DNA of 64,000 nucleotides from Bacilli bacterium (GTDB lineage Bacteria; Bacillota_I; Bacilli_A; RF39; UBA660). Below, piece by piece: positions 1-64,000 of this stretch. Position numbers and translations under genes: made by a program. The notes under the pieces are model-generated. The model was given only the letters and a program-made list of their open reading frames with translations. It did no database searches and was not told where the DNA came from. How positions within the stretch are numbered: position 1 is the first letter of the stretch; the number at the start of each line of letters is the position of its first letter. The DNA lies in assembly GCA_028693035.1 (NCBI GenBank), contig JAQUWE010000006.1, forward strand, positions 1-64,000, given 5' to 3'.

Positions 1-40
1 AACTTCGCATTTGATTCTTAGTACCACTTGGTCTTCCCAT
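1..40 (-). CDS. Partial CDS running off the window start, N-terminus MGRPSGTKNQMRS..., possibly transposase/HTH-type
   Basis: Reverse strand has AAGGAG SD about 9 nt before ATG (40..38); the short N-terminus resembles the MGRPxGxKN start of some IS transposase HTH proteins. Confidence 0.3.
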   Translation of the reverse strand, partial: MGRPSGTKNQMRS

Positions 41-74
41 TCCTAACATCTCCTTAATAAAATTTTAACACAGA

Positions 75-113
75 AAAAGTAGACTTAGTCTTTTTTTGAC
101 TTTGTCTACTTTT
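75..113. repeat. Imperfect inverted repeat (AAAAGTAGACTTAGTC / GACTTTGTCTACTTTT)
   Basis: 16-bp arms with 2 mismatches read directly; hairpin upstream of the partial minus-strand CDS. Confidence 0.6.
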
Positions 114-224
114 ATCATATCACTTCAGTGAGTCCTTGTTTTCTTTTCTTTTTTAGTATAAAAAACTAACTATTTCTAGTTAGCGTTTATTACATACTCT
201 AAAAAATAGAGTTTACTATCAATA

Positions 225-298
225 TGGTGCCGCAACGGTGAATTGAACACCGATTAAAGCCTTACCATGGCCTCGTAATACCATTATACTATTGCGGC
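225..298 (-). tRNA. tRNA-Thr (anticodon GGT), CCA encoded
   Basis: Reverse complement folds: acceptor GCCGCAA/TTGCGGC, anticodon stem AGGCC/GGCTT with loop ATGGTAA, T arm CGGTG TTCAATT CACCG, A-CCA. Confidence 0.85.
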
Positions 299-369
299 AT
301 ACATTTATTATAATATAAAAAAATCATATATGCAATGCATTTGTGATAAAATAGAAGAAGGAGGTAAAT

Positions 370-1632
370 ATGCATACAAAAAAAATAGATTCATTCACAA
401 CACTATACCAAACAGATAGATTTAAGACTGTTGTTGTTCATTTATATTATCCCTTTCCCTTAGAAGAAAAAGATCTAGTAGCCGCTACTATGTTACCGCA
501 ATTGCTGATGCAAACAAGTAGGGCATACCCAGAAGAAGACCTGCACCACAAAGAAGCACTTAAGCGTTCTATATTAAGTATGGGGTGCCGTAAACAAAGG
601 GCAGGAAAACAATTTTTTTATAAAGTATCTTTAGTATTACCAGATGCGGAAGCTTTAAAAGAAGACAATTTAGAAAGTGCTTTTTCCTTTTGTGTAGATA
701 CTATTTATAACCCAAATATAAAAGAAGAAGCTTTTATAGAAGAAGATTTCTTAAGAGAAAAAGAAAATCTAATTCTTGCTTTAGAAAACGAAAAAAAAGA
801 AATTGGAAGTTATAGCTATAATAAAGTAGTCAATCTTATCGATAGAGAAGGATTTTTAAAACAAAATCTTTTATTCAATCACCAAGAACTAGTAGACAAT
901 GTAACCGCTAAAGAAGTCTATACCTTCTATAAAAAAGTAATGGAGAATGTGCGTCCTTATGTATTTGTTTTAGGCAATGTAGAGGAAGAACATCTTCGTA
1001 GTATTTTAAATGAAAATTTAGATAATCGTTCTTTAAAACAAGGTGAAATCAATCAGCCTTATACAAGTTACCTGTCACAGAGTCCCAAAACCATTATAGA
1101 AGAAGAGACAGGGCCTTATCATCAATCTATTCTAGAGATGGTTTATAAAGTAAAAGACTTTAAGAAAGAAGATAATTATTTATTAAGAACCGTAGATGCT
1201 TTATTGTCTTCTATTTCCTCTATGATATTACACAAATTTTTAAGAGATAAGGAACAACTTGTTTATCAAACAGGGTCTTTTTGTAAAACCACACAAGGCA
1301 TTCTTTGGATCACCGCACTTCTTTATAAAGAAAACAAAGAGAAAGCTATAAAAAGTGTAAAAGAAGCCATGGAAAGTTTAAAAGATGAAACCTTTATAGA
1401 ACCCTTATTAAAAAATATTAAAGAAAAGGCAAGACTTTCTTTAATTAGAAAACAAGATAAAAAATTTGCTTTATTAGGCGGCGAAGAGGATGTTTGCTTT
1501 GGAATAGAGGATAGTTTAGAAAAACAGTATGAAATAGCCTCTCAAATTACAACCAAAGAGATAAAAGAATTTGTAGAAAGAATAGAATTAGATGTTGTCT
1601 ATTTCTTAGCAGGTGACAAAAATGAATCCTAA
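370..1632 (+). CDS. M16-family (insulinase-like) peptidase paralogue lacking HxxEH, YmfF-like
   Basis: 420 aa M16-like architecture, no HxxEH, immediately followed by HxxEH-containing M16 partner. Confidence 0.75.
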   Translation: MHTKKIDSFTTLYQTDRFKTVVVHLYYPFPLEEKDLVAATMLPQLLMQTSRAYPEEDLHHKEALKRSILSMGCRKQRAGKQFFYKVSLVLPDAEALKEDNLESAFSFCVDTIYNPNIKEEAFIEEDFLREKENLILALENEKKEIGSYSYNKVVNLIDREGFLKQNLLFNHQELVDNVTAKEVYTFYKKVMENVRPYVFVLGNVEEEHLRSILNENLDNRSLKQGEINQPYTSYLSQSPKTIIEEETGPYHQSILEMVYKVKDFKKEDNYLLRTVDALLSSISSMILHKFLRDKEQLVYQTGSFCKTTQGILWITALLYKENKEKAIKSVKEAMESLKDETFIEPLLKNIKEKARLSLIRKQDKKFALLGGEEDVCFGIEDSLEKQYEIASQITTKEIKEFVERIELDVVYFLAGDKNES

Positions 1633-2881
1633 AATAGAAACAATAAAATTAGAAAATGGACTAACCATTTGTTTATATAAAGACAACACAAAACATTCTA
1701 CCTATGCTTCTTTTATTACAAAGTTTGGGGGCATTGATAGTGCTTTCTCTTTAGACAAGGAAGAACATCATATTCCAGATGGTGTTGCCCATCTTTTAGA
1801 ACATCTTTTGATTGAAAAAAGTTCTTGTGGACACTTGCTACATACCTTCGGAGAAATGCAGTTATCTTGTAATGGTATTACATATCCGTATCACACCAGA
1901 TATTTTGTAGAAGGAGTAGAGCAAGTGGAAGAAGCCATTCAAATTCTAATAAAAGGAATTGGAGAAGCAACTTTTACAAAAGAAGACATAGAAGAAGTAA
2001 AACCTGCTATTTATGAAGAAATTAGAAGAGGCAATGACAACAAATGGAAACAACTTAGTGTTTTGGAAAATGAAGGTTTTTTTAAAAACATTCCTTACGC
2101 AAGTACTTTAGGAACCATCGGGGATGTAAAAAGTATTACCTATGAAATGTTACAAAATGTATATGAAGCCTTTTATAGACCAAGTAATCAAATCTTCGTA
2201 GTTGCAGGAAACTTTGATAGAGATAAAATTATAAAAGTACTAAAAACGGGTTTTGATAAAATTGCTTTATCTTCTAAAACTTTCCAAAAAATAGATTTAA
2301 AAGAACCAAAAGAAATAAACAAAAAAAATATAAAAAAGAAAATCCCTTTAGCGCAGCCTATTGGGTTTGTATGCTGTAAGATAGATACAGAGCCTTATAC
2401 ACCAAAAGAACAAGTTAAACTTACTTATTATTTAAGTTATTTCTTAGATATGTTATTTGGTGTAACTTCAAAATTTTATAAAGAAGCAATTAAAGAAAAA
2501 CTAATTACAGAAGAACCTTCTTTCGATGCTTTTAAAATAGATGCTTATTTTTGTATAGAAATAGGAAGCTATACAAAAGATGAAAAAGCTTTTATGAAAA
2601 AAGTAGAAGAAACAATCAAGAATCCTATTTTAGATGAAGAAATCTTTTTAATGAGAAAGAAAAATGATAAAGTAGAAATTGCCATTAGACCTGAATCGGT
2701 AGCCGCTACTATAGAACCGTATCTAGAGAATGTTTTATTATACGATTATGATGTTATAGATAAGGTAGAAGATATTGAAGCATTTACATTTGAAGATTTT
2801 TCTCATATGATGCAAAATATAGACTTTTCAAAAAGTATAAAGTGTAGTCTTATACCAGAAGGAAAAGAAAAAAATAAATAG
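1622..2881 (+). CDS. M16-family zinc peptidase, YmfH-like
   Basis: HLLEH motif (VAHLLEHLLIEKSS); ATG at 1622 is more likely than the GTG at 1613; overlaps preceding CDS. Confidence 0.8.
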   Translation: MNPKIETIKLENGLTICLYKDNTKHSTYASFITKFGGIDSAFSLDKEEHHIPDGVAHLLEHLLIEKSSCGHLLHTFGEMQLSCNGITYPYHTRYFVEGVEQVEEAIQILIKGIGEATFTKEDIEEVKPAIYEEIRRGNDNKWKQLSVLENEGFFKNIPYASTLGTIGDVKSITYEMLQNVYEAFYRPSNQIFVVAGNFDRDKIIKVLKTGFDKIALSSKTFQKIDLKEPKEINKKNIKKKIPLAQPIGFVCCKIDTEPYTPKEQVKLTYYLSYFLDMLFGVTSKFYKEAIKEKLITEEPSFDAFKIDAYFCIEIGSYTKDEKAFMKKVEETIKNPILDEEIFLMRKKNDKVEIAIRPESVAATIEPYLENVLLYDYDVIDKVEDIEAFTFEDFSHMMQNIDFSKSIKCSLIPEGKEKNK

Positions 2882-2990
2882 AGAAGCTTTTAATAGAGAT
2901 ATTAAGGGTTTCTTTTTTTTATAAAGAATAATAAAAAAGTAAAAGAAATAGTGTCATAACAAAAAAAATGTGATAAAATAAATATGTACT

Positions 2991-3061
2991 TGCCCCATAG
3001 CCAAGTGGTAAGGCATCGGACTCTGACTCCGTGAGCGCTAGTTCGAATCTAGTTGGGGCAG
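2991..3061 (+). tRNA. tRNA-Gln (anticodon CTG)
   Basis: Acceptor TGCCCCA/TGGGGCA, D arm GCC..GGC, anticodon loop CTCTGAC, T arm GCTAG TTCGAAT CTAGT. Confidence 0.9.
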
Positions 3062-3063
3062 CC

Positions 3064-3139
3064 GGCCCGTTGGTGAAATGGTTAACACATAGCCCTCTCA
3101 AGGCTACATTTATGGGTTCGAACCCCATACGGGTCACCA
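3064..3139 (+). tRNA. tRNA-Glu (anticodon CTC), CCA encoded
   Basis: Acceptor GGCCCGT/ACGGGTC, anticodon stem TAGCC/GGCTA with loop CTCTCAA, T arm TGGG TTCGAAC CCCA, A-CCA. Confidence 0.9.
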
Positions 3140-3306
3140 AATATGGAATAAGGATGCATATAAAAACTCCTTTACATAATATAGGTATTTAAAAATAGAT
3201 TGTTACTTTAGAAAAGAGGCAATCTATTTTTATGTGGAAATATAAATGATATACTAGATTTTTTGTTTAACATGTACTATAATAGCAAAACAAAGGAGAC
3301 AGTAGT

Positions 3307-4317
3307 ATGATAATAGGGTTAGGAATAGGAGTAGCAGCTTCAATTGGTATAACATCTCTTGTTATAAGTAATAATATTATATCCATTTTATCCAATCAAA
3401 TAAGGGTATATAAATTGTCAAAATACAATGGGAAAATAATAAACAAACAACCTATGTTGCTTATGGACAATTGTTTAGAATTAAAAGGACAAATTAAGAA
3501 TCCAGAAATTGAAATTTTAGAACCAAATATAAAAAAGTTAGAAAATCATACAGGCATTCAAAATTTGTCAGGTGCTTATTACAATTTAAAAACTGCAAAA
3601 GTTACTAGAAAAATCAAACTACTTTCAAATGACATTATTGGTAACTATAATTCAAAAAACAACGAGATTAAATACTCTGTAAAATCAGCATTGGGTCATG
3701 AGTTTTTACATCTTGCTTCCTCTTTGTATGATTTTATTAAGAAAATTGAATATAGCGGTTTTCTTCAGCGAACAGAAAAGGGTAGTGTTGGGTATGGAAT
3801 CAATGAAGGATATACAGAACTATTGAATTCAAAAATTTATAACAAAGATGGAAAAATCAAATCATATAAAACACAGGCTAAAATAGCAAGAATATTGGAA
3901 TTCTTCTTTGATGATCCCAAAGATATGGAAGCCTTATATTTTAATTTTAACTTGCCAGGCCTTATTTATCAGTTAGAAACATACGCCAAAAGAGAAGAAG
4001 TTATAAAACTTATATTAGATGTTGATAGTATTCATTCTTTTTCAAGTTGTTATGGAAATCCAGTATCTATCTATTTATCTATAAAAACACAGATTAAGCT
4101 TTATAATTGGTTTTCTGCCCAAACTAAAGATCCTGTAAAATTAGAAGAACTTAGGAAATTGGTTTGTCAAAATAAAATGGCTTCTCTTGTTCTAAACGCA
4201 CAGGAACGCAAAAGATTAAAATTATATAAAAACAAACTATTTACTAAAAAACAGCAAGTCACAACTTTTGAAGAACCACAAGAAAATACAAATAAATCAC
4301 TTCTTTTAAAAAAATAA
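3307..4317 (+). CDS. Membrane-anchored putative gluzincin-like metallopeptidase
   Basis: N-terminal TM segment; HEFLH (HExxH) followed by NEGYTE. Confidence 0.5.
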   Translation: MIIGLGIGVAASIGITSLVISNNIISILSNQIRVYKLSKYNGKIINKQPMLLMDNCLELKGQIKNPEIEILEPNIKKLENHTGIQNLSGAYYNLKTAKVTRKIKLLSNDIIGNYNSKNNEIKYSVKSALGHEFLHLASSLYDFIKKIEYSGFLQRTEKGSVGYGINEGYTELLNSKIYNKDGKIKSYKTQAKIARILEFFFDDPKDMEALYFNFNLPGLIYQLETYAKREEVIKLILDVDSIHSFSSCYGNPVSIYLSIKTQIKLYNWFSAQTKDPVKLEELRKLVCQNKMASLVLNAQERKRLKLYKNKLFTKKQQVTTFEEPQENTNKSLLLKK

Positions 4318-4432
4318 AAAACGACGATTAAAAGTCATTTTTTTTGGATTTAAAACAAATAAAAAGGCTTATTTTCATTTGAGAATAGGGAGTATTCGTG
4401 GTATAATGAAAAAAGCAGAGAGGGATGAACAC

Positions 4433-6085
4433 ATGAAAAATGAAGAAATTATAAAACGTATATTTAAAGAAGAAGTGAAACCAAGATCTTATTATGAAGA
4501 AAAATACCCTGAAAGAGATTTAAAAGAAGGTGCTAGAGTATCTAGATATGCACCAAGTCCAACAGGATTTATCCATATGGGCGCACTTTATGCTTCTTTT
4601 GTATCTAAAAAAATAGCAGAAGATACAAACGGTATTTTCTATCTTAGAATAGAAGATACAGATCAAAAAAGACAAGTAGAAAACGGAATAGAAGGAATTA
4701 TACAAGATTTAAATAACTTCAAAATTATATTTGACGAAGGTGTTATGTCTGGAAACCGTGAGAGTGGAAACTACGGACCTTATATTCAAAGTGAAAGAAG
4801 AGAAATTTATCATTCTTATATAAAAGACTTACTCGAAAATGGTAAAGCTTATGTTTCATTTGCGACACCAGAAGAACTAGATGAAATCAGAAGCCTACAA
4901 GAAAAAACCAAAGACCGTATTGGTTACTATGGTGCCTATGCAACAGATCGTAACTTATCAGAAGAAGAAGTAATAAGTCGTTTAGACAAAGGAGAACCTT
5001 TTGTCATTCGTTTAAAAAGTACCGGTGATTTTTTCAAAAAGTTTACATGTAATGATTTAGTAAAAGGAAAAGTAGAAATGCCAGAAAATGATATTGACCA
5101 TGTCATTATGAAAAAAGATGGACTTCCTACTTATCATTTTGCCCACATCATCGATGATCATTTAATGCATACCACGCATGTAGTCCGTGGAGATGAATGG
5201 TTTTCCTCTCTACCTATCCATCATGAATTATGGAAAACACTTGGTTTTAAAGAACCAAAATATGCACACATTTCTCCTTTGATGAAAGAAGAAGATGGTG
5301 TTAAAAGAAAACTATCAAAAAGAAAAGACCCAGAAGCAGCTGTAAGTTTCTACGAAGAAGAGGGAATTCCTCCAGAAGCCGTTATGCTATATTTAATGAC
5401 AATTGCCAATTCTAATTTTGAAGAATTTTTACTACAGAATAAAGGAAAAGGAATTGCGGATTTCACTTTTGATTTCAAGAAAATGAGTAAAAGTGGGGCA
5501 CTATTTGATTTAGAAAAACTAAACAACATTTCTAGAAACTATTTAAGCACTCTAAAAGCAACTGATATTTATGAAGCATTACTTACTTATACAGAAGGAC
5601 ATGATAAAGACTTTTATGCACTTATCCAAACCTATAAGGATGATACAATTGCAGTTTTAAATATCGAAAGAGAACAAAAGAAACCAAGAAAAGATTTCTA
5701 TGCTTATAGTGATATTAAAAATCAAATTTGGTATATGTATGATGAACTTTTTACACCAGAAACATATGAATTTGATAAAATCAATGATAAAGAAGAAATT
5801 GTATCTATGTTAGAAACCTATATAAATGAATACTACAATGAAGCAGATGATGAACAAACTTGGTTCTCAAGACTTAAAGATGTTGCAGAACATTTTGGAT
5901 ATGCAAGAGAAGTCAAAGAATATAAAAACAATCCAGAAAATTACAAAGGACATGTTGGAGACATTAGTATGGTACTAAGAGTCGCACTTACAAGCAAAGC
6001 TATGACTCCTAATTTATATGACATTGTTCAAATTCTTGGAAAAGATCGTATTTTAAAAAGAATAGAAATTTTAAAACAAAAATAA
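4433..6085 (+). CDS. gltX: Glutamyl-tRNA synthetase
   Basis: RYAPSPTGFIHMGALYAS class I signature, KLSKRKDP (KMSKS-like); ATG 4433 has an SD. Confidence 0.93.
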   Translation: MKNEEIIKRIFKEEVKPRSYYEEKYPERDLKEGARVSRYAPSPTGFIHMGALYASFVSKKIAEDTNGIFYLRIEDTDQKRQVENGIEGIIQDLNNFKIIFDEGVMSGNRESGNYGPYIQSERREIYHSYIKDLLENGKAYVSFATPEELDEIRSLQEKTKDRIGYYGAYATDRNLSEEEVISRLDKGEPFVIRLKSTGDFFKKFTCNDLVKGKVEMPENDIDHVIMKKDGLPTYHFAHIIDDHLMHTTHVVRGDEWFSSLPIHHELWKTLGFKEPKYAHISPLMKEEDGVKRKLSKRKDPEAAVSFYEEEGIPPEAVMLYLMTIANSNFEEFLLQNKGKGIADFTFDFKKMSKSGALFDLEKLNNISRNYLSTLKATDIYEALLTYTEGHDKDFYALIQTYKDDTIAVLNIEREQKKPRKDFYAYSDIKNQIWYMYDELFTPETYEFDKINDKEEIVSMLETYINEYYNEADDEQTWFSRLKDVAEHFGYAREVKEYKNNPENYKGHVGDISMVLRVALTSKAMTPNLYDIVQILGKDRILKRIEILKQK

Positions 6086-6088
6086 AGG

Positions 6089-6117
6089 AAAAAACATTCT
6101 TGTAGGAGAATGTTTTT
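6089..6117. terminator. Bidirectional intrinsic terminator between convergent genes
   Basis: aaaaacattct tgtag gagaatgttttt hairpin with T tracts both ways. Confidence 0.7.
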
Positions 6118-6816
6118 CTATGAAATGCTATATTGTTTAACCTTAACCATTTTTTTAATAACTGTATGAGGTTCTTTCTTTAATAAACAAGTTTGATGCA
6201 CATGATTGATAAAAAGAAAATAGGATCTGGTTATACGTTGCGCCATTGTAAGTAAATCCTTCTTGGTAATGCCATAAGCATTTAATAAAATAACCAAATC
6301 TTCTACATTCCAAGGAATGGATGATTCTTCATCTGTCATGATTAGTTTTTGAAATTCATAAACAGAATAAAAGGTTTTAGGATTCATAGAAAGTATTTTC
6401 CTCGCTTCAAATAATTGTTTCTCATTATTTTTAGTATGTGAACTTAAATAAGAAGTCGCAATTGTATTTGGATTAAAGTATTTTCTTTCTAATAAAGCAT
6501 TGTTATAATAATTAGAATTCTTCATATTTTCTATATCTACATAGGCAGCAGCTCTTGTTCTTGTAATAACCCTTGAAAATTTTGTCCAACTATAAAGCAG
6601 TTCTAAAGATGGATTATTAGCAATGGCTTCTTCTACTAACTTGTTTCTTTTCTCACTATTTTCTTTTTCACTTGTTTTGAGAAAATCACGCCATGTAAAA
6701 AAATCACTTGTTGTATAAATAGGACCCCAGTTTTTTACAATTTCTTTTTCTTTAAAAGAATCAAAATCAATTCTTGTTTGCATATATATGTTTTTAATAT
6801 TTATTTCGTTTTCCAT
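6118..6816 (-). CDS. Hypothetical protein, 232 aa
   Basis: Long ORF with SD (GGAGGAAATT) upstream of ATG; no family recognised. Confidence 0.7.
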   Translation of the reverse strand: MENEINIKNIYMQTRIDFDSFKEKEIVKNWGPIYTTSDFFTWRDFLKTSEKENSEKRNKLVEEAIANNPSLELLYSWTKFSRVITRTRAAAYVDIENMKNSNYYNNALLERKYFNPNTIATSYLSSHTKNNEKQLFEARKILSMNPKTFYSVYEFQKLIMTDEESSIPWNVEDLVILLNAYGITKKDLLTMAQRITRSYFLFINHVHQTCLLKKEPHTVIKKMVKVKQYSIS

Positions 6817-7203
6817 AATTTCCTCCTTTCTAAAGAGACTTTACTACAGTATGCATAAGCTTTTTAAATATGCATGAAAAGGGCAAATAAAAAATAAGAC
6901 ATAATGCTTATTTTAAACTACTGCATAACTGTGAAATGTTTGTTACTGCATTTTATTATAGTTAAAAGTTTGGTTATTAGTAAGGTAGTTAAGTTTTAAA
7001 TAGAAATTTTATTTTCACAGCACGGTTCCCATTATAAGGGATAACTTTGTTTTTTTTACAAAAACAGTTCGAATTCCTCTTTTTAATGTCTAAAGTAGTT
7101 CTTTTGTTAAAAATATTTTTGTAGTACATGTAAGAATGTAAGAAACAATCACTCTCCCTAGAAAAAAGGGTGAAAATGTGCTAAGATGGAAAAGGTGATA
7201 AAC

Positions 7204-9420
7204 ATGAAAACAACTGTAAAAGGAATCTATCGACGTAGTATTTTTGTATCTGAAAAAGGATACCATATTGGTATTATGAAAGTCAAAGAGACAAATGATG
7301 AAGATTTACAAGATTTAATTGGCAGCAGTCTTACTTTTACAGGTTATTTTCATGAATTAGAAATAGATGACCTTTATGAATTTGAAGGAGAAATTGTAGA
7401 CCATCCTAAATACGGTTTCCAATATGAAGTAAGCCATTATGAAAGAGTAAAACCTACCGATAAAGAAGGGATTGTTTTGTTTTTATCAAGTGATTTATTC
7501 AAAGGTATTGGAGAAAAACAAGCTACCAAAATTGTAGATGTTTTAGGAAGTGATGCGATTGATAAAATTTTAAAAGATCCTAACTGCTTAAATAAAGTAA
7601 CAGGTCTTACAAAAAAGAAAAAAGAAGTGGTCTATGAAAGTCTTGTAAAACATGAAGAAAGCAGCGCTACCATTGTGTATTTAACAGATTTAGGTTTTTC
7701 CATGAGAGATGCTCTTTTGATTTATAATACGTATAAAGGGAATACCATTATGAAAATAGAACACAATATATATAGTCTTATTGAAGATATAGAAGAAATA
7801 TCATTTCCTAAAATAGATAAAATAGCACTCAAAATAGAAAGTCCAAAAGAAGCACCAGAAAGAATCAAAGCGTGTATTTTATATATGATGAAAGAACACA
7901 GTTTTAATACAGGAGATACCTATGCAAGCAAAGAAATTCTTTATACAAAAGTTACTTCCTATACCCATTTTTTCATAGAGGAAGAAGACTTTATACAATA
8001 TTTAAAAGAATTACAAATCGATTATAAAATTGTGATAGAAGAAGAAGCCTACTATTTATATGATGTTTATGAAGCAGAAAGAAAAATAGCGTACACTTTA
8101 TATAAACTATTACATAAAGAAAAAAAACAATATAAAAAAATGTCTACTTATATAGAAATGTTAGAAAAAGATTATTCGATTTTATATAATGATAAACAAA
8201 AGGAAGCCATTACAGAAGCTTTACAAAATAATGTTTTTGTTATTACAGGAGGTCCAGGAACCGGGAAGACAACCATCATTAAAGCCATTTTAGAAATTTA
8301 TGGAAAACTACATAAACTAGAAGGCGAAGCCCTTTTTAAAGAAGTTGCCTTATTAGCGCCCACTGGAAGAGCAAGTAAACGTATGAGTGAAAGCACTTTT
8401 TTTCCATCTTCTACCATCCACCGGTTTTTAAAATGGAATAAAGAAACAGGAGATTTCGCAATCAATGAAATGGATCCTTCTGACTGTAAACTTGTTATCG
8501 TCGATGAAGTCAGTATGATTGATACTGTTCTTTTCTATAATCTACTTATGGGATTTAGAGAAGACATTAAACTTGTTTTGGTAGGTGATTTTCATCAGTT
8601 ACCAAGTGTCGGACCTGGGCAAGTTTTAAAGGACCTAATCGAAAGTGATGTCATTCCAAAAACAGAATTAAATCTTTTATATAGACAAGATCAAAATTCA
8701 CATATCCCTCTTTTGGCGCAAGAGATAAAAGAAGGAGAACTTACGGATTTTAAAGAACCCAAAGAAGATTACCAATTTTTAGATTGTAGAGCTTCTACTT
8801 TGCCTGCAAACCTTAAAAAGATTTGTAAACAAATCATAGATAAAGGATATGACTATAAAAAATTACAGTTAATGGCACCCATGTACAAAGGACCTTGCGG
8901 AATTGATGCTTTAAATGCTGCTTTGCAAGAAGTATTCAACCCAAAAGAAGAGGACAAAGAACAAATTGAACTAGAAGGTGTTGTATTTAGAGAACACGAT
9001 AAAGTATTACAACTTGTCAATATGCCAGAAGAAAACATTTTTAATGGCGATATTGGTGTCATTTCCAAAATTATAAAAGCCAGTCATTCTCCAAGCAAAA
9101 AAAATGAAATCTACATTGATTTCGATGGCAACGAAGTTCTTTATTTTCCAAAAGATATGTATAAAATTAGACATGGTTTTATCATCAGTATTCATAAATC
9201 ACAAGGTAGTGAATTCGATTTTGTTATTTTACCAATGGTGCAATCTTACCACCGTATGCTATATAGAAAACTCATTTATACTGCAGTTACAAGAGCCAAA
9301 AAAAAATTAATTTTAATAGGAGAAGAAGAAGCTCTTATTTATAGTGTTTCCCATAATGCTGAATATATAAGAAAAACAAAATTTAAAGAAAAATTACAAA
9401 ATATTTGTATAAAATCTTAA
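7204..9420 (+). CDS. recD2: RecD2-type SF1 DNA helicase
   Basis: Walker A GGPGTGKTT, DEVSM, GDFHQLPSVGPG, C-terminal SIHKSQGSEFDFVI and AVTRAKKKL; SD before ATG 7204. Confidence 0.93.
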   Translation: MKTTVKGIYRRSIFVSEKGYHIGIMKVKETNDEDLQDLIGSSLTFTGYFHELEIDDLYEFEGEIVDHPKYGFQYEVSHYERVKPTDKEGIVLFLSSDLFKGIGEKQATKIVDVLGSDAIDKILKDPNCLNKVTGLTKKKKEVVYESLVKHEESSATIVYLTDLGFSMRDALLIYNTYKGNTIMKIEHNIYSLIEDIEEISFPKIDKIALKIESPKEAPERIKACILYMMKEHSFNTGDTYASKEILYTKVTSYTHFFIEEEDFIQYLKELQIDYKIVIEEEAYYLYDVYEAERKIAYTLYKLLHKEKKQYKKMSTYIEMLEKDYSILYNDKQKEAITEALQNNVFVITGGPGTGKTTIIKAILEIYGKLHKLEGEALFKEVALLAPTGRASKRMSESTFFPSSTIHRFLKWNKETGDFAINEMDPSDCKLVIVDEVSMIDTVLFYNLLMGFREDIKLVLVGDFHQLPSVGPGQVLKDLIESDVIPKTELNLLYRQDQNSHIPLLAQEIKEGELTDFKEPKEDYQFLDCRASTLPANLKKICKQIIDKGYDYKKLQLMAPMYKGPCGIDALNAALQEVFNPKEEDKEQIELEGVVFREHDKVLQLVNMPEENIFNGDIGVISKIIKASHSPSKKNEIYIDFDGNEVLYFPKDMYKIRHGFIISIHKSQGSEFDFVILPMVQSYHRMLYRKLIYTAVTRAKKKLILIGEEEALIYSVSHNAEYIRKTKFKEKLQNICIKS

Positions 9421-9488
9421 AATAGCTGCACACTACTAATGTATGTAAGATACATACGGATCATATTTTTCTTTAGCGAGGTGAGAAA

Positions 9489-9641
9489 ATGAAAATGGGT
9501 AGAAATGTAGCACTTATGGCATTAGGTGCAGGAGCTGTTTTAGCTTATCAAAAGTATAGTAAACCAGTAATGAAAAAGGTAGAAAAAACTGCCAACAAAG
9601 CTTTGAAAAAAGCAGATAGTAAGCTAGAAAATATGATGTAA
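9489..9641 (+). CDS. Small (50 aa) membrane-anchored basic protein, YtxH-like organisation
   Basis: MKMGRNVALMALGAGAVLAYQKYSKPVMKKVEKTANKALKKADSKLENMM; SD GCGAGGTGAG; not in the ORF track. Confidence 0.65.
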   Translation: MKMGRNVALMALGAGAVLAYQKYSKPVMKKVEKTANKALKKADSKLENMM

Positions 9642-9642
9642 G

Positions 9643-9675
9643 TAAAAAGTCTCTTTTTTAAAGAGGCTTTTTTGA
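9643..9675 (+). terminator. Intrinsic terminator
   Basis: aagtctcttttttaaagaggctttttt hairpin plus T run. Confidence 0.6.
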
Positions 9676-9718
9676 TTAAAGCAAGAAAAAAAATAACATA
9701 ATGAAATAGGTGATGAAT

Positions 9719-10126
9719 ATGCGGACCTATCATTTGTTTATTATAAAAAGTGAATTTTATCAAACGTATCTTACGCATTCTTTTTCTTTATATAAAACAC
9801 TAGAAAATTTATATCAAATTAAAAGAGAAGATGCTTCTTTTGGAGCAGCTTTATTTCATCAACTTTGCGAATATCAAAATGAAGATTTACTAAACCAATA
9901 TTTTAGAGAAAAGAAGTTTCCTACTTATAGAAAGTCTTATATTTTATTCAATGAAAAAAGAAAAGAAAAAACATTTCTTTTTATCAAACCTTCAAGACTT
10001 ATCGTTGTAACAAATAAAAATGTACCCCGTATTTTTAAAATATTAAATTATTACAATTATTACTTATTTGTTTGTGATTTTAAAAACAAAGACTATTTTT
10101 GGTTATCCAATCATTACAAAAAATAA
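9719..10126 (+). CDS. SirA-like (sporulation inhibitor of replication) protein, tentative
   Basis: MRTYHLFIIKSEFY... N-terminus and C-terminal 'FVCDFKNKDYFWL' resemble the SirA pattern (short start, F/Y-rich, DF.s..Y.WL ending). Confidence 0.45.
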   Translation: MRTYHLFIIKSEFYQTYLTHSFSLYKTLENLYQIKREDASFGAALFHQLCEYQNEDLLNQYFREKKFPTYRKSYILFNEKRKEKTFLFIKPSRLIVVTNKNVPRIFKILNYYNYYLFVCDFKNKDYFWLSNHYKK

Positions 10127-10141
10127 AGAAAAAAATCTATG

Positions 10142-10170
10142 TTGACATTTCCTTAAGGTACATGCTATTC
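10142..10170 (+). promoter_or_regulatory. Sigma-A type promoter for prepilin-like gene
   Basis: TTGACA-18 nt-TATTCT with TGC extended -10. Confidence 0.5.
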
Positions 10171-10204
10171 TATATGTAAAATATGAGAGTAGGAGTGTGT
10201 AAGA

Positions 10205-11254
10205 ATGTTTTATAAGAAAGAGAAAGGATTTACATTAATAGAACTTTTAGCAGTCATAGTCATATTAGCAGTCATAGCTTTAATAGCAACACCTATTATA
10301 GTAGGTGTCATTAATAAATCTAAAAAGAATGCATTTATGGATACCGCATATGGGGTGGTAGAAGCAGGGAATCTTTATTATGCCAAAAATTTTGGTAACG
10401 ATACTTTTGCTGGAAAAGTGTTTACATTCCCAAATGATGCTGAAGATTTAAAATTATCAGGAGAAAAACCTGGTGGTGGCTCTTTAGAAGTGACCACCAA
10501 TGGGAAACCAATTCTAGCTATTTATGATAAAGAAAAAAAATGGTGTGCTACTAAACGTGAAGATAATTCTAAAATTGTAATAAACAAATACGAAGAGGGC
10601 AAATGTAAAGCAGAATCGGCGGCAGAAGGATTTCTTCCTTCAGGGTTGACCAAGGGAACTGCTGTGTATCTAAATCCCGAAACAAAAAGTATATGCCAAG
10701 CAGCAGAATCCATAAGTACGACAGGGACAAAAGCAGGATGCATGAAATGGTATGTATATAAAGATAATGGAAATGGAACTTACCAGTTAATAGTAGACCA
10801 TAATACAACGGCAAAAGTTGTTTGGAATACAAGTGGAAGTACTACGGGAGGAATGAAAGAAGCTACGGTAGCGCTTACAAATGATACAAAAACATGGGAT
10901 ACTTCTTTAAAAGCCAGACTTATTACAGCAAATGAAATAGCTGAAATTACGGGTAATACAACATTTAATGAAACAACAGCAACTGGAGCTAGTCGCTTTT
11001 ATTTCGACAGCAATACCCAAACTAAAACAGCTACAAGTCAAGGAGAAAGTCATTATGCATGGCTATATGATTATACAAGAGATTGTACGAGTTCTGGTTG
11101 TAATATAGCAGACAATACGACGTATGGCTACTGGACAGCTACTTCTGTATTTAATGATTCTTATACCGTTTGGTACGTAAGCAACATTGGGAACATGGGT
11201 TTTAATAATGCAGAACACACTCTCAATGGTATTCGCCCTGTTATAACCGTATAA
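10205..11254 (+). CDS. Prepilin-like protein (type IV pilin N-terminal methylation motif) with C-terminal lectin-fold-like end (GIRPVITV)
   Basis: KGFTLIELLAVIVILAVIALIATPII; one of four paralogues in the window. Confidence 0.85.
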   Translation: MFYKKEKGFTLIELLAVIVILAVIALIATPIIVGVINKSKKNAFMDTAYGVVEAGNLYYAKNFGNDTFAGKVFTFPNDAEDLKLSGEKPGGGSLEVTTNGKPILAIYDKEKKWCATKREDNSKIVINKYEEGKCKAESAAEGFLPSGLTKGTAVYLNPETKSICQAAESISTTGTKAGCMKWYVYKDNGNGTYQLIVDHNTTAKVVWNTSGSTTGGMKEATVALTNDTKTWDTSLKARLITANEIAEITGNTTFNETTATGASRFYFDSNTQTKTATSQGESHYAWLYDYTRDCTSSGCNIADNTTYGYWTATSVFNDSYTVWYVSNIGNMGFNNAEHTLNGIRPVITV

Positions 11255-11379
11255 ATAAGTTTATGATTTAAACATTGACCCTTTTTTCATAAAAACAACG
11301 TCTCTTTTTTCATAAAAACAAATAAAAACTTGAAAAAAAGCATATTTTTTAGTAAGATAGTAAAAGAAGGGATGATAAT

Positions 11380-11604
11380 ATGAACTGGGGAGCATTTTTA
11401 ATAGATTTGGTTAAAGTACTTGGAGGTTTTATTGCAGGTGCAGTCGCAGGCTTTTTTATCGCACGTAGTTACATGCAAAAGTACATGAAAAAGAACCCTC
11501 CTATTAATGAAAAAATGATTAAAACAATGATGACACAAATGGGAAGAACACCAAGTCAAAAACAAATCAATCAAATGATGAAAACAATGAACAAAAACAT
11601 GTAA
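11380..11604 (+). CDS. UPF0154 / YneF family small membrane protein
   Basis: VGFF-type TM then [37 protein letters not shown] signature. Confidence 0.88.
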
Positions 11605-11752
11605 TCATTGTTTTTTTTGTATATCTTTTAAAGGGTTGGATAGAATATGAAAAGTAGGGTAATAAGAATTGTAAAGTCTTCTTTTTTTACCAATAAATCC
11701 TATCCTCTTTACCCAATATTTGTTATAATAGAAAAGAATTGAGGTGGCAAAA

Positions 11753-13126
11753 GTGAAAGAAAAATTATATGATAAAAAAATACAATTACTGATAGGTCTT
11801 TTTTTATTGATCTTTGTGATTTTACTTAGCCTCTTTTTGTTTAAAAAAGAAACAAAAAATGGAACAGAAAGAAATCATATCAAACAAGAAAAATATTATA
11901 CTTACAAAGTTTCTTATCCCATTCTTTCTCTTAAAGAATTAGATACTTCTATCACATCTTATATAAAAAATTTAAAAGCAGAATTTGTAAAAAAAGCAGA
12001 AACAGATAAACCAAAAGAACCTTATGAACTGAATGTAAGTTATGCTAAAAATACATATCAAGATATTACTTTTTTAGAACTTACAGTTTATAAATATACA
12101 GGTGGCAATCACTATGCGAGAGAAGAAAAAAGTTATTATTTTAATTTTAAAACAAAAAAACAACTTCGTTTATCTGACTTTTTCTTAGAAGGAAAAGATT
12201 ACCTACATGAACTCTCTAAATATGCCAAAGAAGAAGTTTTAAACTATGCATCTAGTAAAGGAAAGACTTTTGATGAAGCTTGGGTCAATAAGGGTACAGA
12301 AGAAAAAGAAGAAAACTTTAAACACTTTTTCTTTAATGATAGTGGATTAACGATTATTTTCCCACCTTACCAGGTTTCTAGCTGGGCAGATGGAGAAGTA
12401 CGTATTACCATTCCCTTTACAAAAATCAATCGTTATTTAAAAGAAGTATATAGAAGAAAAGTAGAGGGGCAAACAGAACTTCCTAATATTACAAGACCTA
12501 AAATAGATTTAAAAGAAGCAGGAGGCAAAAAGCTGATGGCAATTACTTTTGATGATGGACCTAGTCATAATACAGCGTACCTATTGGATGAATTAAAGAA
12601 AAGAGATGCGAGAGTCACATTCTTTGTATTAGGAAACCGTGCGAGTCAGTTTACCGAAGAAGTAAGAAGAGAGTATAGTGAAGGGCATTTGGTAGGAAGC
12701 CACACCTATAGTCACTTAAATTTAGTGAAGTTACCAGAAGAAGTGATTACAAGTGAAATTACAAGAGCTAGTGAAGAAATAGAAAAAATAACAGGTGATA
12801 AACCAACTTATTTAAGACCACCTTATGGAAGTACAAATGAAAGAGTAAAACAAATCAGCAATATGTATACCATTCTTTGGAATATTGATACATTAGACTG
12901 GAAACATCGTAATGCAGACATGGTTTATCAAAATATTATAGACCACGCCAAAGATGGTTCCATTGTTTTATTACATGATTTATATGCCACCTCAGTAGAA
13001 GGTGCTATAAGAGCAATTGATACATTAAAAGCGCAAGGATATGCCTTTGTAACAGTAGAAGAAATGGCTAAAATAAAAGGTGTTTCCTTAGATAAAACAA
13101 AATCTTATACATCTTTTATAAAATAA
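11753..13126 (+). CDS. Polysaccharide (peptidoglycan) deacetylase, PdaC-like
   Basis: TM anchor, DUF3298/4163-like N-domain, NodB domain MAITFDDGPSHNT, HTYSH, RPPYGSTN, DTLDW. Confidence 0.88.
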   Translation: MKEKLYDKKIQLLIGLFLLIFVILLSLFLFKKETKNGTERNHIKQEKYYTYKVSYPILSLKELDTSITSYIKNLKAEFVKKAETDKPKEPYELNVSYAKNTYQDITFLELTVYKYTGGNHYAREEKSYYFNFKTKKQLRLSDFFLEGKDYLHELSKYAKEEVLNYASSKGKTFDEAWVNKGTEEKEENFKHFFFNDSGLTIIFPPYQVSSWADGEVRITIPFTKINRYLKEVYRRKVEGQTELPNITRPKIDLKEAGGKKLMAITFDDGPSHNTAYLLDELKKRDARVTFFVLGNRASQFTEEVRREYSEGHLVGSHTYSHLNLVKLPEEVITSEITRASEEIEKITGDKPTYLRPPYGSTNERVKQISNMYTILWNIDTLDWKHRNADMVYQNIIDHAKDGSIVLLHDLYATSVEGAIRAIDTLKAQGYAFVTVEEMAKIKGVSLDKTKSYTSFIK

Positions 13127-13234
13127 AAAACAACAAAAGGAAAGGATTCGTAAGAATCTTTTTTTGTTTAAATAATTATCCTTTTGTATAGAAAAATAAA
13201 AATAGAACACTATATAAAAGAAAGGAAGGATACT

Positions 13235-13672
13235 ATGAATGGTGGCACAGAACTTATAAAACATATCTATAAAGATGCAGAAATGGCTTCACATACATTA
13301 CAGAAATTAGAAAAAGATTTAAAAGGAAAAGATAACAAAATAAAAGATAAGATAGAAGAATTGATAAAGAAATATGAGGATTTTATTCACACTACCAAGC
13401 AAAGGCTTACAGAAAACAAACTAGAGCCAGAAGAAGTAGGGTTTCTATCTAAAATAGGCGCAGATATGGGAATTCATAAAGAAGTAAAAGAAGACAATAG
13501 TGATTCTAGTATTGCAGATATGCTCATTAAAGGATTAGAAATGGGAAGTCATGATATAGAAAAAAAGATAAAAGAAGAAAAAGAAAAAGCCAATAAAGAA
13601 GTCTTAAAATTTGCATACTCTTTCTTAAAGTTCCAACAAAATGAAATCGAAGAGCTAAAACAATTCTTGTAA
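13235..13672 (+). CDS. Hypothetical helical protein (ferritin-like/DUF2383-like organisation)
   Basis: 146 aa, all-helical pattern; SD AAGGAAGG before ATG 13235. Confidence 0.55.
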   Translation: MNGGTELIKHIYKDAEMASHTLQKLEKDLKGKDNKIKDKIEELIKKYEDFIHTTKQRLTENKLEPEEVGFLSKIGADMGIHKEVKEDNSDSSIADMLIKGLEMGSHDIEKKIKEEKEKANKEVLKFAYSFLKFQQNEIEELKQFL

Positions 13673-13740
13673 TTGTTTTTTTCTTTGCACACCTCTTTAT
13701 TTGACTTACATATAATGAGGATAAAAAAGGAGGGTAAAAT

Positions 13741-14385
13741 ATGAAACCAATCATTGGACTTGTACCAAGACCTACTATAAATGCAACAGGAAGGGATATG
13801 TTTTCTGCCTATAAAGAAATTGTCTACTTGGTTTGGAACGCTGGCGGCATACCTATTATTTTAGTGCCACCCCATATAGAAAAACTTACTGAAAAAGAAG
13901 AACTTGATATACAAAAACAAATCGATTTATGTGATGGTGTAATAGCAGGTGGTGGCGATGATTATTATGACTATGATCTTAAAATGATTGCGTATGCACA
14001 TAAAAAAGACATCCCCGTTTTAGGCATTTGCTTAGGAATGCAAACCATGGCTATGTTAGAAAATGGCACATTAGAGAAAATAGGAAATGATTCACATCAA
14101 AAGAAAGGGATTGATTACGCCCATTCTGTTTCTATTAAAGAAAATACAAAACTGTACGACATTTTTAAGGAAAAGGAAATTTTAGTCAATAGTCGTCATA
14201 AAGAAATTGTAACAAGTACTTCTTTACAAGTAAATGCAACAAGCAAAGAAGGATTTATAGAAGGAATAGAAGATCCTACAAAAACTTTTTTTATTGGTGT
14301 GCAGTGGCACCCAGAAGATATGGTCGCATACGATATAAAAGAAAAAGCTTTAATAGAAACATTTATAGAAGCTTGTAAGAGGTGA
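13741..14385 (+). CDS. Gamma-glutamyl-gamma-aminobutyrate hydrolase family (class I glutamine amidotransferase, C26)
   Basis: GICLGMQ nucleophile, GVQWHPE. Confidence 0.88.
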   Translation: MKPIIGLVPRPTINATGRDMFSAYKEIVYLVWNAGGIPIILVPPHIEKLTEKEELDIQKQIDLCDGVIAGGGDDYYDYDLKMIAYAHKKDIPVLGICLGMQTMAMLENGTLEKIGNDSHQKKGIDYAHSVSIKENTKLYDIFKEKEILVNSRHKEIVTSTSLQVNATSKEGFIEGIEDPTKTFFIGVQWHPEDMVAYDIKEKALIETFIEACKR

Positions 14386-14388
14386 AAT

Positions 14389-15714
14389 ATGAATACAAAT
14401 ATTTTATTACAAAGTGTAAATGGGAAACAGTTAAATACAGCAAAATCACAAACGATAAAAAACTTTTCTATTGATACAAGAACATTACAAAAAGGAGATG
14501 CTTTTCTTTGTCTTGTTACAGAAAAAGCAGATGGACATGATTATATCAAAGAAGCTATTTCTAAAAAAGCTTCTTGTATTTTGGTGCAAAAAGAAGTAGA
14601 ATGCAAAACAAGAATCCCAATTATTTTAGTAAAGGATACCTATGATGCTTTATTTCAAATCGCATCTTACTATAAAAAGAAATACAATCCTTTAACCATT
14701 GCGATTACAGGAAGTAGTGGCAAAACAACTACCAAAGAAATGCTTTCTCTTATTTTATCTACCAAATACAAAGTTCTAAAAACAGAAAAAAACAATAACA
14801 ATCATTTAGGGGTACCCCTTACTTTAACCAAACTGTCTCCAGTATATGATATTGCCCTTATCGAAATGGGTATGAATCATAAAGGCGAAATCAGTAAATT
14901 ATCCAATCTTGTTAAACCAAGTGTGGGCATTATTACTTCTATAGGTACTTCTCATATCGGCTATTTAAAATCTAAAAGAAATATTTTTAAAGCCAAAATG
15001 GAAATTACAGATGGAATAGAAGATGGTATTTTACTTGTAAATGGCGATGATCCATATTTAAAAAAGGTAAGAAATACCAAACAATATGAAGTCATTAAAT
15101 GTGGCTATAATAGTACCTATCACTTGATTCCTTATTATGTAAAAGAAACATTAGATGGTTTATCTTTTTCTCTATACTATGAAAAGAGACAATATCACTT
15201 TTTTGTACCTGTAATTGGTAAACACTTCTTAAATGATATTATGCTATCAATTGAAATGGGTATTCTTTTAGGTATTAAAATGGAAGATATGATGAAAGTA
15301 TTAGAAAAATATAAGCCATTAGACAAAAGAATGAATGTCATTCAAAAGCTTGATTTTACAATTATTGATGATTGTTATAATGCTAATTTAGAAGCATTCA
15401 AAGGTGTTCTACATGTTATAAAACCACTACCAAAAAAGAAAATACTTATAGTAGGGGATATGCTAGAACTAGGAAAGTATAGTATTAAATATCATAAAAA
15501 ACTAGGAAAAGAAATCAAAAAAGTAAATGCAGAAGAAAATATATTGGTAGGCAAAGAAACCAAACATATTAAACTTAAAAATAGTCATCACTTTTTCTCT
15601 AATGAAGAAGCAATTGCTTATTTAAAAACAGTCCCTAAAAAAGATACCTTGATTTTAATCAAAGGTTCTAGAGGAATCCATCTAGAAGAAATTAGAAACA
15701 GTTTGGAAGAATAA
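14389..15714 (+). CDS. murF: UDP-N-acetylmuramoyl-tripeptide--D-Ala-D-Ala ligase
   Basis: SIDTRTLQKGDAFLCL, TGSSGKTTTKEM, NNHLGVPLTL, DDCYNAN. Confidence 0.93.
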   Translation: MNTNILLQSVNGKQLNTAKSQTIKNFSIDTRTLQKGDAFLCLVTEKADGHDYIKEAISKKASCILVQKEVECKTRIPIILVKDTYDALFQIASYYKKKYNPLTIAITGSSGKTTTKEMLSLILSTKYKVLKTEKNNNNHLGVPLTLTKLSPVYDIALIEMGMNHKGEISKLSNLVKPSVGIITSIGTSHIGYLKSKRNIFKAKMEITDGIEDGILLVNGDDPYLKKVRNTKQYEVIKCGYNSTYHLIPYYVKETLDGLSFSLYYEKRQYHFFVPVIGKHFLNDIMLSIEMGILLGIKMEDMMKVLEKYKPLDKRMNVIQKLDFTIIDDCYNANLEAFKGVLHVIKPLPKKKILIVGDMLELGKYSIKYHKKLGKEIKKVNAEENILVGKETKHIKLKNSHHFFSNEEAIAYLKTVPKKDTLILIKGSRGIHLEEIRNSLEE

Positions 15715-15823
15715 ATATTTTTTTCAAACTTTTTTTGTTTCTTTCTTTCGAATGCATTGTTTCTTTTTATAGATTGTGATAAAATGATTGAGTTAAACAA
15801 ACGTAGAAAGTAGTGAAGAAATT

Positions 15824-16465
15824 ATGCAACTGATTATGCAACTTATAGATTTTATATTAAATATTGATAAATATATTGAAACCATTATAGGAAGTTATCC
15901 TCTTTTAACATATTTTGTTTTATTTGGTATTATTTTTATAGAAACTGGTGTTGTTATCTTACCATTTTTACCTGGCGATTCTGTTTTATTTGCAGCTGGT
16001 GCTATTATAGCAAAAACAGGACTTATGAATCCAGTCTTGGTATTGGTATTATTATATATAGCAGCCATTGCTGGAGATTCTTTAAATTATTCAATTGGTA
16101 CCCGTCTTGGAAAAAGAGTAGAATCTAAACAAAAATTAAAATTTATTAAAATGGAATATATAGAACGTACGCGTCATTTCTTTGATAAGCATGGTCATCA
16201 AGCTATTACCATCGCAAGATTTGTTCCTATTATCAGAACATTTGCTCCTTTTGTAGCAGGTGTAAGTAAAATGAAATATGCAGAATTTTTAAAATTTAAT
16301 ATTATAGGAGGACTTCTTTGGGTTTCTATAATGTATGGAGCTGGATTCTTCTTTGGAAATATTTCTTTTATAAAAGAACATTTTAGTTTAATTATCCTTG
16401 CAGTTATCTTTATTTCTTTTGTTCCAGTTTTTATTGCATTCTTAAAAGGATTAAAGAAAAAATAA
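15824..16465 (+). CDS. DedA/SNARE-associated family membrane protein
   Basis: FIETGVVILPFLPGDSVLFAAG, ARFVPIIRTFAPFVAG. Confidence 0.9.
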   Translation: MQLIMQLIDFILNIDKYIETIIGSYPLLTYFVLFGIIFIETGVVILPFLPGDSVLFAAGAIIAKTGLMNPVLVLVLLYIAAIAGDSLNYSIGTRLGKRVESKQKLKFIKMEYIERTRHFFDKHGHQAITIARFVPIIRTFAPFVAGVSKMKYAEFLKFNIIGGLLWVSIMYGAGFFFGNISFIKEHFSLIILAVIFISFVPVFIAFLKGLKKK

Positions 16466-16597
16466 TTTAAGACAATAGAATTTCTATTGTTTTTTTTATG
16501 CAAATTTATAAAAAATAATAAAAAAATATCAATTTTCTAAAACAATAGAAGAATTGATATAGTTTTAAATATTTAGGAAAGACTAGTTATAGGAAAA

Positions 16598-16963
16598 TTA
16601 TTGATCCACTACCATAGAACAAGAAGCTTCTAAACCATTTTTTTTTAGATAATCTTCTCCCCATGCATACATAGTTGTTAAAATGGGTTTAATACTTTTT
16701 CCAAATTCAGACAAATAATATTCCACTTTAGGAGGAACCACAGGGTATACAGTACGAATGATTAAATTGTCTTTTTCTAATTCCCTTAATTGCTGCGTCA
16801 GCATTTTAGGAGTTGCATTAGGAATTAATTTTTTAAGTTCACCAAATCGTAAGGTACGATCCACTAAATGCCATAAAATTAAAGACTTGTATTTTCCACC
16901 AATTAAATCAAGTGTAATATCAACAGGACAAATAACAGAATTATTAGAATTGCAGCACCCCAT
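16598..16963 (-). CDS. HxlR-family transcriptional regulator with Cys-rich N-terminus
   Basis: CPVDITLDLIGGKYKSLILWHL...LRFGELKKLIP.ATPKMLTQQLRELE. Confidence 0.92.
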   Translation of the reverse strand: MGCCNSNNSVICPVDITLDLIGGKYKSLILWHLVDRTLRFGELKKLIPNATPKMLTQQLRELEKDNLIIRTVYPVVPPKVEYYLSEFGKSIKPILTTMYAWGEDYLKKNGLEASCSMVVDQ

Positions 16964-17107
16964 ACTTATAACCTCCTTAGTATCCTTTTGGGTAGTATAT
17001 TACATAAAAGTACATACTTGTAATAAATGTATCAAGTGTTATAATTATAACTGTAATTGCTAAAACAGTCAATAGTAATACATAAAAATAAATAGAAAGG
17101 TGATTGG

Positions 17108-19357
17108 ATGAAGAAAGAAAACCTACAAATTGGAGGTATGACATGTGCCGCCTGCGCAAGTCGTATTGAAAAAAATGTAAAAAAATTAGATGGAATTATA
17201 AATGTAAATGTTAACTTTGCAACAGAAAAATTGATGGCAGAGTATGATGAAAAAAAGGTATCTAAAGAAGAAATAAAAAAAACCATCATCAAAACAGGAT
17301 ATCAAGTAATAGAAACAGCAAAGACAAATGTCGTAGATGATGACAAAGCCAGAGAAGAAAAGGAAATCAAAACACTTTGGACAAAGTTTATCATTGCAGC
17401 CATATTTACAGTTCCTCTTTTATATATAGCAATGGCTCCTATGATAAGTTTTATCAGCCTTCCATTCCCAAGTATGATAGATTCTATGCGCTATCCACTG
17501 GCGTATGCTTGTGTACAAATTTTTCTAGTACTACCCGTATTAGTTGTTGGATATAAGTTTTATACCGTAGGATTTAGAGCCCTTTTAGAGAGAAGTCCTA
17601 ATATGGATTCTTTAATTGCTATCGGTACATCAGCAGCTGTTTTATATAGTCTTTATAATACGGTTATGATTGCAAAAGGTATGCCTATGCTTGCACATTC
17701 TCTGTACTATGAAACAGCAGGCGTTATTATAACCCTTATTTTACTAGGGAAATATTTAGAAACTGTTTCTAAAGGGAAAACCAGTGAAGCTATCAAAAAA
17801 TTGATGGGATTGGCGCCAAAAAGTGCGATTGTTAAAAGAAATGGAACCGAAAAAGAAATTCCAATCGAAGACGTTTTAGTAGGAGATATTCTTCTAGTAA
17901 AGCCAGGCACTAAAATTCCAGTAGATGGTCTTATTATAGAAGGCAATACCTCTATAGATGAATCGATGCTGACAGGAGAGAGTATGCCGGTCGATAAAAA
18001 AAAAGGAGACCGTGTATTTGCAGCTTCTTTAAATACAACAGGTATGATTCAGTTTAAAGCAACCAAAGTAGGAAACGAAACAGCTTTGGCGCAAATCATT
18101 AAACTTGTAGAAGATGCACAAGGTTCTAAAGCACCTATTGCTAAGATGGCAGATACTGTTTCTGGGTATTTTGTTCCTATTGTATGTGTGATTGCCCTTG
18201 TAGCGGGTATTGGCTGGTTTATAGGTACAGGCAATCTAGAATTTTCTATCAAAATCTTTATTTCAGTACTTGTAATTGCTTGCCCATGTGCGTTAGGACT
18301 TGCAACACCAACGGCTATTATGGTAGGAACCGGAAAGGGTGCTGAAAATGGAATATTAATCAAAGGTGGCGAAGTTTTAGAAACCACTCACACAATCAAT
18401 ACCATTGTCTTTGATAAAACAGGAACCATTACAGAAGGAAAACCAAAAGTTACAGATATTGTAACCTTTACTTCCATGTCTAAAGAAGAACTTCTTACTT
18501 TAGTCGCATCCGCCCAAAAATATTCCGAACATCCTCTTGGACAGGCCATGGTAGAAGAAGGTATCTCTTCTGGTATCCAATTTCAAAAAGCAGAAGATTT
18601 TAAAGCTTTAATAGGAAGAGGAATTACCGCTAGGATTGGTCAAAAAGAAATATTGATTGGAAATAAAAAATTATTGGATGAATTTCATATAGAAATGCAA
18701 ACAAAAGAAACCATGGCAGAAAACCTTGCACATGAAGGAAAAACACCTATGTATGTAGCCATTGATAGCACCTTAGTAGGGATTATAGCTGTTGCGGATA
18801 CGGTAAAAGAAAGTAGTAAAGCCGCTATTAAAAAGCTATCCGATATGGGGATTGAAGTAATTATGATGACAGGAGATAATCATAAAACCGCTATGGCGAT
18901 TGCAAGTGAGGTTGGAATAAAAAGAGTTTTATCAGATGTTCTGCCACAAGATAAAGCATCCGAAATAAAAAAATTGCAAACGGAAACAAACAAAGTTGCA
19001 ATGGTAGGAGATGGCATCAACGACGCTCCTGCTTTGGCACAATCAGATATTGGGATTGCGATTGGAAATGGAACAGATGTAGCTATTGAATCTGCTGACA
19101 TTGTCTTAATGAGAAGTGATTTAATGGATGTCCCAGTAGCAATTGAACTTAGTAAAAAAACAATAAAAAATATCAAAGAAAATCTATTTTGGGCATTTGG
19201 CTATAATGTAATTGGTATTCCCGTTGCGGCAGGTCTTTTATACTTACTTGGTGGTCCATTATTAAATCCTATGATAGGAGCGCTTGCTATGAGTTTAAGT
19301 TCTGTTTCCGTACTTACAAACGCCCTTCGTTTGAAAAGATTTAAAATGAAGAAATGA
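17108..19357 (+). CDS. copA: Copper-translocating P-type ATPase
   Basis: [48 protein letters not shown]. Confidence 0.95.
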
Positions 19358-19365
19358 GGAAAAAA

Positions 19366-20070
19366 ATGAATCATAAAAAAATATATATAATAGGCATTCT
19401 CTATATCATTTTCATTCCTGCTTTTGTTTTCCTTTTTCCAGGTCTTTTACAAAAAATGGATACAATAGGAAATGATTCTGTTAAAGCTTTTCAAAAAGTA
19501 GCGAATGCTTCTGAAAATAGTGTCATAACAGATACCCAAAAGAATCATTTTATTTTAACTACCAAAGATAAAGAAACACAATTTATATGGAGTAAAGATA
19601 TAAAGAAAAACGAATCTTATTCTATCAAAATGGCTTTTTCCTTAGAACCTTTTGAAAAAGCAGGATTGGATATAGAAAAATTACCTTCTAAAACAATTCA
19701 AAACAACAAAATCGTAATAGAAAGAACTTTTAAAGCAAAAACTTCTTTAGAAGAAAGCAAAACAGCTACCAATTCTTATAAAAATATTATGGAATTAAAT
19801 AGAGAAAGTATCAAATATCATGAATCATTAGATCATTACGGTATCGACTTTATGAATGGAAATATGTTAGAATGGGCAAGAGATATAGAAAAAAACGACA
19901 AAGATCTTGTTTTTGTATTAAACCCTGAACCTTTTATAAAAGCAGGCGTAAATGTCAATCAAATAGAAGGATGGTCTTATACAAAAGTCTCGCATATGGA
20001 TCATGGAAAAACAGTGAAAGTATATAAATTAATCAAAAGCTTTTCACTCACAGAAGGAAAGGAGGCATAA
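19366..20070 (+). CDS. Membrane-anchored unknown protein with internally duplicated domain, in copper cluster
   Basis: N-terminal TM; repeats 'FIWSKDIKKNESYSIKMAFSLEPFEKAGLDIEKL' and 'LEWARDIEKNDKDLVFVLNPEPFIKAGVNVNQI'. Confidence 0.75.
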   Translation: MNHKKIYIIGILYIIFIPAFVFLFPGLLQKMDTIGNDSVKAFQKVANASENSVITDTQKNHFILTTKDKETQFIWSKDIKKNESYSIKMAFSLEPFEKAGLDIEKLPSKTIQNNKIVIERTFKAKTSLEESKTATNSYKNIMELNRESIKYHESLDHYGIDFMNGNMLEWARDIEKNDKDLVFVLNPEPFIKAGVNVNQIEGWSYTKVSHMDHGKTVKVYKLIKSFSLTEGKEA

Positions 20071-20072
20071 AA

Positions 20073-20279
20073 ATGGAAAATATTCTTTTACAAGTAGATG
20101 GAATGTCATGTGAACACTGCGTTTCTTCTATCACAAAAGCACTTACTTCTTTAAATGGAGTAGAGAAAGTAGAAGTACAATTAGAAAATAAAACAGTAGA
20201 AGTTCAATTTGCAGCTTCTAAAATAAGTATTGATCAAATAAAAGAAGCAATAGAAGATCTAGGGTATGATATCGCGTAA
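20073..20279 (+). CDS. copZ: Copper chaperone (HMA domain)
   Basis: 68 aa, VDGMSCEHCVSSITKAL. Confidence 0.9.
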   Translation: MENILLQVDGMSCEHCVSSITKALTSLNGVEKVEVQLENKTVEVQFAASKISIDQIKEAIEDLGYDIA

Positions 20280-20299
20280 GTAGGGAAAGGAAGTCCTGT

Positions 20300-21601
20300 A
20301 TGAAAAAGATATATGTAAAAATAGATGGAATTACATGTGAGCACTGTAAAAGCAAACTTACAAAAGCACTTCTCAAAGTAGAGAATGTTGAATCTGTTTC
20401 TTTTCAGGGCCATATAGCAGAACTTTTTTACAAAAATAAAATCAGTAAAAAAGAAATAGAAAAAAAAGTAAAAGCACTTGACTATTATACAGATGAAAAA
20501 ATGATGAGTGCGAAGAGAAACAATATAAAAAACAATATATCTTGGATGGAAGTTGCTAAAATAGGAGGTATTCTTATTTTACTTGCCTTTTCCCTAAACT
20601 ATTTATTTGGATTCAATATTTTTAATATGATTCCTGTCATTGATAGTAAAACAACTCTTGCTATGTTATTTGTAACAGGACTTTTAACAAGCATTCACTG
20701 CGTTTCTATGTGTGGCGCTATCAATTTAGCTGTAAGTTCTTCTAAAAATAAAAATTACAAAAAGCCAATCTTTTATAATCTAGGAAGACTTACTTCTTAT
20801 ACGGTATTAGGTGGTATGATCGGACTTTTAGGAAGTATCTTTAAAATAAACATTTATTTTCAAAGCTTTGTTATTATAGTAGCTTCTGTATGTATGTTTA
20901 TTATGGCACTCAATATGATGGGGGTTATTTCATTTACACCTAAAATAAAGTGGCCAAAATGGATGAAAAAGATAAGAGGAAAAGGACCTTTTACGATTGG
21001 ACTTTTAAACGGGTTAATGCCTTGTGGTCCTCTGCAAGCTATGCAGGTTTATGCACTTTCGACAGGTTCCTTCTTCTATGGGGCAGCCTCTATGTTTCTA
21101 TTTTGTTTAGGCACGATTCCTCTTATGTTATTTGTAGGCATTTTATCTAACTTTTTAAATCAAAAAAATAGAATTATATTAAATAAAATATCTACGGTTT
21201 TAATTCTTCTATTATCACTTGTTATGTTAAATAGGGGCTTGCTAGGAATGGGAGTCGATCTATCGGTTCCATTCAAACCAAATACAGATGGGTATTTAAA
21301 AAGTGAGATAAAAGAAAATTATCAAGAAGTAAAATTTGATTTATCTTATAGTGGATACAAAGATATTGTCATTCAAAAAGATGTGCCTGTAAAAATGATT
21401 ATTCATGCAGACCAAACTTCCTTAACTGGATGCAACAACGCTATTAAAATAAATGCTTTTAAAGTAGAAAAATCTTTAGTAAGCGGAGACAATGTAATTG
21501 AATTCACACCAAATAAAACAGGAAATTATACATATACCTGCTGGATGGGTATGCTTAAAAATAACATCTTAGTCGTAGACGATATAAAAGCACTTAAATA
21601 A
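20300..21601 (+). CDS. HMA domain - SafE/DsbD-like membrane domain - C-terminal cupredoxin-like domain fusion
   Basis: IDGITCEHCKSKL; TSIHCVSMCGAINLAVS, NLGRLTSYTVLGG, GLLNGLMPCGPLQAMQ; C-terminal NYTYTCWMGM. Confidence 0.85.
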   Translation: MKKIYVKIDGITCEHCKSKLTKALLKVENVESVSFQGHIAELFYKNKISKKEIEKKVKALDYYTDEKMMSAKRNNIKNNISWMEVAKIGGILILLAFSLNYLFGFNIFNMIPVIDSKTTLAMLFVTGLLTSIHCVSMCGAINLAVSSSKNKNYKKPIFYNLGRLTSYTVLGGMIGLLGSIFKINIYFQSFVIIVASVCMFIMALNMMGVISFTPKIKWPKWMKKIRGKGPFTIGLLNGLMPCGPLQAMQVYALSTGSFFYGAASMFLFCLGTIPLMLFVGILSNFLNQKNRIILNKISTVLILLLSLVMLNRGLLGMGVDLSVPFKPNTDGYLKSEIKENYQEVKFDLSYSGYKDIVIQKDVPVKMIIHADQTSLTGCNNAIKINAFKVEKSLVSGDNVIEFTPNKTGNYTYTCWMGMLKNNILVVDDIKALK

Positions 21602-21615
21602 AAAAGGAGAAAAAA

Positions 21616-22098
21616 ATGAAAAAAGTAGTATTTTTAATAATGGCTGGTCTTATGGTATTTGTAATGACTGGTTGCGAAAATAACAAACAAACCAAAACAG
21701 AAGTAATTGATTCTAAATTAGATGCAGAAGGAAATTTTGTTCTTCCTGAAAAAGATGTAAAAAAAGAAATAACATTTTATAATGTAGAAGTAGACAGTAT
21801 CAATGTACAACTTATTATTGTAAGAGCAAGTGATGGTACCATAAGAACTGTATTTAACACTTGTCAGGTATGTAATCCCTCACCAAAGGCTTACTTTGTA
21901 AGAGAAGGAGATTACTTGGTATGTCAAAACTGTGGAAACAAATACCACATTGATAAATTAGGTTTAGAAAAAGGTGGCTGTAACCCAGTTCCTATTTCAG
22001 AAGACGAAAGAGAAATGAAAGATGGAAACATTATGATTCCGTCAGCACTATTAAAAGAAATTGCACCAAGATTTAAAAATCTTGCATTGCAGAAGTAG
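21616..22098 (+). CDS. DUF2318-type lipoprotein with CxxC pairs
   Basis: Lipobox MTGC; NTCQVCNPSPKAYF..CQNCGNKYHIDKLG..GGCNPVPI. Confidence 0.8.
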   Translation: MKKVVFLIMAGLMVFVMTGCENNKQTKTEVIDSKLDAEGNFVLPEKDVKKEITFYNVEVDSINVQLIIVRASDGTIRTVFNTCQVCNPSPKAYFVREGDYLVCQNCGNKYHIDKLGLEKGGCNPVPISEDEREMKDGNIMIPSALLKEIAPRFKNLALQK

Positions 22099-22113
22099 AA
22101 GGGAAAGAAGTAC

Positions 22114-22536
22114 ATGCAAAATAAATTTGGAAAATGGATCGTTATTATTTTTATTGCTTTACTAGCAATGATTTTCTTATTTGCTTATATGCAAAAAAAA
22201 CAAGGAGCAAATGCAATCGTCAAAAAAGCATTTGATTCTAAAGAAGCACAGCTAATCTATTTAGCAAGACCTGGTTGTTCTTGGTGTGAAAAACAAAAAC
22301 CAGTTTTAGAGGCTACCGCAAAGAAATATAATTTTGAATATTCTTATATTAACACAGAAAATTTAGATGCCGTACAGTTAAAAGAAGTATTAAAGAAATT
22401 CGAGGTTGATATAAATAGTTTTGGAACCCCAACTTTTGTAGTTGTGAAAGATGGTAAAGTAATAGACAGTAATATTGGATATATGGAAGAGAATACCTTT
22501 GTTTCTTTCTTACAAAGTACAGGTATGATAAAATAA
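22114..22536 (+). CDS. Membrane-anchored thioredoxin-like protein (CSWC)
   Basis: ARPGCSWCEKQKP, cis-Pro FGTPTFVVVKDGK. Confidence 0.85.
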   Translation: MQNKFGKWIVIIFIALLAMIFLFAYMQKKQGANAIVKKAFDSKEAQLIYLARPGCSWCEKQKPVLEATAKKYNFEYSYINTENLDAVQLKEVLKKFEVDINSFGTPTFVVVKDGKVIDSNIGYMEENTFVSFLQSTGMIK

Positions 22537-22551
22537 GTATAGAGGTAGAAT

Positions 22552-23421
22552 ATGAAAAGAAAAAAAGAAGTTAAAAAACAAAACAAAAAATACATGTCTG
22601 TGATTGTTTGTGTGTTGATTATAATTGGCTTGGTCATTGCGAATGTGATTGTATCCAATCATGTACAAAATAAAAAAAGTGCAGATGAAAAAATAATACT
22701 AGAGAAAGTCTTTGCTAAAAAAGGAATTTCTTTGGTTTATTTAGGAAGAGATACATGTTCTTGGTCACAAAAATTTGAACCACATTTAAATTACTTACGT
22801 GATACTTATGGTTTTACTTATGAATATATAGATACTGATTTATATAGTGGGTTAAAATTAAATAAGATTTTAAATAAGCTTACGATTGATCCAAATGAAT
22901 TTGGTACGCCAACTATAGTCGTTATGCAAGATGGTAAAGTATTAGATACACATATTGGGTATTTGGATGAAAAACCTTTATTTGAATATTTAAAAGAAAA
23001 GAAAATTATAAAAGAAGACGCTGACTATACAGAAAATACAAGCAGTCAAACAGAAGAGCAACAATATCCTAATATTACAACAACCACTTATCAACAATTC
23101 GAAGAATTATATAATAAAGAAGATGCTTTTGTACTTGTAATAGGACAAACAGGATGTACGTATTGTAACCAGTTTAAACCTGTTATGAATGAAGTTTCTA
23201 AAGAAGAAAATGTAACGATAAATTACATAGATATTAAAACCTTAAGTGAAGAAGATTCTAAAAAATTAGTATCCAATATTGATTATTTTGATAAGAACTC
23301 TTCTTGGGGTACACCGCTTACACTTGTTATAAAAAATAAAAAAACAGTGGCGGATTTAGAAGGTTATACAGAAGCAAAAGAATTAAAAAAATTCTTTAAG
23401 AAAAATAATATTATAAAATAA
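22552..23421 (+). CDS. Membrane-anchored tandem thioredoxin-like protein (domain 1 CSWS, domain 2 CTYC)
   Basis: GRDTCSWSQKFEP ... FGTPTIVVMQDGK; GQTGCTYCNQFKP ... WGTPLTLVI. Confidence 0.85.
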   Translation: MKRKKEVKKQNKKYMSVIVCVLIIIGLVIANVIVSNHVQNKKSADEKIILEKVFAKKGISLVYLGRDTCSWSQKFEPHLNYLRDTYGFTYEYIDTDLYSGLKLNKILNKLTIDPNEFGTPTIVVMQDGKVLDTHIGYLDEKPLFEYLKEKKIIKEDADYTENTSSQTEEQQYPNITTTTYQQFEELYNKEDAFVLVIGQTGCTYCNQFKPVMNEVSKEENVTINYIDIKTLSEEDSKKLVSNIDYFDKNSSWGTPLTLVIKNKKTVADLEGYTEAKELKKFFKKNNIIK

Positions 23422-23434
23422 AAGGAGTAAACAT

Positions 23435-24124
23435 ATGAAAAAGAAAATCATAATAGGGATAGTTGCCTTAATTATTGTAGGCCTGTCACTTCTTGTTTTC
23501 TTTCTAGTACAAAAACAAAATGTAAAAGAAGAAAATGTAGAAGGACAAAAATTCAAAGAAGAATATGCAGCCTATAACAATCAAAAAAGTAAGAGTGGCA
23601 AACAATATAAAAAGGTAGACATGGAAGAAGACAACCGTTTTGTCTACGCAGATATGGACCAAATAAAAAAAGTTATCAAAGGAACAGGGGTTATCTATTT
23701 TGGATTTCCAGAATGTCCTTGGTGTAGAAATGCTGTTTCTGTACTAAATGATGCTGCCAAACAAACAGACCTTTCTCATATTTATTATTTAAATGTATTT
23801 GATATGAGAGATGAAAAGAAGTTAGATGAAAATGGCAATATTGTTACCACAAAAGAGGGAACTAAGGAATATAAAGAACTATTAGAACTTCTTCATGATG
23901 CATTACCAGAGTATGATGGATTAAAAGATCCTAATATCAAAAGAATTTATGTGCCACTTGTCATTACTTTTAAAGATGGAAAAGTGATAGATACACATTT
24001 GTCTACCGTTGATTCACAAAAAGATCCTTATGAAAATTTAACAGAAGATCAATATAAAGAATTATTAAAGAAATATACAGATGCTTTTACTAAAATTGGA
24101 GGCGTTTGTACAGATGCTTGCTAA
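23435..24124 (+). CDS. Membrane-anchored thioredoxin-like protein (CPWC)
   Basis: FGFPECPWCRNAV; C-terminal GGVCTDAC. Confidence 0.8.
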   Translation: MKKKIIIGIVALIIVGLSLLVFFLVQKQNVKEENVEGQKFKEEYAAYNNQKSKSGKQYKKVDMEEDNRFVYADMDQIKKVIKGTGVIYFGFPECPWCRNAVSVLNDAAKQTDLSHIYYLNVFDMRDEKKLDENGNIVTTKEGTKEYKELLELLHDALPEYDGLKDPNIKRIYVPLVITFKDGKVIDTHLSTVDSQKDPYENLTEDQYKELLKKYTDAFTKIGGVCTDAC

Positions 24125-24191
24125 AGGCATCTTTTTTCTTAAAAAAATAAAAGTGTTGTAAAAAGTAGATGCTTTCGTTATAATGGTATAG

Positions 24192-25322
<1,131 letters not shown>

Positions 25323-25415
25323 AACAAAGAGTGATAAAATTCATTCTTTTTTTTGATTGATATAAAAGGAGATGTGTGCTACACTTTTAATGGAATAAAG
25401 TAAGGAGAATGAAAT

Positions 25416-26993
25416 GTGAAGAAAAGTAGAAAAGGATTTACATTAATAGAATTACTCGCAGTGATTGTCATATTAGCGATTATTGCTTTGATCGCAACTC
25501 CTATTATAGTAGGCGTTATCAATAAGTCTAAAAAGAATGCATTTATGGATACAGCTTATGGAGTCGTGGAAGCAGGTAAACTTTATTATGCCAAGAACTT
25601 TGGGAATGATGATTTTACTGGAAAGACATTTACATTTCCAGCAGACTCTGAAGAATTAAAACTATCAGGAGAAAAGATCGGTGGAGGAACCATAGAAGTA
25701 ACTGGAACAGGGAAACAGATTCTTGCTATTTATGATAAGGCCAAGAACTGGTGTGCTTCTAAAGGAGAAGAGGATTCTAAGGTAAGTGTTGTAAAATACG
25801 AAGAAGGAAAATGTGGTTCTGCTTCAGAGGAGGAGCCAGATGGAGTCGCAAGTGCGCCAGCCTTGGGAGAAGGCATGATTCCTGTTACAATTGGGACAGA
25901 TGGTATAGTTAAAAAAGCAGATATCAATAGTAAATGGTATGACTATGAAGCAAAACAGTGGGCCAATGCCGTTTTAGTCAGTAGTGATGTAAGAAGTACT
26001 TATCAAAATGGAGATACTATTCCAGAAGAAAAAATACTAGGGTATCTGGTATGGATTCCTAGGTATAGATATAAACTATTTAATGTAGATAATAAAAGTG
26101 TACCAGAACAAGAAATAGAAATAGTATTTGAAAGTAAAAATAAAACAAAATCAACAGGAAGTACGAATGGAACATACTTGACCCATCCTGCTTTTACCTT
26201 TGCCTCTAAAGAATTAGATGGAATATGGGTAGGCAAATATGAAGCCACAGGTTCTATGAGTGTAGCCTGCGTGAATGAGTCATGTACAACAATGGATTTA
26301 ACCATTAAGCCAGATATAACAAGTATGAGGAATCTGAATCTTAGTAGTTTCTTTTATGCCGCAAGAAGCATGAGCACTGTAAACAATAATATATATGGAT
26401 TAAAAGCACCAGAGATTAACACCCATGTGATGAAGAACATGGAGTGGGGTGCAACAGCTTATTTCACTCAATCTAAATATGGAAGATGTACAAACGGGGT
26501 ATGTACAGAATTGACTAGAAATACCAGTACCAGCTATTTAACAGGAAATGGAGATTATAAAGCCAATATCAATCAATCTACTACAGGAAATATTACAGGT
26601 ATTTATGATATGAGTGGTGGTTCCTGGGAATATGTGATGGGGAACATGCGAGATGAAACGGATCACTTTTCTTCAGGAGTTGCGGGATTTAATGGAACAA
26701 GTGAACCAAAGAGTCCAGATACCATCTATTATGACAGTTATGCCTATGATAGTACTTATACAACGCAGGAACGAGGCGCTCTTGGCGATGCTACAAGAGA
26801 AACCTTATCCACTTTTGGTTCCTCTACAGGGGGTTGGTATGGTGACTATGCAAGTTTTCCAAACAGTTCCTTTTACTGGCTTATTCGTGGTGGACACATG
26901 AGCAGTAATGAACTTTGTGGTGTTTTTGCTTTCAGCAGAGGGAGCGGTAGTGGAGGCGCTGGCCATTCATGGCGTCTGGTTATCAGTAAATAA
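25416..26993 (+). CDS. Prepilin-like protein with FGE/C-type-lectin-like C-terminal domain
   Basis: GTG start; KGFTLIELLAVIVILAIIALIATPII; GIYDMSGGSWEYVMGN, WLIRGG...SWRLVIS. Confidence 0.85.
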   Translation: MKKSRKGFTLIELLAVIVILAIIALIATPIIVGVINKSKKNAFMDTAYGVVEAGKLYYAKNFGNDDFTGKTFTFPADSEELKLSGEKIGGGTIEVTGTGKQILAIYDKAKNWCASKGEEDSKVSVVKYEEGKCGSASEEEPDGVASAPALGEGMIPVTIGTDGIVKKADINSKWYDYEAKQWANAVLVSSDVRSTYQNGDTIPEEKILGYLVWIPRYRYKLFNVDNKSVPEQEIEIVFESKNKTKSTGSTNGTYLTHPAFTFASKELDGIWVGKYEATGSMSVACVNESCTTMDLTIKPDITSMRNLNLSSFFYAARSMSTVNNNIYGLKAPEINTHVMKNMEWGATAYFTQSKYGRCTNGVCTELTRNTSTSYLTGNGDYKANINQSTTGNITGIYDMSGGSWEYVMGNMRDETDHFSSGVAGFNGTSEPKSPDTIYYDSYAYDSTYTTQERGALGDATRETLSTFGSSTGGWYGDYASFPNSSFYWLIRGGHMSSNELCGVFAFSRGSGSGGAGHSWRLVISK

Positions 26994-27017
26994 ATATAAG
27001 GTTTATAAAATAACACA

Positions 27018-27061
27018 AAAAAAATAATGTCGTGATTTTACTCAACAACATTATTTTTTTT
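27018..27061. terminator. Intrinsic terminator between convergent genes
   Basis: aaaaaaataatgt...acattatttttttt stem plus T run. Confidence 0.55.
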
Positions 27062-27437
27062 ATTTAGATGCATTTTCCTTTTTTTGATTAATACCGATCA
27101 TACTACCAAAAGTAGTAACGCCTATAATAATCAAATAAAACAAATTGGTTTTCAGACCCCATTTATAAGTAGAAAATAGTAGGGAAAGTAAGAAAAATAA
27201 TAGTATAACAATTCCACTTAACTTAAGACCTTCTAACCAACCATCCTTTTCACTTCTTTTGCCATTGATAAATCCCCCAATAAATAAGGAAAAGAATAAT
27301 AAAATCATTTTAAAAACATTCATACCTACAGAACTTACTACGCCAAAATAATTCAGTAAAGTAATCAAAAACAATGAAACAATTAAAATTCCAAATATAT
27401 GAGCAAGACAAAAGCCAAACTTTTTCATATTATCCAT
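27060..27437 (-). CDS. TIGR04086-type membrane protein
   Basis: 125 aa, 4 TM; FIGGFINGKRSEKDGWLEGLKLS. Confidence 0.75.
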   Translation of the reverse strand: MDNMKKFGFCLAHIFGILIVSLFLITLLNYFGVVSSVGMNVFKMILLFFSLFIGGFINGKRSEKDGWLEGLKLSGIVILLFFLLSLLFSTYKWGLKTNLFYLIIIGVTTFGSMIGINQKKENASK

Positions 27438-27510
27438 AATATCACCTACTTAAGTATATAGAATGTATAAAATAATATACCATTACCCATAATGAAAATA
27501 GGTGATACAT

Positions 27511-28140
27511 ATGTATTTAATTATTATAGCAAAAACATTTTTTATCTATTGCTTCATTGCGTTTGTCTATCGCATCATGGGAAAAAAGGAAGTAGGACAG
27601 TTAGGAATTGTCGATCTCATTGTTTCTATCTTAATTGCAGAGTTAGGAGCTTTATCAATCGAAAACTCTGATGCCTCTATTTTGGTCTCTGTCATTCCAA
27701 TTGCGGTCATTGTTGCGATCCAACTGATTGTAGGGTATTTGTCTTTAAAAAACGCACCTATTAGAGATATAATAGATGGAAAACCTTCTGTTATTATAAA
27801 AAAAGGAAAGTTAAACTTTAATGAAATGACAAAACTGCGTTATACATTGGATGATTTAGTAGGACAACTTAGAGAACAAGGCATCAAAAGCATTGAAGAA
27901 GTAGATTATGCTGTTTTAGAAAACAATGGAAAATTATCTGTTTTTGAGAAAACAAAAGATTATCCATTGCCCCTTATTTTAGATGGCAAAATAGATTTTC
28001 AAGTATTAGAAGAAATAGGAAAAGAAGAAATATGGATCTACGAAATATTAAAAGAAAAAAGAATTCGCTTAGAAGATGTTTTCTATGCCTTTTATACAAG
28101 TAAAAAAACATTTATTATTAAAAAAAGTGATTTATTATAA
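27511..28140 (+). CDS. DUF421/YetF-type membrane protein
   Basis: YRIMGKKEVGQLGIVDLIVSILIAELG; GKPSVIIKKGKLNFNEMTKLRYTLDDLVGQLREQGI. Confidence 0.9.
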   Translation: MYLIIIAKTFFIYCFIAFVYRIMGKKEVGQLGIVDLIVSILIAELGALSIENSDASILVSVIPIAVIVAIQLIVGYLSLKNAPIRDIIDGKPSVIIKKGKLNFNEMTKLRYTLDDLVGQLREQGIKSIEEVDYAVLENNGKLSVFEKTKDYPLPLILDGKIDFQVLEEIGKEEIWIYEILKEKRIRLEDVFYAFYTSKKTFIIKKSDLL

Positions 28141-28190
28141 AAAAACAAATGTCAAAAAAAATCTAATTTTGTCAAATAGCAAATTTATTG

Positions 28191-28219
28191 TTGACAAAAA
28201 GTATTTTATTTTTTATAAT
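28191..28219 (+). promoter_or_regulatory. Consensus sigma-A promoter for ncRNA
   Basis: TTGACA (28191-28196), 17-nt spacer, TATAAT (28214-28219). Confidence 0.85.
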
Positions 28220-28225
28220 AGAGTT

Positions 28226-28534
28226 ACTTAGTAAGCAAGATAGAAAAGCTATTATTATAAAAGTGTTCATACATTTTTATAGTTCTTAACGTTATATTTT
28301 GAAAAATAGATATAACCATTTGGTTCCTTATTTTAGAAAAAGTTAGAGAATAATTTATTTTAAAATAATTTCTATCAAAGAATGCTGTGAAGCCTTATCT
28401 ACTTACTAAGAGCTTGTGCACGAGCGAGAGAGAAACTCATATAGATAGGCAACCTTTTGATAAGCTGACAGGTTATGAAAACGGTTGATTCCAAACTAGA
28501 AAATACATTGTTTGTCAGACAATGTATTTTTTTT
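28226..28534 (+). ncRNA. Unidentified structured ncRNA, about 310 nt
   Basis: Perfect promoter, no ORF, hairpins GCCTTATCTA/TAGATAGGC, GCTTG/CGAGC, AACCT/AGGTT, ending in an 11-bp terminator stem plus T8. Confidence 0.7.
28501..28534 (+). terminator. Intrinsic terminator of ncRNA
   Basis: AAATACATTGT TTGTCAG ACAATGTATTTTTTTT. Confidence 0.85.
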
Positions 28535-28612
28535 GGTTTCTAGAAAAGAAGAGAAGACTTGCTAAAAGTATAAAAAGACTTTATAATGGTAAAAGAGTAA
28601 GAGGTGGCACAT

Positions 28613-30010
28613 TTGAAACATAAAAAAGAACTCATTAAAAATACCATTATTATTGCAATAGGAAGATGTAGTACACAGGTTATTACCTTTTTATTGCTAC
28701 CATTATATACAAGTATTTTATCTACTAAGGAATATGGGGAATATGATTTATTAAATACGATTTCTATTTTTGCAATTCCATTTATTACTATGCTTATGGA
28801 AGAAGCCATGTTCCGTTTCTTAATAGATGTAAAAGATAAAGCAGAAAAGAAAAAGGTCATTAGTCAAACTGTTATTTTTTCACTTATCAGTATGACAGTC
28901 GCTTCTCTTTTAATATTTATCATAGGTTCTATTTTCCATTATAAATATACTTTATATTTAATTTTCTTTATAGTGGGATCTATTTTATCAGGACTTGCAG
29001 GTTCTCTTTGTAGAGGACAAGGCAAATATACAATCTATGCTGTTTTTAATTTTTTATCTAGCTTTTTCAATGTCTTTTTAAACATTATCTTTATTGTTGT
29101 TCTAAAAATAGGCATTCATGGATTGTTTTTATCTTATATTATTTCTAATTCTTTAGTATCTCTTTGGATTTTATGGAGGCTTAGAGTTCCAAAATATGTA
29201 TCCATTAAAAATTTAGATAAAAAATTGATGAAAGAAATGGTTTCTTATTCCGTTCCTTTAGTACCTAATAGTGTTTCTTGGGCCATTATTAACTTATCAG
29301 ACAGAATTGTTATTACAAGTGTTTTAGGAGCTGCTGTAAATGGTATTTATTCAATGGCGAATAAGTTTCCAACGATTATCAATACTTTTTATAATTTCTT
29401 TTATATGGCATGGAAAGAATCTGCTTCTAAAATTGTAAAGGAAGAAAATAAAGAAGAGTTTTATAATAGTATTTATATCAATTTAAAACATTTCTTAATG
29501 GCAGTGAGCTTGGTTTTAATAGGGGTCCTTCCTTTTGTCTTTCCTATTTTAATTAAAAACGATTATACAGCAGCCTACGCTTATATCCCGTCACTTATTA
29601 TTTCTATCTATTTTTCTAACTTATCTAGTTTTTATGGGGGTATTTTTGCTGCCTACAAAGAAACAAAAATTATGGGTAGTAGTACCGTTTGGTCCGCTAT
29701 TATCAATTTAGCCCTTACTTTATCGCTTGTTCATTTTATTGGTGTGTATGCAGCTATTATTGCAACGTTTGTCTCTACATTCTCTGTTTATTTGTATAGA
29801 GGACAAAAAATGAAAAAGTACATTCATTTAGAAAAAGATACACTTACACTTTGTCATTTGCTTTGTTTAATCTGTGTAAGTTTGACTTATTATTATAAAA
29901 ACAATTTACTTTGCCTATTTACTTTACTTGTAGTAACTCTTTATTCTATGTATATCAACAAAGGGTTTGTAAATATGGTTTTAAGAAAATTAAAAATCAA
30001 AAAGGCGTAA
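28613..30010 (+). CDS. Oligosaccharide flippase (Wzx/MATE-type) family
   Basis: NTIIIAIGRCSTQVITFLLLPLYTSILSTKEYGEYDLL, multiple TM; TTG start at 28613 with SD AGAGGTGG. Confidence 0.85.
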   Translation: MKHKKELIKNTIIIAIGRCSTQVITFLLLPLYTSILSTKEYGEYDLLNTISIFAIPFITMLMEEAMFRFLIDVKDKAEKKKVISQTVIFSLISMTVASLLIFIIGSIFHYKYTLYLIFFIVGSILSGLAGSLCRGQGKYTIYAVFNFLSSFFNVFLNIIFIVVLKIGIHGLFLSYIISNSLVSLWILWRLRVPKYVSIKNLDKKLMKEMVSYSVPLVPNSVSWAIINLSDRIVITSVLGAAVNGIYSMANKFPTIINTFYNFFYMAWKESASKIVKEENKEEFYNSIYINLKHFLMAVSLVLIGVLPFVFPILIKNDYTAAYAYIPSLIISIYFSNLSSFYGGIFAAYKETKIMGSSTVWSAIINLALTLSLVHFIGVYAAIIATFVSTFSVYLYRGQKMKKYIHLEKDTLTLCHLLCLICVSLTYYYKNNLLCLFTLLVVTLYSMYINKGFVNMVLRKLKIKKA

Positions 30011-30133
30011 AGTCTTTTTTTGTATGAAAGTAAACTATTTGTAAAACAAGGTAGTTCTTCTTCGGTTTTCGTTGACAGGCTATTTCACAATATGATATTG
30101 TTCAGGTAGAAATAACAGTAGAGGAGTGAAAAC

Positions 30134-31726
30134 ATGGGTACCAAAAGTAAAAAAGGATTTACGTTAATAGAACTTTTAGCAGTCATTGTCATACTCGCAA
30201 TTATTGCTTTAATTGCGACCCCTATTATAGTAGGTGTTATAAATAAAGCAAAGAAAAATGCTTTTAATGATACCGCCTATGGTGTAGTAGAAGCTGGGAA
30301 GCTTTATTACGCAAGAAACTTTGGAAATGATGATTTTACAGGTAAAACATTTGCTTTTCCTGGAGATGCAGAAGAACTTAAACTATCTGGAGAAAAACCA
30401 GGTGGTGGCTCGTTAGAAGTGACGGGGACAGGGAAACAAGTCTTAGCCATTTATGATAAGGCAAAGAATTGGTGTGCAAGTAAGGGTGATGACGATTCTA
30501 AAGTAAGTGTTGTAAAATATGAAGAAGGCAAATGTGGTTCTGCTACTAGTGAAACAGGCTATAAAGCACCAGAATTAAAAGGGTCAGATCCTACTTTAGG
30601 AGAGGGTATGATTCCTGTTACGATTGCAACCGATGGGACAGTAAAAAAAGCGGATACTAGTAAGAAATGGTATGATTATGCGGGTAAACAGTGGGCCAAT
30701 GCCGTTCTTGTAAGTAGTGATGTAAGAAGTACTTATCAAAATGGAGATACTATTCCAGAAGAAAAAATACTAGGCTACTTTGTATGGATACCTAGATATA
30801 AATATAAGTTATTTAATACAAATAATGAAGGAGTAGTAGAACAAGAAATTGAAGTAGTCTTTGAAAGTAAGGGTACTTCCAAATCTAATGGAAGTACAAA
30901 TGGAGAATACCTAACACACCCAGCCTTTACCTTTGGTTCTAAGGAACTAGATGGTTACTGGGTAGGAAAATTTGAAACAGCAGGAACCGTTTCTAAGGCT
31001 TGTACCAATGAATCTTGTACGACAGCAAACCTTACCGTAAAACCAAATATAAAAAGTCTTAATTATGCGGCTGTGGCCAGCAGTTTTTATGCGACAAGAA
31101 GTATGAGTACTATTACAAATAATGTATATGGACTTAAAGCATCTGAAGTCAATACCCATATGATGAAGAATATGGAGTGGGGAGGGGTAGCTTATCTTTC
31201 ACACTCTAAGTATGGTACATGTACAGATGGAATATGTACGGCTGTAGGACTCAATTATAATACCGACTTTTTAACAGGTGGTGGTGACTATAAAAATAAT
31301 AGTAATCAATCCACGACCAATAATATCACAGGTATTTATGATATGAATGGCGGCCTATGGGAATATGTAATGGGAACTACGAGAAATGCTGAAAATGAAT
31401 TTTATGCAAGTGGTTCAGGCTTTAAAGGAACAAATGAGCCTAAAAATCCAGAGGCAAAGTATTATGACAGTTACGCATATGACACAAGTTATTCGAGTCG
31501 AGAAAGAGGAATGCTTGGAGATTCCACAAGAGAAACTTTAAGAAAGTTAGATCATGATTTTGGTGGTTGGTATGAGGATACTTCATATTTTCCATCTTCC
31601 ACTTATAACTGGTTTATACGTGGTGGACTTTATAATGGTGGTACACTTTCAGGTATTTTTAGTTTTAAGGAGAACAGTGGTGGTGGACTTAATATCAGTA
31701 CGTGGCGTATTGTTATCAGCAATTAA
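30134..31726 (+). CDS. Prepilin-like protein with FGE/C-type-lectin-like C-terminal domain
   Basis: KGFTLIELLAVIVILAIIALIATPII; GIYDMNGGLWEYVMGT, WFIRGG...TWRIVIS. Confidence 0.85.
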   Translation: MGTKSKKGFTLIELLAVIVILAIIALIATPIIVGVINKAKKNAFNDTAYGVVEAGKLYYARNFGNDDFTGKTFAFPGDAEELKLSGEKPGGGSLEVTGTGKQVLAIYDKAKNWCASKGDDDSKVSVVKYEEGKCGSATSETGYKAPELKGSDPTLGEGMIPVTIATDGTVKKADTSKKWYDYAGKQWANAVLVSSDVRSTYQNGDTIPEEKILGYFVWIPRYKYKLFNTNNEGVVEQEIEVVFESKGTSKSNGSTNGEYLTHPAFTFGSKELDGYWVGKFETAGTVSKACTNESCTTANLTVKPNIKSLNYAAVASSFYATRSMSTITNNVYGLKASEVNTHMMKNMEWGGVAYLSHSKYGTCTDGICTAVGLNYNTDFLTGGGDYKNNSNQSTTNNITGIYDMNGGLWEYVMGTTRNAENEFYASGSGFKGTNEPKNPEAKYYDSYAYDTSYSSRERGMLGDSTRETLRKLDHDFGGWYEDTSYFPSSTYNWFIRGGLYNGGTLSGIFSFKENSGGGLNISTWRIVISN

Positions 31727-31776
31727 AAAAGATAGAAGAAAGCAAATGTTTCTTTTATCTTTTTTTTTCTAAATAA

Positions 31777-33069
31777 TCAAGTAAGCGCTTCTTTTACTTT
31801 TTTAGCTTGATGCAGTGTTACATAGATAATATTCATGCCTGTCGCAATCACAAGTCCCCACATCCCAATTTTGAAACTAGAACAAATAAACAAAAGTAAA
31901 ACCCGAATAATCATACCGCCTAAAGTACTCTGCATGGCTTCCTTGGCTTTCCCCATTGCTTGTAACACTCCAGTTAAAGGTGCTTGTATATAATACAAAA
32001 GACAAATAGGAGCCAGAGCCTTTGTATATAAAACACCATGCGATTGTTTATAAAGAAGTTGTAGGGGAACTTCAGGAATCAAAAGAAAGAGAATGGTAAT
32101 AGGAACGCCTATTAAAAGAGAAAAGAAAATGGCCTGATTGACTTTCTTTTTTGTATACTTTTTATTGCCTCTACTATAATGGTAAGAAATCGTTGGAATT
32201 AAAGCCTGTGATATAGCCATTGTAAAGAAAGAGGGGAGTAATAAAAGAGGCATAACATATCCATTGATAATTCCATATTCATTTAAAATAAAAGAATTAG
32301 AATAGCCTACCTTCAATAAAACAAAGGTTAAAATAATAGGTTCAAAGAAATACCCAATACTACCAATTAATCTACTACCAGTCGTTGGAATACTAATCGT
32401 TAAAATATTTTTGATACTTTGTTTCTGCGGAATAAAATCCTTTTTTTCTAATTTAAAATGTTTTGGTAAAAAGAAAAACAAAACCAAAATAGAAGCAAGT
32501 TCACTTCCAATATTAGAAAGAACGATAAAAGCAGCCGCATATTCAACACCCTTTAAAAGAAAAATAGGGATACCAATAATAATTAAAATGAGTCTCACAA
32601 AGTCCTCTACAACATTAGAAACCACGTGAGGGACCATTTGTTCTTTCCCAAAGAAATACCCTCTTAAAATACTTGAAATAGAGATAAAAGGTAAAACCAA
32701 ACCAATGGACATAATACTATACGTACATTTGCTTTCATGTAATAAAAAATTAGCCAAAAAGGGGGCTGTAAAAAGCAGTAATACTAAAATCACTACATTA
32801 AATAAAACGGTAATCGGTAAGATAGAAAAAATAAGATTCTTATTGTTTCCTTTATCCTCCGCTACTAACTTACTAATAGAAGTAGGAAGTCCTGCTTGTG
32901 CCAAAGCCATAAACAAAGTAAAAGTAGGAAGAATCATCATATAAAGACCCATTCCTTCTGTTCCTAAATTCCTTGCCATCACAACTTTAATAAACATTCC
33001 TAAGATTTTTGTAACAAATCCTCCTATAAGGAGAATGATTGTTGATTTGATAAATTTGCTTTTTCTCAT
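31777..33069 (-). CDS. SpoVB/MurJ-like polysaccharide flippase family protein
   Basis: KSTIILLIGGFVTKILGMFIKVVMARNLGTEGMGLY, LPTSISKLVAE. Confidence 0.85.
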   Translation of the reverse strand: MRKSKFIKSTIILLIGGFVTKILGMFIKVVMARNLGTEGMGLYMMILPTFTLFMALAQAGLPTSISKLVAEDKGNNKNLIFSILPITVLFNVVILVLLLFTAPFLANFLLHESKCTYSIMSIGLVLPFISISSILRGYFFGKEQMVPHVVSNVVEDFVRLILIIIGIPIFLLKGVEYAAAFIVLSNIGSELASILVLFFFLPKHFKLEKKDFIPQKQSIKNILTISIPTTGSRLIGSIGYFFEPIILTFVLLKVGYSNSFILNEYGIINGYVMPLLLLPSFFTMAISQALIPTISYHYSRGNKKYTKKKVNQAIFFSLLIGVPITILFLLIPEVPLQLLYKQSHGVLYTKALAPICLLYYIQAPLTGVLQAMGKAKEAMQSTLGGMIIRVLLLFICSSFKIGMWGLVIATGMNIIYVTLHQAKKVKEALT

Positions 33070-33188
33070 TTGCTATCTTCCTTTGCTCTTTTATTTACAA
33101 CTTTTTATCATTTCTTCTTTCCAAATACTGTAAATTCATATATAATATATTATGTAAGCATGTCAAAATATATTTATGGAGGGTGAAT

Positions 33189-33485
33189 ATGGATGTAACT
33201 TTTAATTCAGCAGAAGAATTATACCAAAGAATTTTGCCCGCACTCACAACCAAAAAAGAAGAGATGCGGAGAAATGGTTTTCCCTATATCAAAGAAGAAG
33301 ATATATGGAATTATTTCAAAAAAAAGAAATGGCAAAATAGTAAAAAATTAACCCTTTTTGATATCATAGATGATGTATTAAATACCGATTGTTATATCAT
33401 CGATGATTTCTTTAAAAAAGAATTAAGAACAATGAAAAGAAAAAGATATTTAGGAGAAGACGAGGAGGAAAGTCATCATGAATAA
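33189..33485 (+). CDS. ComN-like post-transcriptional regulator
   Basis: ITEEDIWNYF-type motif (IKEEDIWNYFKKKKW), immediately upstream of secDF as in Bacillus. Confidence 0.75.
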   Translation: MDVTFNSAEELYQRILPALTTKKEEMRRNGFPYIKEEDIWNYFKKKKWQNSKKLTLFDIIDDVLNTDCYIIDDFFKKELRTMKRKRYLGEDEEESHHE

Positions 33486-35745
33486 AGGTATGAAAGTTAT
33501 AAAAAAATTAGGAATTGTAGTGGTTATTATTGCAGCCCTTGCAGCTATATTATTTCCATTATTAAAAGATTATAAATTTGGTCTTGATTTACAAGGTGGA
33601 TTTGAGGTTCTATACGAAGTAAAAAGTTTAGATGGAACCCCTGTCACCAAAGATATGGTAACAAGTACCTATAAAACGATTGCTAAAAGAATCGATGTAC
33701 TAGGCGTAAGTGAACCTTCTATTATTGTAGAAGGGGATGACCGTATTCGTGTACAATTAGCAGGCGTTACAGATAAAGAAGAAGCCCGTAACATTCTAAG
33801 TAAAGCCGCAACTTTATCTTTTAGAGATACAAGTGATCAACTCTTAATGGCAGCGGATGTATTAAAAGCAGGTGGCGCTAAAGTAGGACAAGATCAATAT
33901 AACAAACCAGTTGTATCCTTATCTGTACAAGACAAAGATGAATTTTATAATGTAACCAAAAAAGTCAGTGAAAAATCAGACAACCGTATTGTTATTTGGT
34001 TAGACTTTGATCCAACATCAGATTCTTTTGCTAAAAATGGAGCACAATGTGGTAGTTTAAATGATTCTAGATGTTTGTCAGTTGCAACTGTTTCACAAGG
34101 ATTTGCAAGTGATGTTATCATCCAAGGAAACTTTAAAGAAGAAGAAGTAAAAACATTGGTAGAGTTAATCAATTCAGGATCTCTTCCAACAAAACTAGAA
34201 GAAGTTTCTTCTAAAACAGTAGCTGCTTCTTTTGGACAAGATTCTCTTAATAGAACTTTTACAGCAGGTATTATAGGTATTAGTTTAATTCTTATATTCC
34301 TTATTGCTATTTACCGTTTTGCTGGATTTATCGCTGCTTTGGTTCTTGGTATTTACTCTTTTGTAACCTTATTTGTATTCTGGTTAGTTGGAGGGGTTCT
34401 TACACTACCAGGAATTGCCGCAATGGTAATTGGTATTGGTATGGCAGCCGATTCTACGGTCATTAACTATGCACGTATCAAGGATGAACTATTTAAAGGA
34501 AACTCTTTAAAACAAGCATGTAAAATGGGTAATAAAAGTTCTTTAAAAAGTATTGTCGATGCAAACTTAACAACCCTTATTGCTGCTTTTATCCTATTTA
34601 TCTTCGGAGAAACCAGTATCAAGGGTTTCGCAACAATGCTAATTATCAGTACCTTTGTAACGATGATTATTATGGTTGCTTTATCAAGAAAACTTATGAA
34701 AATGTTTGTAGATACAGAATACTTTGATGAAAAATTAAATTTATTTATTGGAGTTCGTAATAAAGATGTGATCAGTAGTTATAATAAAAATCCAAAATCA
34801 CTTCGTCCTTTTGAAAAAATAGATTTTGTAAAGATGAAGGGTAAAATATATGTAATTACAGTATTCCTTGCGGTTATAGGTATTATTTCACTTTGTACCC
34901 AAGGCCTTGTTTTAGGAGTTGATTTCAAAGGTGGAACCAGCATTACTATGCAAACCGCTAAAGAACTTACAAAACAAGATATTGCTAAAGATTTAAAAAC
35001 ACTGAAATTAACTGACCAAAGTATAGAGTTTTTAAAAGGTGGTACCATTGCTATTAAAGTAAATGAAACTTTAAATAAAAACAATGTAGCGAAAGCAGAA
35101 AAATATTTCAATGAAAAATATCAAGCAAAAACAGATATTGGTGTTGTTTCTGATGTTGTAAAACAAGAACTTATCAAAAATGCCTTTTTATCTGTTATCT
35201 TAGCTTCTCTAGGTATTATTATTTATGTGTCATTTAGATTTAAATTTAATTATGCAGTAAGTGGAGTAGCCGCACTTCTTCATGATACATTCATGATTAT
35301 TGCTTTCTTTAGTTTATTTAAATTTGAAGTATCTTCTATCTTTATTGCAGCAATTTTATCTATTATTGGATATTCCATTAATGATACAATCGTGACATTT
35401 GATAGAACAAGAGAAGTTTATGAAAATAAGAAAAAAGTAAAAACAAAAGAAGATTTAGCAGAAGTGGTAAATGAAGGACTTAGAAGCACATTAACTCGTT
35501 CTATCATTACAACTATGACTACTTTAATTCCTGTTATTTGCTTAGTTATATTTGGCTCTCATGAAATTATCAATTTCAATATAGCACTTTTAGTTGGTTT
35601 AGTAGCGGGTGTTTATTCGTCTATCTTTATCGCAAGTTGTCTTTGGTATGATATGGAAAAGAAGAACTTAAACAAAAAAACAAAACAAAAATGGTATGAA
35701 GAAAAAGAAGTAGAAGAATTCACTGTCAAAGGTGTAAATGGATAA
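33478..35745 (+). CDS. secDF: Fused protein translocase SecDF
   Basis: FGLDLQGGFEVLYEV; GVDFKGGTSI; GYSINDTIVTFDRTRE. Confidence 0.95.
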   Translation: MNKGMKVIKKLGIVVVIIAALAAILFPLLKDYKFGLDLQGGFEVLYEVKSLDGTPVTKDMVTSTYKTIAKRIDVLGVSEPSIIVEGDDRIRVQLAGVTDKEEARNILSKAATLSFRDTSDQLLMAADVLKAGGAKVGQDQYNKPVVSLSVQDKDEFYNVTKKVSEKSDNRIVIWLDFDPTSDSFAKNGAQCGSLNDSRCLSVATVSQGFASDVIIQGNFKEEEVKTLVELINSGSLPTKLEEVSSKTVAASFGQDSLNRTFTAGIIGISLILIFLIAIYRFAGFIAALVLGIYSFVTLFVFWLVGGVLTLPGIAAMVIGIGMAADSTVINYARIKDELFKGNSLKQACKMGNKSSLKSIVDANLTTLIAAFILFIFGETSIKGFATMLIISTFVTMIIMVALSRKLMKMFVDTEYFDEKLNLFIGVRNKDVISSYNKNPKSLRPFEKIDFVKMKGKIYVITVFLAVIGIISLCTQGLVLGVDFKGGTSITMQTAKELTKQDIAKDLKTLKLTDQSIEFLKGGTIAIKVNETLNKNNVAKAEKYFNEKYQAKTDIGVVSDVVKQELIKNAFLSVILASLGIIIYVSFRFKFNYAVSGVAALLHDTFMIIAFFSLFKFEVSSIFIAAILSIIGYSINDTIVTFDRTREVYENKKKVKTKEDLAEVVNEGLRSTLTRSIITTMTTLIPVICLVIFGSHEIINFNIALLVGLVAGVYSSIFIASCLWYDMEKKNLNKKTKQKWYEEKEVEEFTVKGVNG

Positions 35746-35811
35746 AAAAAGTGTAGACAAGTTTTCTACACTTCCTTCATATATATAAAGTAAGTAAAGT
35801 AGGTGAAAAGG

Positions 35812-37986
35812 ATGACAAAATTAGTATTAGATATCACATTTGATCGTTTATTAGAAAAAGTCAAAACATATATAAAAAATGAAGAAGAATTAGAAACAAT
35901 AGAAAAAGCATATTCCTTTGCAGCAAAGATGCATTTTGGAATCAAAAGACTTACAGGTGAAGATTACATTGATCATCCTTTACACGTTGCCTATATTCTT
36001 ACAGATATTAAAGCAGATGCCGCTACACTTTGTGCGGCTTTGATGCATGATATTTTAGAAGATACAGAAGTAACAAAAGAAGAAATGTCTGCGATGTTTG
36101 GAGAAGAAATTACAAACTTAGTAGATGGTGTAACCAAAATCAATAAATTAAACTTTTCTGGAAGCAATGATGCAATGAACGCAAACCATAGAAAAATTAT
36201 AGTAGGACTTTCTGAGGATGTAAGAGTTATTATTATCAAACTTGCAGACCGTTTACACAATATGCGTACTTTATGGGTACATGCGCCTAAAAAGCAAAAA
36301 GAAAAAGCAAAAGAAACTTTGGATATTTTAACACCACTTGCTGAGAGATTGGGTATGAATCAGCTTAAAAGTGAATTAGAGGATTTATCTTTACGTTACT
36401 ATAAACCAGATGTTTATTTTTCTGTTGTAGAAAAGTTAAATAAAACAAAAGCAGAAAGAGATAAACATGTTTTGGATATGATTGAAAGTGTCAGTGAAAT
36501 ACTTGATAAAAATAATATCAAACATGAAATCAAAGGACGTAGTAAAAGTATTTTTAGTATTTATAAAAAGCTAGATAAAGGAAAAAAATTCAGCGAAATC
36601 TATGATTTATTAGCCCTTCGTGTTTTTGTGGAAACAGATGCAGAATGCTATAGTACACTCGGTATTATTCATTCTAAATTTAGACCGATTCCAAAACGTT
36701 TTAAAGATTATGTAGCGATGCCAAAAACCAATATGTACCAGTCTTTACATACCACTGTTTTTGGAGTAGATGAGGATCTCTTTGAAATCCAAATCCGTAC
36801 TTATAAGATGGATGAAATTGCTGAACACGGAATAGCGTCTCACTGGTCTTATAAAGAAAAGGGAAGCAATGTAAAAGCTGATATGCAAAATGAAATGGAA
36901 CAAAAATTACAATTCTTCCAATCTTTAATGGAATTACAAAAAGAAGGCGAAACAGATGAAGAATTTGTAAATTCCGTACGAAATGATATTTTAAAAAAAT
37001 CAGTCTATGTATTCACACCTCTTGGTAACGTAATAGAGCTTCCAGTTGGCAGTACCCCTATCGATTTTGCATACAAAGTGCATTCTAGAGTAGGAGACCA
37101 AATGGTTGGAGCCATTGTCAATGGAGCGATTGTTCCTTTGGATTATGAATTACAAGACAATGACATTATCAAAATCAATACCAATAATAATTCAGCTGGG
37201 CCATCTAGAGAATGGATTGCCCTTGCAAAAACCAATAGTGCTAAAAACAAAATAAAATCATTCTTTCATAAAATAGATAGAGAAGAAAACTTAAAAGCAG
37301 GAACAGAAATTTTTAATAAAGAATTAAAAAGACAAAAGATTGCTTATACAGAATTCTTCACAAATGAAAATATAGACAAAGTCTTAACAGAATTAAAAAT
37401 GGATAGTATGGATGAAGTCATGATGATGATAGGTGGTGGAAAGCTTAATGCTTTAAGTACCATTCATCTTGCTAATAAACAAACAGATACAAAAGCAGAA
37501 ATCTTACTTAAAAAAGCGCAGAGTAGCGAAATTAAAAAACCACATGTTAGTCATGCAGATGTTGTAGTAGAAGGTGCAACAGACATCAAAGTCAATATTG
37601 CAGCTTGCTGTAAACCTCTTCCAGGAGACGATATCGTTGGATATATCACCAAAGGGTATGGTATTACAGTACACCGTTCTAATTGTCCAAATGTTGCGGA
37701 ATTAGAAGAAAGAATTATTAGTGTACACTGGAGCGAAGAAACGGATCAAAAATACCAAGCTTCTCTTATGGTAAGAGCTTCTAGTGAAGAACACCTTTTA
37801 TTAGATATTATCGCAAAAACATCAGGAAATGATAACATGATTCAAAATATTACAAACCTTGCTAAAGGAAGAAACTTTGCCTATGAAATTACTATTTTAG
37901 TACCCAATGACGAAGTTTTATATAAATTCATTCATGATATTGAAAGTATGCCAAATGTAGTCGATGTAGAAAGATTGATCAAATAA
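35812..37986 (+). CDS. relA/spoT: Bifunctional (p)ppGpp synthetase/hydrolase
   Basis: HD domain (AALMHDILEDTEVT), RelA_SpoT (HGIASHWSYKEKG), TGS, ACT. Confidence 0.94.
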   Translation: MTKLVLDITFDRLLEKVKTYIKNEEELETIEKAYSFAAKMHFGIKRLTGEDYIDHPLHVAYILTDIKADAATLCAALMHDILEDTEVTKEEMSAMFGEEITNLVDGVTKINKLNFSGSNDAMNANHRKIIVGLSEDVRVIIIKLADRLHNMRTLWVHAPKKQKEKAKETLDILTPLAERLGMNQLKSELEDLSLRYYKPDVYFSVVEKLNKTKAERDKHVLDMIESVSEILDKNNIKHEIKGRSKSIFSIYKKLDKGKKFSEIYDLLALRVFVETDAECYSTLGIIHSKFRPIPKRFKDYVAMPKTNMYQSLHTTVFGVDEDLFEIQIRTYKMDEIAEHGIASHWSYKEKGSNVKADMQNEMEQKLQFFQSLMELQKEGETDEEFVNSVRNDILKKSVYVFTPLGNVIELPVGSTPIDFAYKVHSRVGDQMVGAIVNGAIVPLDYELQDNDIIKINTNNNSAGPSREWIALAKTNSAKNKIKSFFHKIDREENLKAGTEIFNKELKRQKIAYTEFFTNENIDKVLTELKMDSMDEVMMMIGGGKLNALSTIHLANKQTDTKAEILLKKAQSSEIKKPHVSHADVVVEGATDIKVNIAACCKPLPGDDIVGYITKGYGITVHRSNCPNVAELEERIISVHWSEETDQKYQASLMVRASSEEHLLLDIIAKTSGNDNMIQNITNLAKGRNFAYEITILVPNDEVLYKFIHDIESMPNVVDVERLIK

Positions 37987-38438
37987 TGCGTGTTTTGGTA
38001 CAAAGGGTACTAGACTCTCATGTAATGGTTCATAATAAAAGAGTAGGCGAAATAAACAAAGGCCTAACGCTTCTTGTTGGTTTTACAGAAGGCGATAGTG
38101 AAAAAGAAATTGATGAAATGGTAAAGAAAGTCATTCACTTAAGAATTTTTGATGATGAAAATGGAGTAATGAATCTTTCTTTGCAAGATATAAATGGCAG
38201 TATTTTAAGTATTTCACAGTTTACTTTATATGCAGATGCTTCTAAAGGTAGAAGACCTAGTTATGTAAATGCTCTACATAGCGAAAAAGCAACTCTTTTG
38301 TATGATATTTGGAACAAGAAATTAAAAGAGACAGGTATTCATACAGAAACAGGTATTTTTGGAGCTGATATGAAAGTGCATATTACAAATGATGGTCCTG
38401 TAACAATTTGGTTAGAAAGTGGGAAGAAAAATGAATAA
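37986..38438 (+). CDS. dtd: D-aminoacyl-tRNA deacylase
   Basis: MRVLVQRVLDSHV, SQFTLYADASKGRRPSY, GADMKVHITNDGPVTIWLES. Confidence 0.94.
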   Translation: MRVLVQRVLDSHVMVHNKRVGEINKGLTLLVGFTEGDSEKEIDEMVKKVIHLRIFDDENGVMNLSLQDINGSILSISQFTLYADASKGRRPSYVNALHSEKATLLYDIWNKKLKETGIHTETGIFGADMKVHITNDGPVTIWLESGKKNE

Positions 38439-39501
38439 TGAAAAGACAAATTTTAAATTAGTCAATATGGCCCTTTTGTGTGTTATTATTTATTTGATTT
38501 ATAAGACAGGAAATTTGTGGTTAGGTATTATAGGAAAAGCTTGGCAAATTTTATTTCCTTTCTTAATTGCTTTTATTCTTGCTTATGCCTTATATCCTTT
38601 TACTTTGTTCTTAAGAAGACATAAGTTTCCTAAAAAACTAAGCAACTTTATTGCGCTTGCTTTAGTCGTAGGACTCATTGCTTTTATAGGCATTATTGTA
38701 TTCCCCATCTTAACCAATGAATTGTCTAGTTTATTTGGAGGAATCATTACTTTTATAAAAGAGATATCTCTTGATTATGATTTAGATTTAGGTCCACTAC
38801 AAAATTCTTTATCGAGTGCTTTTAAAGACATTATCGGTTCTGTTGGTAAGAATGTATCAAATGGAGCCATCTCTTTTATTAATGGATCTTTAAGTGTTTT
38901 ATCTACAGCTTTAATTGCCTTTAGTGCATCTGTTTATTTCTTATTTGATATGGATGCCATTCGTAAAAGAATCAAAACAGTATTAAGAAAAAAATCAAAA
39001 AGAACATTTACTTATTTTAAAAAGGTAGACAATGAAATGAAAAATTATTTGTCTGGCTTTATCAGAATTGCTTTTATTAGTTTGTTTGAATACGGAATTG
39101 CTTATGCAATTATAGGACATCCAAGTGCCTTCTTACTTGCTATATTGGCTTCTGTAGCAAACCTAATTCCTTATTTTGGAGGGATTGTAAATAATACAAT
39201 AGCGGCTATTACAGCCTTTGCTATATCGCCTTCTTTATTCGTAAAAACATTAATTGCCTTTGCTGTTTTATCTGGATTAGACGGCTATGTAATCAATCCA
39301 CTTGTTTATGGAAAAACAAACCAAGTACATCCAATTTTGGTTATATCTGCTGTATTTGCTGGAGGTATATTAGGAGGCATTCTAGGTATTATTATTTCTC
39401 TTCCTGTTGCGATTGTACTTATCACAACATATAAGTTTTACAAAGAAGACATTTATGAAAAAATTGATTCAATCAAAGAAAGTAAGAAAGAGGAAGTATA
39501 A
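38431..39501 (+). CDS. AI-2E family transporter
   Basis: Multi-TM; LIPYFGGIVNNTIAAITAF, LDGYVINPLVYGKTNQVHPILVI. Confidence 0.9.
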   Translation: MNNEKTNFKLVNMALLCVIIYLIYKTGNLWLGIIGKAWQILFPFLIAFILAYALYPFTLFLRRHKFPKKLSNFIALALVVGLIAFIGIIVFPILTNELSSLFGGIITFIKEISLDYDLDLGPLQNSLSSAFKDIIGSVGKNVSNGAISFINGSLSVLSTALIAFSASVYFLFDMDAIRKRIKTVLRKKSKRTFTYFKKVDNEMKNYLSGFIRIAFISLFEYGIAYAIIGHPSAFLLAILASVANLIPYFGGIVNNTIAAITAFAISPSLFVKTLIAFAVLSGLDGYVINPLVYGKTNQVHPILVISAVFAGGILGGILGIIISLPVAIVLITTYKFYKEDIYEKIDSIKESKKEEV

Positions 39502-39639
39502 TCCTTTTTTTTATCTAAATTTACAGAACCCTATTAATTGTCAGTATAAAATAACACAATATCCATAAAAAATATAACTATAAAAAGGAAACATTTGAGC
39601 TTTTCCTTTTTTTTTGTTATAATGAATAAGGTGATAAAG

Positions 39640-41544
39640 ATGAAAAACTACAACGAAGATTCCATAAAAATACTAGAAGGTTTAGATGCCGTTCGTAAAA
39701 GACCTGGTATGTATATAGGATCAACTGACAAAAGAGGACTTCACCATTTAGTCTGGGAAATCGTAGACAATGCAGTAGACGAAGTGATAAATGGATACGG
39801 TCATAAAATTAAAATAATATTACACGCAGACAATAGTGTTACAGTAGAAGACGAAGGAAGAGGAGTCCCAGTTGGACGCCATGTAAGTGGTAAATCGACT
39901 CCAGAAGTTATTTATACAGTACTCCACGCGGGTGGTAAATTTGAAGAAGGCGGATACAAAGTATCTGGAGGACTCCATGGAGTGGGTGGTTCTGTAGTAA
40001 ATGCCTTAAGTAAACATATGGAAGTTTTTATCAAAAGAGATGGATTTGAACACTATATTCGTTTTGAAGATGGTGGTAAAGTAGCAGTTCCATTAAAAAA
40101 ACTAGAAAAAACAAGTAAGACAGGAACCAAAGTACACTTCTTACCAGATGACCAAATCTTTGGAAAAGCAAAATATTCTTACACAACCGTATGTGAAAGA
40201 ATGCAAGAATGTGCTTTCTTACTATCAGGTCTTACCATTGAAGTCATTGATGAAGAAGATGATAAAAGAGATGTTTTTCATTATGAAAATGGAATCAAAT
40301 CTTTTGTAGAATATATCAACGATGGAAAAAGTACTTTACATAAACCGGTTCATTTTGAAGGTGTTAAAAACGGTATCAATGTAGAAATAGCTTTCCAATA
40401 TTCTGATACCTATAATGATAATTTAATTTCCTTTGTAAACAATGTAAAAACATCAGATGGGGGAACTCATGAAGTTGGATTCAAAACAGCTCTTACCAGA
40501 GTTTACAATGATTACGCAAGAAAAAATGGCTATTTAAAAGCCAAAGATAAGAACTTAGAAGGACCAGATACAAGAGAAGGGCTTACAGCTGTTATCAGTT
40601 TACAAATACCAGAATCTCTTCTTCAGTTTGAAGGGCAGACAAAAGGAAAACTGGGTACGCCAGAAGCTAGAAACATTGTAGAAAATGTAACGAGTGAACA
40701 ACTTCAATTCTTCTTAGAAGAAAACAATCAAATTGCGACAGATATCATGAACAAAATGATCAAAAGTAAATTTGTTAGGGAAGCCGCAAGAAAAGCAAGA
40801 GAAGCAGCTCGTAAAGGCAAAGATAAAACCAAAATTGAAAGATTGATCAGTAATAAACTGACACCAGCCCAAGCTAGAAATCCTGCTAAAAACGAACTAT
40901 TCTTAGTCGAAGGAGATTCAGCTGGTGGTACAGCGAAAACGGGAAGAGAACGTAAATTCCAAGCCATTCTATCTTTACGTGGTAAAGTTATCAATAGTGA
41001 AAAAACAAAACTAGAAGAATTATTAAAAAATGAAGAAATCAATACCATCATTCATACCGTAGGCGCAGGTGTTGGAAGTGACTTCGATATCACAGATTGT
41101 AATTATGATAAAGTCATTATTATGACCGATGCCGATGTCGATGGAGCCCATATCCAAACCCTTTTACTTACTTTCTTTTACCGTTATATGAAACCCCTTA
41201 TTGAAGAAGGACATCTTTATATCGCAATGCCTCCTTTATATAAACTCGCAAACGGAAAAGAAATTCATTATGCTTGGGATGATGAAGAACGTGCTAAAAT
41301 ATTAAGCAAAAGTAAAATCAAATTAGAAACTTCAAGATATAAAGGACTAGGTGAAATGAACGCGGACCAGTTATGGGAAACCACCATGAATCCAGAAACC
41401 AGAAGTTTAATCAAAGTAGGCATAACCGATGCTGCTTTAGCAGAAAAAAGAGTCAGTGTTTTAATGGGAGATAAAGTAGAGCCAAGAAAAGAATGGATCG
41501 AAGAAAATATTGTTTTCACACTAGAAGACGATTATGCCGTATAA
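39640..41544 (+). CDS. parE: DNA topoisomerase IV subunit B
   Basis: LEGLDAVRKRPGMYIGSTDKRGLHHLVWEIVDNAVDE; EGDSAGGTAK; TDADVDGAHI; homologous partner parC downstream. Confidence 0.93.
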   Translation: MKNYNEDSIKILEGLDAVRKRPGMYIGSTDKRGLHHLVWEIVDNAVDEVINGYGHKIKIILHADNSVTVEDEGRGVPVGRHVSGKSTPEVIYTVLHAGGKFEEGGYKVSGGLHGVGGSVVNALSKHMEVFIKRDGFEHYIRFEDGGKVAVPLKKLEKTSKTGTKVHFLPDDQIFGKAKYSYTTVCERMQECAFLLSGLTIEVIDEEDDKRDVFHYENGIKSFVEYINDGKSTLHKPVHFEGVKNGINVEIAFQYSDTYNDNLISFVNNVKTSDGGTHEVGFKTALTRVYNDYARKNGYLKAKDKNLEGPDTREGLTAVISLQIPESLLQFEGQTKGKLGTPEARNIVENVTSEQLQFFLEENNQIATDIMNKMIKSKFVREAARKAREAARKGKDKTKIERLISNKLTPAQARNPAKNELFLVEGDSAGGTAKTGRERKFQAILSLRGKVINSEKTKLEELLKNEEINTIIHTVGAGVGSDFDITDCNYDKVIIMTDADVDGAHIQTLLLTFFYRYMKPLIEEGHLYIAMPPLYKLANGKEIHYAWDDEERAKILSKSKIKLETSRYKGLGEMNADQLWETTMNPETRSLIKVGITDAALAEKRVSVLMGDKVEPRKEWIEENIVFTLEDDYAV

Positions 41545-41584
41545 ACAATTGACGAAATAAATAAAATATATTATAATAAAAGCA

Positions 41585-41794
41585 ATATTGATTGGAAGAG
41601 TATTATTTAAAAAAATATTACAGGGAAGATGAACAAATGAGAACATCTATATTTTTATATAAGAAAGACACCAAATAAAAACAATAATCGTATTTCTGCG
41701 TTAAAGAACCAAAGCGCATAGCATCGCTATGAAATAAGGTGGCACCGCGGAAATAACCGTCCTTATATACGAAAGTATATAGGGGCTTTTTTTT
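41585..41794 (+). promoter_or_regulatory. T-box riboswitch leader upstream of nitroreductase-hisS-aspS
   Basis: AAGGTGGCACCGCGG (41736-41750) followed by AACCGTCCTTATATAC..GTATATAGGGGCTTTTTTTT terminator; stem I GGGAAGATGA..; specifier region AGAAAGACACCAAA. Confidence 0.92.
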
Positions 41795-41808
41795 AGAAAG
41801 GAAAGACT

Positions 41809-42342
41809 ATGGAAACAAAAGAAATCATTGAAAAAAGAAGAAGTATCAGAAGTTTTGAAAAAGATCAAATAGAAGACAGTATCATCAAAGATATTTTATA
41901 TGATGGTACGATGGCACCTTCTGCTCATCATAAACAACCATGGGAATTTATAGTGATTAAAAACGAACTTATTAAAAATAAAATAGCGTCCTTTTTAATT
42001 GAAAAAGATTTACGCATGGGAAAAGAATCTTCTTCAAGTCATACAGCACGTGTCATTAAAGAAGCACCTGTATGTATCTTGGTTTATAACAAATATGAAG
42101 AACAACCCCTTATGAATACCTTATCAGTAGGCGCTGCTATCCAAAATATGCTGCTTTCCGCAACTGACCATGGTCTTGGCAGTCTATGGGTAGGAAATGT
42201 ATGCAAAGTAGAAGATGAAATACAAAAATTACTTGGCAAAAATATGCGTCTAATGAGTGCTGTCTTACTTGGGTATGTAAAAGAATATCCAAATAAACCA
42301 GAAAGAAACTTAGTCGATGCAATTACAGAATGGAAAATATAA
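41809..42342 (+). CDS. Nitroreductase family protein
   Basis: EIIEKRRSIRSFEKD, APSAHHKQPWEFIVI, GLGSLWVGN. Confidence 0.92.
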   Translation: METKEIIEKRRSIRSFEKDQIEDSIIKDILYDGTMAPSAHHKQPWEFIVIKNELIKNKIASFLIEKDLRMGKESSSSHTARVIKEAPVCILVYNKYEEQPLMNTLSVGAAIQNMLLSATDHGLGSLWVGNVCKVEDEIQKLLGKNMRLMSAVLLGYVKEYPNKPERNLVDAITEWKI

Positions 42343-42357
42343 AAAGGAGATGAAAAT

Positions 42358-43641
42358 ATGATCCAAAAACCAAAAGGTACCTATGATGTTACCAAAGAAC
42401 AAAGTGAAACAATTTTATATATAGAAAAATTATTAAAAACAGTGATGGATAATTATAATTATAATTACATTAGAACACCCTTATTTGAAGCCAGTGAACT
42501 TTTTCATAGAGGGGTTGGAGAAACAACCGATATCGTAACCAAAGAAACGTATGACTTCAAAGATAGGGGAGACCGTAATATGACCCTTAGACCAGAAGGA
42601 ACCGCTGGTGTTGTAAGAGCTTTCTTAGAAAACAAAATGTATGCAGATCCAGATATGCCAAGTAAAAACTGGTATTATGGACCTATGTACCGTTACGAAA
42701 GACCACAAAAAGGTCGTTATAGAGAACTTTATCAGTTTGGCGTAGAAGTGTTTGGTTCAAGTGATCCAATGATGGACGCTGAAGTTATCAGTATTCCTGT
42801 TAGTATTTATAAATTATTAGGACTCAAAGGCGTGAAAGTAAAAATCAATAGTCTTGGAGATAAAGAATCAAGAGAAGCATATAGAAATGCTTTACTTGCT
42901 TACTTTAAACCGCATTTAGATGATTTATGTGATGACTGCAGGGAACGTTACCAAAAAAATCCTTTACGTATTTTAGATTGCAAGGTAGATGCAGACAAAG
43001 ACTATATGAAAAAAGCACCTACTACAATAGAATATCTAAATGAAGAAAGTAAAACTTTCTTTGAAAACGTACAAAAATATTTAGATGCTTTAGGTATTGA
43101 TTATGAAGTAGATCCTTCTGTTGTAAGAGGACTTGATTATTATACCCATACTGTATTTGAAATAGAAGCTAGTATTGAAGGCTTTGGCTCACAAAATGTA
43201 TTATGTGGGGGAGGCAGATACGACGGTTTGGTAGAAGTCATCGGAGACAAAAAAGTGCCTGGTGTTGGTTTTGCTCTTGGTATGGAAAGACTCCTTTCTG
43301 CATTAGAATTTGAAAAAATATCACTTGTAGAAGAGAAAAGCCTAGATGTATATGTCATTCCTGTAGGAGAAGAAGATAAAGAAGAAGCTTTCTTCTACAC
43401 ACAAACCCTTAGAATGAATGGTTTTACAGCTGAAACAGATTATATGAATCGTAATTTAAAAGCCAATTTTAAACAAGCAGATCGTTTAAATGCTAAATTT
43501 CTTTTGATACTAGGAGAAGAAGAAAGAAAAGCAGGAATCTATACCCTTAAAGACAATAGAGAGAAAAAAGAATACAAAATAGATAAAGAAGAAATTGTAG
43601 ACTTTTTAGATACACAGATAATGGAGGAAGAACATGAATAA
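42358..43641 (+). CDS. hisS: Histidyl-tRNA synthetase
   Basis: KPKGTYDVTKEQS, LRPEGTAGVVRAFLE, VRGLDYYTHTVFE, GGGRYDGLVE. Confidence 0.95.
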   Translation: MIQKPKGTYDVTKEQSETILYIEKLLKTVMDNYNYNYIRTPLFEASELFHRGVGETTDIVTKETYDFKDRGDRNMTLRPEGTAGVVRAFLENKMYADPDMPSKNWYYGPMYRYERPQKGRYRELYQFGVEVFGSSDPMMDAEVISIPVSIYKLLGLKGVKVKINSLGDKESREAYRNALLAYFKPHLDDLCDDCRERYQKNPLRILDCKVDADKDYMKKAPTTIEYLNEESKTFFENVQKYLDALGIDYEVDPSVVRGLDYYTHTVFEIEASIEGFGSQNVLCGGGRYDGLVEVIGDKKVPGVGFALGMERLLSALEFEKISLVEEKSLDVYVIPVGEEDKEEAFFYTQTLRMNGFTAETDYMNRNLKANFKQADRLNAKFLLILGEEERKAGIYTLKDNREKKEYKIDKEEIVDFLDTQIMEEEHE

Positions 43642-44947
43642 AATATATGCGAAAAATTTAAATAAACACTTTGGTGAAACCATCGTTTTCCAAGGTTTTG
43701 TAGAAAAAATAAGAGACTTACAATATGTACAATTTTTAGTACTTAAAGATGGTACTGGTAAAGTACAGCTTACAATTGAAAAAAATGAAGAAACAAAAGC
43801 ACTACAAGAAGTTGTAGCCAATTTAACTTTAGAAAGTACTGTAAAAGTAACAGGAAAATTACTAGAAAGTCCTTCTGTAAAATTAAATGGCATGGAAATA
43901 ATTCCAGAAGAAATCATTGTAACAAGTACTTCTTTACCAGAACTTCCTTTTGATAACAAAAGCAAGGACAATAGTTTAAGAGAAACAAGACTTGATTATC
44001 GTTTTATTGATTTAAGAAGAGAAGAAAACAATCTCCTTTTCAATTGCCAAACTGTATTGGAACAAGGTTTTAGAGAATACTGGACAAAAAATCAATATAC
44101 AGAAATCCATACCCCTAAAATTGCAGCAGGAGCAGCTGAATCTGGTGCAGAGGTATTTAAAATCGATTACTTTGGAAAAGAGGCTTGTTTATCACAGTCA
44201 CCACAATTCTATAAACAAATGGCTATGGCAAGTGGATTTGATAAAGTCTTTGAAATGGGACCTGTTTTTAGAGCAGAAAATTCACATACTTCTTACCATG
44301 CCACTGAAATTCATATGGCAGATGCAGAGATTGCTTGGGTAGACGGTGTAGAAGATGTCATGGAAGAAGAAGAAAACTGGATCAAATACGGCATTGATAA
44401 AATGTGGGAAGCCTATGGAGAAGAAATTGAAAAAGCTTTCAAAGTACAAAAAGTAGATACAAGTATCACATTCCCAAGAATTACTTTTGCAGAAGCTAAA
44501 CAAATTTTAAAAGATAAGTATCATTATATGGGCGAAAAAGAAGATGACTTTGAAAGAAAAGAAGAAATGCTTCTTTGTAAATATGCAAAAGAAATGTATA
44601 ATTGTGATTTTGTTTTTGTTACAAAATTTCCATTTAGTGCAAGACCTTTCTATCATATGGTAGGAGAAGATGGACTTACTAAAAGTTATGATTTATTATT
44701 TAGAGGCATTGAAATTACAACAGGTGCCCAAAGAGAACATAGACATGATATTTTAAGAAAACAAATTATTGAAAAAGGAGTAGATCCAGAATCTTTAGCC
44801 TTTTACTTAGATTTCTTTAAATATGGATGTCCTCCACATGGTGGCTTTGGTGTTGGGGTAGCCCGTATTATGATGCAACTATTCCATATTGATAACATTA
44901 GAGAAGCAACCTTTATTTATAGAGGACCAACACGTTTAAATCCATAA
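43634..44947 (+). CDS. aspS: Aspartyl-tRNA synthetase, archaeal-type architecture
   Basis: 437 aa without bacterial GAD insertion; GAAESGAEVFKIDYFGKEACLSQSPQFYKQM, FEMGPVFRAENSHT, FGVGVARIMMQLF. Confidence 0.9.
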   Translation: MNKIYAKNLNKHFGETIVFQGFVEKIRDLQYVQFLVLKDGTGKVQLTIEKNEETKALQEVVANLTLESTVKVTGKLLESPSVKLNGMEIIPEEIIVTSTSLPELPFDNKSKDNSLRETRLDYRFIDLRREENNLLFNCQTVLEQGFREYWTKNQYTEIHTPKIAAGAAESGAEVFKIDYFGKEACLSQSPQFYKQMAMASGFDKVFEMGPVFRAENSHTSYHATEIHMADAEIAWVDGVEDVMEEEENWIKYGIDKMWEAYGEEIEKAFKVQKVDTSITFPRITFAEAKQILKDKYHYMGEKEDDFERKEEMLLCKYAKEMYNCDFVFVTKFPFSARPFYHMVGEDGLTKSYDLLFRGIEITTGAQREHRHDILRKQIIEKGVDPESLAFYLDFFKYGCPPHGGFGVGVARIMMQLFHIDNIREATFIYRGPTRLNP

Positions 44948-45102
44948 AACGTAAAGTTTACAAAAAAACGTACAGTAAAAATACCAATAAAAATAAGGAA
45001 AAAAAGTACTTCATACGTAAATGGTACTTTTTTTGTTTACAATGAATTCTTTTTAAGATACAATAAAGATATAGTAAAGAAGAATAAGAAAGAGGTTTTT
45101 GT

Positions 45103-46989
45103 ATGTTAAATAATTATGCCAATATGTCAAATGAAACATCCACTTTCCTAATGAGTCTTATAATTGCAGTAGCCATCGTTGGATTTGTGATTTATTTGAT
45201 TTTAGGAATTAGTTGGTCTAAAATTTTCAAAAGTAATGGAGAAAAAGGATTTAAGGCTTTTATTCCTGTCTACAATGCATGCGTGCTTATGGAGATTGTA
45301 GGTATGAATCCAGCTATGGTTTTATTGTTCCTTATTCCGATTGTAAATTTATTTGTCCTTGCTTTAGTAAGTGTAAGAGTTGCGAATAAATTTGAAAAGG
45401 GAGCAGGATTTGCGATAGGACTATTGTTCTTTCCATTTATCTGTTACCCAATCTTAGCTTTTTCTTCTTCTGAAGTAAAAGAAAAAAGAGAAGTAAAAAA
45501 ACACAAAAAAGAAGCACTTGCAGAAGAAGAGGATCCTATTATCTGTTCTGTATGTGGAACCACTTTAGCGCCTGATGCTACAGAATGTTTTGTATGTGGG
45601 GAAAAAGTAGAGCCAAAAAATGCTGAAACAGTAGAAGTACCAGTGTTAGAACAACTTGCTAAAGAAGAAATGAGTAAAAATTCTTTAGAAGAAATGCCTA
45701 CATTAGAAACAGAAGAAAAAGAAGAAACACCTTCTTTAGAAAATATAGAGGAACCAGCTTTGGATCCTATTTATGGAGCGCCTCAAATGGAAGAGAAACA
45801 AGAGGAACCTGTATATTCTAATATAGAAGAGGAAGAAATACCTGTCACACCAATTCCAAGTTCTTTTGTGGAAGAAGAAGTGCCAGCTGCACCTACCAAT
45901 GATTTTGATATCAATGAAATCGTAAATGCATATAACACGGATGAAGCCCCTCTAGAACCAGTGTCTCCGGAAGTGGAAGAGGCACCTTATGAAAGTAGAG
46001 AACCTTATAAATATAAAGCGTCTTCTAAAACACTTGATGAAATATTAAAATTAAACAACAATTTATATACAAATATAGAAAATAAGAAAAAAGAAGAAGA
46101 CGATCTTCCTAAGGAAGAAAACCTTATTTCTAAAGAAGATGTACAACCACTTGTGCAAACAGAACTTCCAAAAGAAAAGGAAGCAGAATTAGAACAAGAA
46201 GTAGATGATTTTGTAAAAGAATTGCTTCATTTAAAAAGTGAAAACGAAGCTACAAAAGAAGACGTTGTACCAGTAGAGCCTATTACAACCAATTTTGTAA
46301 AAGAGGAAATTCCATCTACACAATTTGATTTTATGCCAGCAGAACCTTTTGCATCAGAAGAAACAAGTGCACCTAGTGTAGAAAAAAATAATGATTTGTT
46401 TGGAAAAGCAAATGAAATGAATATTCCTGTAGAAGAAAAAGAAATAGAACCTTATATACCAGAAGAAGTAAGCATTCCTAAGGTAGAAGAAAAAGATGAT
46501 TTATTTCAAAAAATCAATGAAATGAACGCCGCTTTAGAAGAACAAGAACCAGAACCTTATATGCAAGAAGAAAGCAGTACTCCTAAGGCAGAAGAAAAAG
46601 ATGATCTATTTGAAAAAATCAACGAAATGAATGCCGCTTTAGAAAAGCAAGAAGAATCTTATGTACCAGAAGAGGTAAATGTTCCTAAAATAGAAGGTGC
46701 ACATTTATTTGGACAACAAAGTACAGTAGAAGTACCTTTAGAGGAAACTTCAATACCTGCATTTGTTCCAAATGAACCAATTGATTTAACCGCACATTTT
46801 CCAAAAGTAGAAAAACTTCCAGTAGACGAAGCTCCTTATATAAAAGAAGAACCTGTTGTGGAAGAAGTGAAACATGAAGAATTTGTTAAACCAGGAATTG
46901 GACAAGTAAGAACTTGTACAAACTGTGGTTCAACTATTCCAAGATATAGCCAAAGATGTTTACTTTGCGGACAAGCAATCGAAAAATAG
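45103..46989 (+). CDS. DUF5684-type membrane protein with two zinc ribbons and an acidic repeat region
   Basis: WSKIFKSNGEKGFKAFIPVYNACVLMEIVG; CSVCGTTLAPDATECFVCG; CTNCGSTIPRYSQRCLLCG. Confidence 0.8.
   Translation: MLNNYANMSNETSTFLMSLIIAVAIVGFVIYLILGISWSKIFKSNGEKGFKAFIPVYNACVLMEIVGMNPAMVLLFLIPIVNLFVLALVSVRVANKFEKGAGFAIGLLFFPFICYPILAFSSSEVKEKREVKKHKKEALAEEEDPIICSVCGTTLAPDATECFVCGEKVEPKNAETVEVPVLEQLAKEEMSKNSLEEMPTLETEEKEETPSLENIEEPALDPIYGAPQMEEKQEEPVYSNIEEEEIPVTPIPSSFVEEEVPAAPTNDFDINEIVNAYNTDEAPLEPVSPEVEEAPYESREPYKYKASSKTLDEILKLNNNLYTNIENKKKEEDDLPKEENLISKEDVQPLVQTELPKEKEAELEQEVDDFVKELLHLKSENEATKEDVVPVEPITTNFVKEEIPSTQFDFMPAEPFASEETSAPSVEKNNDLFGKANEMNIPVEEKEIEPYIPEEVSIPKVEEKDDLFQKINEMNAALEEQEPEPYMQEESSTPKAEEKDDLFEKINEMNAALEKQEESYVPEEVNVPKIEGAHLFGQQSTVEVPLEETSIPAFVPNEPIDLTAHFPKVEKLPVDEAPYIKEEPVVEEVKHEEFVKPGIGQVRTCTNCGSTIPRYSQRCLLCGQAIEK
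46378..46689 (+). repeat. Coding tandem repeat, 105-nt (35-aa) period, three copies
   Basis: VEKNNDLFGKANEMN.. / VEEKDDLFQKINEMNAALEEQEPEPY.. / AEEKDDLFEKINEMNAALEKQEESY.. starting at 46378, 46483, 46588. Confidence 0.85.
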
Positions 46990-47095
46990 AAAGTGTAAAA
47001 GCTTCCTTTTTTTTACTATATTTTTTATTATATAATGATAGACTAAGAATAGGGAGTATGGTACACTATATAAAGAATAGAGGAGTGAGTACAGA

Positions 47096-48760
47096 ATGAA
47101 TAGAAAAAGAGGATTTACCTTGATAGAACTTTTGGCTGTAATAGTAATACTTGCTATTATTGCCCTTATTGCGACCCCTATTATAGTAGGTGTTATTAAT
47201 AAATCTAAAAAGAATGCTTTTTTAGATGCTTCTTATGGAGTACTAGAAGCAGGCAAATTATACTATGCCAAAAATCTTAACAATGATGCATTTACAGGAG
47301 AAACTTTTACCTTCCCAGACGATGCTGGCAGTTTAAAATTATCGGGTGAAAAACCAGGAGGTGGAACTCTCTTTATAGGCAGCAAAGGGGAAACCACCTT
47401 ATCCATTTTTGATAAAGGAAAAAACTGGTGTGCTAGTAAAGAAGATAAAGACGAAAAAGTAACTATCAAAAAGTACACAGATACATGTGGAGAGGTAGAT
47501 ACAGAAAATAATACAGAACAATTAAATGTTTTAATGCAAAAACAAATCACTAAAAACACAGAAACAGTATGTACAGAGGCAAGTGGTGTCTTTTCAGGAA
47601 ATTGCTATTTCAAAGGAACCGAAGAAGAAATCAATAAAAACTATGTTTGGTATAGTGGACTGCTATGGAGAGTTTTATCTGTTTCTAATAACGGAAATGT
47701 AAGAATGATTAGTGAACTTCCTTTAACAGCCATTCATGGTTTTGAGGAAAAATATTTGTGGAGTGGCAATGCTGCCTATTATAAAGATAGTAGTTTAAAT
47801 AAATGGCTATCTACTAATTTTTATGAAAATTTATCTAATGAAGCAAAATCAAGTATTCAAAATGAGAGTTTTTGTATTGGTACATCACTAAATAATTGTT
47901 CTTTAAAGTCAAGTTCTAATCCTGCTGGAATGCTTACTGAAGAGGAATATACAAAAGCAGGAGAAAGTAATTCTTATTTAAACAATCAAAGAGCCTTCTT
48001 TTTAGCCAATTATAAAACATCTACCACGCTTGCTTATGCAGACAATCAAGGAATAGTGCAAGCTGGACCTTATTATAATATCCATGGCGTTCGTCCAGTG
48101 ATCACCACTGTATCCTTCGTTCCTAATAAAGGGAATGGTACAAAAGAAAAACCATATCAATTATATACAAAGAAAACAAATATAACAGATATAGATGTAG
48201 GAAGTTATATAAGTGTTCCAAAAAAAGAAGACGGAAATTATCTGGTAAGACTCATTGATAAAAAGGATGGACCTAAAGTTGTTTTAAACGATACCTATGG
48301 AAGCTCTGTAATGAACACAAATAAAGCCCCTTGGTATTCAGCAGCAACTGTTATGCAAAATTATTTAAATACTTTTTATAATGGATTGCATACAGGTTAT
48401 GTAGATACAGCAAATCATGATTACAATGCTACCCTTTATAATCCTGTAGATGGCAGGACGGGTTGGCCAAATGCAACTTCGATTTGGCAAGGAAAAATTG
48501 CACTGTTAAGAGTAGCGGACTGGTTTTGTGGAAATGATATTTTACTAGGAAGTAATGAACTCATTTGGACGATGACAACCAGCCGGAATACAGGGGGTAG
48601 TGGCCAGTTTATGGCTATCAATAGTCACCCGGCCCAAACACTCAGTTCAACACTTGCTGATACTTCAGCAAAAGTACGTCCATCTTGGTATTTAAAAAAC
48701 GATTTAACAGTTATAAGTGGGGAAGGAACCCTCAAAAATCCATATATTTTAAAAGGATAA
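47096..48760 (+). CDS. Prepilin-like protein with tandem C-terminal (G)VRP-type domains
   Basis: RGFTLIELLAVIVILAIIALIATPII; HGVRPVITTVSF..GNGTKEKPYQL and AKVRPSWYLKN..GEGTLKNPYIL. Confidence 0.85.
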   Translation: MNRKRGFTLIELLAVIVILAIIALIATPIIVGVINKSKKNAFLDASYGVLEAGKLYYAKNLNNDAFTGETFTFPDDAGSLKLSGEKPGGGTLFIGSKGETTLSIFDKGKNWCASKEDKDEKVTIKKYTDTCGEVDTENNTEQLNVLMQKQITKNTETVCTEASGVFSGNCYFKGTEEEINKNYVWYSGLLWRVLSVSNNGNVRMISELPLTAIHGFEEKYLWSGNAAYYKDSSLNKWLSTNFYENLSNEAKSSIQNESFCIGTSLNNCSLKSSSNPAGMLTEEEYTKAGESNSYLNNQRAFFLANYKTSTTLAYADNQGIVQAGPYYNIHGVRPVITTVSFVPNKGNGTKEKPYQLYTKKTNITDIDVGSYISVPKKEDGNYLVRLIDKKDGPKVVLNDTYGSSVMNTNKAPWYSAATVMQNYLNTFYNGLHTGYVDTANHDYNATLYNPVDGRTGWPNATSIWQGKIALLRVADWFCGNDILLGSNELIWTMTTSRNTGGSGQFMAINSHPAQTLSSTLADTSAKVRPSWYLKNDLTVISGEGTLKNPYILKG

Positions 48761-48763
48761 AAG

Positions 48764-48793
48764 AAAGTACTCTATTATAGAGTACTTTTTTAT
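48764..48793 (+). terminator. Intrinsic terminator
   Basis: aaagtactctattatagagtacttttt. Confidence 0.65.
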
Positions 48794-48931
48794 GAAATAA
48801 AACACAAAAAGAGACACAGAATAATAATAAGAGAAATAGAATAAAAGAAAAGACAAAAAAACGATTAAAAAACTTGTGATGAGAGAAAACCCATGTTATA
48901 CTAATAGTAATAGATAGGAAAGAGGTCGTAT

Positions 48932-49393
48932 ATGAACAAAAATGTAATAAAAATAGTCAGTGTATTTATCATCAGTTGTTTCTTTTTAACAGGATGTGGG
49001 GGAAATAAAAAGTCCATACCGGCTGATTCTTTCCGAAAAGAAATGGAAAAAAAGGCTTATACAGTCCAAGATGTAACCGCTACTTATGATCAAGAAACAA
49101 CAAGTAAAGCATTATTTGCTGTCAACACAGAATACCAAATTGAATTCTATGCCCTAAAGAATGGGGACGGTGCAAAAAGTTCTTATGATTTCAATAAGAG
49201 TAGAGTTGCAATCCAAAAAACAAAAGATGCTAAAGAAAAAGAAGTTAAAAAAGGAAATTATGTATACTATACATTAGAATCTTCTAAAGTATATACCGTT
49301 ATTTCAAAAGTAGACAATACAGTTCTTTATGCAAGTACAGATAGCAAACATAAAAAAGAAATAGAAGAAGTTATAAAGAACTTAGGGTATTAA
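48932..49393 (+). CDS. Putative lipoprotein
   Basis: Signal peptide with lipobox FLTGCGG; 153 aa. Confidence 0.75.
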   Translation: MNKNVIKIVSVFIISCFFLTGCGGNKKSIPADSFRKEMEKKAYTVQDVTATYDQETTSKALFAVNTEYQIEFYALKNGDGAKSSYDFNKSRVAIQKTKDAKEKEVKKGNYVYYTLESSKVYTVISKVDNTVLYASTDSKHKKEIEEVIKNLGY

Positions 49394-49465
49394 AAATAAG
49401 GAAAAGACAAGGAAAACATTGGCTTTCCTTTTTTTTTTTGATATAATAAACAAAGGTGATGTAAG

Positions 49466-52024
49466 ATGGAAAGCATTATAAAACGTATATTTGACTACTC
49501 ATTAGAAGAAATTATGGAAAAACGATTCTCTAGTTATTCCAAATCCATTATACAAGATCGTGCCTTACCAGATGTAAGGGATGGACTCAAACCCGTACAA
49601 AGAAGAATTTTATATGGGATGTATAAAGAAAGACATACCTATGATAAACCAACTGTAAAATCTGCACGTTGTGTAGGGGATATCATGGGTAAATACCATC
49701 CACATGGAGACTCTTCTATCTATGAAGCTATGGTTCGTATGAGCCAGTGGTGGAAACAAAATGCAATCTTAATTGATATGCAAGGAAACAATGGTTCCAT
49801 GGATGGCGATGGCGCAGCTGCTATGCGTTATACAGAAGCAAGACTTTCTAAAATGAGCAATGAACTAATCAACAAAGATATCGAAAAAGGAACGGTTATG
49901 ATGGCCCCTAACTTTGATGATACTTTGTCAGAACCAACTGTTCTACCAGCTCGTTTTCCAAACCTTCTTGTCAATGGAGCCAACGGCATTAGTGCGGGGT
50001 ATGCAACCAATATTCCTCCTCATAATTTAGGGGAAATTATTGATGCTACTATCAAAAGAATTGACAGCCCTAATTGTTATTTAGAAACCATCTTAGAAAT
50101 CGTAAAAGGACCTGATTTTCCAACAGGCGGGATTGCTCTTGGAAGAAAAGGACTCTTAGATGCTTTTAAAACAGGTCGTGGCAAGATGATGATAAGAGCA
50201 AAATATACAGTAGAAAAAACTAAAGCAAAAGAACAAATCATTATTACAGAAATTCCTTTTGATGTAAATAAAGCAGCTTTAGTTGCTAAAATCAATGACA
50301 TTAGAATTGATAAAAAAATAGAAGGAATCGCAGACGCAAGAGATGAATCGGATAGAGAAGATTCTGTACGTATCGCGATTGATCTAAAAAAAGATGCCAA
50401 CAGTGAACTCATTATCAATTATTTATTAAAAAATACCGATTTACAAATTTCATATAACTATAATATGGTAGCGATTGTTAATAAAAGACCAATGACACTA
50501 GGCATCCTTCCTATTTTAGATGCTTATGTAGCCCATCAAAAAGAGATTATTACCAAAAGAATTTCCTTTGATTTAGCGCATGCCAAAGAAGAAATGCATA
50601 TTGTAGAAGGACTTATCAAAGCTTTATCTATTTTAGATGAAGTCATTCGTATCATTCGTTCTAGTAAAAACAAAACCAATGCCAAAGAAAATTTATCAGA
50701 AAAATATGGGTTTACAGAAAGACAAGCAGAAGCAATTGTTGTTTTACAACTTTACCGTTTGTCTAATACAGATGTCACAGAACTTATGACAAGAAGAGAT
50801 AACTTAGCGATTATCATTAGTGGTTTAGAAGCTATTTTAAAAGATGAAAATAAACTACACAGTCAAATGAAAGACGAACTTAGAGCTATTAAAAAAGAAT
50901 ACGCTGTACCAAGAAAAACAGAAATCAGAGATGAAATCGAAGAAATTAAAATTGATACAACGCATCTTATTCCAAAAGAAGATGTTATTGTGGTTGCGAC
51001 CAAAGAAGGATACTTAAAAAGAGTGTCTATGCGTAGTTACAATAAAGAAGAGGAAACCCTTTTAAAAGAAGGAGATTATTCGATTGGGCTTTATGAGGCC
51101 AATACCTTAGATACTCTCTTACTTTTCACAGACAAAGGAAATTATTTATATGTACCTGTATACGATATTCCAGATCTAAAATGGAAAGAACTTGGTAAAC
51201 ATGTAAGTAATTTAGTACCTTTAGATCCTGATGAAAACATTGTATATTCTCTTTTAGTACCTGATTTCAGTGCTGACAAAGAAATCACTCTTTTCACACA
51301 AAATGGAATGGTCAAAAAGACAAAACTAAGTGATTATAAAGTTGTTAGATATTCAAAACCAATGGTCGCAATTAAGGTAAAAGATAAAGACAAAGTCGTA
51401 AGTGTTACGGAAAGCAATGGACAAAATGTCTTCATCGCAACGAGAAGAGGCTATGGTCTTAGATACGAAGCAAGTGAAATTCCTGTAACAGGACTTAAAG
51501 CAGCAGGTGTAAAAGCCATTACACTTAAAGAAGATGAGGTAGTAAGTGGAACCCTCTTTGATGATAGTGCAGAATATATTACTGTATTTACTTCTAAAAA
51601 TACTGGAAAAAGAATGAAAATAAGTGATTTTGAAGCAACAGCTCGTGCAAGACGCGGTTTACAAATTATCCGTGATGTCAAAACAAATCCTTATTATATT
51701 GAAAATATGTATATTATTTCTCATAAAATCCATGTAGGAATTAAATATAAAGAAGACTTTGGTACTTTAAAAATCACAGAACTTCCTATTGCAGACAGAT
51801 ATTCCGCAGGAACCAGTCTTGGCAATAAAGAAATCATTGAAACCTTTATAGAAAAAAATATCCCTATAAAAGAAACGATGCAAGAAGAATCTGTGCCAGA
51901 AGTAGTAGAAGTAATAGATACCAAAGAAGAACTAAAAGAAGAAACAAAATTAGAAACATTAGAAAAAGTAGATGAAAAAATCTACACCATAGAAGACTTT
52001 TTAGATGACTTTAAAATCGAATAA
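49466..52024 (+). CDS. parC: DNA topoisomerase IV subunit A
   Basis: [32 protein letters not shown] catalytic Tyr, C-terminal beta-pinwheel repeats. Confidence 0.93.
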
Positions 52025-52102
52025 AAAGTCTTTTTTTTGTAGAGACAAACCTTTATTGTCAAATCTTTAGCCCCTTTGCATATACTACATTAGGTGATAA
52101 TC

Positions 52103-52483
52103 ATGGATAAAAAAGAGGCATTCAAAGAATTTGTAAAAGAAAATCCAAGACTCCTTAGTTTTGTCAAAAAAGGAGACATGACATGGCAAAAGTTTTATGA
52201 AATATACGATTTATATGGGGACAAGGACGAAGCATGGAAAGAATATACCGAAACAGAAGATAGAAGTGTAGAAGAACCAAAAGAAGCCGAAGAAACAGAA
52301 AAAAAAGAACCAGCGGATATAATGACATGGCTAAAAAATATTGATTTAGATAGCGTACAAAGTGGTGTAAACAGTTTACAAAGAGTAGTAGGACTCCTAA
52401 GTGATTTAGCGGCTCCAGAAGCTGTCAAAACCGCAACCGATACGTATAAACCAAGACCTTTATATAAACATTTTGAAGACTGA
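52103..52483 (+). CDS. YlbD-like protein
   Basis: FVKENPRLLSFVKKGDMTWQKFYEIYDLYG; followed by YlbE-like and RsmD. Confidence 0.75.
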   Translation: MDKKEAFKEFVKENPRLLSFVKKGDMTWQKFYEIYDLYGDKDEAWKEYTETEDRSVEEPKEAEETEKKEPADIMTWLKNIDLDSVQSGVNSLQRVVGLLSDLAAPEAVKTATDTYKPRPLYKHFED

Positions 52484-52704
52484 TGATATTAGACGTACAA
52501 TTTCGTATTAAAAATAACCCAATGTATCAAAATTATTTAAGAGAAAACTCATATTGGTATAAAGTTTTGTCTAGAAATCCAGATAGGATTAAAGAATTTG
52601 AAGACAAAGCCAAAGAACATTATGGTGCAAGACCTACAGATAAGATTGGCAAACTCCTAAGTACTATGGAAATGATTAACTCTATTGTCTCTACACTAAA
52701 ATAA
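52483..52704 (+). CDS. YlbE-like protein
   Basis: RIKNNPMYQNYLRENSYWYKVLSRNPDRIKEFEDKAKEHY. Confidence 0.75.
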   Translation: MILDVQFRIKNNPMYQNYLRENSYWYKVLSRNPDRIKEFEDKAKEHYGARPTDKIGKLLSTMEMINSIVSTLK

Positions 52705-52729
52705 TGATACAATAATTTGGGTGATGTAC

Positions 52730-53272
52730 ATGAAAATCATAAGTGGAAAATATAAAGGTAGAAAAATAGAAGGATTTGACATGGTAGGAACAAGACCTAC
52801 AATGGATCGCGTGAAAGAGTCCTTATTTGCCATGATTGGTCCAGAAGTAAGGGATAGTACTGTATTAGACTTATTTGGTGGCACAGGTTCTCTTGGACTA
52901 GAAGCTATCAGCAATGGTGCCAAAAGCTGTACTTTCGTCGATGTCAATCCAAAGGCTATCAAAACAATGAAAGAAACGGTTTCTAAAGTAGGGGTTACAG
53001 AACCAATAACCTATCTTTGCAAAGACTATAAAAAAGCATTAGAATCTTTTATAAGACAAGGTATACAGTTTGATCTTATTTTCTTAGATCCACCATACCA
53101 TCTTTGTATTATAGGTGCTATTTTAAAAATAATAAAAGAAGGCAATCTTTTAAAAGAAAATGGTATGATTGTTTGTGAATTTGAAGAAGAAAAACTAGAA
53201 TCAAATTCATTTACTCTTTATAAAGAAAGAACCTATGGTTCTAAAAATATTAAAATCTATAAGGAAAATTAA
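52730..53272 (+). CDS. rsmD: 16S rRNA (guanine966-N2)-methyltransferase
   Basis: MKIISGKYKGRKI, TRPTMDRVKESLF, VLDLFGGTGSLGLEA, FLDPPYH. Confidence 0.94.
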   Translation: MKIISGKYKGRKIEGFDMVGTRPTMDRVKESLFAMIGPEVRDSTVLDLFGGTGSLGLEAISNGAKSCTFVDVNPKAIKTMKETVSKVGVTEPITYLCKDYKKALESFIRQGIQFDLIFLDPPYHLCIIGAILKIIKEGNLLKENGMIVCEFEEEKLESNSFTLYKERTYGSKNIKIYKEN

Positions 53273-53343
53273 TTCCTTTTTTTTATGCCTTGCAAGGACT
53301 TTGTCACTTTCTTAAAATATATTGCAAGTAAGGAGGTGATAAA

Positions 53344-55458
53344 ATAAAGTATCCGTTTGTTAAACAAATAGGTTTGCAAGATTGTGCTTCTGCATCTTTA
53401 CTTATGGTTGTAAGATATTATAAAGGAAATATCTCTTTAGATATTCTTTCTGAACTTTGTAAAATCACAAGAAATGGAACCAGCGCTTTTCATATTATAG
53501 AAGCGGCTAAGAAGCTAGGAATAGAAGCAAAAGGAATGCACTGCGACATGGAAACACTCCTTCATACAAAAGTGAAACTCCCCTTGATTGCACATGTTAC
53601 TATGCATGGTACTTATCAGCATTTTGTTGTTATTTATGAAATTAATTATTTAAAAGAATATCTTTTGATTGCAGATCCAGCTGATAAAATAAAAAAAATA
53701 AAATGGAGTAAGTTTTCTCTCATTTATAATGAAACCATTGTCTTATTTACACCAAAAGAACTTGTTTCCTTTGCATCGACCTCTTTTATTGAAGTTATTA
53801 AAGGATGCATTATAAAATATAGAAATGATTTTTATCCTTTTCTTATTTATTCTTTTTTATATACTTTTCTTGCTATTTGTACAGCTTTTTATATAAATAT
53901 TTTCACATCTGCATTACAAGAGGGAGTAGACAAAAACTATATCTTATTTATTTCCATTTTATTTTTATTTTTTCATATTTTCAAAAATATATTTAATAGT
54001 TGCAGAAAAAAGATCTTAATTTATTTAAATCAGAAGATAGATTTTGTAATCACAACGGAGACTTTTTATTCTATTTTATCACTTCCTTATTCCTATTTTT
54101 TCAATCATAAGATAGGAGAAATCGCACTTCGTATGGGAGAAGTGGAACAAGTAAAAAATGTCATAGGACAAGTTTTTCTCTTTCTTTTTATTGATTTCTT
54201 TTTGATGGTAGCTTCTTTTCTTTTCCTTTATAAAATTCATTTTATATTGTCCATACTGGCTTTCCTTTTTCTAGTACTTGCTTTTGTCTTTTCTTATATC
54301 TATTCTAAAATTCTATATTCTGCTTCTAAAATTTTACAAGAGAAGAAAGCAAAAGAAACGACTGTCATGATAGAATCTTTGGTTGGGTATGAAACAGTAG
54401 GGGCTCTTAGTTTACAAAGAAAAAGAGCACTTCTTTATGCCAAAGAGCATATAAAAACTTTAGAAATTCAAAAGAAATTAAGTACCCTTATTACCCATAT
54501 TCATTTTATAAAAGAAATGCTTGGAAGCATAAGTACTTTATCCCTTTTTACAGTGGGTGCATTTCTGGTACTAGAAGAGAAAATAACCTTAGGAAATCTT
54601 TTAACCGCTTCTTTTCTTCTTACTTATTTTTTAGAGCCAGCATGGAACTTTTTAACAAGTCTTTCTTCTTATGAAGAAGCAAAAGTAGCTTTTGAAAATA
54701 TAAGCAATCTTTTTATGAAAAAAAAGGAAAAAGGTTTTCTGCACAATCAAATTAAGGGAGATATTTGTATTCAGAAATTGCATTATACCTATGATGAGCA
54801 AAACTATATATTTAAAGATTTATCTCTTGTTATAAACAAAGGTACCAAAGCAATGTTATTAGGGAAAAGTGGGGTAGGAAAAAGTACTCTTTTAAAATTG
54901 ATAAAGGGATATTACGAAGTAGAAGGCAGTCGCTTGTTTTTAGATAAAGCCGATATCCATTTATATAGTAGCGAAGCTATAAATCGTGATATTGGTTATA
55001 TTTCACAAAAAGAAGTCTTGTTTACCGATACTTTATATCATAATATTACGCTTTATAGAGAAGTGAAAGAAGAACATATATTAAGTGTTATTAAAATATG
55101 TGAGCTAGAACCATTACTAAAAAGATCTACGCTTGGTATCCATATGCAGATTGAAGAAGGAAGTACCAGTATATCTGGAGGGGAAAAGCAAAGAATTATT
55201 TTAGCGCGTTTTTTATTATCAAAATTTCAAATATATTTAATTGATGAAGGAACTAACCAAATGGATTTAGGATTGGAAAGAAAAATTTTAAAAAATATGT
55301 TTAAAGCCTTTCCGGGAAAAACTGTTTTATTTGTGTCACATAGAGTCGATAATTTAGATTTATTTGACGAGGTGATCCGTTTTGAGGAAGGGTATAAGGT
55401 TACACAAATCAGAAAAAATGATAAGGGAAAATATGTATACAAAAGTAACAATTTTTGA
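53344..55458 (+). CDS. Peptidase-containing ABC exporter (C39 peptidase, bacteriocin/RiPP PCAT type), inferred AUA start
   Basis: C39 Cys QDCASASLLM, His GTYQHFVVI, Asp ADPADK; TM domain; Walker A LGKSGVGKST, SISGGEKQRIILARFLL; AGGAGG SD 7-8 nt before ATA 53344. Confidence 0.9.
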   Translation: MKYPFVKQIGLQDCASASLLMVVRYYKGNISLDILSELCKITRNGTSAFHIIEAAKKLGIEAKGMHCDMETLLHTKVKLPLIAHVTMHGTYQHFVVIYEINYLKEYLLIADPADKIKKIKWSKFSLIYNETIVLFTPKELVSFASTSFIEVIKGCIIKYRNDFYPFLIYSFLYTFLAICTAFYINIFTSALQEGVDKNYILFISILFLFFHIFKNIFNSCRKKILIYLNQKIDFVITTETFYSILSLPYSYFFNHKIGEIALRMGEVEQVKNVIGQVFLFLFIDFFLMVASFLFLYKIHFILSILAFLFLVLAFVFSYIYSKILYSASKILQEKKAKETTVMIESLVGYETVGALSLQRKRALLYAKEHIKTLEIQKKLSTLITHIHFIKEMLGSISTLSLFTVGAFLVLEEKITLGNLLTASFLLTYFLEPAWNFLTSLSSYEEAKVAFENISNLFMKKKEKGFLHNQIKGDICIQKLHYTYDEQNYIFKDLSLVINKGTKAMLLGKSGVGKSTLLKLIKGYYEVEGSRLFLDKADIHLYSSEAINRDIGYISQKEVLFTDTLYHNITLYREVKEEHILSVIKICELEPLLKRSTLGIHMQIEEGSTSISGGEKQRIILARFLLSKFQIYLIDEGTNQMDLGLERKILKNMFKAFPGKTVLFVSHRVDNLDLFDEVIRFEEGYKVTQIRKNDKGKYVYKSNNF

Positions 55459-55846
55459 TGAAATAACAGAAGTACCCCATTATAGAAACTATGGTCTTTG
55501 CTTTCTTGTTTTTTGTATTCTTTTGCTACTGTTTTGTTTATACCCTTATACAAAACAAGAAACCTTTGTCGCAAAATTAGAAAAGCAACATTTTTTAATG
55601 GTTGTGATTCCCACGAAAAAGATTTCTTTGATTGATAAAAACAAATTTTATTATGCAAATAAAGTATATGGATTTAAAGTGGAAAGTATGGAAATGAGTG
55701 GGGATCAAAATAGTATTGTTCTCGTATTATATCTTAATAAAAAGATAGAGAGTAAACAAAATATTATTTGGATTGCCTTTGATAAAAAAAGGACAACAAT
55801 TATGGAGGAATTAATAAAAAAGGGAAAGAGAGGTTTTTCAATATGA
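55433..55846 (+). CDS. Short bitopic membrane protein, putative exporter accessory
   Basis: Single TM then extracytoplasmic domain; overlaps PCAT end and GG-peptide start (ATGA). Confidence 0.7.
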   Translation: MYTKVTIFDEITEVPHYRNYGLCFLVFCILLLLFCLYPYTKQETFVAKLEKQHFLMVVIPTKKISLIDKNKFYYANKVYGFKVESMEMSGDQNSIVLVLYLNKKIESKQNIIWIAFDKKRTTIMEELIKKGKRGFSI

Positions 55847-55983
55847 AAGAATTAAGTAAACAGGAACTGTTAAAAACAGAAGGGGGTTCTTTATCTGTAG
55901 GTGCTATTTTAGCAATCACAGGGGGGGTTATATTTTTGATAGGCGTTATTGATGGCTATACAAGGCCCTTAAAATGCAATTAG
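55843..55983 (+). CDS. Double-glycine leader peptide (bacteriocin-like precursor 1)
   Basis: MKELSKQELLKTEGG/SLSVGAILAITGGVIFLIGVIDGYTRPLKCN; ATGA-coupled to exporter operon; absent from the ORF track. Confidence 0.85.
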   Translation: MKELSKQELLKTEGGSLSVGAILAITGGVIFLIGVIDGYTRPLKCN

Positions 55984-56000
55984 GGTTGTGATGTAATATA
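55943..56000 (+). repeat. Direct repeat copy A (GG-peptide 3' end plus downstream promoter-like tail)
   Basis: 58 nt ending ...TACAAGGCCCTTAAAATGCAATTAGGGTTGTGATGTAATATA. Confidence 0.9.
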
Positions 56001-56017
56001 TTTGAGGTGAAAATATC

Positions 56018-56521
56018 ATGATTGAATATTTAGATTTAGTAGATGAACAAGATAACGTAATTGGAAGTGAAGATAGAAATATCATATATAAAAAAGGACT
56101 AAAAAATTACAGAACAGTTAACATTTTAATAATTAACGATGAAAATAAAGTCTTAGTTCAAAAAAGGACTGCTGATAGAAGAGTTTTCCCTAATAGATAT
56201 GATTTTTCAGCAGCTGGTCATTTAGATGTGGGTGAAGATTATAATACAGCTGCTTATAGAGAGTTAAAAGAAGAATTGGGAATAGAAACATCACTAGACG
56301 AATTGATGTATTTTAATCCTAACAAACACAATGTTAATTCTTTTAAAAAGTTATTTATTGGAAAATGGAATGGAGAATTTAGGTATGATGAATCTGCTGT
56401 TAAAGGAATAGAGTTTTTAACAAAAGATGAAATATTAAATTTAATGAAAAATAACAATGAGCTTTTTGTTCCAGATTATTATTTTGTTTTCAAATATATT
56501 AACGATTATAATTTAATATGA
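56018..56521 (+). CDS. Nudix hydrolase (IPP-isomerase-like subgroup)
   Basis: GHLDVGEDYNTAAYRELKEELGI Nudix box. Confidence 0.88.
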   Translation: MIEYLDLVDEQDNVIGSEDRNIIYKKGLKNYRTVNILIINDENKVLVQKRTADRRVFPNRYDFSAAGHLDVGEDYNTAAYRELKEELGIETSLDELMYFNPNKHNVNSFKKLFIGKWNGEFRYDESAVKGIEFLTKDEILNLMKNNNELFVPDYYFVFKYINDYNLI

Positions 56522-56545
56522 TATAAATTATTTTATATAATGATT

Positions 56546-56603
56546 GTGGTATAGATGTCTATACAAGACCTTTAAAATGTAATTAGGGTTGTGATATAAT
56601 ATA
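56546..56603 (+). repeat. Direct repeat copy B
   Basis: 50/58 identical to copy A by eye, no gaps; still encodes GIDVYTRPLKCN-stop. Confidence 0.9.
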
Positions 56604-56622
56604 ATTATTAGTAGGAAATAGT

Positions 56623-57138
56623 ATGATTTTAAAAAATATGGCTGGTATTTACATTTTAGATGGTGATAAAATTTTGTTATTAAAGAGGAGTAAAACTGAA
56701 TCTTTAAATGAATATTATAGCATTGGTGGAAGATTTGAACCAGATGAGTTAAATAATCCATTTAGATGTGTTATGAGGGAATTAGAGGAAGAAAGTGGCC
56801 TTTTGGAATCTCATTTGACTGATATAAAGTTAAAATATGTTTCTTTTAGAAATTATGGCAATTATATTACGCAAAATTATCTTTTCTTTGCAAAATTAAA
56901 AGATAAAGATATTATTTTAAAAGATTGTGATGAAGGAACTTTTGAATGGGTAAATATTGAAGATTTATTTTCTAAGAAAATGCCACCAACATCATTTGCT
57001 TGTCTTAAACATTATTTTAGTAACGAAGAAAAAAATGATAGCATCCTTATGGCGGCAGCAACAAATAATAATGGTTATGGCGAATACATTTTTACAGAAT
57101 TAGTATCGTTCGATAATTTTAATTTTGATAAAGAGTGA
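56623..57138 (+). CDS. Nudix hydrolase family protein
   Basis: GGRFEPDELNNPFRCVMRELEEESGL (Nudix box with irregular spacing). Confidence 0.8.
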   Translation: MILKNMAGIYILDGDKILLLKRSKTESLNEYYSIGGRFEPDELNNPFRCVMRELEEESGLLESHLTDIKLKYVSFRNYGNYITQNYLFFAKLKDKDIILKDCDEGTFEWVNIEDLFSKKMPPTSFACLKHYFSNEEKNDSILMAAATNNNGYGEYIFTELVSFDNFNFDKE

Positions 57139-57172
57139 TATCTTAAATATTTATTATGATCACTGTATTTTA

Positions 57173-57221
57173 GATTGATATACAGGCTTTTAAAATGCAA
57201 TTAGGACTACAGTATACTATA
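57173..57221 (+). repeat. Direct repeat copy C (diverged)
   Basis: GATTGATATACAGGCTTTTAAAATGCAATTAGGACTACAGTATACTATA aligns with A/B. Confidence 0.7.
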
Positions 57222-57268
57222 AATATAGTAGTAAAATCTTGGATTGATTTAAGAGAAGGAAAATTATA

Positions 57269-57703
57269 ATGATAACGTTAAATAAAAAAATAAAAGAAGT
57301 GAATTCAGAGAGAAGAGCGTGCTATGCAATATTAGAAACTTCTGATGAAAAAATTGCAGTAGTAAGACATACTGATTGGGGATTGATTTTTTTAGGTGGT
57401 AAAAAAGAAAAAAATGAAATTGCTGAAGAAACCATTAAAAGAGAAGTGCAAGAGGAAATCGGCTATAGTGTAGATTCCTTAGAATTTTATGAAACTATAG
57501 AAACTTACTACGATATTGTTTCAAAAGGAAAAAAATTATATTGTCATAATATTGCTGATATATATACTGGAAAAATTAAGGACAAAGTTCAAGAACCTAT
57601 AGAACCAGATACAACATTAGAAATGTATTATCCGAACGAATTATTTGGCAAAATGAAACTTGAGTTTCAAAATGTTATATTAGAAAAACTTTATAAAAAA
57701 TAA
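57269..57703 (+). CDS. Nudix hydrolase family protein
   Basis: GGKKEKNEIAEETIKREVQEEIGY Nudix box. Confidence 0.88.
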   Translation: MITLNKKIKEVNSERRACYAILETSDEKIAVVRHTDWGLIFLGGKKEKNEIAEETIKREVQEEIGYSVDSLEFYETIETYYDIVSKGKKLYCHNIADIYTGKIKDKVQEPIEPDTTLEMYYPNELFGKMKLEFQNVILEKLYKK

Positions 57704-57765
57704 TAATTTATATAAAACAAATGAAAAGTGTATGTGATTTTTCATACGACTAAAAGGAGGAATGC

Positions 57766-57933
57766 ATGCAAGTATTAAATAAAGAAGAACTATTAGAAAT
57801 AAAAGGTGGTGCCATTACAGGCACTTACATAAATGCAGTTGTAAAAGGAATAGAAGCACTATTAGAGGTTGGCAGAAGTTTAGGCACAGCCGTAAGAAGA
57901 TGGGTAGAAGGAAGTATATGTGGTCCTTTATAA
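57766..57933 (+). CDS. Double-glycine leader peptide (bacteriocin-like precursor 2)
   Basis: MQVLNKEELLEIKGG/AITGTYINAVVKGIEALLEVGRSLGTAVRRWVEGSICGPL; SD AAGGAGG; not in the ORF track. Confidence 0.85.
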   Translation: MQVLNKEELLEIKGGAITGTYINAVVKGIEALLEVGRSLGTAVRRWVEGSICGPL

Positions 57934-58073
57934 AAAAAAGTAAAAAATATAAACTCATTTTAGGCATTTTACTTTTTCCATTTTTAATGATTTTACTAAC
58001 CATTTGTACCCATATTTTGCTAGATGCAGGTATTTTATTAGGTAGTTTTATTAGAAAAAGTATTTCAATGTAA
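57918..58073 (+). CDS. Small hydrophobic protein, putative immunity protein or second peptide
   Basis: MWSFIKKSKKYKLILGILLFPFLMILLTICTHILLDAGILLGSFIRKSISM, overlapping the GG-peptide 2 end. Confidence 0.65.
   Translation: MWSFIKKSKKYKLILGILLFPFLMILLTICTHILLDAGILLGSFIRKSISM
57973..58070 (+). repeat. Direct repeat copy 1 flanking GNAT gene (inside small ORF)
   Basis: TTTTTCCATTTTTAATGATTTTACTAACC...TTAGAAAAAGTATTTCAAT. Confidence 0.95.
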
Positions 58074-58137
58074 AAGAAAAAAATATAGTTTAGTTCGTAA
58101 AATGACAATTTCAATTATAGAAATAAGGGTGAAACCA

Positions 58138-58761
58138 ATGAATTTGATTAATATAAAATCGGTAGAATCAAAAGAAAAATTAAGAGAAATTTTCACTTTT
58201 TTATCAAAAAGCTTCTACGAAGATGCCCTTTCACACAAAGAACACTATTTTATTATGTCCGAACGATATGAAGAAATGAAAGAACAATATAAAAAGGATA
58301 AAGAACTAATAATTTACATAGAAGAAGCTGGAAATATAGTAGGTGCATTAACATCTAAAAATATGGATTTAAAATCTAAAAAAATAACGCTAGGTGTTAT
58401 GGTAGTTGCTGAATCGCACAGAAAAAGAGGGTACGCAAGGTCACTAATACAAGAGTTTGAAAAAGCATGTAAGGAAAAAGGAATTGCACATATTGATTTA
58501 GGTGCTAGATTTAGAGCCTGTCCTTTTTATATCAATCAAGGTTATAAGCCTAAATTGATGGTGCAAGTATTTGATTTTGCTGGAATAGAAGATATAAAAA
58601 AAGCAAATATAGAACATTTAGAAATAGAAAAGGAATACCAAGGGGAAACCTATGGATTTATTATTTTTAATATTGATGGTGTAGACAAAGGAAAAATAAA
58701 CTATTTTGAAAGAAATGTTCCTACCGCACAAGCACAATATGTCTTTGAAAAAGATTTATAA
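58138..58761 (+). CDS. GNAT family N-acetyltransferase
   Basis: VMVVAESHRKRGYARSLIQEFEKACKEKGI (acetyl-CoA loop R-x-x-G-x-A), FYINQGYKPK. Confidence 0.87.
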   Translation: MNLINIKSVESKEKLREIFTFLSKSFYEDALSHKEHYFIMSERYEEMKEQYKKDKELIIYIEEAGNIVGALTSKNMDLKSKKITLGVMVVAESHRKRGYARSLIQEFEKACKEKGIAHIDLGARFRACPFYINQGYKPKLMVQVFDFAGIEDIKKANIEHLEIEKEYQGETYGFIIFNIDGVDKGKINYFERNVPTAQAQYVFEKDL

Positions 58762-58762
58762 T

Positions 58763-58860
58763 TTTTTCCGTTTTTAATGATTTTACTAACCATTTGTACC
58801 CATATTTTGCTAGATGCAGGTATTTTATTAGGTAGTTTTATTAGAAAAAAGTATTTCAAT
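58763..58860 (+). repeat. Direct repeat copy 2 flanking GNAT gene
   Basis: About 97 nt, differs from copy 1 by one substitution and a 1-nt A insertion; starts right after the GNAT stop codon. Confidence 0.95.
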
Positions 58861-58974
58861 TTAAGAAAAAAGCCTGTAAAATGGCTTTTTTTCATGTAAA
58901 ATACTCAAAAAAACCGTTGCCACCTGTATAAAAAAGTGTTATAATACTTTTAGTCAAAAAAAAGGGGGTGTATT

Positions 58975-59175
58975 ATGAGTAAAGTAGTTGTCAGAAATGG
59001 TAATGTAGATGGTGCACTCCGTACTTTTAAACAAAGAAATCTAAAAGATGGTTCTTATAAAAAATTAAGAAGTAGACAAGATGGTTATATGAAACCTGGA
59101 GAAAAAAGAAGAGCGGCTAAAAAAGAAGGTATCAAAAATAGCCACAGACGTGAAAAATTATCAAGAGCCGTATAA
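58975..59175 (+). CDS. rpsU: 30S ribosomal protein S21
   Basis: VRNGNVDGALRTFKQRN...RRAAKKEGIKNSHRRE. Confidence 0.9.
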   Translation: MSKVVVRNGNVDGALRTFKQRNLKDGSYKKLRSRQDGYMKPGEKRRAAKKEGIKNSHRREKLSRAV

Positions 59176-59203
59176 GGCTTTTTTCTTTAAGAAAGGATAA
59201 AAT

Positions 59204-59638
59204 ATGAGAGAAAAAATATTAAAAGATTTAGTAGGTGCAATGAAAGCAAAAGATAAAAACCGTTTATCTGTTCTAAGAATGGTAAAAGGTGCTATGCAAC
59301 TAGAAGAATTAGACAAGAAAAAAGAACTCACAGATACAGAAATGGCTGTTTTAGTTGGAAAACAAATTAAAACAAGAAAAGATTCTATTGAAGAATTCAA
59401 AAAAGGGAACAGAGAAGATCTTATTGAGCAAACACAATCTGAAATTACTGTTTTAGAAGAATATATGCCAGAACAAATGTCTAAAGAAGATATTACAAAA
59501 AAAGTAGAAGAAGTTTTTGAACTTGTAAAACCAGAAGGACAAAAAGATATTGGTAAAATCATGAAAGAACTTGCTTCTCTTAAAGGAAAAGCAGACATGG
59601 CTTTTGTTAACCAAATTGTAAAAGAGAAACTAAATTAA
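59204..59638 (+). CDS. yqeY: GatB/YqeY domain protein
   Basis: DLVGAMKAKDKNRLSVLRMVKGA, LEEYMPEQMS, directly after rpsU. Confidence 0.92.
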   Translation: MREKILKDLVGAMKAKDKNRLSVLRMVKGAMQLEELDKKKELTDTEMAVLVGKQIKTRKDSIEEFKKGNREDLIEQTQSEITVLEEYMPEQMSKEDITKKVEEVFELVKPEGQKDIGKIMKELASLKGKADMAFVNQIVKEKLN

Positions 59639-59720
59639 GTTTTTCTTTTTTTTATATTGACATGTGTACATAGATACACTTATAATAAAGAAGAAGATAG
59701 AAGTAGAATAGGAGAAAAGA

Positions 59721-60317
59721 ATGGCAAAATTAGTTTTTAGGTATGGGGCAATGAATGCCGGAAAAACCACCTTATTATTACAAGTGGCTTATAACTATGA
59801 AGAAAGAGGAAAAAAAGTACTTTTGTTAAAGTCAAAGACAGATACAAAAGCCAATGATTTTGTACTATCTAGAATTGGTTTAAAAAGAAAAGTAGATATC
59901 TATATAGGTCCTAAAGAAAGTTTTTTTGAAGAAAAATATTTTTCCAAGATACAAAAGGTGGATGCCATTGTCGTCGATGAAGCCCATTTTTTAACACCTG
60001 TGCAAATAGAAGAGTTATGGAAAATAAGTAAACAAGAAGATATCCCCGTTGTTTGCTACGGTCTACGCAGTGATTTTACTACCCATCTATTTGAAGGAAG
60101 TCAAAGATTATTTGAACTTGCAGACGAACTTACAGAACTGATTACAATTTGTAGTTGTGGCAAGAAAGCAAGATTTAATGCAAGAATGGTAGATCATAAA
60201 TATACAACAGAAGGAGATACTGTTGTGATTGATGGTTCTAATAAAGAAGTTACCTATGATTCTTTATGTGGTTCTTGTTATATCGAAAAAGTTTTAAAGG
60301 AAAACAGTCCTTCATAA
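59721..60317 (+). CDS. tdk: Thymidine kinase (type II)
   Basis: FRYGAMNAGKTTLLL, VDEAHFLTPVQIEEL, CYGLRSDF. Confidence 0.93.
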   Translation: MAKLVFRYGAMNAGKTTLLLQVAYNYEERGKKVLLLKSKTDTKANDFVLSRIGLKRKVDIYIGPKESFFEEKYFSKIQKVDAIVVDEAHFLTPVQIEELWKISKQEDIPVVCYGLRSDFTTHLFEGSQRLFELADELTELITICSCGKKARFNARMVDHKYTTEGDTVVIDGSNKEVTYDSLCGSCYIEKVLKENSPS

Positions 60318-60330
60318 AAGGAGATAAAAA

Positions 60331-60978
60331 ATGGAAGTAACCAATACAAAATATAAAAATCAAGGCATACATGTAATAAGTGCACTTTTTACAGTAGATA
60401 AAGGCATCACTAAAATATTATTAATCAAAAGAGAAAATGAACCCTATAAAAATATGTGGGCCCTTACAGGAGGCGCTTTATATAATGATGAAACATTAGA
60501 AGAAGGTATGCATAGAGAAATCAAAGAAAAAACAGGATTGGAAAATATTTTTCTAAAAGCTTTTCAAAACTTTAGTAGAGTAGAAAGATCTCCTGTCATG
60601 CGGATGATTGCTGTTACTTACATTGGTTTTATAGACATCCATAAAGTAACACTCTTAAAACAAACCGAAAAAACAAATAACTGTGATTGGTTTTCTATTG
60701 AAAGCCTTCCTGCTCTTGCCTATGACCACAACGAAATTTTAGAAAAAGCACTTGAAGAATTAAAAGAAAGTATTTTTGAGTCAGATATTTTAAAAAATTT
60801 ATATCCAAATGGCTTCACATTACCAGAGATACAAAAAACGTATGAAGCTATTTTAGAAAAAGAATTAGATAGAAGAAACTTTAGAAAAAAGATGCTTGCT
60901 TCTCATTTCATTATAGATACTTTAAAGACCAAAAAATTTGAAGGAAACAAGCCAGCCAAGCTCTACAAATTTAAGTAG
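60331..60978 (+). CDS. NrtR-like Nudix plus winged-helix protein
   Basis: Degenerate Nudix box GGALYNDETLEEGMHREIKEKTG followed by C-terminal wHTH-like region. Confidence 0.75.
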   Translation: MEVTNTKYKNQGIHVISALFTVDKGITKILLIKRENEPYKNMWALTGGALYNDETLEEGMHREIKEKTGLENIFLKAFQNFSRVERSPVMRMIAVTYIGFIDIHKVTLLKQTEKTNNCDWFSIESLPALAYDHNEILEKALEELKESIFESDILKNLYPNGFTLPEIQKTYEAILEKELDRRNFRKKMLASHFIIDTLKTKKFEGNKPAKLYKFK

Positions 60979-61014
60979 AAAATAAAAAATATAATAGGAG
61001 AAGGGAAATAACGA

Positions 61015-61590
61015 ATGAATACACTTATTTTAAATGCAGAAGAAAATCAAATAGTAGGGTACCGATTTAAAATATATAAAAAAGTAGATACATTACAAAC
61101 CAAACTTATTTATCAAAGTCCACATGAGCACAAAACATATGAGAGCATTAACTTTCCACATATGGAAAATCTGATTATCAGTAATGGGGATAAAATCATC
61201 AAAAATTTTAGCTATAAAGCAACTGGAAAATCGGTTGAAAGTAATGATTTTTATACACAAAGAGAAGAAATTTACAGACTAGATTATGATGAATATACTT
61301 TGCCAGAACTTTATAAAATTTTAGAGCAATTAAAAAAAGGGAACTTTGAAATGTTAGAGAATCTTAATATCTTATATAAAGAAGAGGAAATAGGTTCTTA
61401 TGCAAGATTACTAGAACAAAGTTTTTCTCTAGAAAAATTATTTACTTATGATATAGAACCTTTATTAGCGTTTAAATCTCTTTGTGAAGCGCATATGACA
61501 AAAAAAGAATATGCAGAGAAAGAACTCTCTTTTCAAAAAGAATGCAAAATATATCAAATGCATTTAGAAAATATTCCAAGAAAAAAATAG
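61015..61590 (+). CDS. Hypothetical protein
   Basis: ORF with SD; no family recognised. Confidence 0.65.
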   Translation: MNTLILNAEENQIVGYRFKIYKKVDTLQTKLIYQSPHEHKTYESINFPHMENLIISNGDKIIKNFSYKATGKSVESNDFYTQREEIYRLDYDEYTLPELYKILEQLKKGNFEMLENLNILYKEEEIGSYARLLEQSFSLEKLFTYDIEPLLAFKSLCEAHMTKKEYAEKELSFQKECKIYQMHLENIPRKK

Positions 61591-61606
61591 AAAGAAGAAT
61601 AAAAAA

Positions 61607-62224
61607 ATGAATGAAAATACAATAGAACATTTACAAAAATTAGAAAGTAAAATCAAAAGAATAAAAAAGAAGCATTATAAAAATCAAGAATTTTTTGAAA
61701 AATTAGAAAAAGATCCTGTAGTGATAGAATATCTCGAATCTAAAAAAGAGAGAGACCTATTTTTACAAAATCATATACAAGAACTAGAAGAAAACAAAAA
61801 AGCACAACAAAAATTGATTAAAGAAAATTGTACCCATCCGCTTTATGCACTCGTAGACAAAGATGGATATGGTGATTCACCCGAAGGATCAAAAACAGAA
61901 TTTCGCTATTTATGTGTAGAATGTGATGCCTCTCCTTATTATGCAGACTATAAATGTTTACAATGGAAACCAAAACATGTAATTGATTTGACAAAGCTGG
62001 AATTAGGACTTCATGGAAGAAGTGTATTATTTAATAACATTCACCAGGAATACTTAGAGTTATCAAAAAAGTATGAAGAAGAAAGTGTAGTATCCTATTT
62101 AGAACGCAAGTATGGAGAAGAGTTTTTAGCTACGCAAGATAGGATTAAAAAAATAGGAGAGGAAGATACCCAAAAGGGATTCCAGCTTCAAAAAAGAGTG
62201 AAAAAGAACGAGAATTTGTTTTAA
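61607..62224 (+). CDS. Hypothetical coiled-coil protein with possible zinc-binding C/H residues
   Basis: ENCTHPLYALVDKDGYGDSPEGSKTEFRYLCVECD. Confidence 0.65.
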   Translation: MNENTIEHLQKLESKIKRIKKKHYKNQEFFEKLEKDPVVIEYLESKKERDLFLQNHIQELEENKKAQQKLIKENCTHPLYALVDKDGYGDSPEGSKTEFRYLCVECDASPYYADYKCLQWKPKHVIDLTKLELGLHGRSVLFNNIHQEYLELSKKYEEESVVSYLERKYGEEFLATQDRIKKIGEEDTQKGFQLQKRVKKNENLF

Positions 62225-62329
62225 AAGTGCTTTTTCCGGTCAAAATAGAATAAAATAGGAAAGAATATCAAAGAATTATAATCATAAAATAAGAAAACCA
62301 TATAAAAAATGCTTGTTTTTGCTACAAGG

Positions 62330-62449
62330 TATGGTATAATGATATTGGCTTTTTCAAATACACACATTACCGATTTTAGTGCCGTGTGCCGAATGGTGGT
62401 TGCTAAAAGATGAAAGTAATGGAGGAAAAAACAAAAGGAGGAAGAAAGT
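62330..62449 (+). promoter_or_regulatory. Long rpsB 5' leader, possibly an autoregulatory r-protein leader
   Basis: GGTATAATG -10 then about 105-nt leader with possible pairing (CACACATTACC / TGTGCC..GGTGG). Confidence 0.35.
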
Positions 62450-63571
62450 ATGGCAGTAGTGTCAATGAACAATTTATTAGAATCAGGTGTTCACTTTGGT
62501 CATCAGACTAAAAGATGGAACCCAAAAATGAAAGAGTATATCTTTACATCAAGAGATGATATTTATATTATCGATTTACAAAAGACTGCAAAGAAAATTG
62601 ATGAAGCATATGTAGCGCTTAACAAAATTGCAGCAAACGGAGGAAAAGTTTTATTTGTAGGTACTAGAAAACAAGCTAGTGAAGCAACTAAAGAAGAAGC
62701 AATCCGTTCTAATTCATTCTACGTAAACGAAAGATGGCTTGGAGGAACTTTAACAAACTTCAAAACAATCCGTGGACGTGTAAAAAGATTAGAAGAAATT
62801 GAAAGAATGGAAAAAGATGGAACATTTGATGTTCTACCTAAAAAAGAAGTTATCGGACTTAAAAAAGAACATGAAAAATTAAATACATTATTATGTGGTA
62901 TCCGTGAAATGTACAAAATTCCAAGTGCTATGTTTATCGTAGATCCAACTAAGGAAGAAATTGCAATCAGGGAAGCACGTAAATTAAATATTCCAGTATT
63001 TGGTATTGTAGATACAAACTGTGATCCAGATATGGTAGATTATGTTATTCCAGCTAACGATGATGCAATTCGTGCAGTAAGACTTATTATTGGTGTTATG
63101 GCAAATGCAATTGTAGAAGCACAAGGTGGAAAAATGATTGATTTCACAGCAGGAAATGCACAAAGAGAAGAAAATTCAGAAGAAATCATGCAAAAAGCTT
63201 TAGAAACAGTTAAAAGAAAAGAAGACAGAAGACCTAAATTTAATCGTGATAATAGAGATGGTAGAAGACCTTTTAATGGAGACAGAAAACCATTTAACAG
63301 AAACAATAACAACAACAATAGACCATTTGTAAAAAACGACAACAATAGACCGTTTGTAAAAACTGAAAATAATAAACCATTTGTAAAAGCTGAAAATAAT
63401 AAAGTAGAAGAAAGCAAAACAGTAGCACCTAAAATAGCTGTCAAAGAAGAAGTAAAAAGTGTAAATCACACTGATATGACAGTTACAGAACTTCGCAATC
63501 TTGCAAAAGAAAAAGAAGTAAAAGGGTACAGCACTATGAAAAAAGCTGAATTGATCGACGCTTTAAAATAA
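62450..63571 (+). CDS. rpsB: 30S ribosomal protein S2 with extended C-terminus
   Basis: [39 protein letters not shown]-terminal RPFVK repeats and SAP/Rho_N-like [31 protein letters not shown]. Confidence 0.93.
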
Positions 63572-63573
63572 AT

Positions 63574-63614
63574 CAAAAAAGAAGGATGGTTTTATAATCA
63601 TCCTTGTTTTTATA
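63574..63614 (+). terminator. Terminator/attenuator-like hairpin between rpsB and tsf
   Basis: AAGGATGG TTTTATAAT CATCCTTGTTTTT. Confidence 0.55.
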
Positions 63615-63630
63615 TAAAGGAGGAAAAAAC

Positions 63631-64000
63631 ATGATAAGTGCAAGTTTAGTAAAAGAACTAAGAGAAAAAAGCGGTGCAGGAATGATGGACTGCAAAAAAG
63701 CACTAGAAGCAGTAGGTGGCAATATTGAAGAAGCTATCGACTGGCTTAGAGAAAAAGGAATTAGCAAAGCTGCTAAAAAAGCAGATCGTATTGCAGCAGA
63801 AGGTTTAGCTTCTATTAAAGTAGATGGAAACAATGCAATCATTGTAGAAATCAATGCAGAAACTGACTTTGTTGCAAAAAACGAAGAATTTATAGATTTA
63901 GTAAATACAGTTTGCAATACTGTTTTAGTAGCAGATGCAGCAACTGTCGAAGAAGCACTTGCTCTACCAGTAAGTGATGGAACTCTTGAAGATTTGGTTG
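63631..64000 (+). CDS. tsf: Elongation factor Ts (partial, runs off window)
   Basis: [55 protein letters not shown]. Confidence 0.95.

Follow-up and report, generated by a model that had tools for sequence, protein, structure and literature searches.

An export operon with two leader peptides

The locus was found in an AT-rich genome (assembly G000) of 1.36 Mb, which is distributed over 36 contigs. A 64-kb stretch of it, called the window here, contains an operon for peptide export, the usual gene order of which is rsmD, C39 peptidase-ABC exporter, accessory protein, GG-leader peptide 1 (P1), GG-leader peptide 2 (P2), a small membrane protein (TM) and rpsU. In the present genome this order is interrupted twice (Table 1): three Nudix genes (N1, N2 and N3) lie between P1 and P2, and a gene for a GNAT acetyltransferase lies between TM and rpsU.

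Table 1. Features of the export operon, its flanks and its inserts (positions within the window)
Feature	Position	Strand	Remarks
rsmD-like methyltransferase, conserved left flank	52721..53272	+	53-61% identity in L024, L025, L026
C39 peptidase-ABC peptide exporter	53341..55458	+	PF03412, PF00664, PF00005
Accessory membrane protein, weakly MAG1140-like	55436..55846	+	NF045999 (Mycoplasma model), E 0.0013, below cut-off
P1, GG-leader peptide 1, intact	55843..55983	+	homologues in 352/386 family genomes
Repeat A	55943..56000	+	P1 3' end, stop and 17 nt; 50/58 to B
N1, inserted Nudix (YfcD / DR0079 / IPP-isomerase-like)	56018..56521	+	PF00293; PDB hits 1q27, 2fkb
Repeat B	56546..56603	+	P1 tail copy; score 44, null 10.3 +/- 1.5
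N2, inserted Nudix	56623..57138	+	PF00293; nine, not seven, residues between E and REUxEE in Nudix box
Repeat C	57173..57221	+	diverged P1 tail copy, 1-nt deletion relative to A; score 23
N3, inserted Nudix (YtkD/MutT-like)	57269..57703	+	PF00293; TIGR02705 below cut-off
P2, GG-leader peptide 2, parted from P1 by inserts	57766..57933	+	homologues in 355/386 family genomes
TM, small membrane protein, intact copy, start uncertain	57900..58073	+	several relatives have homologues downstream of P2
TM 3' end, first copy	57973..58080	+	104/109 to second copy
Inserted GNAT acetyltransferase	58135..58761	+	PF00583
TM 3' end, second copy, frameshifted	58763..58871	+	runs on into terminator-like hairpin and rpsU promoter region
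rpsU, conserved right flank	58975..59175	+	71-77% identity in L024, L029

The exporter also matches the NCBIfam models TIGR01193 and NF045998 (Mbov_0121, a Mycoplasma model), both below cut-off, and in most relatives an ORF occupies a similar place to that of the accessory protein. Together with the C39 exporter, the two GG-leader peptides (window 53341-58073) make up a near-universal syntenic system of the family. The leader regions of P1 and P2 are near-copies of each other in two relatives, clearly so at the DNA level in L087 (439-653) and in the protein leaders in L094 (480-781), suggesting that leaders may recombine or may have arisen by duplication.

P1 and P2 are, as a rule, tightly packed. 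Among the 111 genomes in which both peptides are listed on the same contig, the gap between them measures -7 to 28 nt in 107 and 94 nt in one; the remaining three have long gaps of 713, 1221 and 1785 nt. The junction holds a methyltransferase in L068, an amidase-domain protein in L066 and the three Nudix genes in the present genome. The comparison is one between species, each being represented by one assembly. Since P1 and P2 are adjacent in 107 of 111 genomes, and intact and adjacent in three congeners (G003-G005), the Nudix genes are to be regarded as inserts into a tight pair. The assembly has a listed contamination of 6%, but on either side the inserts are framed by conserved synteny.

Copies of the P1 tail and their Nudix cargo

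The first-pass annotation had described a 58-nt repeat that covers the 3' end of P1, recurs ahead of N2 and, diverged, ahead of N3. This description holds. Repeats A and B are identical in 50 of 58 positions without a gap, while the next-best place for A within the window reaches 31/58 and the best one in the 1.04-Mb remainder of the genome, both strands considered, 34/58. Repeat C scores 23 in local alignment with A, a value that was reached by none of 500 shuffles (10.1 +/- 1.4). As had also been claimed, B still codes for the end of the peptide, GIDVYTRPLKCN-stop, and the codon changes between A and B (AGG/AGA, CCC/CCT, TGC/TGT) are synonymous; the sites are too few to gauge a synonymous bias. 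The proposed units of one Nudix ORF plus one repeat follow each other at distances of 603 and 618 bp, but no repeat stands behind the last gene, N3, the score between N3 and P2 being at null.

The repeat had further been suspected to supply a promoter. Motifs of this kind do exist: B contains TTTAAA-18-TATAAT with TG, C contains TTTAAA-18-TATACT, both being matches to the consensus, and the bases common to A, B and C take in the -35-like block. Such motifs are no evidence of promoter function, because they are frequent in shuffled sequences as well; 34 promoter-like sites were found in the region against 23.6 +/- 5.5 expected. That a promoter in the P1 tail was copied before each gene so as to express it, and that the copies have nothing to do with gene capture, would agree with the motifs and the common block. 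The excess over the shuffles is, however, modest, and the tail copies of TM and of two further genes described below, an SDR and an ATPase gene, are gene ends and terminators instead of promoters. We consider promoter duplication quite improbable.

The three Nudix proteins are indeed not close copies of each other, as the first-pass annotation had stated. Their pairwise identity amounts to 21-28%, and a tree with 21 further Nudix proteins places them apart from one another (three label changes), although its support is so low that one common origin would still be compatible with it. N1 is far closer to IDI/YfcD-type genes of other genomes than to N2 or N3. Close relatives of the cargo are scarce. 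For N1, the scan of GTDB contigs yielded four distant matches, at most 35% identical, and the protein search of phages another four distant ones. The other 242 family genomes contain no N2 homologue at E<=1e-20, nor did the protein search of phages and viral contigs find one; a single distant match came from plasmids. N3 yielded two partial matches in viral contigs. In PADLOC, the sole match was a generic Nudix-like candidate model.

An alternative to the gain of foreign genes is tandem duplication of a unit consisting of P1 tail and Nudix gene, followed by extreme divergence of the latter. The all-Nudix cargo speaks for it, as does a colinear alignment of B with C, which extends over about 98 columns and thereby past the P1 tail, although its outer parts alone are not significant; part of the intergenic unit itself could have been copied. 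The tails of A and B, however, are 86% identical, whereas the adjacent proteins share 21-28%; the three proteins stand at different places in the tree, albeit with low support, and N1 has the affinity to IDI/YfcD-type genes that was mentioned above. Tandem duplication thus appears very unlikely, and the identities and the tree bear out the earlier view of heterologous genes. Admittedly, an all-Nudix cargo is not predicted by random capture of genes. The high Nudix count of this genome, 20 matches versus 1-7 in five congeners, accounts for it in part. Several of the 20 lie next to one another in pairs.

The same anatomy at rpsU and at other loci

A second insert of comparable build is found a few genes downstream. 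The GNAT gene is missing at this place in L024 and L026, and the congeners G003 and G004 are without it. A second copy of the TM tail (109 nt, 95% identical) begins two bases past the GNAT stop codon, and the TM gene, which is intact, leads into the insert. The second copy has a frameshift and passes without a break into the hairpin and the rpsU promoter region, so that it resembles an original end that was displaced. Over the whole window, comparable direct repeats within 4 kb are confined to the tails of P1 and TM.

The TM|rpsU junction holds varied extra genes in L064, L065, L067, L079, L084, L091, L093 and L097. Varied genes being found there in many relatives, the end of the operon is to be considered a hotspot of insertion. 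Tail copies are not a constant companion of such genes. Seven other genomes that have genes between P2/TM and rpsU give scores at or near null, with weak matches in L091/L093 and L067, and L068 and L066, in which P1|P2 is likewise occupied, have no tail copy there. The latter implies that duplication of the tail is not obligatory, or that it decays.

A survey for single genes flanked by a copy of their upstream neighbour's end covered 1.10 Mb of the present genome, to which 0.84 Mb from the rest of the family were added. After filtering, two further cases were left. In the first (L167, on contig G000:C18), a gene of 283 amino acids lies between a short-chain dehydrogenase (SDR) and ecfA and is bounded by copies of the post-SDR region including its terminator, 124 of 137 positions being identical; in the congener G005, SDR and ecfA are separated by a short gap without this gene. 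In the second (L205, genome G222 of another genus), a gene of 346 amino acids and an ORF of 44 amino acids follow an ATPase gene, the 3' end and terminator of which are repeated exactly (70/70) behind the inserted ORFs. The lengths of the tail copies thus vary (39-58, 70, 109 and 137 nt), and so do their sequences. The counts are too small for a comparison of rates between genomes.

The remaining matches of the survey (L101, L102, L107, L154, L155, L162, L166, L169, L181, L183, L223, L227 and L230) were rejected as paralogues, as coding repeats in tandem, as a mobile-element region or as a CRISPR array; some of these rejections rest only on both copies falling in neighbouring ORFs. Several of the regions may be mentioned in their own right. 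L183 (11550-16840) is a mobile-element region with a recombinase-like ORF at 16816. A GNAT gene in this region has a small TnpW-like gene on either side, whole in one case and truncated in the other. L169 (G000:C22, 1611-6360) holds a CRISPR-like array with the repeat GTTTTAGTACTCTGTTAAATTGAGTTGTTCTAAAAG beside an ORF of 1045 amino acids, a length that fits Cas9. Collagen-like proteins with GPTGPTGP repeats are encoded in L230 (16983-19629) and L155 (5270-6133), those of L230 by two tandem genes with common 5' regions. Pilin-like genes, found in the window at 10205, 25416, 30134 and 47096 and at about a dozen other places of G000, share a 5' end of 330-380 nt with 73-81% DNA identity, while their C-terminal parts differ.

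The variety of the tail copies bears on another alternative, an integron-like or Xer-like cassette array, in which a recombinase inserts circular one-gene units at a fixed site in the 3' end of P1. The regular array of ORF plus repeat, with its spacing of about 0.6 kb, would fit, and the genome encodes four tyrosine recombinases (PF00589). All four, however, lie on other contigs, and two of them are XerC/XerD-like as judged from their length. The first-pass annotation had proposed to look for a linked recombinase and to search the genome for the repeat consensus: no recombinase was recognised among the window ORFs of at least 120 aa, and the repeat is confined to the P1 locus, with no copy in the genome beyond A, B and C. 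Nor do the repeats fold significantly (z-scores of -0.25, -1.83 and -0.04 for A, B and C) or match Rfam. Like attC arrays of integrons, the P1 array has one-gene units with a repeat at the genes' 3' side. Unlike these, it has no integrase nearby, no attC-like fold and no repeat behind its last gene, and its repeat is the coding tail of a host gene that is not common to the insertion sites. The pdif modules of Acinetobacter plasmids are likewise small gene units flanked by short repeats. A pdif site, however, is a constant Xer site, whereas each insertion site here has a repeat of its own. Because the tail copies share neither sequence nor length from case to case, a single recombination site cannot explain the cases, and a cassette mechanism is highly improbable. 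Transposition does not offer itself either: the inserts contain no transposase, and the repeats vary in length, unlike the constant target duplication of insertion sequences and transposons.

Proposed additive recombination at gene 3' ends

What the analysis shows, and what has to be explained, is the P1 array, the copies of gene tails, the heterologous cargo, the sites that are empty in relatives and the cases at other loci. Four features would agree with an incoming piece that brings the upstream gene's 3' end along: the upstream gene is whole, the cargo lies behind it, the rear copy is partial and, wherever the downstream context tells, it is the rear copy that borders on the former flank. 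Since the copies differ (A/B 50/58, TM 104/109), a misassembly in which the same sequence was passed twice is unlikely.

In our opinion, it is rather likely that foreign single genes were added at P1|P2 and TM|rpsU by additive recombination in the 3' end of the upstream gene, probably following uptake of DNA. DNA uptake, the order of events, the donor and, from the anatomy of the loci, the pathway of recombination are what we infer. The incoming piece would carry a copy of the upstream gene's 3' end, followed by the cargo gene. Homologous recombination in that 3' end would join the piece to the chromosome, and its other end would be joined, via short homology or none, at a point of this gene that lies upstream of the crossover. 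The product would be a whole upstream gene, then the cargo, then the old 3' end as a remnant. A single event of this kind at TM would yield TM-GNAT-tail-rpsU. Repeated events at P1 would yield P1-N1-tail-N2-tail-N3-P2, with C as the oldest and most decayed remnant and B as the youngest; the P1 array is read most simply as a serial accumulation. Selection for an intact operon would retain the additive products only.

Ordinary DNA recombination, resembling that of minimal mobile elements, is what we would favour over integron-like capture, because the tail copies differ. Of the earlier proposal of serial capture at a fixed junction, the heterologous genes are borne out, and the junction is occupied by independent single-gene inserts in L068 and L066, while the fixed cassette site is not supported. 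A gene for ComEC (PF03772) on contig G000:C17 makes uptake possible; alone it is no proof of transformability. As candidate microhomology at the non-homologous end, a T-run, an A-run and GG were read by eye at three junctions, features that are often expected by chance in AT-rich DNA. A donor carrying tail plus cargo did not show up in protein searches of phages, plasmids, viral contigs and GTDB contigs, nor did DNA searches of phages and plasmids yield one, and the tail/cargo pattern was absent from the viral contigs.

The donor could also have been a circle instead of a linear piece with a homologous end and an illegitimate one; a single Campbell-type crossover in the 3' end would lead to the same product. 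As judged from the anatomy, a circle would give a whole gene, the cargo and a partial tail of any length; either donor would therefore comply with what is seen. No circular donor is known, however, and tails of 39-58 nt are short for a homologous crossover in most bacteria, which makes the circle an unlikely variant. It is also conceivable, yet hardly probable, that the family has a dedicated mobilisation of single genes, in which the unit would carry the 3' end of its target, often together with the terminator, insert behind it and rebuild that end, leaving the old one as a scar, with varying target sequences and no self-encoded recombinase.

Additive recombination as proposed here has relatives among known systems. 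In homology-facilitated illegitimate recombination, foreign DNA is added via one homologous and one illegitimate junction, the same pair of junctions that is inferred from the anatomy at P1 and TM. In Streptococcus pneumoniae, transformation with a fragment comprising a chromosomally repeated segment and a non-repeated flank leads to chromosomal duplication (PMC3784515). The pneumococcal tandem duplications, however, measure about 100-900 kb and are flanked by IS repeats, whereas here copies of 39-137 nt enclose a foreign gene. A further relative is the minimal mobile element described by Saunders and Snyder in Neisseria: two conserved genes between which single genes differ from genome to genome, with no apparent mechanism of transfer but homologous recombination (definition quoted in PMC8627216). 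Compared at the species level, P1|P2 similarly holds three Nudix genes, a methyltransferase, an amidase or nothing, and no transposase or integrase is linked to it among the window ORFs of at least 120 aa. Minimal mobile elements, however, usually exchange their content, whereas the inserts at P1 would have been added serially, leaving copies of the upstream 3' end.

Gains of single genes are very common in bacteria, but one can rarely see how a lone gene enters without a transposase of its own. Additive recombination has a simple signature, the displaced 3' tail behind a new gene, which can be searched for in any genome, and the decay of the scar could date the addition. As for the family itself, the P1|P2 locus reveals that a near-universal two-peptide export operon tolerates genes between its peptides.
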